From Xiphophorus maculatus (Eukaryota > Chordata > Actinopteri > Cyprinodontiformes > Poeciliidae), in assembly GCF_002775205.1 (NCBI RefSeq), contig NC_036448.1:4924572-4988571 (forward strand): a DNA stretch of 64,000 nucleotides, written 5' to 3'. Position numbers and translations under genes: made by a program. The notes under the pieces were generated by a model. That model was not told the origin of the DNA. It did no database searches and worked only from the letters and a program-made list of their open reading frames with translations. Positions 1 to 64,000 of the stretch are shown piece after piece. Position 1 is the stretch's first letter, and every line of letters begins with the position of its first letter.

Positions 1-3
1 CTT

Positions 4-585
4 TTGTTTTACATGTTGCACTATCTGGCAGAGTGTGGCATCTACACAAACACTAAATTATATACAACTGACTACTGTGAACATTGTCAGAAGTGTTCAC
101 AAATTATTCGTGACCTTGGTCCTGTCGTTCCTCTGCCAAAGGAACAAGAAAATGACACTACATCAATTCTTCTGGAGGATTATTGGAATGGAATTTCAGA
201 AAGTTGCGACACCTGCAAGTCCAACAAAAAGAGGAATTGCTTTTTTAATGACACGGATGTGATGACCCTGATACTGCCATGGCCGGACAGTCCAGATGAT
301 AGACATCCTGTGATACCTGACCCAGCCCTGGAAGTTCCTGTAAAAAATGGAACTCAGTTATATCATCTGTCCTCCGTCATTTGCTGGAGACATTCCACTG
401 CTTCTGACACCAGCAGCTTTTACACATATCTGATGTGTGGAGAACTGGTGTTTAAGGCGGAGGATGAGCGGGTATCACTGGAAAAGATCGACTGCGCAGC
501 TGACGTTTGCAGGAATGGGTACGTCTACATCTATGAAAAAGCCACAGAAGGACATAATGAATACAGTGTAGGGTTCAAAGTCTGA
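4..585 (+). pseudogene. USP-like (peptidase C19) C-terminal fragment
   Basis: The open frame runs in from the left edge with no ATG at its start and stops at 583-585. It resembles the C-terminal half of a ubiquitin-specific protease. A Cys-rich finger (CEHCQKC, then CDTCKSNKKRNC) precedes a stretch YHLSSVICW, which matches the beta-strand before the catalytic His box. The end, GYVYIYEKA, matches the terminal USP strand (YILFYEK type). Where active USPs have Gly-His-Tyr, this copy has SSFYTYL, so the catalytic His appears lost. The fragment abuts the GC-rich repeat at about 586. It could be the last exon of a cellular USP paralogue, a retrocopy, or a domain carried by a mobile element. The family call is moderate, and lack of activity is inferred from the missing His. 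Confidence 0.45.
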
Positions 586-1437
586 AAAGAAAAACAAAAC
601 AAGGGTGGGTGGAGGGGCGCAGGACGGGGGTCCAGAGTCCAAATAACAACAAAAAACAACCCAACAGCGTGGGCGGAGACACAGGAAGGAGCCAAGAGTC
701 CAAAAACAACAGAAAACAACCCATCAGGGTGGGCAGAGGCACAGGAGATGAAACCCGCGGGGAAAGTCCGGCGGGCGTACGTCGCGTGGGAGGTCCGGCA
801 GGCGTCCGCGGCACTGGAGGAGGTCCGGAGGACATCCGCGGCACCAGGAGGTGCGGCGTAAAGACAGAAACAGCACGATGACACCAAATGAGACGAGGAC
901 CTGACAAGGGTGGGTGGAGGGGCGCAGGACGGGGGGCCAGAGTCCAAATAACAACAAAAAACAACCCAGTAGGGTGGGCGGAGGCACAGGAAGGAGCCAA
1001 ACGTGGGTCCGGCGGGCAACGTCGGTGCTGGGGCCGGGCCCCTGGAGGCTGGTCCGGAGGTCGACGTCGGCACAGAGGCCAGGCTGTGGGAGGCGGGTCC
1101 GCCAGGCGACGTCGGCGCAGGGACCGGGCCACAGGAGGCGGCGACAAGGAGTCTCTGGGAGAATCTGGAGGAGCACTAGGAGGCTGGTTCTCGGGAGGAG
1201 CCCTAGGGGGCGACGAGGAAACATTGGGTCACTAGGGAGCTCGGAGGAGATGCTAGGGAGCTCGGCGGGAACGCTAGGGAGTTTGGAGGGGACGCTAGGA
1301 AACTCGGAGGAACTAGGAAGCTCTGAAGGGGCCGAGAACCCACTAACTGGGCCCGAAGGCTCACTTACGGGGACAGGCCATGCCATCAGCCGCGCCCCCT
1401 GTCGGCCCGGTGTCAGGCGGCCGCCTGGCTTAAGGAG
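586..1437 (-). repeat. GC-rich dispersed repeat module with short 21-bp minisatellite
   Basis: This very GC-rich block, unlike the AT-rich flanks, contains two copies of a segment beginning AAGGGTGGGTGGAGGGGCGC (about 600 and 904, roughly 305 bp apart). It also has a few degenerate units of a 21-bp minisatellite (about 1236-1330). In reverse complement it matches the GC-rich and minisatellite parts of the 34 kb and 37 kb duplicates, including the boundary text around GTAAGTGAGCC. It interrupts the BEL/Pao coding frame near 1437, after the residues LPRLELMGALIGARLGYS, and replaces the rest of pol. No known element class was recognised. Long ORFs on both strands here follow from composition and from repeat units that are multiples of three. 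Confidence 0.6.
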
Positions 1438-4400
1438 GCTGTATCCTAATCTTGCTCCAATAAGTGCACCCATGAGCTCCAAGCGAGGTAATGTCATTTT
1501 CTTTAATGGTGCTACTCGTGACTTGGAGGCCACAAAACTGGTAATAGTCTCTCCTAGGTTGTTTTGTCCTTGAAGATATGCCACAGCACCGTAAGCCTTT
1601 TCACTTGCATCACAGTAGACATGCAACTTTACAGTGTGTGATTCTTTGTTGATCTCAGTGTGGTACCACCTGGGAATAGACACCAGGTGTAACAGTGGTA
1701 ACTCCACACACCACTGCTCCCACTTCTTTTCTAAGTCAGTAGGTAATGGTTCATCCCAACTCAGTCCCTTTTCCCACATCTCTTGGAAAAGGCACTTTAC
1801 TCGGACTGTAAAAGGAGTAAGAAACCCAATAGGGTCGAATATACGGGCTGATGTTCCTAGTACACTTCTTTTTGTATTTTCTCTGTCTTTCAAAATGTCC
1901 ATTAACCCCCTTTGATCAAACACAAAATCATCGTGTTCCGGTCTCCAAACTAGTCCAAGTACTTTAAGCACATTTCCACTGGACTCTGTATCACCAGTGA
2001 GCTCTACTCCATTCTCTTTCCACATGGCTTTCAGATCAGGTGAGTTGGTAACCCATTTGCAGAGGTTCATGCTTGCCTGAGAGAGAATGTACTTTGCTGC
2101 AGTTGTCATGTGAAGAGCATCCTGCACAGTAGGTGAGCTTGAAATAAAGTCATCTACATACATAGAGTCTCTGAGAGCCTGTACTGCCCTTGGCTGTTTT
2201 CTTTCAAATTGTTTGAGATGTTTTCTGATGGTGGCAGCAAGCAAGAATGGGCTGGGAGTTACTCCAAAAAGAATTCTTTTCATCCTCAGGACGCGCACCT
2301 CATTTTTCCAGTCCTCAGCTAAAGGTCTGTGCATCCACAAGAACCTGACAGCATCTCTGTCCTTTTCTGCTAGTGAGATTTGAAGAAAAGCCTTAGTTAT
2401 ATCAGCAGCAAATGCTATCTTGTGCAATCTGAACTTTATGAGCACATCTAGCAGGTTTGGGTTCAGGTTAGGTCCAGTGTACAGACAGTCGTTGAGGGAT
2501 GGACTGTTTGCCTCATGTGAGGATGCACCAAATACCACTCTAAGTTTGGTTGTGGCCTTTTCTTCTCTTATTACAGCATGATGGGGCATATAATATTTCA
2601 CAGTCTGTTGATCCATTTCTGGTTTTCCATCTGCAACCTCCTCACAGATACCATTTTGAAGATAGTCTTCTATTACATCGTTGTATCTGGCAAATAAATT
2701 TACATCAGTCTTCAGCTTTCTTGTTAGATTCTCAAAGCGTTTCTTCGCTACCCTGAAGTTGTCTGGAAGCTGGTCTTTGTCACATTGCCAGGGAAAAAAA
2801 ACTTTGTACCTTCTGTCTTCAAATGTTGTTGTTTGTTCAAAACGTTGCATAATTTCTGAGTCCTCTGGGCTTTCTGACTGTTTATTTACAATACCCAGGG
2901 ACTCCACCTCCCAGAATGCATGCAGCTGCTTAGACAGCTGGGTGTCTTCGTTCAAACTAATGTGCATACACGTGGTGTCTGTAACACTGGAGGTAGTCAC
3001 TGGTCCCTGTAAAGCCCATCCAAAAAGGGTTTCAACTGCCACTAATGAATCTGTAACCCTTTGGACCTTTCCAGTAACAGCCTGCCAGTAGTAATCTGCT
3101 CCTATTAACATCTGCAACTCTTGTTCATTAGCACCCTCTAGTGGAAAGTCTCCAAGCTGCAGTCCTCTTTTCTTAATCTCTGCTTGAATGGGCTCAGTTG
3201 GTACCTTTATTACAGCAGTGCACACCTCAGGGGCCTCTACAGCATCTATTTCAATTTTCCGTTCAGTGTTCCACACATTTTCAAGTTGAACTCTCACTAT
3301 GTTGCGTTTCTTTACTACAGGACTGGTGGAACCAAAAACATGGAGGTTTAGTGTCTCTTGCCTCACAACTGGCAGTCCTAGGGCTCGGACAATGTCTCTG
3401 TGAACAAAACTACGCTGGCTACCTCCATCTAACAGACAGCGAGATATTTTTCTCTCCTTTGGTCCTACACCCCATGCCTTAACCATTTGGAGCAATACTG
3501 TGTTCTGAGTATTTGTCTTCACTTTGACTGAGCTGGTCAACGAAGACAACACAGCCTCTGCATTTCCACTATTGCTGGTACTGTCGACTTCTGGTTTAGC
3601 TTCAGATTGTTCACAAACTGACAAGTGGTGTTTTCGATTGCACTGTCTGCACAAAATCTTCACTCTGAAGTATTTCGCAATATGTTTCGGGCCCAGGCAG
3701 ACAAAACACCGTCCAAGCCTTTTCAGTTTCTCCCTGCGTGCACTTATTGTAAAACCATGACAGTTCTCTGGTTTATGGTCATTACCGTCACAAAACACAC
3801 AGGTTTGTGGCACGACTCTGGCTGTGTGCAAAGCAGTCGCTGATGGGATGCTCCACTTTCTGGGTTGATCACAGGCAAAGGATGGCTTACCCACATGCTT
3901 GTGTTGTGTGCTCGGGCTCTTCAATGTGTGGCCTGGTCTGGTCAGCAGAAGCGCCCGTTCTCTGCTTTGCACTTCATTTTGCAGAAACTGAATCAATTCT
4001 GGGACTTTCCATTCGTTAGTTGAGTTTTGTTGCCGTGTATAAGCAAGTGCTATGTCTTCTGGAATAAGCTGTAGCAACACTGGACAAAGGAGACAGCCGT
4101 AAGTATCACTTTGCACTCCAAGAGACTCCAAGCTGCGTATCTGGATCTCACATTCATCATAAATGTGCCTCAAAGCTGCAACATCAGATGATCTTCTCAC
4201 AGGTGTCAAGTTCAGCAATTTAGACATATGAGCACTTATCACAATATCCTTCCTTCCAAAACGATTCTGGAGTAACTCTATTGCAGCATCATAGTTGACA
4301 TCTGTCATTGTCAGTCCTGCAATAGTCCGAGCAGCTGCTCCAGTTAGGTAAGATCTCAGGTAAGTGAACTTGTCCGTCTTACATTGTCCATCATTTCTGT

Positions 4401-4860
4401 GAATGGCTGATTCATACTGTGACCAGAATTCCTGCCATTGGCTTATTTCTCCATCATACTTGATTATCGTTAGTTTGGGCAGTTTAACCGTCTGTTTGGA
4501 TTGTGATGAAAATGAGCCGTTGTTTACGTCACTCACACGCGCTCTCAGGGTGTCTGTAGCGGTCTCCTGCAATCCAATAACGTTGGTGGTGCGAACCTTC
4601 CAAACGAGAATCCGGTCCGTGTAATCCTGCGAGTTCGTTATCTCAGTGTCCAAGTCTTCAATTGACGTTTCATCTTCTATGCTCTTGTCCAAATCCAATA
4701 AAATGTCCTCCTTAGAAGATAAAACTGCCAGGAACTCACGCAGTCTATCCATATCTGGACTCTCTATGCCCACCTCATCCTCTAGTCGAGTTAACAGCTT
4801 CGTCGTTGCTGTTCGGATAGTCGACCGTTTCCTCTTTAATCGCTCCAGTCCTTCCATCAT
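1437..4860 (-). mobile_element. BEL/Pao LTR retrotransposon gag-pol, 3'-truncated
   Basis: A long open frame on the minus strand has BEL/Pao domains in order. A charged N-terminal Gag region starts at an ATG pair near 4860. A DUF1759-type Gag segment follows (YDGEISQWQEFW, about 4,480-4,250). Next come CCHC-type knuckles (CVFCDGNDHKPENCH and CFVCLGPKH), a DUF1758-type aspartic protease with LLDGGSQRSFV, and a reverse transcriptase with the YVDD catalytic box near 2150-2161. A Pao-type RNase H region containing TLPRLELMGALIGARL ends the recognisable part. The frame is open throughout, so the insertion is fairly young. The remaining RNase H, the integrase and the 3' LTR are missing. At about 1437 the sequence changes abruptly to the GC-rich module, and translation into that module is not element coding sequence. 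Transposition without outside help is not expected. Confidence 0.88.
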
Positions 4861-4923
4861 GTTGGCTGCTAAACTGAGCCTTAGCTTCACTTCGTTCAGA
4901 AAAATAAAAAAAAATCCTTATTC

Positions 4924-4942
4924 CAGGGTTTCGGCACCAAAA
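4924..4942 (-). other. Primer-binding site of the BEL/Pao element
   Basis: Immediately inside the putative LTR the minus strand reads TTGGTGCCGAAACCC. This TGG-led form is typical of primer-binding sites that pair with a tRNA 3' end. Its position between LTR and gag supports the orientation and the LTR inner boundary. The tRNA species was not assigned. Confidence 0.55.
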
Positions 4943-5338
4943 TGTTACGGAGTAAAGCTTCTTCTCAAACAAGACGGAGGCTCGTATTTCCTTTACTGAA
5001 CCTTTCTGTTCAGTATTTATTAAAGAGAAAAAGGAACAGCGTCCGCTGATTACGGGCAACAGCAGTTCGTAACCAATGGCAATCAAAAGTCAACAAAGCA
5101 AGATAGTGACAAACAGTAACAGGTCCTTAAGCATTCTTCAAAATAAGACTTCCTCTATTCAAATAAATCATGTCTTGCACTTAAATATATTTCACTTCAC
5201 CTTTGTAATTATATACAATCATGTTCAATACAATTAATAATAATAATCATCATGTAAATTATGCTTAACATATAATTGTAAATCAGTCGCTTATCATGCA
5301 AATATACCGAACAACATAAGTGTAAAAAGGTCACAACA
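4943..5338 (-). repeat. Putative 5' LTR of the BEL/Pao element
   Basis: On the minus strand this 396-bp segment begins TGTTGTGACC and ends CCGTAACA, the TG...CA termini expected for an LTR, and it ends exactly at the primer-binding site. It is AT-rich. No second LTR is in the window, so the outer boundary rests only on the TG dinucleotide and on the hAT MITE that follows. The LTR could be longer and interrupted by that MITE. Confidence 0.55.
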
Positions 5339-5520
5339 AGTGGTCCCCAATCTTTTTAGTAACGCGGCCCGGTCAAGACTTCAAAAATTCGCTGCGGACC
5401 GGGGGAATGGGGGATGGGTTGCGCGCCGAGACGGAAGTATTTAATTATTTCTTCCGTGGCCCGGTACCAATTGGTCCACGGATCGGTACCGGTCCGCGGC
5501 CCGGGGGTTGGGGACCACTG
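5338..5520. mobile_element. Short hAT-like MITE
   Basis: A 183-bp GC-rich element has inverted ends: GTGGTCCCCAA on the left and TTGGGGACCAC on the right. The interior has CGCGGCCCGG-type palindromic stretches, as in common vertebrate non-autonomous hAT repeats. It abuts the BEL LTR. A perfect 8-bp target duplication was not found, so one edge may have decayed. A degenerate right end of a similar element (GGTTGGAGACCACTG) occurs near 40,225. Confidence 0.6.
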
Positions 5521-6376
5521 CTTAAGAATACAAATGTGTCCTCGTTTTCTTTAAAAGGCATGACTTTGACATAAAAGAATATCCGAGTTTTTTCTTGCAA
5601 ATATGTCAAATTAATCCCAAAGTTTCTTTGATTTTCTTGGCAGAAATGTACTTCTCTGTGGACATCAGTTACCAACAACGGCACTAATACTCCTCCATAC
5701 ATTTCTTACTAGGGACGGTCAGCTTTGGGTTTTTGTTTGCGCGTCTTCAGATTTCTCACTGCCATAATACATAACTTATGTGTGAAGATAATTATTTTCA
5801 TGCAAGTGTGTAATTTTTTTCCACATAAGATTAACCCAGATGAAGCCAGGTGTATTTGTCAGTACGGATTTTACTTGAACTGCCAGATAAGATACAAAAA
5901 AAAGTTCTTTTTTCCGCAATATTCTTGATTTTGTGTTTGATCATTATTTAATTGACATTTGCTCTTTTCAGATAGTGATCTTTAATGGGAAGTAAGCAAC
6001 CCCCCCCCCCCACGTTTGATGATTAAGGCTTACAGATTATATAAATCCAAACTGAGGTTCCCGAAATATAGATCGCAACATCAGATCAATTATGAAATAT
6101 TATATATATATATATATTACAGTCATGGGGAATGCTGCTGACATGGCAGAAAAAACCGCAGCGCCCCCCCCCCGGTTGTTTTTAGCATGCCTAGTGCTGT
6201 TTGTGATGCAGCTACACAGCAAACTACATTATACACATGTGTGCAGCTCAAATTAAATTCCTCATTGATCTGAAACTGGATGGGATCAACCAGCAGAGGA
6301 CACGGAGCAGTTTTCGACAGTGAATTAAAAACAGGGGTATAAATAAAAGCATATAGTAGCATTCTCGCCGTCCTAC
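5521..6376. other. Putative czib intron sequence, no coding exon seen
   Basis: AT-rich DNA between the second czib exon and the transposon cluster. It holds short homopolymers (C runs near 6001 and 6166), a small (AT)n run near 6100-6118, and no recognisable exon on either strand. The third and later czib exons were searched for by their expected CxxC zinc-binding segment and were not found here. Confidence 0.5.
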
Positions 6377-6558
6377 CTTCAGAAACCAGCGGAAGTCTTC
6401 CCCCAGCGGCCTGACATTTGTCACATTTTCCAGGTTGGCTTTAAACTGCAGCCCGAACTTCTGTCATGAAACAGAGAGGAGTTAGAACCGAGACGGAACG
6501 AGCCGAACGAGCGCGCTTTGGGTCAGAACCCTGCAGCAGGGGCGACACATACCACCAT
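6377..6558 (-). CDS. czib: czib (C1orf123 family), first two coding exons only
   Basis: Exon 1 holds only ATG GTG (6553-6558) before a GTATGT donor. Exon 2 (6377-6460) follows an ATGACAG acceptor and ends at AAG before GTAGGA. Together they encode 30 residues, including LENVTNVRPLGEDFRWFLK. This matches the start of CXXC-motif-containing zinc-binding protein (CZIB, formerly UPF0587/C1orf123) in both length and sequence. The family is a small, conserved, presumably zinc-binding protein of poorly known function. The exons with the two CxxC pairs are absent from the window. Downstream on the minus strand lie intron-like DNA, the BEL/Pao element and the left edge. Either the gene continues past position 1 across a transposon-bearing intron or it is broken, and the window cannot decide between these. 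Confidence 0.8.
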
Positions 6559-6572
6559 CTTTGACGCTCCAA

Positions 6573-6580
6573 TGACGTCA
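6573..6580. promoter_or_regulatory. CRE-like palindrome upstream of czib
   Basis: A perfect TGACGTCA palindrome lies 15 bp before the czib start codon on the minus strand, in the expected promoter or 5' UTR. It matches the CREB/ATF consensus. Function is inferred from sequence and position only. Confidence 0.4.
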
Positions 6581-8185
6581 ACCGTCTTTGAGGCGTTCAG
6601 GAATCCTCGAAATTTGTAACTTTTACTACTTATCAGCACTGGCAGTGGGTCTAGTCATGCGTCAAAGCTAATAGTTTGCTGCTTTGTTCGGGACATACTG
6701 AAGCTCGCCCAGTTTTACGTAAAAATACATTTAAGTTTCCCTTCTTTTTAACAAAGACTTCAACCTAAAAAAACGCAAACATCGTGGAGCCAATCAACCT
6801 AGTTTGAACGAACATGTAAACCCAATTTGAAAAACGTCCGTTTTAAAAACAAACACTTATTTGTGAATTAAAAATGGCAAATTCACCGTTGACTTAAAAT
6901 GTAGCATCTTGACATTATGAATGCACGTTTGCTACTGAACACGTCAACCACACAACACTCGCGCTCCCTCTAGAGGCCAAAGTGAGCCATTTTGATTTTA
7001 GAACAACGTCAGCTCAGGAATCTTGCGCCTCGCTTAAAAAGAAACACGCCAAACCAAACCAACTAATCTGCATCAGTTTATTCACCATTGGCAACTGACA
7101 AATTCAGCTTCAACTAACCAATCAGTCTCTTACTCCACAACCATTCACAACTCATTCATTCAATTGCACAACATGACAAATATAGGACTTGGCATAAAGG
7201 AAAAAAAAAAAACTTTTATTCATTGAAAACCTATCCAAAGCAGACCGGTTTCCTAGTGTTGAGATTTGCTGTGCATGAAAACCTGAGGCAACTTTACAGA
7301 GGCATTATGGTGGTTTGTCACACATCTGGAATGAATGCTATTGCTGAGGCAATGAACACCCCTGGAGCAGCCCCCCCCCCCCCCCCCTTTCATTCATTAA
7401 TGTGGCATTTTAGGCCAACTGCATTACCCTGAGTCTATGTCATCATGATGTCACAGCTGTGATTTGGCTGTGTGAATGTGAGCAGAAGCACCCAAGTTCT
7501 GAAAAATAATTTAGGTAATCTTGTTTAAAATAAAATAACCATTTAGACCTTTTTTTTCCCCCCATCATTTAAATTTCAATAAATAATTAAATGTAAAAGA
7601 AGCATTTTGATCCTTTTTGGATTAACTGGAAACTTGCCAGCATTTGCTTTGATGTGTGACGATGCTCGTGTGAAACACTGGGGCGGACAACAATTCAAAT
7701 CATTGACAAAACAATGAGAAACGCGCTCAAGATTGTCAATACAGAGATCAACCTGCTTTCGGCCAACTTTAAACCGTTTTTTTTTTTTTTTTTTTTGCTT
7801 GTTTCAAATCCTCAGACATTTTAAGGGTTTCCCTAGACACCAGGGCTTCAAGTTTTACCAGAAACAAAAAAGGGAAAAAAAAGTTTTTATTTTCTACCAG
7901 AAAAGACTTCCATTGTTTAGTAAGGGGACATTTAAAAAATAGAGCAGGGAGAAAAACCCAGTTTGAACAGCTCCCTTCTTTACCCTCCACACAACAAAAA
8001 GAAAATCTAAGTTCAGGTTTGACAAAAGAAAAAAAATACATAACTGATCACAAAAGGGCTCAATGCAAGGCATTTCAATTACTTCTGTCTCTCTTCTCTT
8101 TTTAAATACAGTGTAGCCAAGGTGGCGTTATCTACAGTGCGACACCCACACCCCTCTCCGCCCCGTGAAGAGAGGGGTCACGGCG
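6581..8185. other. Intergenic DNA and uck2 3' UTR region
   Basis: No gene was recognised between the czib promoter and the uck2 stop codon. The part nearest 8185 should be the uck2 3' UTR. Candidate AATAAA signals on the minus strand (TTTATT on plus) occur near 7214 and 7885. A C homopolymer (about 7371-7387) and a T run (about 7779-7797) are present. Confidence 0.4.
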
Positions 8186-11100
8186 TCAGTGAGGGCGGCT
8201 GCTCGACTCCGAGGCCCTCCGCTGCCGGGGGGTGCTGTGTCCGTTCGTGAAGCCGTTCTGACGCTTGGTCTGTCCACCGTTCAGAATGTCTTGGATGTGC
8301 TGGACGATCAAGTTGATGGCCACTGCACAAAACAGGAAACAGTTACGTGGACCGCAAAAATTGGCTTCAAAAAGTATTTTTTGGGACTGAACTGATGCAA
8401 CTAACATGGCTTCCATGCCCTTTTCTTTTCTTTTTTAATGAACATGTTTGTGTTTGTAAAACTCCAGGGTGGTGAACTCCAGATTTTGTATTGGATCCAC
8501 TTCCAATACAAAATCTGAGGCACAGTATTGGCCGATACTGATCCAATTCAGAAACAGGAGTGCTGAATTGACTCGAAATGTTTCGGGGGTTTCTTTAAAT
8601 CCAGACATAAATGTACTGAATTACCAATTTACTTGATAACTCTGCACCAGTACAGCACACCAACAGCTTCACAAGCTTGGTCAAAAATGTAAAAACAACA
8701 CCTTTTAATGTATTCAGTCAGTGGAATTGGGAGTAGAACAGCTGATCTAAAACAAATAAACTGAAACTGATAAAAATAAAAAATAAAAAGTTGGCTACTG
8801 TGGTCAAACATGTAAAATCTCAAAGTTACATAATGTCAAAAAAAAAACACCTGTCAGGTGCATCAGTGCTAGAACCGAGCCTGGACCCAAATTTTAAAAA
8901 ACAACAACAAAAAAAACAGATTAGATTTGAGTTACAGAGAGCAGCACACAATAACGCAGGAGAATGTTTACATTTTCCTTGTAGGGCAAAGTTAACACCC
9001 TCAGCCATCCTACTGTTGGTCTACATAACAATCAGTCTTGTCTTACCAAGGTTATCTGCTCCTTTTGGAATAATCAAGTCTGCATACTTCTTTGTCTAGA
9101 AGGAAAAAAAAGTTCAAGATAAAGCAAGTCAAAACATTTTCAATGCAGCTCAAATTAAAGCTATAATCAATCTATATTTTGTATTGAAACAAGCCAAAAA
9201 CAATGGAGAAAGAAAATAAATCGCAGAAAAACACCACCATCTATTGGATCATCTCTGCAACTGCAGCACTGATTTTCTACAAACACTGTGACCAACATAC
9301 TAAAAATTTGAAAACATCAGTTGTTTTGCCAATTGGTCAATTATTAGTGTTGGTCATTATGTACCCAATTTTTGAAGGAATTGAAAGGAGCATCTTTGAC
9401 AATTTACATTTTATACAGGTTGATTTATCTTCTAATATTAAGATAGTGTGAGAAATTTTGATCATCAAAAATCGGTATCTATGATTCTTGACTATACAGA
9501 ACTTAAAACAAAGCAAAAAACTTGAAACGATAAATAAAAGAAGAAAAATCCTTGCATTGTCACTTACCGGTAAACAGAACTCCTCAAAGGCTGGCTTTAC
9601 AAAAGTAATATACTGACTCAGCACTTGTTCAAGATCTCTGCCACGCTCATTAATGTCCCTCAGAACTGGGGGGGGAAAAAAAAGGCACAATGACCACATA
9701 AGATATTTGCAAGACACCCCTGTGGAATCCCACCCCTTTCACTACTGCTGGTTACCTCAGTGTCTTACTAAGCATTGTTCAGATTACTTTTAAACAAGTG
9801 ACAACAGTGCGTGTCCAATCGGATCTTTTTCTATACACCTCGGCGCGAGAGCCGCGTGTCTGGGTCTGTGTCAACAAACAGCTTCATCTGGAACAGATCC
9901 CTGATTTCCTGAGAGTAGAACATGAGGATGCCCTCAAACAGGACCACGTCGGCCGGGTACACCGTAACAAACTCCTCTTTCCTGGAACAACACACAGAAA
10001 AAAGTTGCCTTTTCTCTGTGGCTGGAGGGGAAAACAACAACTGGAGATCGATTACAAAACCCGAGCTCAGAGGCAAAAAAAGAACATGTTCCTTTCAGGT
10101 CAGGAACTTGTTTATGAAAACACTGTCCTATGAGAAACTACAATACTGGGAGGTGCTGAAGAAACAGGATCTGGGCAGAGAAAGGAGGAAACGCTTACCT
10201 GGAATGAGTAACAAAGTCGTAAACTGGGATTTGCACTGTCTCTCCTTCAAGTATTTGTCTGAGCGTTTGCATGATTAGATCACTGTCGAAGGCATCTAGA
10301 AAAACCAAAAAAAGGCACAAGTTTGGTTATGAGTTTGTTTACTGTTTTTTCACCACCACCTAACTTTCAAAAGAACTTTTAGAAGATTTTTTTTTTTTTT
10401 TTTGCATATTTGTTGAAATTGTCACCATTTTGTGACAACCTGGTACGAGACGGATTATCTCAATAGAACAACCAATCAGAGCCTGTAGGCGGGTCTTAGT
10501 GCTGTCAATCACCCCCCGCGTGGCACTGTTCTTCCCCCTCTTCCTCCCTGCTGTGCTGCAGCTATCATAGCCTGCTATGAATGCTAAGGCTAGTTTGCAT
10601 GGCCACTAATGGCAAACTTTTTTTAACAACATTAAGTTGTTTCTCCAACAGCGCATTTAGCAACGCATACACAAGCATGATTGATAGCACTGAGATCCTC
10701 CTCCTGGCTCTGATTGGTTCAGTTTGACCAGGAGTGCTGCATTTCTTCAGACAGAAATATTAACTCAGGGAGAAAATGGAGGAGCTTGACATGTCACGGC
10801 ATTCTAAAAAAACAAAACATGGGAAAAATATATTTATAAAAATTACATACTGCTACTTCAATATGGGTGAAAATCTGCCATTTTGAAAAATGCTGCAAAC
10901 ATTTGACACAAAGTATAAAGTAGATTGTTTGCACTTTCGTTTCTTTTGACTGAAGTCCTAACTGGCAGTTTAGCCAGTTTCTCCTTTCTGTTTGAAGGAT
11001 AGTTTTGTTTATTTACAGAGACTTCATAACCTTTTTTTATTTTGGATTTATTTATTTTGGATATTTAAAATGTCTTCCAGTTAAATATTCTTTGAGAAAT

Positions 11101-13028
11101 TAATGTTTATTTATCTTTGAGAGATTTTCTCAAAGAGTCTCAAAACGACAACATTATCGTGTATTGCGATCATTTCTGAGACAAAACGTCACAATCTGTT
11201 ATCGTGACAGACCCAGTTGAGAGCTTCCATACCTGGATGATCGAAATTGAATTGGCCCTTTAGTGCTTTGGCTTTCTGCTCTGGAGTCAGCACCTTGTAG
11301 AAGCTGTCCTGGCTGAGGATCGCCACCTGCCGCTGGTGGCGGTCGATTTCGTTCTGGCCCAGCTTCTCCATGATCTTCTCACACACGGACGACTGTCACG
11401 AGAGACAACGGAGCCGATGAAATGGATAAAACATTCAGAATGGCCAAATAAATCCCTATGTAGTAATTGGAAATGACTCGGTTGGACATACTTTGCTTTT
11501 TACCAATAAATCAAAAATAATATAACAAAAAAAAAAAGTGCACTGTGGGCCATGGAGAGTGCCCTCACTAACCTCGGCAGCCCATTGCTGACAGGGCATT
11601 CCCTGCCCCTCCTGAGGCCTAGGTGTCTTTGTGCCAATAAAACTGTGCAGCAATCAGTTTTGTTGCCCCAAGTGGCAGTGGTGAGTCAATTTTGGCCAGA
11701 TGCAGCAGTTTTGTGGTTTTTTTTTTTCAGACAAGATGGTCAAACTGTTAATATACACTGGAATCAGGTCGGTAATACTAGCTGGCACAACTGATGTGCC
11801 TTAGAGCTCAAGTTCTCAGTAGACTCACTCTAAATACGAGAGATGACCAACTGGATTTTTTTTTCAACCAAACAAGTATACTTAAATCAGTTACAGCAAT
11901 ATTGCTAGAACATTTCTTCTTCTCAATGTTGGTTGCTTAAACTATTCTCTTATTGTGACGTTTATAGATTATGGGAAGGATAACTGAAAGTCTGCGTGGT
12001 TTTAACACCTTCGCTGGTTATAGAAGCCCAAACCTGCGTCACCAAGCAGAGATATGACATCAGTGATTTAAAGAAGAAATAAAGTAAAAAGGGGCGGGGC
12101 TTAAGTTGCAACAGTCAGCTGTACGGACTGGAATCAGAATCTGGAACAACTTTCCTGTGTGAATGAACTACAGACATTCAATCCGCTTATTTCTCAAAGC
12201 AAGTTTAACTGATAAGTTGAGTTCATATTGTTATTCTCTAGGTTCGGTTGCGACAGAATTTGAGTCACACATCTTGAGGCGCGTCCGTTCTGACGCCCGT
12301 CAGTCAGCGCTGCCCACGCGGCATCTAAACGACATCAAGGGCCGTGGGGGGAAATCTTTTATTCCCGCGAGCGCCAGCAACTTACTCGCGTCAGCGCCAA
12401 GGCTAAGTTAGCCGTTTCACCACGGATCATTCCCAAAGGGTTCGTACATTTAAAAATGCGTCAGAAGTTCTACAGATATTCCATTATTTTTGAAAAAGAG
12501 CTAAAACCACAACAGACTCAATACGCTCGCTTATGTTTACAAACGCCGGTTTCCTGTTAGCATCATCTATTGTTTTTGCCCAACCAGCTGCCATGTGATG
12601 GAATCCCAGCACCAGTTAGCTGCCCGGTACACCAAAGGAAACCTGGTGCGTTCATTCAAAAGCTATGGAAAAAAGGGGGAACATAAAACACAGCGCGGTG
12701 GTCCAGAGGTTTCTGATAACGTAGCCGAACCCGGCTGATGTAACGGACCGTTACTGCGAACAGACGATAAAGCCGACCGTACACCCTCAACTATGCGTCA
12801 CACGAGCCACGCGGTTCGTTTAGCGTTAGCATCCGGTTACTGTGCCAACGTCAGCTGTGACTTTAAAAATAAAAACCGCGACATTTTCAGAGACCGGCTA
12901 AAGTACGAAATGAGAAGGCGAACCTTGCCACTAGCAGTGCCACCGGAGACACCAATGAGGAAAGGCTGTCGAATAACGGTGGTGCTCTCCTCCCGGTCCC
13001 TGAGAAGCGCCTCGCTGTCCCCGGCCAT
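8186..13028 (-). CDS. uck2: Uridine-cytidine kinase 2
   Basis: Seven coding exons on the minus strand: 12924-13028, 11233-11392, 10199-10295, 9839-9981, 9568-9665, 9047-9095 and 8186-8322. They total 789 bp, giving 262 aa against 261 in human UCK2. The enzyme phosphorylates uridine and cytidine to UMP and CMP in cytosolic pyrimidine salvage. Exon 1 carries the P-loop [10 protein letters not shown] (residues 26-35). Exon 2 has [20 protein letters not shown] and FNFDHP. Exon 3 has VQIPVYDF. Exon 4 has [14 protein letters not shown] and the lid-region TRLSRR. The last exon has [16 protein letters not shown] and ends ESSSRPH as in vertebrate UCK2, which separates it from UCK1. The start is the only ATG giving the conserved MAGDSE. 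The gene is head to head with aldh9a1. The a or b paralogue was not decided. Confidence 0.95.
8481..8516. repeat. Perfect 14-bp inverted repeat in uck2 intron 6
   Basis: AGATTTTGTATTGG and CCAATACAAAATCT flank an 8-nt spacer, giving an uninterrupted hairpin within the last uck2 intron. It may be part of a degenerate MITE, since nearby text (GGCCGATACTGATCC) recalls a repeat also seen near 14,830-14,900. Confidence 0.6.
10380..10857. mobile_element. Foldback MITE, copy 1 of 3 (uck2 intron 2)
   Basis: Shares with the elements at 18.2 and 20.8 kb the inner motif order ATTTGTT...TGTCAC, ACCAATCAGAGCC, GTGCTGTCAATCA, CCTCCTGGCTCTGATTGG, and a right end TTTATAAAAATTACATACTG. The left terminus is obscured by a T run. 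Non-coding. Confidence 0.6.
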
Positions 13029-14187
13029 ACTTGCAATGTGCGGTTGGAGAAGCTGCGCTGGAGCGTCACCGTGACGGAGCTCCTCCCACTGTTTATGACG
13101 CCGACATTTATCAAATCAGGGCACTTGTTTTCCACTTGAGCTCAGTTTTTATGGCAGGAAAGATAACTTTTATTTCATTTACGACACAAGAATGTTTTTT
13201 TTTCTGGACGTTTTATTTTTGATGGACAGCGTAACTATCAAATAGCATATTACGCTGCGAGCGAGCGCAGCATAGATATCGAAGAGCAGACGCCTCCACG
13301 CACACGAATAAATATATGTCCGTGATACTGAGTGGCAAGTTTTCTCCGAAAACTAAAATATTGTTATTTAGTTTAAGTAATGTTATTTTTGAAGCAACAC
13401 TCATCTTGAGTACTTTTTTTTTGGCAACACTACCCACATATGGTCAAAAGAACAAGCCTGTTTTAAACCGAACATGCGCAAACAGAGAGATTATGGTAAA
13501 TACAAAACTTATTGACCACTTTCTCCTTTTCTTATTTTCTATCAGCTGCTGAAAGTAGTTCCCACTGTTAAAGCATACACTGTAGGCACTGAAGTCAAAT
13601 ACTTAACGCTATGAAAATGTGTCATTCGGAATTTTGCTAAGTGCCTTCATTTATCATTTTTATTAAGATGCTATTTATTTTTATTCATTCTATTTGTTAC
13701 TTTGAAAAACACCAAGATTCACATGTAATTGTAGGGGGGGGGGCATTAGGCATACAAAATTGTTTTATGCTATTTAAATTGTGTAATTGTCCTTTTTTTC
13801 ACTGGAAAGAATATGTAATTGCCACTCACAACATGGCGACATAGTAGCCTGACGCACTCGCAGCATCTTATCTATGGGTCGCTGTTCAGCAGCGTCAGTT
13901 TGCTCCACCTCCCGTAAACCTCTGCACAACTGGCGCAGCGACAACTTAACACTTTTAGTAGAAGCTATAATCTCCACCTCAACATTTAATGTGACGTTTT
14001 CTGTTTGTAAGTGCACTAATGAGCCGTGGAGGAACTGTTCGCGTTTGCTATTCACTTTTCACATGTTGCTGTAAAAGGACGTTTTTGCGTGGTTTTAACC
14101 CGCATGTTGTTTTTTGTTGTTGTTGTTGTTGTTGTTGTTTTTTAACAGTCGCTGCTGAAAGTAGAATTAAAAGGGGACGGTGTAAGT
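13029..14187. promoter_or_regulatory. Bidirectional uck2/aldh9a1 intergenic region
   Basis: The two start codons are 1.16 kb apart and point away from each other, so both promoters should lie here. No TATA box was assigned. A polypyrimidine tract containing (TTG)n, about 14,111-14,140, followed by TTTTTTAACAG at 14148, looks like a splice acceptor just upstream of the aldh9a1 ATG. A GTAAGT near 14,006 could be its donor, implying a non-coding first exon for aldh9a1. The centre (13.2-13.8 kb) is AT-rich with a G run near 13,734. Confidence 0.4.
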
Positions 14188-20281
<6,094 letters not shown>

Positions 20282-20473
20282 AGTGCCGACCGGAGGAAGC
20301 AACCTGAGCCAGAGACTGGAGGAGGTGGAGGGGATTGGACCGAACCGGCCATCTGCCATCACTCAGAGGGAGGAAAAAAATCAAATATGAATACAGACAA
20401 ACGAGCCTTGAACGATGAGAATCATGTCGCTTTATATCCATCTTCAAGATTTACACGTTTGCAACTCTAGCTG

Positions 20474-20551
20474 AATAAATACTACCACATTTTACAGACT
20501 CTTACAATACAACAGAAGTGCTTTACAATCAGTCCAATTTTTCAGTTTATT
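20474..20551. terminator. Facing poly(A) signals of aldh9a1 and hormad1
   Basis: AATAAA at 20474-20479 on the plus strand lies 193 bp past the aldh9a1 stop. TTTATT at 20546-20551 is AATAAA on the minus strand, 191 bp past the hormad1-like stop. The cleavage sites of the two convergent genes would fall within the same 70-bp stretch. Confidence 0.55.
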
Positions 20552-20741
20552 TTTCGCCAACTCTAATCAAAAGAAATTGAACACATTTCAAACGTCTATG
20601 TAATAAACCACCTTTAAAAAAAAATCATACCAATGAAATTGGCCTTACTGTTTGTGTCCGTTATACACAGCTGACTGTAAACTGAAAAATGTTTGTAAAT
20701 ATCACACTAATAAACTGGTAACGCTGTGCTGGTCTCCTGGC

Positions 20742-23700
20742 TTAATTTCTCCTCTTCTTCTTCGCCGCAGATTTCGGAGCAGCTTTCTTCTAACAGAGAA
20801 AAAAATACAAAAGTTTTACACCTTACAGCTGCAGTATGCAACGTTTATGAAATTTTTTAAAACTCACAATGTCGTGACAGTATGCTATAAGATGAATAAT
20901 CTGAAAAAAAGAAAATCGAGCTCCTCTGCTTTCTCCCACTGTTACCTAGAAACAACCAATCAGAGCCAGGAGGCGGGGCACTCAATCACAGTCACTGATC
21001 ACTACCCCACCTACTCTGGTTTTTCTGTAAGGGTAAGTTGCTTCTCTGTCATTAACACATTGAGCAGTAGGTACATGAGGTTGATTGGCAGCGCTAAGCC
21101 CCTCCTCCTAGCTCTGATTGATCTAGGTTGTTTTTGACCTGGAAATGGCAACAGTAGCTCATGGAGGAGATCAATCTATTCACAGATTATAAGTCTCGAC
21201 ATGCTGACAGTTTTAACAAATTTGTAATAAAAACAGATTTTTTTATAAAGTCATACACTGCAGGTTTAATCATGACTCAAGTGAAGCTCTGAATATTAGG
21301 TTTTGCTTCTGAAGCCTCTACATGTATTTCTGCCAGTCATGTTGTACCTTAGTCAGTGGCCTGCTGGGTTTCTTGAACTGTGCAGACTCTGTTGAAAGTA
21401 AAGTTGGCACACTTTACTTTAGAACGTTCAAAAAACGTTGAAAATACAAGAAAATTGTCGAAATGAATGATTTTATTTAGACAGAAACCCCTACCGTCCT
21501 CAGAAGGAAGACCTTCATCGTCTTTTCTCTGAAGAGGATTATGTAAAAACAGCAAAGAAAACATTAGAACTCAAATTAAAAAAAAAAAAAGTTGACTTAG
21601 TCCTTTGAGAAAAAGGACAGGAAGTAAATAATGAATGACGGACTAGCAGAGTCTCCAGTCTAAACCCACCTTGATCGCCTCTTTCCTCGGGGAAATCCGC
21701 CCAGGTTCCTTCCCATAGTTTCCTTCCTGCAGTTTTTTCACCTGGCCTTGCTCCACAGACACTCGGACCCTCAGGGAGTGGAAGGCTGTGTGCACTTGGC
21801 CCACTTTGAAGTGCACTGGAACCCCTTGAAACCATAGCCGGTCGTGCACCCCGTCCTGGAAGCCTGGTGGTTGATAGTCTGCAGGGGTAACTTTGGAAGC
21901 GGAGCAAATAAAGTCAGAAAGCGAATAACTTCATCTACTGATGTGCTTGGGTTGTGCTTAGGAAGGAAGAGAACTAGTCAAAGTAGCAGAATTGAAAAGA
22001 GTGGCTTTATGGCCTGCTTTTCAGTCCAACATAAGCTGCATGTTTCCATTGACCATACAATTTGCAATTTGATATTTCGAAAATGAATTTGCTTAATGGA
22101 AACACATCAGTTCAGAAAATAGTTGTTTTTTAATTCAAAGTTTTGGTGCAGGGATGAGGTTTGTTTGTTTTTTTGGTTTATTTCGTAAAACTGCAAAAAT
22201 ACAAAACTCTGCCTCTACTTCAAACTGTCGTGTCTTTACTTAATTCTTGAGAGCAGCTCAGCGCACAGTAGCCATTTTATGTTTTACATAGTTACATAGC
22301 ATAAATATCTATACAAAAAACTTTATTCCGAAGGCGTGGTGGCTTTTACTTTGCCGTTGCAGAAAACCCTGCCATATTACTGACGATACACGGTGCATCC
22401 CTAGAAAAAAGAAAAACTTGAAACTTTTTAAAGAACCACAGATTTTTTTCTACTTTCAGGTCTAAAAATTTGCCCTTTATGGGATGTTGATACTTATGGA
22501 AAATTACGTAGAAAAATAGCTTACAGGCTCCAACATATTGACAAGAAAATTTGATCCAAAACAAATATCACACGCACCTTTAGTGTCATCCTGTTGTGGA
22601 AATTCAGTGAGATTATTTAATCAGAAAATTTAACTATTATTACAGCTGGATTTAAAAAAAAAAACAAAAAGTTGATTCTTTTTCACGTGTAGCCAAAGTT
22701 ACTAAGAGCCATTGTTGAAGGTCCAAAGAACCACTTGCAGCTCCAGAACCGCATGTTGAAGACCCGCGGTTTACACAAAGGGCAGCTGTTATTTCTTCAT
22801 GTCTTCAGCAACATTCTGCTTGAGGAGTTAATCACACTGAAACGGTTTGGTGTCTTACTGTCATCGTAGTAGTAGAGCTTCATGGTGAGGTAGACGTTGC
22901 TGGGGAGGGCGTCCAGGTTCTGCAGAAGCAGGAAGAGCTTCCTGATGAGCAGCACAGAGGCTCTCTTGGTGTCCTCCAGTGCCACCTGCATCCCCCTCGC
23001 ATTGTTCCTGAGGTTTCATGAAGGATTTACCAACCTTCTACTGAAGTCAGCTCCTAAAGGCGCATATTTATTTACTTACTACAAAAGGAAATCCGTCCCC
23101 ACCTGCTTATGTCCATTTCTGGTCCCATTTCAGTGTATCTGAAGTTGAACTGGTAAGACTCAATGATGCACTGCAAGTTAAACAATACAAACTCAGTATT
23201 TCTGATTGACACGTCACATTATTAAGTGTGTTATACAACTTACATTACGGTCCTCTGGATCAGTGTAAACCTAGATTTTGCCCCCCACCCAAAAAAAAAG
23301 AGGAAATTGTTAACGCCAACTATCACATCAAATCTACATATTGCTTCAGTAATTACAAGGTACTCACCCCAATGCATATGATATGGAGCTATTATAGGAA
23401 AACATGGAACAATAATTTTAAAAAATGGGGAAGAAATTGGCTGTTTTAAGTCCAAAGGCAATAGAGGATGGGACTTACATACTGTTTCTCTAATGCGTCA
23501 AAACAGCCCATCATCCTAAAGAGACCATACGCAAGGACAAAAGTGTAATTTATCATTGGGAGGGATAACGACAGCTTTCTTTAAGATCTTCCTACTTAAA
23601 ATCAAATTTACCATTTCACCACTTTGTTGGCGCCAGGGGTGTTGCTGTTCTCACGCAAAACCTTAATGCACAAATCTAGCAAAACAGACATCGATTTTTA

Positions 23701-24632
23701 GAGTATAACATATCAAAACATTTGTTTCCAACACGTTCCGTTACTGTAAGATAACGTTATAATTTGAGGTCATTGCAGGGAGTCTGTAAAGAATGCAAAT
23801 TATGGGGAAATTTTCTGCAGTGTATCTTGCTCACCATCAAGATACCTGGATCGGTAGGCGCTCTCAGGAAAAATCCCTCTCAGGTAGGTGACGGAAGAGA
23901 CTGCGATGGCCATCATCCTCTTGACAAAGACCAGAGACTCTTGTTTGGTTTTTAAGTCCTGGATGAATAATCCGGTCCACTTGAAAAGTGACAAAATAAA
24001 ACATAAAAAGCCGTGGAGATAAAATACAGGTGCATCTCGGCAAATTAGAATATCAGCAACAAAATTCACAAATTTCAATACTTCAGTTCTAAAAGTAAAA
24101 TTCTTTTTTTTTCTTCTTTCCTTTACGTGAAATCAGACCAAGCTTCTCTTTCAGGTCAGTTAGAATTACCGAAATAAAACTAGGTATGAAATATCCTGCT
24201 TTTGGTGTAAAATAATCTAGTGGAGGTTTAAAGGCTTTAGGTAATTGTAGTTATTAAAGTGCAGCAGATTAAAGATGCTCAAGGTACTGAAAAATTAGGT
24301 GTATTTTCCCTTTAGCTTCGATTTTATAGATATATATATTTTGCTTTCTGAGAAACTGGATAATGGCTTGAATATATATTTCTGTGTCTACTGAATGTAA
24401 ATAGTATATAAATTCGTGTTCTCATTTATTGAAGTGAACCTCGACAAGCTAATTAAGGCTGTATTCTCTATCTTATGAACAAATAATAACGTCAATTGCA
24501 CTAGAAATGCCATTCACTAACGCATTTTGAGCAAAGACATCTTTTTGGCGTTAGCCTTTATGGAGTGTGTCGTTTCCAAACCTCAGCAGTTCCCTCCTTG
24601 TTTCCTCTCAGACGCATTTTCCCAGACGCCAT
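20742..24632 (-). CDS. hormad1: HORMA-domain meiotic chromosome axis protein (HORMAD1-like)
   Basis: Twelve coding exons on the minus strand: 24582-24632, 23835-23979, 23612-23675, 23479-23515, 23368-23388, 23244-23270, 23103-23170, 22859-23007, 21670-21890, 21495-21528, 21348-21388 and 20742-20789. They give 301 aa. HORMAD1 binds unsynapsed meiotic chromosome axes and supports double-strand break formation and synapsis checkpoints. The HORMA domain spans roughly residues 22-240, with [68 protein letters not shown] and [11 protein letters not shown]. The tail is basic ([15 protein letters not shown]) and could be a nuclear signal. At 301 aa it is closer to HORMAD2 length (about 307) than to human HORMAD1 (394), so the paralogue is not certain. 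Two coding exons are only 21 and 27 bp. It converges on aldh9a1. Confidence 0.88.
20823..21269. mobile_element. Foldback MITE, copy 3 of 3 (hormad1 last intron)
   Basis: Ends are CTGCAGTATGCAACGTTTAT on the left and TTTATAAAGTCATACACTGCAG on the right, inverted. The interior repeats AACCAATCAGAGCCAGGAGG and CTCCTCCTAGCTCTGATTG from the other two copies. Confidence 0.7.
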
Positions 24633-26186
24633 TTTTATCCCTGCTTCTTGCGTCGCACCGTAGTTAGCCGAGTCACTTCCAACGGTTAAATTAGCTAGCG
24701 AAGACGCCGAATAAGCTAGGAATATGTAAATGTATCCAAAAAAAGACAATGTTTTTCTTCTTTCGAAGTTAGTGTGATGTCTAGAGTTTGGAGTATGCTC
24801 TAAGACGATATTTTGTAAATAAGTTAGGACTCTAGGAAACGAGCCCGCAGCTTCTCCAGTCAACTAACGATAAGCTTTAACCAGCGAAGTTTTCCCGCGC
24901 TAGACGAAAAAAAGACACTCTATGATAAATCGGTCATGAATTCACACTTACCGTCATAACGAATTTTTTTTTAACTCGAGTGACGGATTAAAGATTTTAA
25001 TTTCAAATAAAAAAAATTCTAATACAACTTAACTGAGCAAAAATAGGTGAATATTCTGAATTTACTGTAAAATTGTAACCTTAGTTCCAACAAGACAATA
25101 CCTTTATGCAAGTCTTTAAGTTAACATTAAGCTTCTGCAGTAGCCCTACCAAAGAAATAAAATATTTTTTTAACCCCAACCCTGTTAATGTTCATTAGAA
25201 TTTTTCTTCCTAATCAATCCTGGGTACAGGAGAATACCAGTAATATTTCAAATATATATACAGTACAGACCAAACGTTTGGACACACCTTTCTAATTCAA
25301 TGGGTTTTCTTTATTTTCATGACTATTTATAAGGCAATAAATCCCACTTATTAACCTGACAGGGCAACACCTATGAAGTGAAAACCATTTCAGGTGACGA
25401 CCTCTTGAAGCTCACCAAGAAAATGCAGAGTGTGTGCAAAGCAGTAATCACAGCAAAAGGTTGCTACTTTGAAGAAACTAGAATATAAGGGCTATTTTCA
25501 GTTGTTTTACACTTTTTTGTTTAGTGCATATTTCCACATGTGTTATTCGTAGTTTTGATGCCTTCAGTGTGAATCTACAATGTCAATAGTCATGGAAATA
25601 AAGGAAACTCATTGAATTAAAAGGTGTGTCCAAACCTTTGGTCTGTACTGTATATGTGTGTGTTCATCCTAATATATATAAATTGCTTTTGATTCATCTT
25701 TACAAATTATTGTGTAGAGAAAATTCAAATGTCTACTTAATTCTACAATTTATTTAAATTCAAGGGTTTTCAGAAATGTTAGCAGTTTTGTTGACAAACA
25801 TGAAAACATCACCATATAAGTCAAACACATAATTTATTGAGGTGAAATAATAATTTTGTTCAGAGTATAGGGGGAAAAAAACCCACAAAAAAAAACAACA
25901 ACATTTTGAGCAGATGGTCTTGCCTTTGCTCCAATGAAAACGTTTGTGAGCTCCTTTGTATGCACCACTAATGATCGACTGCTCAGCTACCTGTCAAAAA
26001 CTGACTACAGTATAAAATAGCTACCACAGCATAATTACTGTCTTTTGGTCCCAGGGCCACAGTTTACACAGACATAATACACACACACGGTATGATGACG
26101 ACATAGCTCCGAGTCAAACAATATTGGACGCGCTATCGCAAAATGAAATCTGCTAGAGCAGGCGGCAGACTGTGGTCTTGAGTTTA
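24633..26186. other. hormad1-prdx1 intergenic region
   Basis: Upstream of the hormad1 start (24,640-24,960) the sequence is mixed and should contain its promoter. The remainder is AT-rich and includes the Tc1-type MITE at 25261-25650. A minus-strand AATAAA (TTTATT on plus, 25833-25838) lies about 350 bp past the prdx1 stop and is a candidate poly(A) signal. Confidence 0.4.
25261..25650. mobile_element. Tc1/mariner-type MITE with TA target site
   Basis: A 390-bp non-coding element has inverted ends CAGTACAGACCAAACGTTTG and CAAACCTTTGGTCTGTACTG, flanked on both sides by TA, as expected for Tc1/mariner insertion. It lies between hormad1 and prdx1. Confidence 0.85.
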
Positions 26187-27320
26187 TTACTGCTTGGAGA
26201 AGAAATCTTTGCTTTTCTGCACGTCCGGCTTGATGGTGTCGCTTCCTGGCTTCCAGCCAGCTGGACAGACTGAAGAGATAAACAAGTAATGAGCCCAGGC
26301 GCATAGATTAAAGATAAAAGAGGTTCCAGAAAAGAAGCGTGTACAATTTCAAAAGAAAAGTGGCAAAAACAGAAGCAACACACAAACCTTCTCCATGTTT
26401 GTCTGTGAACTGAAATGCTTGAACCAAACGCAAGGTCTCCTCAACAGAGCGTCCAACTGGGAGGTCGTTGATGGTGATTTGTCTCAGGACACCCTTGTCA
26501 TCAATGATGAACAGACCCCTGGAATACGGGAAATATATATGAATCTTATGGATTTTAGGATCAACAAATGCTACATCAGGTTCAATCAAACTGGTTCAAT
26601 CCAAATCAGCCAAAGGTAAATCAGACAAAAGCTGGGAAGTCTATTGTGACCTTTAGCAATCGAAGAGCATTTTGAGATTGGTGCATAGACCAGAGGGCAA
26701 AACCTAACATCCACCCCACCTGTAGGCGATGCCTTCGTCATCCTTCAGGACACCGTAGTCTGTGGAGATGGTGCGCCGCGTGTCAGACACAAGTGGGATC
26801 TTCATTGCACCCAGACCGCCCTGTTTACGTGGTGTGTTTGTCCTTGAAGACCACAAAACGGCAGCATTTTTGAAGCACTATGCGTAGTCACCGAGAACGC
26901 AAAAACAACAAAGGATTGTTGAATACCATGCAAAATGGGAGAAGTGAGAGTCTACGGAGGCAGCGATGACTTCGCAGCCAATCTTCCTGAAGTCCTCAGC
27001 GGCGTCGCTAAAAGCGATGATCTCGGTGGGACACACGAACGTGAAGTCCAGCGGATAAAAGAAGAAGACAACATACTTCCCTGTGCAGAGAGGAAATAAG
27101 ATGAGGAGATTAGTTTTGTACCTCTAAGGGGGTAGGGAGGTAAATTCAAACCTTAATAGGTAGCGTCTGTTAAAAAAATAAAAACCACTTCCTGCAGCAA
27201 AGGAAAGGTCTTACCTCTATAATCCGACAGCTTCAGGTCCTTGAACTGTCCATCCGGCATCACCGCTTTAGCCAAGAAGTCTGGAGCCAGTTTTCCAATC
27301 TTTGCGTTGCCTGCAGCCAT
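26187..27320 (-). CDS. prdx1: Peroxiredoxin 1 (typical 2-Cys)
   Basis: Five coding exons: 27215-27320, 26927-27080, 26720-26842, 26388-26518 and 26187-26269. They give 198 aa against 199 in human PRDX1. The enzyme is a thiol peroxidase that reduces H2O2 and hydroperoxides with thioredoxin. The peroxidatic Cys52 lies in DFTFVCPTE, and the resolving Cys173 in [11 protein letters not shown], both at the human positions. GGLG and [13 protein letters not shown] are intact. The position of human Cys83 (HFCHLAW) is Ser here (HFSHFAW). The C-terminal YF motif reads FF (KDFFSKQ). PRDX1 is preferred over PRDX2 on overall sequence and on the length and C-terminus. A likely non-coding first exon lies near 28,566-28,605 with its own promoter. 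Confidence 0.95.
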
Positions 27321-28565
27321 CTTCAGTCAGACTGAGAAGGAAATGGCCGAGTGTTACACACATCCTCTCTGAAAACTTACAGCTGCTTGTTTATTTTATA
27401 AAAGGAATGTCTAATATAAATATGAGCCCACTTGCTCAACTCGTGCAATAAAAAAAATAAAAAAAAGTTTTGTTTACATAGTCTGTGAGATTGTTCACAT
27501 GGCTACAGTAATGTTTAATATTCTATTTCATTACATTTTTCAGGGTTCCTACACATTTTCAATACAGTTCCAGATGAAAAATTATCCAAATTCTCAAAGA
27601 TTTTTTTTTTTAAATGTTCAAATAGTATTCAGATGTTTTTTTTCTTGCTCATTTTCAACTATAAACAAAAGCTCACTAGATTATTTTACTGAGCTCAGAC
27701 AGAGTCTGTAAAGGATGGGTGGAGGAAATGCTGATATTACAAAACTACACATCCTGTTTCGTGCAAAAATAATTAAATGAAATTCCCGACTTTTCTGCTC
27801 GTTGAACACAACGACAGCTAGTTGCAAGAAATGTTTGTGTCAGCCATTCTCACACCTGACTTTAGGGACATTATTACATTTCCCTTTGGGGTTAATAAAG
27901 TATTTTTGAATTTGAATTCAATTTTATTTGTGAAAGATGCAAACAGATTCGAGAAATCTAAATGCAGGTTGACTTAATTATATTGTTGAGCAACAAATCT
28001 CATCATTCACTGAGAGCTAAAAACCGCAGACAAGGTAATTGTGCATCATTACCTTACAATAAATTACTCAGGTTATTACATGCCTGAGTATATAATAGCC
28101 TGCAGTCAGTTGGGATCTTTCGAAACATAACCCATGACCACTTCTCTTGTTTCACAGGTGTTTCCGGGTATGAATAAATGCAAACTTATTTTTTTTTCCC
28201 CATCGTGCTTTCGTCGAAGAGCGCGCGGCGCTTATGAAAAATGACTCTTTACGAACCGAAATGTATGTTTACCTGGTAAACATTCAAAAATGACAAGAAA
28301 AAAACCTGATTTCAGATAAATCCATCAATGTCGGACAGAAAATACCGATTAAGCTAACTCTTGTCACACTGGATTTACAGTTTTGTGATTTAAAAAAAAA
28401 GAAAGAAGAAGAAAAAAACACTTGTTGAATTCCTCAAAAACACAAAAGAGAACTCCTTGACCTTTAAGCACCGTGAATTGGAAGCTTAAAACAAAAAAAC
28501 TACTCCAAAGCAATACATATATAGAGAAAAGTTGTCGTTTTCTTTTTTTTTTTTTAAACACCTAC

Positions 28566-28605
28566 CTTTTGTAAAATTTCACCTCGCATCCAAAGCCGTA
28601 CAGAG
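28566..28605 (-). other. prdx1: Putative non-coding first exon of prdx1
   Basis: On the minus strand a TATATAAA box is followed about 30 bp later by the inferred start site. The exon then reads to AAAAG before a GTAGGT donor. The matching acceptor (CTTCTCAG, near 27,332) lies just upstream of the prdx1 ATG. The start site is inferred from TATA spacing. Confidence 0.5.
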
Positions 28606-28631
28606 TGCAACGGCTGGCTGTTTCGACTGGA

Positions 28632-28639
28632 TTTATATA
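28632..28639 (-). promoter_or_regulatory. TATA box of prdx1
   Basis: TATATAAA on the minus strand, placed 25-35 bp before the inferred prdx1 transcription start and followed by a convincing exon-donor pair. Confidence 0.55.
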
Positions 28640-28730
28640 CCTTCACCAAAATCTCGCGATACTTTTACCAAATAACGCGACGCATCTCCTCAGTTCACTT
28701 CTCCAGTCCTGACCACGTCACAGTGTAGCG

Positions 28731-28739
28731 TGACTTTGC
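28731..28739 (+). promoter_or_regulatory. Antioxidant response element-like site upstream of prdx1
   Basis: TGACTTTGC fits the TGACnnnGC core bound by Nrf2/small-Maf. It lies about 95 bp upstream of the TATA box. Nrf2 control of PRDX1 is established in vertebrates. Function here is inferred. Confidence 0.45.
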
Positions 28740-30281
28740 ACTTTCCCAGTCTCCCCCTTTCTGGGAATGTCAGTTACTCGAAGGATTACGTCGAGGAAAC
28801 CTTCAGAGGAAGTGTTAAATAACCGTTTTATGCAATTTGTCCATTCTTACGAGTCACTTTCGAAAATATTTTTATTGGCATAATATATTATTTATCCAAA
28901 ACATAAGACGTATTTTTTTCGAGGTTCCTTCTTCCGCAAAGAAACCAGGAAAAGGTCTTTGAGTCAAGAGGTTGGTTGCCATGTGACCCAACCCAATTCC
29001 ATGTGTAGAGTACATCCTTATCACCATGAACAAGCAATAAAAAGAATCTGTATTTTATGGTATATTCTTTCATTGAATTACCTTCAAATTTTGCACTTCT
29101 TACAAAAGGTCTTGTTTGAGTTCACAAAGCGGCCATGTTTTAGATGAGACAAAAACTGAGCTGTTTAACACAGAGTAACAGAGTATGTTTAGGCCTATCA
29201 AAGTAAGGCCTAAGAACCTACTAGCACCGTAACCGTCAAGCATGATGTTGGTAGCATCATGCTGTGGAGCTGCTTCACAGGCTCTAGTCCAGGTGCATAG
29301 TAAATTGACCAATGACTAACTCCAGATGTTTTTGTAATAGTAAATAATATGTGGTGTTTTTTTTTTTGTTTGTTTGTTTTTTGCTCACTATTCTATATGT
29401 AAATTGTGTTTTTTTTTAAGTCCCTTTTTTTCAAGTATCACCTCTTAAGTTGGGAAAAAGAGAATAATGGGGTTCGCATATTTAAGAGAGACGTTCTCAT
29501 TTTGTGTGACACATAATTCTGCAATGCAAATGTTTCAAAAAGGAAGACAGAAGTTAAACCTAAAATAGATTACGGGATTAATTTAGCGTCAAAACAGGTA
29601 ATGCGATTGTCTATTAGATAACTAATGGCCACATGCAAAACCATCATTGCCTATTATCATCTTGTGTATATTAGGCTACATTACATAGGCAACAGTGACA
29701 TGAAATATGTGTTCAGAAGAGTCAACGTTCAACTTTTAATCCTTAGAGTCTGCTCCAGCTGTTAAACATTAAAAACATTACTTAGATGAAACTTCCTCCT
29801 TTCTTTAGACTCGTGTTGCATCATGTTCCTTTAATCAGTTCGCTTCAAAATGGATTTTTCTCTCTCGTTTCCTCTTCACATGCCGCTGCTTTGTTTACTC
29901 AGTGAATAAGCAGAGGGACGCCACACATCTTTGTCTGCACACTTTTCACAATGGAGGCAGTTTCTGGTGGTTAGTGAAAACGGAAGTTAAACTAACAACT
30001 GGCTGTCTGGTTATGACATGTGTCACATCAATTTCATTATTTGGCTTAAATATATATATATATAAGGATTTGCAGATCCTTCACAAGCAGTTTGTATTGC
30101 AAGGTTGAGCTATGACACACATTTTTATTTTACATTGATATGATTTCCATTTTGATTCAGGGGAATCATAATTGTTAAGAAAAAAAAAAGGAGAAGCGAA
30201 AACTGGTCATATAATCTTAAGAAATGATTTAAAATAAGCTCACACTAAAATGAGAGGTGTTTCAGTTTCATTGTCCAACCC

Positions 30282-30346
<65 letters not shown>
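28740..30346. other. Intergenic AT-rich DNA upstream of prdx1
   Basis: No exon was recognised. It contains T runs (29,350-29,425), a short (TA)n near 30,050, and ends in the long TA microsatellite. Confidence 0.4.
30283..30346. repeat. (TA)n microsatellite
   Basis: About 32 uninterrupted TA units immediately left of a Tc1-type MITE, which itself targets TA. Confidence 0.9.
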
Positions 30347-30349
<3 letters not shown>

Positions 30350-30577
30350 TGCTCAAAAAATAAAGGGAACACTTAAACAACACAATATAACTCCAAGTAA
30401 ATCAAACTTCTGTGAAATCAAACTGTCCACTTAGGAAGCAACACTGATTGACAATCAATTTCACCTGCTGTTGTGCAAATGGAACTTTGTACAGAACAAA
30501 GTATTCAATGAGAATATTTCTTTCATTCAGATCTAGGATGTGTTATTTGAGTGTTCCCTTTATTTTTTTGAGGAGTG
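30347..30577. mobile_element. Short Tc1/mariner-type MITE
   Basis: A 231-bp non-coding element with 28-bp near-perfect inverted ends: CACTGCTCAAAAAAATAAAG on the left, CTTTATTTTTTTGAGGAGTG on the right. TA lies on both sides. It is inserted at the edge of the TA microsatellite. Confidence 0.88.
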
Positions 30578-30860
30578 TATATTCAAATAGGTGTGGATTT
30601 TATAAAACCATGGATAAAAACATGAGAAACAATCCTGCTGACGTGTGCTTGAGAGCTATGCTTCTTAATCAATATTATATATAACAGGATAACAAAAGTG
30701 GAACCTCAGAGGTATTGCATATTGCACTGTATTTTACATAATTTCTCATGATTTAATAGTATGTAGTTGAAGGTCTTGCCAAGTCATTCTAAAAAGCCGT
30801 CAACTAAATTGACTATTTACATTCTTCTGCATGTTTGTTCTGGCTTGTGGCAAACCTCAC

Positions 30861-31340
30861 CTTGTGACCTTTTAGTGACGGCTTTCTTCTTGCCACTGGA
30901 CTGATGTTGAGGCTTGAGGAGCTCAATTACACCTGAAGAGGAAGAAAAATTTGTTGTTTTTTTCTTTTAAAAAAAGGCAGAAATTCAAAACAAAATAGTT
31001 TTTTGTAGTCTTGACTCATATCAATCTGTTTTACCTAAGGAAACAGGAGTTTTTCAAAGCTTAAGCAGCCTCCTCGCTTTCCTCCATCATCTCTTGTCAC
31101 CGATTATATTTGCACACCGTTGCCCTAGGAGAAATCTCATCAAGGGCCAGATAAGAGGGACGGTATGGTGGGGGGAGGACATAATAACCTCCTTTTAGAT
31201 GCACCATTGTAGGCTCAGGATCAAACACTGTCCTGTGTTCATCTCCCGTCTCACAATATCCCCGTAATTAGTGAATACGCTCAACGGCTGATTCTGAAGC
31301 AGCTGGATGTTTGAAGGGCCCCTCAGGGGCCCATTGTCTT
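30861..31340 (-). pseudogene. Decayed coding segment of unknown gene
   Basis: From a CCTCAG acceptor near 31,341 one minus-strand frame reads 28 codons to a single TAA, then about 55 more codons (including EPTMVHLKGGYYVLPPPYRP and SYLALDEISPRATVCKYNR) to a TGA near 31,098. The amino-acid composition looks like real protein. Further down, 30861-30935 looks like a small exon with good CTTCAG acceptor and GTGAGG donor, encoding IELLKPQHQSSGKKKAVTKR. The two pieces do not join in phase by any splice tried. No family was recognised. It lies where other genes might be expected between prdx1 and nasp. A pseudogene is the simplest reading; a sequencing error in a live gene is possible. Confidence 0.35.
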
Positions 31341-32290
31341 GGTTTCAATGAACCCTGAGGAATAACAACAAAGTTGCACCAGAGATCCGATGTAAAACTG
31401 CTAGAAATGTGATGAGTCTCTTCCACCAGACGTAAACACAGTGATGACAGTGATGCTACTGCTATGCAGCTGTGATGCGTTATTCTTCATCAACAAAAGA
31501 TTTGCAATCATAAAAAAATTAGAACACCATTAAATGTTCAGTTTTTTGCTAAGAAATGTAACCAACAAAACAACATCTTTTAAAGGAGCAGTGTCATGTA
31601 TTTCCAAGGCCATTTTATAGCACAGTCAACTAAATACGTTACCTTCATTTGCTATAAAAATGCTATCAAATATGGCTTTAAAAAATTTGACACCGCAATG
31701 TAACGCCTTGAAATCGGGCTACTGTCTCTTTAAAAACTCCTGCTCTTTCTGAAACTCCACCTTCAGCAAGTCAGCACAACATGGCTCCACTATTAGCCTG
31801 GTAACAGTGTTTTTCCAGCATTTCACTGCAGTTCCAGCTGGTGTTTGCTCATTTCTGCTGACTAGTCTGAAGGAGTTGAGTGGGCGGAGTTGTGGGGAAA
31901 GGTTGCTCTGTGAGGCGGAAGTGTGGAAACTGCAGCAGAGAGGAGAAGGTGGCTCTAGGTCCAGCCAGGCGTTTTGAGCAGCAGAATGGTTGCCACGGGA
32001 AATTAAAGCATTCTCAGCCTCTGGCAGTCCTTGGTGGATTCTCTGCTATGTTTTGGGTCATTGTCATGATTCTGAGTCCAGCTCTGTTTCTGGTTTATTA
32101 TATTATTTTTGTTTGTTTTACAGATGGTTTCACGTTTTGCTCAATCACTCTCTGAAACATAGAACTCATGTTGGATTCTACGGTAGCGAGTCGGCAAAGA
32201 AACCCTAAACCAGGATTCTTATAGCTGTGACTCACTGTTGGTTTGTTGTTTGATTTCTCTCCTCTGTTCTTGGGTACAAATGAATCAGCT
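31341..32290. other. Intergenic repeats
   Basis: No gene seen. From about 31,580 the text AAAGGAGCAGTGTCATGTAT and CTACTGTCTCTTTAAAAACT suggests another fish MITE or SINE fragment reaching about 31,980. 32,030-32,080 (GCTATGTTTTGGGTCATTGT) resembles Tc1 interior sequence. Confidence 0.35.
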
Positions 32291-32292
32291 TG

Positions 32293-32680
32293 AGACTCAT
32301 CTATCTAAAGGACGTTGCTCCAGAACTCTTGGCCTTTGTCCACTTTCTCTCTGGCAAACCTGGGTCTGACCGTCATGTTTTCTTGAATTGTCCAGTCCCT
32401 TTCTGGTTGTACAGGCAGGCACTTTCAGATCAACAGTAACGAGAGCCTGTTTTAGGTCCCGTGATGATATTTCTCGGAGACTACTTTCGGCATATTGCGT
32501 TCCACTTCCAGGGTGAACTTGCTTGGACAGCCAGACCTGGGCTTGTTGGCAGCTATTTGAAATGCCCTTCACATTTAGACTATTTGCGGAACAACAGAAA
32601 GTCTCCTTTTGAATTTTTTAGATCTGTAGCCAGACTCAGGAAACCAAACCTTCTGCCACAATCATCTTCCTGAAGCTCTT
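32293..32680 (-). mobile_element. Tc1-like transposase fossil
   Basis: Minus-strand translation gives ISSRDLKQALVTVDLKVPAC, close to the DNA-binding N-terminal half of fish Tc1 transposases (a block reading roughly ISSRDLQ...TVDVKV...). Frameshifts and missing catalytic parts mark it as inactive. Terminal repeats were not found. Confidence 0.6.
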
Positions 32681-33785
32681 ACCATCTCTTTTGAGCTCAC
32701 CGTGGCACCACAGTGCTGTGAGGCTAATGGCCCAAACCAAGATGGGTCCTTGATGAGCTGTTTGGTCTGGGGTTTGAATGTTCTCTCTGTGACTACAGAA
32801 GGTTCTCTCTGGGTACTCCCGTTTTCTGTCACAGTCCGAAAACAATTTGGTCGCTTGAAATTTCTAAATAAAAATAACAACTTAAAACTGATTGATTCTT
32901 TATTGTCAGGCGTGTCTGTGTTTCCCTGTGATGGACTGGTGACCTGTCCAAGCCGTGTCATGCCCAGGCCACGGCAAACTTGAGAGACACACCGGTGACC
33001 TTGCGATCTTTAAAAGTATCATGTGAGGATGGAAAACAAATGGATGGATTATTTTATAACATATCCAGATGTGCAATAGAGTACATCTATGTCCCTACAG
33101 AGGACAGACTGATGAGCGAGAGGCTGACTGAGAGAGGCCAGGCTGAGACTTGTTCTGACAAGGTGGAGGCAAGAAAGTCAGCAGGAGAAACTCAGAGGGG
33201 AGCCGTCAGTCACAGCAGGGTACGACCACAACATGCAGAGCAGAAACACAAACAGGCACCTGCTTAGAATCCAGCAGCAGCACAGATACACACACGTAGA
33301 TACTGCACCGCTTCCTCTTTTGTTTGTTCGCTTAATAAATCTAAACAGGTTTCATAAATCTACAACTGTTTTATACAACCTTTAGGTCACGCATGAAGTT
33401 AAATCTGTTTTATCCTGGTTATAGTTGGTCTTTTGATGCTTTAGGTATGCTGACTTCTTATGCAGAAGGATACTTAATGTTATATTTAAAAAAGCTTGCA
33501 GTGTAAAAAAAAAAAGCAATAGAGGAACTCTATAGATGTTTGTTTTTAAGAACAGGGCAACATTTGAGTATTTTCAGTTTATTAAAATATAAACAACATC
33601 AGAAAGGTACAAATATTACTGGGTAATTACATGTTACGGGTAGTTAAAGCAGGATGGGCCGCCAGGCTTAAAATACACTGAGGGAAACCCTGATAAAAGT
33701 GTCTTAATCTGTACATCACTGCCCACTTAATAATGATATTTTTTTAAATAAGCTCTCTAAGAGTATACATATATACATATATATA
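32681..33785. other. Intergenic DNA with repeat tails
   Basis: No gene seen. The text CCTGTGATGGACTGGTGACC (about 32,925) followed by GGATGGAAAACAAATGGATG (about 33,028) resembles the 3' tail of fish LINE/SINE repeats. A short (TA)n-like run lies at 33,764-33,786, at the edge of duplicated copy A. Confidence 0.4.
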
Positions 33786-34036
33786 TTTCTAGCTCCTCTC
33801 CAAAAGCACCTTAATCACTTTCGAGAGGAGGGGCTGGAGAAACCGTCGCATTAGATCTTTTTACCCGGTCTTTGCCTACTTCCTTTCCTTTTGATAAAGG
33901 TAAATGAAGCCCCTTCTGAACATGATGATGTAGAAGCAGTCGTGATAGTTTGTGGACTCATTTTAAGCGATTAAAAAAAAGAAAAGACGTTTGATACGAG
34001 ACGGAACTACGAAATTTAACTACGAAAAAACATAAC

Positions 34037-35180
34037 TCAACTAGAAATCATAGTGCAGCAAATAGAACCTCCAGCCCCTGCGTCCTCCACTCCTCCGGTC
34101 GTCACCGCTGTGGCTGCCGCTCCCACGCCCCCAGCAGCCGTCGCTCCTAAGCCTTCTCCAGCCCCTCGGCGAAGAGAGCACACTATCGCCTTCGCTCTGG
34201 TCCCCATGATGATGGGTTTCCAGGCGGTCGCCAGCCAGGGGGCGCCAGCCAGGGGGCGCGGCTGATGGCGTGGCCTGTTCCCCGTAAGTGAGCCTTCGGG
34301 CCCTGTTAGTGGGTTCTTGGCCCCTAAAGAGCTTCCTAGTTCCTCCGAGTTTCCTAGCGTCCCCTCCAAGCTCCCTGGCTTTCCCTCCGAGCTCCCTAGC
34401 GTCTCCTTCAAGCTCCCTGGCTTTCCCTCCAAGCTCCCTAGCGTCTCCTTCAAGCTCCCTAGCGTCCCCTCCAAGCTCCCTAGCTTTCCCTCCGAGCTCC
34501 TTAGCGTCTCCTCCGAGCTCCCTAGTGTTCCCAATGTTTCCTCGTCGCCCCCTAGTGCTCCTCCCGAGAACCAGCCTCCTAGTGCTCCTCCAGATTCTCC
34601 CAGAGACTCCTTGTCACCGCCTCCTGTGGCCCGGTCCCTGCGCCGACGTTGCCTGGCGGACCCGCCTCCCCCAGCCTGGCCTCTGTACCGACGTCGACCT
34701 CCGGACCAGCCTCCAGTGGCCCGGCCCCAGCACCGACGTTGCCCGTCGGACCCACATTCGGCTCCTTCCTGTGTCTCCGGCCACCCTGCTGGGTGCTGCT
34801 CAAATCTTTCATCTTCAGATGAGCTCTCTGAAGAAACATCGCTGTTTTACATCGTCTTCAGAGACGATGTCAGAACCTGAGGACTCAAATCTTCCATCTT
34901 CAGATGGGCTTTCTGAAGAAACAACACTGTGTTTTTCATCGTCTTCAACGAAATCTTCAAATCCAAAATTCTTGTATCGTCCATCTTCAGATGTGCTCTC
35001 CTTTGAAACACCACTGTGTTTTACATCGTCTTCGGCGACGACGTCAAAATCAAAGTGTTCTGAACTTTCGTCAGTTGATCTCTCTGCTGAAAGGTCTTCA
35101 TCTTTAATCCGATATCCCAGGAACTTTTCTACTCCCTTCGTAACAAGATACCCAAGGCCCCAACCGATGGTTAAAATCAT
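34037..35180 (-). pseudogene. Repeat-protein ORF, copy A (frameshifted)
   Basis: This is the minus-strand homologue of the copy B ORF. From ATG 35180 it encodes the hydrophobic segment ILTIGWGLGYLV, then three acidic units (EDGRYKNF, SSESPSEDGRF). At about 34,850 it reads CTGTTTTACATC where other units have CTGTGTTNTACATC, a 2-bp loss that changes frame. Beyond it the GC-rich part and the 9-unit heptad array stay open in the shifted phase to the same end (ICCTMISS, stop 34037). One lesion therefore accounts for the whole break. Unless translation shifts frame, only the N-terminal part would be made. No known family was recognised. Confidence 0.55.
34347..34535. repeat. 21-bp minisatellite, 9 units
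   Basis: Nine tandem 21-bp units of the type (A/G)AGCTCCCTRGC followed by TTTCCCTCC or GTCTCCTYC. On the minus strand they encode 7-residue units such as GSLEGKP and GSLKETL. The homologous array in copy B has 33 units. Confidence 0.92.
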
Positions 35181-35842
35181 CTTGACTGTAGTTGAAATGG
35201 TTTCTAAAATCACTGTTCGAAATCGATTATCATATTCCAAATGATAATAATATTCGCTTGAACCTTTATGACATCATCGATGAGAACACCGATGACATGA
35301 TGATGTCACACGACCTGTGCCAGGTTCTTGTTTGTTTTAGTTGCTATGGAAACACAAGGAGTTATGTATGAGATAAAACTACTGTCAATTAAAAATGCAT
35401 GCGTAGACATCTAAATTTGTGAATTGAAGTCAGTAAATGTGCATAAATGTAAGTTTTGTATTTGTCCTGTTTTTCAACTCATACGTACGTGTAACTTTAC
35501 CTATGAGAATACTCGTAAACAAATAAATTAATACAAGTGTTTTTGATTGGTTTTATAGAGAGTAAGTATTTTTCCAGAAGTTAGACACACATCAGTCACA
35601 TTTAGAAACTGGCTCTAAACCATCTGCTTGATCTATTTTGAACTGGGAGTGAGGAGGATCCTCTTCAACTTATCATGTCTTGCCTTAATTACTTGCTCTG
35701 TTCATAAGGAAAACATTGGCTGGCTGACTTCTCTGGTTTTCACTGCTTAGCTGTGTCATTTATATATTTCCTCTGTCCTGTTGTACAAATGGTTTTTTTA
35801 AACATTTTATCTCCAAAAATATAGAAATGTTATGGATGAAAT

Positions 35843-36937
35843 AATGTGTTTACAATCATGAATTTAAAGTGTAGCAGGAAGCCGGAGCACCCGGAGAGAA
35901 ACCTGCAAACTTCTTTTTGATATTTTATTCATGAAATGTAATTACAAAATCTATTTCTGACATTTTGTAATTAAATGTCAGAAATACATTTATTATTTCA
36001 GAGCCTTTTTGGGAAATAAAGGTTCTAGTGGCCTTTATTTAATAGGAGTAGACAGGAAAGTGGGTTATGAGAGAGGGGATTCAAACCCAGGACTTTGATG
36101 CTGCAAGGCAACAGTGCTCCCAACTGAGCCACTGTCCAACAGTTTTATTCTCAAAATTAATGTTTTATTAACATCTAAGGAGAATTTAGAGGCCAATTAA
36201 CCAAACAGTCATGATGTTAGACTGTGGCAGGAAGCCGGAGCGCCCGGAGAGAAACCTGCAAACAGGAAACCTGTCAATCTTTTTACCCTTTTGTTAGAGA
36301 TTTTTTGGTATTATCATTTTATTCTTACTTTAGTTCACATTCAGCCTATAGATCATTGTGATTTTCTGTTTAAAGTGTTCTCTTCCTTACGTGTGTATGG
36401 AGGTCACTACTGTCGGTTCAACTTTACGCACCTCCTAATTTAGTAACTACCTGTGAACAGTCGTATTTTGTTTTATTGACAGTACTGACCGAGATTTGAA
36501 CCGGGCTCAGACCTTTGATTAGATATCACATCTGGAACTGGGTTGTTAGATGTTTGGGTTAGAAGCTTTACGACCTCTGTTGTGTTTCCTGACTGCCCCC
36601 TTGCCTGTTCTTCTTTGACAATAAAAACAGGAGTCCTTGTGAGGGCAGATCAGAACGCTCTGTGGAACTGATCGGAGGAGAAGTTTGATAGAGCCTTCCC
36701 TTTTACAAAAGCTCCACGTAAAATTCATATACGTTGTCTGTGGTTCTTTCTTTTATTTAGGTTCGAAAGGAAAATACCTATCACCTTTGATCCCAGAAAA
36801 TTTTGTGTCTCTTGTCATGAATGTTTAAGTAACTGAACTCAACAACACATGTTCTGTCCCAGTTACTGAAACGTCTCCAGCTTCAAAATGCTCGGTTATT
36901 ATCTCATCAGGGATATTTTCTTCAACCAAATTAGAAA
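35843..36937. other. Spacer between duplicated copies
   Basis: About 1.1 kb unique to the spacer. It contains a SINE (35995-36141) and two copies of a GGAAGCCGGAGC...GGAGAGAAACCTGCAAAC phrase (about 35,879 and 36,231) typical of a dispersed fish repeat. There is a nested inverted repeat with arms ATTTCTGACATTT and AAATGTCAGAAAT at about 35,952-35,984. No gene seen. Confidence 0.5.
35995..36141 (-). mobile_element. tRNA-derived SINE
   Basis: On the minus strand a box A-like TGGCTCAGTTGGGAGC is followed at tRNA spacing by a box B-like GGGTTTGAATCCC, then a non-tRNA body. These are the RNA polymerase III promoter elements of a SINE head. No functional tRNA cloverleaf is proposed. Confidence 0.6.
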
Positions 36938-37187
36938 TTTCTAGCTCTTCTCCAAAAGCACCTTAATCGCTTTCGAGAGGAGGGGCTGGAGAAACCGTCG
37001 CATTAGATCTTTTTACCCGGTCTTTGCCTACTTCCTTTCCTTTTGATAAAGGTAAATGAAGCCCCTTCTGAACATGATGATGTAGAAGCAGTCGTGATAG
37101 TTTGTGGACTCATTTTAAGCGATAAAAATTAGAAAAGACGTTTGATACGAGACGGAACTACGAAATTTAACTACGAAAAAACATAAC

Positions 37188-39185
37188 TCAACTAGAAATC
37201 ATAGTGCAGCAAATAGAACCTCCAGCCCCTGCGTCCTCCACTCCTCCGGTCGTCACCGCTGTGGCTGCCGCTCCCACGCCCCCAGCAGCCGTCGCTCCTA
37301 AGCCTTCTCCAGCCCCTCGGCGAAGAGAGCACACTATCGCCTTCGCTCTGGTCCCCATGATGATGGGTTTCCAGGTGGTCGCCAGCCAGGGGGCGCCAGC
37401 CAGGGGGCGCGGCTGATGGCGTGGCCTGTTCCCCGTAAGTGAGCCTTCGGGCCCTGTTAGTGGATTCTTGGCCCCTAAAGAGCTTCCTAGTTCCTCCGAG
37501 TTTCCTAGCGTCCCCTCCAAGCTCCCTGGCTTTCCCTCCGAGCTCCCTAGCGTCTCCTTCAAGCTCCCTAGTGTTCCCTCCAAGCTCCCTAGTGTCCCCT
37601 CCAAGCTCCCTAGCTTTCCCTCCAAGCTCCCTAGCGTCTCCTTCAAGCTCCCTGGCTTTCCCTCCAAGCTCCCTGGCTTTCCCTCCGAGCTCCCTAGCGT
37701 CTCCTTCAAGCTCCCTAGCGTCTCCTCCAAGCTCCCTGGCTTTCCCTCCAAGCTCCCTGGCTTTCCCTCCGAGCTCCCTAGCGCCTCCTTCAAGCTCCTT
37801 GGCTTTCCCTCCAAGCTCCCTGGCTTTCCCTCCGAGCTCCCTAGCGTCTCCTTCAAGCTCCCTAGCGTCTCCTCCAAGCTCCCTGGCTTTCCCTCCAAGC
37901 TCCCTGGCTTTCCCTCCGAGCTCCCTAGTGTCTCCTTCAAGCTCCCTAGCGTCTCCTCCAAGCTCCCTGGCTTTCCCTCCGAGCTCCCTAGCGCCTCCTT
38001 CAAGCTCCCTGGCTTTCCCTCCAAGCTCCCTGGCTTTCCCTCCAAGCTCCCTGGCTTTCCCTCCGAGCTCCCTAGCGTCTCCTTCAAGCTCCCTAGCGTC
38101 CCCTCCAAGCTCCTTGGCTTTCCCTCCAAGCTCCCTAGCTTTCCCTCTGAGCTCCCTAGCGTCTCCTCCGAGCTCCCTAGTGTTCCCAATGTTTCCTCGT
38201 CGCCCCCTAGTCCTCCTCCCGAGAACCAGCCTCCTAGTGCTCCTCCAGATTCTCCCAGAGACTCCTTGTCGCCGCCTCCTGTGGCCCGGTCCCTGCGCCG
38301 ACGTTGCCTGGCGGACCCGCCTCCCGCAGTCTGGCCTCTGTACCGACGTCGACCTCCGGACCAGCCTCCAGTGGCCCGGCCCCAGCACCGACGTTGCCCG
38401 TCGGACCCACATTCGGCTCCTTCCTGTGTCTCCGGCCACCCTGCTGGGTGCTGCTCAAATCTTTCATCTTCAGATGAGCTTTCTGAAGAAACATCACTGT
38501 GTTTTTCATCGTCTTCAGAGACAATGTCAGAATCAGAAGACTCAAATCTTTCATCTTCAGATGAGCTCTCTGAAGAAACATCGCTGTGTTCTACATCGTC
38601 TTCAGAGACAATGTCAGAATCAGAAGACTCAAATCTTTCATCTTCAGATGAGCTCTCTGAAGAAACATCACTGTGTTCTACATCGTCTTCAGAGACGATG
38701 TCAGAACCTGAGGACTCAAATCTTCCATCTTCTGATGAGCTCTCTGCAGAAACATCAGTGTGTTTTTCATCGTCTTCAACGAAATCTCCCAGTCCAAAGT
38801 AATTATGTTGTTTATCCTCAGATGAGCTCTCTGCAGAAACATCAGTGTGTTTTACATTGTCTTCAGAGACGATGTCAGAACCTGAGGACTCAAATCTTCC
38901 ATCTTCAGATGGGCTTTCTGAAGAAACAACACTGTGTTTTTCATCGTCTTCAACGAAATCTTCAAATTCAAAATTCTTGTATCGTCCATCTTCAGATGTG
39001 CTCTCCTTTGAAACATCCTTGTGTTTTACATCGTCTTCAGAGACGACGTCAAAATCAAAGTGTTCTGGACTTTCATCAGTTGATCTCTCTGCTGAAATGT
39101 CTTCATCATTAATCCGATATCCCAGGAACTTTTCTACTCCCTTTGTAACAAGATACCCAAGGCCCCAACCGATGGTTAAAATCAT
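37188..39185 (-). CDS. Unrecognised repeat protein, copy B (665 aa from first ATG)
   Basis: The frame is open from about 39,330 to the stop at 37188; the first in-frame ATG is at 39185. Layout: a hydrophobic segment right at the start (MILTIGWGLGYLVTKG), which could be a signal anchor. Then seven acidic Ser/Glu/Asp-rich units of 29 residues (EHSDVSSESSSEDERFESS type, with casein-kinase-2-like sites). Then a Gly/Arg-rich GC-rich stretch, and 33 heptads (GSLEGKP, GSLKETL, GSSEGKP). The tail is Ala/Gly-rich, ending ICCTMISS. Both repeat units (87 and 21 bp) are multiples of three, so copy-number change keeps the frame. No known domain was recognised. The antisense strand is also open for 557 codons, and the GC-rich half is a dispersed repeat. 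It may therefore be a fast-evolving gene or simply repeat DNA without stops. Confidence 0.4.
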   Translation of the reverse strand: MILTIGWGLGYLVTKGVEKFLGYRINDEDISAERSTDESPEHFDFDVVSEDDVKHKDVSKESTSEDGRYKNFEFEDFVEDDEKHSVVSSESPSEDGRFESSGSDIVSEDNVKHTDVSAESSSEDKQHNYFGLGDFVEDDEKHTDVSAESSSEDGRFESSGSDIVSEDDVEHSDVSSESSSEDERFESSDSDIVSEDDVEHSDVSSESSSEDERFESSDSDIVSEDDEKHSDVSSESSSEDERFEQHPAGWPETQEGAECGSDGQRRCWGRATGGWSGGRRRYRGQTAGGGSARQRRRRDRATGGGDKESLGESGGALGGWFSGGGLGGDEETLGTLGSSEETLGSSEGKLGSLEGKPRSLEGTLGSLKETLGSSEGKPGSLEGKPGSLEGKPGSLKEALGSSEGKPGSLEETLGSLKETLGSSEGKPGSLEGKPGSLEETLGSLKETLGSSEGKPGSLEGKPRSLKEALGSSEGKPGSLEGKPGSLEETLGSLKETLGSSEGKPGSLEGKPGSLKETLGSLEGKLGSLEGTLGSLEGTLGSLKETLGSSEGKPGSLEGTLGNSEELGSSLGAKNPLTGPEGSLTGNRPRHQPRPLAGAPWLATTWKPIIMGTRAKAIVCSLRRGAGEGLGATAAGGVGAAATAVTTGGVEDAGAGGSICCTMISS
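37498..38190. repeat. 21-bp minisatellite, 33 units
   Basis: Thirty-three consecutive 21-bp units, with no partial unit, between GTTCCTCC and GTTTCCTCG. Variant units occur in a higher-order pattern: blocks of three to five units such as GGC-type, GGC-type, AGCGTCTCCTTC-type recur, suggesting expansion by unequal exchange of blocks rather than single units. It is homologous to the 9-unit array in copy A. Confidence 0.93.
38457..39060 (-). repeat. 87-bp tandem repeat coding acidic units, about 7 copies
   Basis: Units starting CTCAAATCTTTCATCTTCAG recur every 87 bp (for example 38,544 to 38,631). The left units are nearly identical and the right units more diverged. Copy A retains three. The unit length keeps the minus-strand frame. 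Confidence 0.85.
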
Positions 39186-39885
39186 CTTGACTGTAGTTGA
39201 AATGGTTTCTAAAGTCACTGTTCGAAATCGTCTCTCTATCAAAGTGTTGTACCTCCAACGGCGTTGAAAAGCAAACTGAGAATTCTTGGATTCCAAATGA
39301 TAATAATAATGGCTTGAACCTTTATGACATCATCGATGAGAACACCGATGACATGATGATGTCAGGTTCTTGTTTGTTTTAGTTGCTATGGAAACACAAG
39401 GAGTTATGTATGAGATAAGACTACTGTCAATTAAAAATGCATGCGTAGACATCTAAATTTGTGAATTTAAGTCAGTAAATGTGCATAAATGTAAGTTTTG
39501 TATTTGTCCTGTTTTTCAACTCATACGTACGTGTAACTTTACCTATGAGAATACTCGTAAACAAATAAATTAATACAAGTGTTTTTGATTGGTTTTATAG
39601 AGAGTAAGTATTTTTCCAGAAGTTAGACACACATCAGTCACATTTAGAAACTGGCTCTAAACCATCTGCTTGATCTATTTTGAACTGGGAGTGAGGAGGA
39701 TCCTCTTCAACTTATCATGTCTTGCCTTAATTACTTGCTCTGTTCATAAGGAAAACATTGGCTGGCTGACTTCTCTGGTTTTCACTGCTTAGCTGTGTCA
39801 TTTATATATTTCCTCTGTCCTGTTGTACAAATACTTTTTTTAAAACATTTTATCTCCAAAAATATAGAAATGTTATGGATGAAAT

Positions 39886-40740
39886 GAGCAACTCACCAAT
39901 CGGTAAGATGGGTACCAGTCTCCACATCATCTTAGATGGTTTCTGAATTTGTTCTTCATAAATGAATCACAGAGAACTGAATAAGATATGAGGAAAAAAG
40001 TTATTTGCACAAATTCCTTCTCCACTGTGAAACTAATAACAGTTGAATCATCTAGTCATGTTGAATTCATGATGTGCATCACGCAAATCTCCTTTGCATT
40101 AGAAATCTCCTCTGAGGACAATAGTCTTGTTCAATGTGCCACTTTTTAAAATTTGAGCCCCTGCCCCTCCATAGGTCTCTGCACGGCCCTGCACCATCCC
40201 ACCCCGGGACGTGGTAATAAAAGGTTGGAGACCACTGATCTACATGACCTGATAAGAACCTGATCTATATAATTTACACTTAAGATCTTTAAAGCAGAGG
40301 TCAATATTGATTTTATTCGACTTGCCATATAAGATAAAGACATTTTGAATGTTCTTTTACCTTTGATAATTTTATGGCTTATTGCTTTTTCAGGTTCAGT
40401 TTTTTCAATAATGAACATTCATAAAATGATCATCTCACCTCCTCCCAGGATGCTGCCCTGGGCTGGGATATTAATCTATACCAGAACTCCTCATCGGTTC
40501 CTATTGCATTTGTTCTCACAAGGCATTTCCTCCCCCCACAATTTTGCCCTTAAACTCCAATCGTTTAATACTCTTTTTTTGTATTTCAAGAAATTCTCAT
40601 AAGACGATGAACACCGCCGTTTTAGATTAAATGAAACATATGGAAGAGTTTCTTTTCAATCAAGCGGTGGATGAACAACATGAACACAACATACTGTTTC
40701 AGAACAAAGTTGTCTGTACCTTTAAGAATTCTCCCGCGTT
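39886..40740. other. Intergenic region between copy B and nasp
   Basis: Mostly AT-rich without a confident gene. On the minus strand, right beside the duplication edge, ATGATGTGGAGACTGGTACC continues to CCGATTG before a GTGAGT donor (about 39,899-39,935), so it resembles a short first coding exon. No downstream acceptor in correct phase was convincing. A degenerate hAT-like end lies near 40,190-40,237. Confidence 0.35.
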
Positions 40741-40751
40741 TGTCTACGACT

Positions 40752-40777
40752 CCGGAAGGAGCGAGCCCGTTTCGCGC
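40752..40777 (+). promoter_or_regulatory. ETS and E2F-like sites in the nasp promoter
   Basis: CCGGAAG (40752-40758, ETS core) and TTTCGCGC (40770-40777, E2F consensus) lie just upstream of the likely non-coding first exon, which ends at the GTAAGT donor at 40921. NASP transcription is known to be cell-cycle linked in vertebrates, and E2F control is inferred here. There is no TATA box at the expected distance. Confidence 0.45.
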
Positions 40778-41026
40778 TAAATTGAAACAACAGAGCAGTT
40801 CAGCAGTCCACGCGAGGAGCGACTCACACGTCACATCTGAACCCCTCGCTGCCAGTGGTAGTCTTCAACAAGGTCTGCTGTTTCTTAGCACTCTTCAAAA
40901 TTGTATTTAAGTTTACCAGCGTAAGTATACAACTTATTATTTTATTGCAAGAAAAATAAAAAATAAAAAAATATATATATATTTAAGTGACCACTTGCTT
41001 TGGTTTCTCTGTTCAGTGAAGCCAAA

Positions 41027-44000
41027 ATGGAGGAGGCCAACAAGCTCGTCGGGACCGGCAAGAAGTTCCTGGTGACGGGGAAGGTGGTGGAGGCAGTGAG
41101 CGCCCTGCAGGAGGCCTGCGGGATGCTGTGAGTAAACCGGCGGCAGACAAAAAGACTCTCACTCAGTATCTTATATATATATATCTTTTGGTTGCAAATA
41201 GTTTCATTTTGTATTGTTGACTTTTGTATCTCGAGAAATTGTCTATTTATTTATGCATTTCTAACAGGCTATATTTTTGGTTGTCTAAAATTCTGGCGTT
41301 AAGCATCCTCTCCTTTGTGCGGGTTTCCTTCGGGTTTCCTGCGTTATCGTAATAATAGAAAGGAGTGAATGCGGCCCAAACCGCGTTGTTCGCAGTTAGC
41401 TTTCACGGCTGTTTCAATGGTTGCGTTTAATTACATGTTACAGTGAAAATGGTCACTTTTAAATGTTCTCAAAGAAAATGTTTGGTCCCCATTTTTCAAT
41501 AGCCACCTTTTCCTCGCTGTCTCTTAGAAACGTAGCGTTAAGGTTAAAAGGTGAGGCACAACCTCGAGGTCTGACCTCAGCAAAATAAATAAATAAATAA
41601 AAATCGTCGACTTTAAATTTATTCAGAACTTTTCAGTTTACCATCAAAACTGAGTTTTAAAGGGACAAACAATTGAGTTTTGAAATGCCTGGTCCAAAAG
41701 CGTGTAGAAACCCTGATGGAGTGAAGTTTTTTTTTTGTTGTTGTTTTTTTTTCCCAAGTCCATCCATTAACTGCATCTTCAGTCTCAATGTTGTGTGTCA
41801 AACAAATTGGTCCAATTTTGTCACCAGGAAAATACAATCATTCAAATGATAACCCAACTGGGAACTGGAGCTGAATATGTAAGCTTGCAATAGCCAAACA
41901 TTTTATTTCTTTCCTGTGTTTGACAATAGCTAACCTATGGCAGAATAGAGGACCGACTCACTGCCTGTACAAAATATAAAACAACAAACACCCTCGGGGT
42001 CCTTCCAACTGCAATAAAATATATTGCTGTATATTTCAATGCAGTTACATGTCCGTTCTGTGTATTATCTCCATTAACAACAGGTCTGCTCACTTTTCAC
42101 GTATGGCCTTCGTACAAAAGAACATATGTATTTTAAAAAATGTTCAGATTTTTTGTTTTCTACTTAATTTTATTTTATTTTTTAAAATAAAAGTAATTTA
42201 ATTTTATTTAGTAAAAGGGGCATTTTTTTTCCTCCTCCAAACATTTTGCAGAAGTACAATTCGAAACAGAATATTTTGGCTGATGTGTAACTTGATGATG
42301 ATATTGACGAGAGAAAAAAAATAATTTCAGAGCTAAGAAGTACGGAGACACGGCGGATGAGTGCGGGGAGGCGTTCTACTGGTGTGGGAAAGCACTGCTG
42401 GATTTGGCACGGTGGGTTTAAAAAACGTTAAACTAGCTTTAACCGCCGCTTGACGGCGCTTTGAGTCTGCAGATGTGAACGACAGGATGTGATTACAGGA
42501 TGGAGAACTCCGTCCTGGGGAACGCTCTGGAAGGAGTCCCGGAGGAGGAGGAGGAAAAGCCCAAAGACTCCAACGTTGAGAGCGTAGAAAATGTTGATGG
42601 TGAGGGGGCGGGGCTAACTACTTCAAATCCCACTGGGAGCTGGCGCCGACGCTTAACGCTCATCCATCGCATTGTTAGAAAAGTCCAGAGACGAGCTGAG
42701 GGTTCAGGTGTACGATGCCATGGCGGAGAAGAAAACAGACTCCGAGAAGCAGAGCGAGGCGACGGAGGAGAGCAAGACTGAAGGCTCAGAGGCTACACCG
42801 GAGAAGAAGGAGGAGGAAGAGGACGGCGAGGATGAATCACCTGCTGAGGAGAAGGAGGGAGAATCTGAAGCTGCTGCTGAACAGGAAGAATCTACAGATA
42901 AACCAGAGGAAGCTGGAGGTAAACATCTGATTTATCCAGACTGTAGAGATGTTTCTGTCACAACTGGGCACAAAACTTGGCTGATGTCAATATTGGCAGA
43001 AAAGGGATGCAGTTTTACCGAAAGACCGTCTTAGAATTCTGGGGGGAAAAAGTTTTTTTTTTTTTGTTTTTCTTTTTTTGAGTTTTCAGAAAATTTCTAC
43101 TTATTTCTCCTAATTTGTCCGAATTCTTGCAATATTATGACTTTATTCTCGTAATTAAAACTGGAAAAAAAATCTTAGCCGAACCCTGATATTCCATTGC
43201 AGAGTTGTCCTGAATTCAAACTCTGTAAAAATAGCTGTAAAACACACTAGTCAAACAAGATGGCCGCCTTTGGTGTGGCGACATCACTCTGACCTACGGA
43301 AGCCCGAGGAGTTGATAGTTGGGAGGGGAAAAAACAAAATTGTGATTTATTTTTTCCTTCCAAAAATTATAAATCTTCAAAAACCAGGAATTCAATTAAT
43401 TGATCAAATTAATTGCTTGTATTTTAATTTCTGCAGCAAAGCATCAGTAGCTGCATTTCCACTAAGAGTTTGCTCAGAACTTTGCCAACATTCTGCAAAT
43501 GTTGGAAAAAAAAGTAAAAAAAGCAATTTCACAATTGCAGTTTCCCATTAAATAAGAAACACGATTAAAATCCCACATGAATACATTTGGGGTGGCAAGT
43601 CGTTAAACAGGCCGGGTCACTTCCTGTCGTCTTCTTCATTTCCACCAGTAGTAACATCCAGTTATCGATCATGCAACTCGCACAAAAAAAAGTGTTTCAA
43701 TAAAGCAAATTTATTTCCACAATTCCAATTTGCGCAATTTTGCGCTTAATGGAAACGAGTGGTTTCAGCTGGGTGCCATGGTAACCACACCTCCCCTCTG
43801 CAGGCGATGAAGACGAGGACGACGAAGAGACGGAGGCTGAAGTGGAGGAGCTCGGTGAAGGGGAGCCCACTGCTGACAAGGTACTGACCGCACACTGGCC
43901 TTCAGACGGAAAGCATGACGTGGGCTCACGTCATGCTTTCTTCCTCCATGCTGACCTTCCTCCAGGACAGTGAGGATGAGGAGGTGGGGAACCTGCAGCT

Positions 44001-47000
44001 GGCCTGGGAGATGCTGGAAGTGGCTAAAGTCATCTACAGAAGGTAGAGCTGCAGCGACGCCTGCGGGATCCAGACGCCTGCTGGGATCTGACCTCATGTC
44101 TCCGTTTGACTCAGGAAGGAGGGGAAGGACGACCAGCTGATGGCGGCGCAGACCCACCTGAAGCTGGGAGAGGTTTCTGCCGAGTCGGGTAAAAAGACTC
44201 ACTTTTTCAACACGCTGTTAGATTTTCAGGGTATTGTTTGCTGGGAGGGCATATTGTCACTTTCCTAAAATAATGGCCTGGGCCAATTGTTTTGCCAATT
44301 TTTATTTGTATTTTTTTTTCAGTCTTAGGTCATTGCTTTAGGAAGGTGACAATATGTAACTAAGAGGAAAATGATGTATGTAAGGGGTGCCCAAAGTGTG
44401 GCACCGGGGTCATTTATGGCCCTTAGACTGATTTTGTGCAGCTGCCGACTGCAGTTCCATGAAGATGTAAATCCAGCCCGTCCATTTTTTTTTTTTTTTA
44501 CCATTTTTTTCTCCGAAGAGTTTTTGCGGCGCTAGTGGCTTGTATTTTTTGTACAGTAGGCAGACAGGACGGAGGGTGAGGAGAGGGGGGAAGACATGCG
44601 GCAAAGGTCGTCGGGACCGGGAGTCGAACCTGCGACGTCCGCGTCGAGGACTAAGGCCTCCAAACGTGGGGCGCGCTAACCCCCTGCGCCACCACAGCAC
44701 GCCCCAATCCATTTTTATTTTTCCCTTAAATCAAACCGTAATCATAAAATCAATTCCCGGGCCACATGTTGGACCCCCCTGATTTAAGACGTTTGTTCTG
44801 GAATATTGTTGCTCATATTGAATCTGCGTGTCAGGAAATTACAACCAGGCACTCGAGGACTTCCAGGAGTGTCTGAAGGTCCAGCTGAAGCACCTGGACC
44901 CGGACAGCCGCCTGCTGGCAGAGACCCACTACCAGCTGGGGGTCACCCACAGCCTGAACCTCCAGTACGTCCCGGCCATCCAGGCCCTGAATAACTCCAT
45001 CTCGGTCATCAAGAACAGGCTGGGTGAGGCGCCTGGCACCTCAGCAGATCACCACGCAGAGAGCCGACCTTTTAGTCTGACGTTGTTGACCTTTCAGAAA
45101 AACTGCAGGAGATGATGGACAAAGCCGAGAGTCCAGAAGCTCTGGAAGAGGAGAGGAAGGAGATGGAGGAGCTGAAGGCTCTGCTCCCAGAGATCCAGGA
45201 GAAGGTGGAAGACGCCACTGAGGGGATGAAGAGCAGCGCTGAGGCGGCTCAGGTGAGCTGGGAATGGACAAACTGCTTAATCTGGGTTTTTCTTTTTACT
45301 ACAGGGGATCTGCATCCTTAGTCTTACATTTGTGTATCTAAAATCACATTACGTTCACTAAAAAGAAAAAGAGTTGGCCTTAATTACCTTAATCACAGGC
45401 ATTACATTTTGTTGTGCCAGAATTATTTAGTCTTATATTCTGTGAGTCTTGCTCTTTTTTTCTTAAGGATTTCACTGTTATGCAGAACTTTGATTCTCAT
45501 GCAGACGACTTTATTGCGTTCTGTGATTAGAGGCAGTTGTGGCTACCGCTAACACGCTACTAATACACAATTGAAGGCTAGCTAGCATGAAGCTAGCCAG
45601 CTTTTGTACATCTGTCATGGGTAAGTTCACATTTCTAACCAGTTGGCTGGATGATGTTTCTTTGCCATTGGCTCACTTCTCAGGCCAATCCATGCAAGTT
45701 ATTTGCGATTTTTCTTTTTATACATTTCTGTAGTTATACATATTTTCCAATTCTGTTCCTAGCCTTACAAAGTCTTTGAGTTGGTGAAATCCTGCAGAAG
45801 TTCTTTCAAAGAAAGAAATAACCTACCAAGATGTTGCTTATATTCTGAATACTTGGATTATTTGGACCAGTCCATAGATGTACAATTCTCATGTTTGCAT
45901 TCTTAACGCTGACCGATGCTCCACAGCTCCTGTCCTGAGTTCTTTGTTTGCTTTGTTCCCACCTGTAGGATGGAGCCTCCAGTTCCTCTGCTTTGCCCGA
46001 TTCTACCGTCGGCCCTGCTGACTCTTCGTCCAGTCCAGCAGTAAGTCTGCTCCTGAAATAGCAGGGCTTACACGGATGAAACATTGACACTGGGAAGTGT
46101 TTACAGCTGAAAACGAGATATTTGAAGCTTCTGATTTCTTAAACCCTCACTTCCTGACATTGTGAAAAAGTAAAAAGTCTGATGTAGGCCAGGCATCCAA
46201 AACCCAAACAAAATACAGAGGAGGTTCCTGAAAAGACCAAAACTCTCCCCATCGGTCAAACATTGTGGAATGTCCCTTAGATGACCAGCAGGGGGGAGTG
46301 TTATGATCTAACTTTAACTTGAACTAGTTCTGGTTCCTTTCTCATTTGTCAGAAGCAAAGTTTTGGTTGTGTCTCTAACCGCCTGAACGTTGTTTTTCCT
46401 AATGGCTACTTGTCTCAATTTCCCAACCAGCTGCAAAGCACCAACAGCACCAGTGTACATCCCTCCACCGTCCCAGTGTCCGATATCTCCCACCTGGTCA
46501 GAAAGAAGGTGAGTACTCAGACATTTGACGGTGACCCTGGTGCAGGTTGAGGATCTCACCTCCCTTTAAAGTAATTTTTTAAAGGAATTCTATCCAAAAG
46601 TTCAGATGGGACTGGAACAGGAATAATCCAATTCAAACATGCAGTGGATGATGATGATGCATTCTGGTACTCAGTGAAGTTATAAAGTGCCTTTTATATG
46701 ATTTTTATTTTGTAAACCTCTTACTGCCTAAATTTGTGTGTTTTTGTTTTTTTTTAAACATTTTCTTGCTGTCAGGTGGATACTAAATTAAGCAGTTTTA
46801 TGTATATTTAGCACAATATGTGAAATGTAGAAATGGGCCAATTCTTGTATGTGTAGAATATGCACCAATTGGCATTAGGTGCCAGGTGCCGTTTTGGCTG
46901 CATTACAGTAGTTTTTGATCCACAAGCCATTTATCCCATTAGCTCTAGACTTGTTTGTTTTGGTTGTATTTACCCAGAATGCCCTGTGCTATGGTGCCCT

Positions 47001-47165
47001 ATTTTTTTCTGTGCTTCCTTTCAGAGGAAACCAGAAAGTCCAGTAAAGGAAGCTGAAGTGAAGAGGGTGAAGCAGGACGACGACCAGGAGCCCCCCGCCA
47101 ACGGGATCCACAAAGCTAACGGAGATTCCGCCAAACGCACCGAAAACATGGAGGTGGCAAAGTGA
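41027..47165 (+). CDS. nasp: Nuclear autoantigenic sperm protein, histone H3 chaperone
   Basis: Twelve coding exons: 41027-41127, 42331-42411, 42499-42599, 42679-42918, 43804-43880, 43966-44042, 44115-44188, 44835-45023, 45098-45252, 45969-46040, 46431-46508 and 47025-47165. They give 461 aa. NASP is a nuclear chaperone that protects and delivers H3-H4 and linker histones through SHNi-type TPRs. TPR1 ([20 protein letters not shown]) and the start of TPR2 ([20 protein letters not shown]) are followed by an acidic Glu/Asp-rich insert (exons 4-6) interrupting TPR2. Then come [35 protein letters not shown] and [16 protein letters not shown], a coiled coil (exon 10), and a basic nuclear signal SHLVRKKRKPESP. 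The insert is far shorter than in the long human testis form, as in somatic forms. A non-coding first exon ends near 40,920. The poly(A) signal is at 47438-47443. Confidence 0.95.
43030..43800. repeat. Dispersed repeats in nasp intron 5
   Basis: Segment 43,060-43,330, including AACAAGATGGCCGCC and CACTCTGACC, recurs in degenerate form at 63,600-63,960 (AACAAGATGGTCGCC, ATACTCTGACC). A second segment (43,440-43,770) shares GCATTTCCACTAAG and TTAATGGAAACG phrases with 22,020-22,110. Both look like old MITEs. Confidence 0.5.
43909..43940. repeat. Perfect 14-bp hairpin in an 85-bp nasp intron
   Basis: GAAAGCATGACGTG, a GGCT loop, then CACGTCATGCTTTC: all 14 pairs match. The hairpin fills over a third of intron 6 (43881-43965) and places a TGACGTG/CACGTCA motif in each arm. 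Confidence 0.8.
44488..44705 (-). mobile_element. tRNA-derived SINE in nasp intron 8
   Basis: On the minus strand: TGGTGGCGCAGGGGGTTAGC (box A region), GGAGGCCTTAGTCCTCGACG, GGTTCGACTCCC (box B), then CGCATGTCTTCCCCCCTCTC and an A-rich tail. Same family as the 57.0 kb copy, opposite orientation. Similar TCCATTTTT text on both sides suggests a target duplication. Confidence 0.8.
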
Positions 47166-49702
47166 CGCGTCTTTAGGCTTCCTTCCACTTTTCTTTGATG
47201 CTCACTGTCCAAGAATATGAAATACACTCTGCTCAGGGGACGCATCTCTGAAGTTCAGAACTGCAATGTTCAGGTTTGGCTGCAGAAAGACCACGACCAC
47301 AGAACCTGGAGCCTCCTCACTTGTGTTTTAAGTCGGTGAAGCCAGACCGGTTCACATTCTCCTGGACAGCTCTCACACCGGGTTGCTGCTGTTGTAAATA
47401 TGTTGTTTTTCTAAACCTTTTTGTAACCTGTAAAGTTAATAAAGATTGTCAGCTGAACTTTCTTGCTAATGGTCTGATTTGACTCGGGTGTGTTGAAACG
47501 GAGTCGTCTGCTTCAACAGACATGACACCTAAAGAGAAAAGGGTCCAGAGAACTTTAATTCATGCTGGTTCTTTTACAAATCCTAATTATAGCATTTTAT
47601 GCTGTAATTGGCAATAAAATGCTAATTGTAGCTATAATTAGTTATTGCCATTTATAGATTTATATTGCTATAATAAAATGCTAGCTATTAAACATGTAAT
47701 ACAATGGTTTTTTTGTGTATGTAGATGTTCTTTAGGTTATCTCTCACACCTGACGCTGAGTTACAGTCGCTTTTTGGTTCCCTACTTTCCGAAAATGGGC
47801 CCAGGTAGTTCCGAATAATGGAGTTTGAGTGAAAGACAAATTCGGGTTCAAAACCAGGCGTCGCCAAGTCATGTTTTTGCCCCGCTCCTGGTTCAAATCG
47901 TTAATTATACACCTCGCCTTGGCTCGGATTGTCTCCAGTGGATTTTTGACCACTGACCAATCAGCGAACAGAAAACGTAGTAAACAATGGCGTTGATTTT
48001 CTGCGCCATTTTAGAATTGTAGTTTGAGCAATGGCGGCAGATTAAATGAACCAAGCCAATCAACAGCAGCGCCTAAGAAACGACTGAAGCATTTACAGAA
48101 CTGGAGCCACAATAAGATTCAACTAAACACTTGCCCTTTATTAAGTTGGTGGATTTTATTAGAAGCTTCATAGTAAAGGGGCTGAACACGCACTTACACC
48201 AGACCTGATTTTTGGCGTAACACGAAACTCATCCCCTAACATTTTATAATTACTGCACTACTTGGTGTTGGGTTTGCTAAAGCAGTGAAATACATTGAAC
48301 CCTAATGTATGCGAATTAACATTTTTTGTTTTACTGACACAACCTGACTAATTAAAGAGGCCAAGAATACCAGGACTAGAGTTGAGATTTATGGCCTGAG
48401 CTGAACCCATCAGGCAAAAAAAAAATTTGCTAGATGTTTGGGCTCAGGCTTCTGGGGAACGTTTAACAACCCTACAACACGTCCAGTCCAGAAAAGCCAA
48501 AAGAGAAAGTGCGATGAAAAGTTAACAGCACTGCCCTGCTCTTATCACACATCCCAGAAGATGCGCACTTGACTCACTGCGGTGGCAACAAAATGGAGCT
48601 AGAAGACGTAAAACAAAAGCTCAAAACGGGAGAAGTTCCCCCGCTTACACAAATTATGGTCTATAAATAAAAGCAAAATAGTCTTAATTAAAATATCAGG
48701 TTTACTTTGGACATGTTAATTGGTTGGGATGGATCAATGCTGGATTTATAAGGCCTGATCTAAACACCAGCTAAGATCACCTACAATTATAACCATAATC
48801 TGAGATAAAAGCAGCTCAATTACCTACAACAGTCAATCTGGAGCCTTTCAGACCGGACGGGACGCGTCTCTGAAAACACAAAGTTAGCTGGAAAAACCGT
48901 AAACGCAACTCCAGCAACAAATCCTAATCTATTTTAAATATGACAGTCAACATTAAAATGACAGAAAGAAAAAAAAAAGCACAGACTTGTTTTTGTACAT
49001 TTCAGTACCCTTCCTAAAGTTTCCAACCTATAGAAAACATTAGCTCTAGTGTCTTCTTGGAGCAACTTTATTTTGTAGAAAGGCATTAAAGAAAGCAAAA
49101 ACATTTCATTCTTCAAAGTTGAGCTAAAAACAACCCTGTAGTCTCAAACAAAAAAAAAAAGGCAGCATTTCATTTTTTTTTTTTTCCTTTTACAACTGGC
49201 CTAGACAAAGTAAAGAGTTTTGGAGATGAAACACCACAGTAGTCAAGATTCATAGTGAAACATATCAGCTTGTCAGGAACCAATTTTTATTAATATCATT
49301 ATTAATGTGTCATCAGCATCATCAATGAAATGAGTTAGTCTGTTTAAAGCAGAATCAAGTGTGCATTCATTGCCCTTCTTTTCTTGATGAACACTTCAGT
49401 TCAACAAAGCGAGGAAGAAAAAGGAAGAGGGTGAGGAGAGGGAGGAGGAGGAGGGTCAGAGGTCAAAAGGACTGCAGTGAAGGAGGAAACGCAGGGAAAA
49501 CGACGTCTGGCAGAGCAGGAATCTCCCCCTTCACTGGGATATGATTGGTTTTTCCCTTGTGCAAGAATGACGAAAAAAAAAAAAGAAAAAAAATTCAAAA
49601 TGGTGCTCTAAAAAGAAAAGATGAGACAGGAAGAGGGGGTTGCTTGCTGGGATGTGGTGTTGGCTGTTTTTTTTGTTGGATGTTTTGTTCCGTAAAGCCG
49701 TG
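47166..49702. other. nasp and gpbp1l1 convergent 3' region
   Basis: Begins with the nasp 3' UTR (AATAAA at 47438) and should end with the gpbp1l1 3' UTR. No further gene was found, although a ccdc17 gene lies between the human orthologues. 47,700-48,100 includes text reading GAAAATGGGC...GACCAATCAGCG that may be an old repeat. 49,410-49,460 is GA-rich. Confidence 0.4.
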
Positions 49703-63064
<13,362 letters not shown>

Positions 63065-64000
63065 TTAGGTCCAGTGTTTCCGGTCAGTGGATGGAGGCAT
63101 CAAACCTCATGGCCAGGATCTACAGAAACAATCAATTTCTGGGGATTAAATTCAGGAAGAGATAAGATTCATGTTTTACTCAAAACGCCTCCGATGGTAA
63201 TTTTGTGTTGGATCAATAAATGATCTGCAGAAAAAGGGAAGCCAAGAAGTATTTTTAGTAGGAAACAAAGCGGGATGTGCTGCAGCTGCGCCCGTGAAGT
63301 TCATAATCATCTGACAGCTTGGTTGTAAACACACGGTTTAATTTAGCTCCGTGATTCTTTTACCAAAAAATACTTATGCAATACATTTTCTTATGTGGTA
63401 AATATGTCATTTTCATTGGAAACGGAAGAGTAGGAAAACATAAAAGTTTCCGAATCACTTCTGATTAGTTTTTTTTCATACCAGATACAATTTCTTTTCT
63501 AAACAAGAAACTACAAATGACAGAAAACACTTATTTATTTCAATAATCCTGTGTGAGTTGTATTAGGGCTAGGCTATGAGAACTTTTCTTTAATTACGAC
63601 AATATAGTCATAATATTTCGCAGAACAAAAACACAATTTTACCAGAACGCCTTAAAATTACAAGAAAAGAAAAGTTGTTTTAATGACAAAAAAGGCTGAA
63701 TAATTAACTTTCTTTGTCTTATAAAAATATGACTTCATTCTAGTAGTATTGTGACTGTAATCTTGCAATCAAATAAGAAAACAAAGATCTCAACCCGCCC
63801 CTTATATTCCGTCATAGAGTTGACCTGAATGAACAATAGCTGTAAAAGACACTAGTGAAACAAGATGGTCGCCTGGGGCCTACCAACAATACTCTGACCT
63901 TTGGGAACATGAGAAAAAAAAATTCCACATCTTCCAAAAATTAAATCTTCAAAAACGATTAATCGGTTTGCTGCCCCGTTTCTACAGAGCATAGTCACGC
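63065..64000. other. Region upstream of the gpbp1l1 start codon
   Basis: No coding exon is seen. It should hold the gpbp1l1 5' UTR intron or promoter. 63,600-63,960 is a degenerate copy of the nasp intron 5 repeat. Confidence 0.4.

Follow-up and report, generated by a model that had tools for sequence, protein, structure and literature searches.

Layout of the duplicated block

The analysed window comprises 64,000 nucleotides of Xiphophorus maculatus contig NC_036448.1 (positions 4,924,572 to 4,988,571), and contains two copies, A and B, of a block that carries two minisatellites and a GC-rich sequence, together with a third copy, C, of the GC-rich element alone (Table 1). As the initial annotation had placed them, A and B are direct copies about 1.1 kb apart; the separation is 1094 bp, and they differ at 38 of 2043 aligned bases (about 1.9%, summed over the alignment segments). 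The sequence outside the arrays is also nearly identical in A and B, as in a local segmental duplication. A tandem duplication of a larger unit that includes the spacer was considered and rejected, because the sequence past B does not resemble the spacer past A in the alignment.

Table 1. Features of the duplicated block and of the third copy of the GC-rich element (positions in the window)
Feature	Position	Strand	Basis or remark
Third copy C of the GC-rich element	600..1440	minus	self-matches; 45-bp and 21-bp arrays; ends approximate
BEL/Pao gag-pol relic	1441..4917	minus	Pfam
Duplicate copy A	33785..35842	.	2058 bp; self-blastn and global alignment
GC-rich block of copy A	34061..34798	+	64-66% G+C; composition, self-matches
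21-bp minisatellite, copy A	34342..34532	.	9 units
87-bp minisatellite, copy A	34799..35057	.	2 full units and one 85-bp unit, 2 bp short
Copy A counterpart ORF	34815..35180	minus	only 121 aa; 87-bp array 2 bp out of frame
Spacer between copies A and B	35843..36936	.	1094 bp; alignment flanks
Duplicate copy B	36937..39885	.	2949 bp; self-blastn and global alignment
665-aa ORF, copy B	37188..39185	minus	713 codons stop to stop (37188-39329)
GC-rich block of copy B	37191..38453	+	61-64% G+C; composition, self-matches
21-bp minisatellite, copy B	37493..38187	.	33 units; 147-bp (7-unit) periodicity
87-bp minisatellite, copy B	38454..39062	.	7 units

Along the minus strand of B, the mismatches amount to 6/594 in 39885-39291, 5/54 next to a 51-bp indel, 5/123 between the ATG and the array, 9/259 within the 87-bp array itself, 8/540 over 38453-37410 (4/266, 3/191 and 1/83), 1/222 in 37409-37188 and 4/251 further downstream (37187-36937). 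Their density is thus higher in the ORF start and the 87-bp array (14/382) than elsewhere (24/1661; p=0.010). Selection as the cause of these dense mismatches was set aside, since an N/S near 1 together with exchange among units explains them equally well.

The unit counts reported earlier, 9 against 33 for the 21-bp array and 3 against 7 for the 87-bp array, were borne out by our alignment. In this alignment, the length gap of 891 bp between A and B resolves into 350 + 504 + 51 + 1 - 14 - 1, where 350 bp (4 x 87 + 2) belong to the 87-bp array, 504 bp to the 21-bp array, and +51 and -14 bp to indels upstream of the ATG, while the two 1-bp indels cancel out. The additional "39 bp" that the earlier account placed near the ORF start are in fact the net of the 51-bp and 14-bp indels plus 2 bp of the 87-bp array.

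These 2 bp stem from the third unit of the 87-bp array of A, which measures 85 bp and matches, at its start, units B5 (over 36 bp) and B3 (over 30 bp) of the corresponding array in B and, at its end, B6 (over 47 bp). The copy A array is consequently 2 bp out of register, so that the minus-strand frame of A stops after 121 aa, inside the 87-bp array and without ever reaching the 21-bp array. The proposal that the frame survives array expansion thus fails for this pair. The 51-bp difference upstream of the ATG leaves the frame intact. The 21-bp array of B shows recurring strings of units and a seven-unit periodicity, a pattern to be expected from block amplification.

A third copy of the GC-rich element

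Copy C delimits the element within the GC-rich blocks. Its part aligned to A and B (964-1428) lies in the opposite orientation and matches A at 92% over 371 bp and at 89% over 199 bp, the two pieces overlapping in the array. Within the block of A, about 34220-34794 matches C and 34061-34220 does not, and the match ends where the 87-bp array begins; in B, the element corresponds to about 37401-38449. The adjoining 37188-37400 is partly GC-rich and has no other home in the window besides A and B. Copy C has both the 45-bp array and a 21-bp array of 3.8 units, and lacks the 87-bp array and most of 33785-34220, indicating that the GC-rich part is an independent unit. It is short by 1 bp relative to both A and B at B-coordinate 37430; where the 21-bp array starts it also lacks 1 bp relative to A, and that frame stops beyond this point.

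On one side C adjoins the BEL/Pao gag-pol relic; its other neighbour is a plus-strand frame of 194 codons (1-585), which gave no Pfam match above cut-off. The relic matches DUF1759 and Peptidase_A17 above the Pfam cut-off and RVT_1 below it. The Peptidase_A17 match breaks off at position 146 of the 162-position model, close to the start of the GC-rich element, and no BEL/Pao Pfam domain was found inside the element, all of them being confined to 1441-4917. No element termini or target-site duplication were recognised by eye, and the ends of C are approximate. With its other flanks, C is an independent copy in a different context, and the dispersal of the element is read from this one extra copy. 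On the strength of three copies in two contexts, the element would be transposon-like; its association with the BEL/Pao pol may be accidental. Rfam (at the gathering threshold) and tRNA scans of the window returned nothing. Matches to the aldehyde dehydrogenase and uridine kinase families were also observed in the window, beside relics of BEL/Pao and DDE_3, as would suit an animal genome.

The 665-aa frame and its coding signals

The 665-aa minus-strand ORF exists in B as initially annotated. It consists of 244 codons of AT-rich sequence and 87-bp array followed by 421 codons of GC-rich DNA, and G+C steps from 0.398 (38454-39185) to 0.635 (37371-38453) at the end of the 87-bp array. Approximately 350 of the 421 GC-rich codons are antisense to the element (37401-38449, expanded array included). 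In the predicted product, this antisense sequence, whose element is seen a third time in the window, accounts for the heptad array and for most of the Gly/Arg stretch.

Of the 12 stop-free runs of at least 200 codons in the window, 11 coincide in part with element copies, and they occur on both strands. One of the 11, 1397 codons in length, consists mainly of BEL/Pao pol, and two others, of 557 and 461 codons, traverse the DNA of the 665-aa ORF on the plus strand. In 3000 segment-wise shuffles of B, which keep the array structure and permute array columns without keeping dinucleotides, the longest run was 639 codons, and none reached 665 or 713, a test that corrects for the choice of frame in B and not for the locus having been picked as the most striking one. 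Taken singly, the two GC-rich segments were open in shuffles at P=0.19 and 0.03 (3.0% for the last segment), and the 87-bp array was stop-free under neutral simulation at P=0.18.

We then compared substitutions at the codon level, with equal rates at all codon positions having been named beforehand as evidence against a gene. Among the nine full 87-bp units (seven of B and two of A, the 85-bp unit of A being dropped), 62 parsimony changes fell 21/21/20 on the three codon positions (p=0.98), and the rates are indeed equal for the units tested. In the 42 units of 21 bp, departures from the commonest base numbered 15/66/28 at positions 1/2/3, with no excess at the third position. The dN/dS comparison between the copies, also proposed in the initial annotation, gave eight nonsynonymous and two synonymous codons from the ATG on, corresponding to N/S ~1.1, a value with little power because it is based on only 10 changed codons. 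Neither codon-position bias nor an N/S below 1 was detected, and the frame is not kept between the paralogues, A being out by 2 bp. The stop codons that had been anticipated in close relatives if the frame is noncoding are seen here only in the paralogue copy A, through its frameshift.

Pfam matches to the 21-bp array occurred in two different minus frames, all below the curated cut-offs, and were equally strong in both (DUF7310 at 4.9e-9 in one frame, CsbD at 1.4e-8 in the other). With the second frame serving as a control, we rejected the matches to the arrays as artefacts of repetition.

Other searches covered collections that by design contain no animal genomes, so that the absence of a match says little: blastn against phage records found no match, prokaryotic contigs gave 0 matches, and an array pattern of 30 bases had 0 exact matches in viral contigs. 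In the same viral collection, a 160-aa peptide of the 5' part had three pattern matches, none of which was recovered by tblastn at E<=1e-3.

Origin of the locus and alternative readings

According to the initial annotation, the locus could either encode a fast-evolving repeat protein, secreted or in the membrane, or be noncoding VNTR DNA that happens to be open, and it is the latter that fits better. We consider it likely (probability about 0.75) that the locus is a duplicated VNTR block of an ordinary kind, for the most part noncoding, and that the 665-aa frame is not a gene. A block of 2-3 kb would have been duplicated locally and fairly recently. This block would be a mosaic of an AT-rich part ending in the 87-bp minisatellite and a GC-rich block, the latter holding a transposon-like dispersed element with 45-bp and 21-bp minisatellites of its own. 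Units would then have been gained and lost through slippage or unequal exchange, in one copy or in both, so that the array lengths diverged, and the 665-aa frame of B would run across unrelated pieces. Its openness would be due largely to unit lengths that are multiples of three, by which any stop-free unit is propagated, and to the scarcity of stops in most frames of the GC-rich DNA. A functional 665-aa protein is probably not translated from it.

The AT-rich 5' part deserves separate consideration, since the 267 bp before the array (39329-39063) are open in only 0.3% of 20000 shuffles (P=0.003), so that this part may be of degenerate coding origin and could be the relic of a real exon. More specifically, 39329-38454 would be an exon, genuine or recently inactivated, that encodes a membrane helix and then acidic Ser-rich 29-aa repeats and is joined at its 3' end to the GC-rich element in antisense, with A as a frameshifted pseudogene and B possibly making a truncated or extended protein; we regard this joint scenario as tentative, with the odds somewhat against it. 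Besides the openness of the 5' part (the 123 bp from the ATG are open in 3.6% of shuffles), it draws on the coding-like positional composition of the 87-bp array (G 50% at position 1, A 47% at position 2), on the 51-bp upstream difference being in frame, on minus-strand TATAAA motifs at 39599 and 39806, of which the one at 39599 lies within sequence identical in A and B, and on a 5' peptide for which the model shows a single helix (residues 17-68, with block pLDDT reaching 92). The structure model of 38454-39329 is, however, a single-sequence prediction with a mean pLDDT of 51.9, which is weak evidence and too poor for a fold search. The 21/21/20 distribution, the N/S of ~1.1 and the frameshift of copy A also speak against an exon, as do the searches, in which no Pfam family (39063-39329) or PDB relative (38850-39329) appeared at E<=1 and the best PHROG match, of unknown function, had E=0.015. 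The confidence that we assign to the several readings overlaps, for these are not mutually exclusive and their probabilities do not add up to one, and the exon in particular overlaps the relic allowed for in the noncoding reading.

That the plus strand is the meaningful one, with the element as a Pro-rich 3' internal region of a retrotransposon (between pol and 3' LTR) and the minus ORF as its antisense shadow, appears rather unlikely. In C, the same sense strand does continue the BEL/Pao pol frame (724-4917), and the first-segment changes between C and A or B (6/4/2 and 7/5/1 at minus-frame positions 1/2/3) place the excess at the third position of the plus frame in register with it. Yet the 7/5/1 distribution falls short of significance (p=0.12), and in the second segment the counts are 5/3/3 (A) and 5/3/4 (B); the A17 domain of pol is truncated, no LTRs were identified (without a systematic search), and no pol was seen beside A or B in the frames tested. 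An intact, fast-evolving 665-aa repeat-protein gene in B, whose length polymorphism is functional, is very improbable: the full ORF length was reached in 0/3000 shuffles, the unit lengths are divisible by three and the A-B differences are rich in nonsynonymous codons (8:2), but this ratio is the neutral expectation, about 350 of the 665 codons are antisense to a dispersed repeat, and other frames through the arrays are open on both strands too. We would give hardly any credence to B being a young, lineage-specific gene in which an acidic-repeat membrane-protein exon is fused to the antisense strand of the element; if it were, the VNTR of the element would now set the length of the protein.

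Minisatellites (VNTRs) in local segmental duplications typically combine near-identical flanks, differences in unit number and block amplification. All three are seen here, whereas the two unrelated arrays forming a long composite frame within one block set this locus apart. Arrays within mobile elements have likewise been described, and the phenomenon is of a known kind; our literature search returned such precedents and, among the titles listed, none that describes the GC-rich element, which is no proof of novelty. Plant Retand elements (Ty3/gypsy) carry tandem repeats and antisense ORFs between pol and the 3' LTR (PMC11963269). The present locus likewise has tandem arrays inside it, with antisense ORFs, downstream of a pol frame, and differs from these plant elements with defined LTRs in having a broken BEL/Pao pol as neighbour and no LTRs identified. 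Cg_HINE of the Pacific oyster (PMC7492417) comprises non-autonomous Helentrons with central satellite-like repeats, and similarly a dispersed unit takes short tandem arrays to new places. In contrast to Cg_HINE, the element here has approximate ends and was seen in only three copies, two of which come from the local duplication.

Tandem repeats with units divisible by three thus yield long open frames without other signs of coding, and such arrays also give low E-value matches to repeat-rich Pfam models. Gene predictors may call the 665-aa ORF, and if it is transcribed after all, it would allow the birth of genes from antisense repeat sequence to be tested.

Spacer and end of the duplicated block

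Two short, mutually similar stretches (~35868-35910 and ~36222-36263), which we take to be perhaps SINE tails, lie in the spacer between copies A and B, the direct duplicates of one block. Short minus-strand frames (36825-37128), spanning the duplicated end and running past its limit, look like decayed coding sequence, and three of them gave no match when searched against Pfam.

Other frames and family matches

The open frame at the window edge returned nothing above the cut-off in a Pfam search, and its end presumably resembles a ubiquitin-specific protease. The DDE_3 fragment is, we assume, Tc1-like.

Frames and family matches in the window
Feature	Position	Strand	Details
Open frame	1-585	+	194 codons; extends past window edge
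BEL/Pao gag-pol relic	724-4917	-	Pfam: DUF1759, Peptidase_A17; RVT_1 under cut-off
Exon-like matches: uridine kinase family (PRK) and aldehyde dehydrogenase family	9337-9738 and 17710-18216	- and +	Pfam
DDE_3 transposase fragment	55570-55965	-	Pfam match

Third copy of the GC-rich element

The GC-rich, transposon-like element either interrupts the BEL/Pao relic or is joined onto it, and this third copy holds a 97-bp direct repeat (599-695 versus 904-1000, 95% identical).
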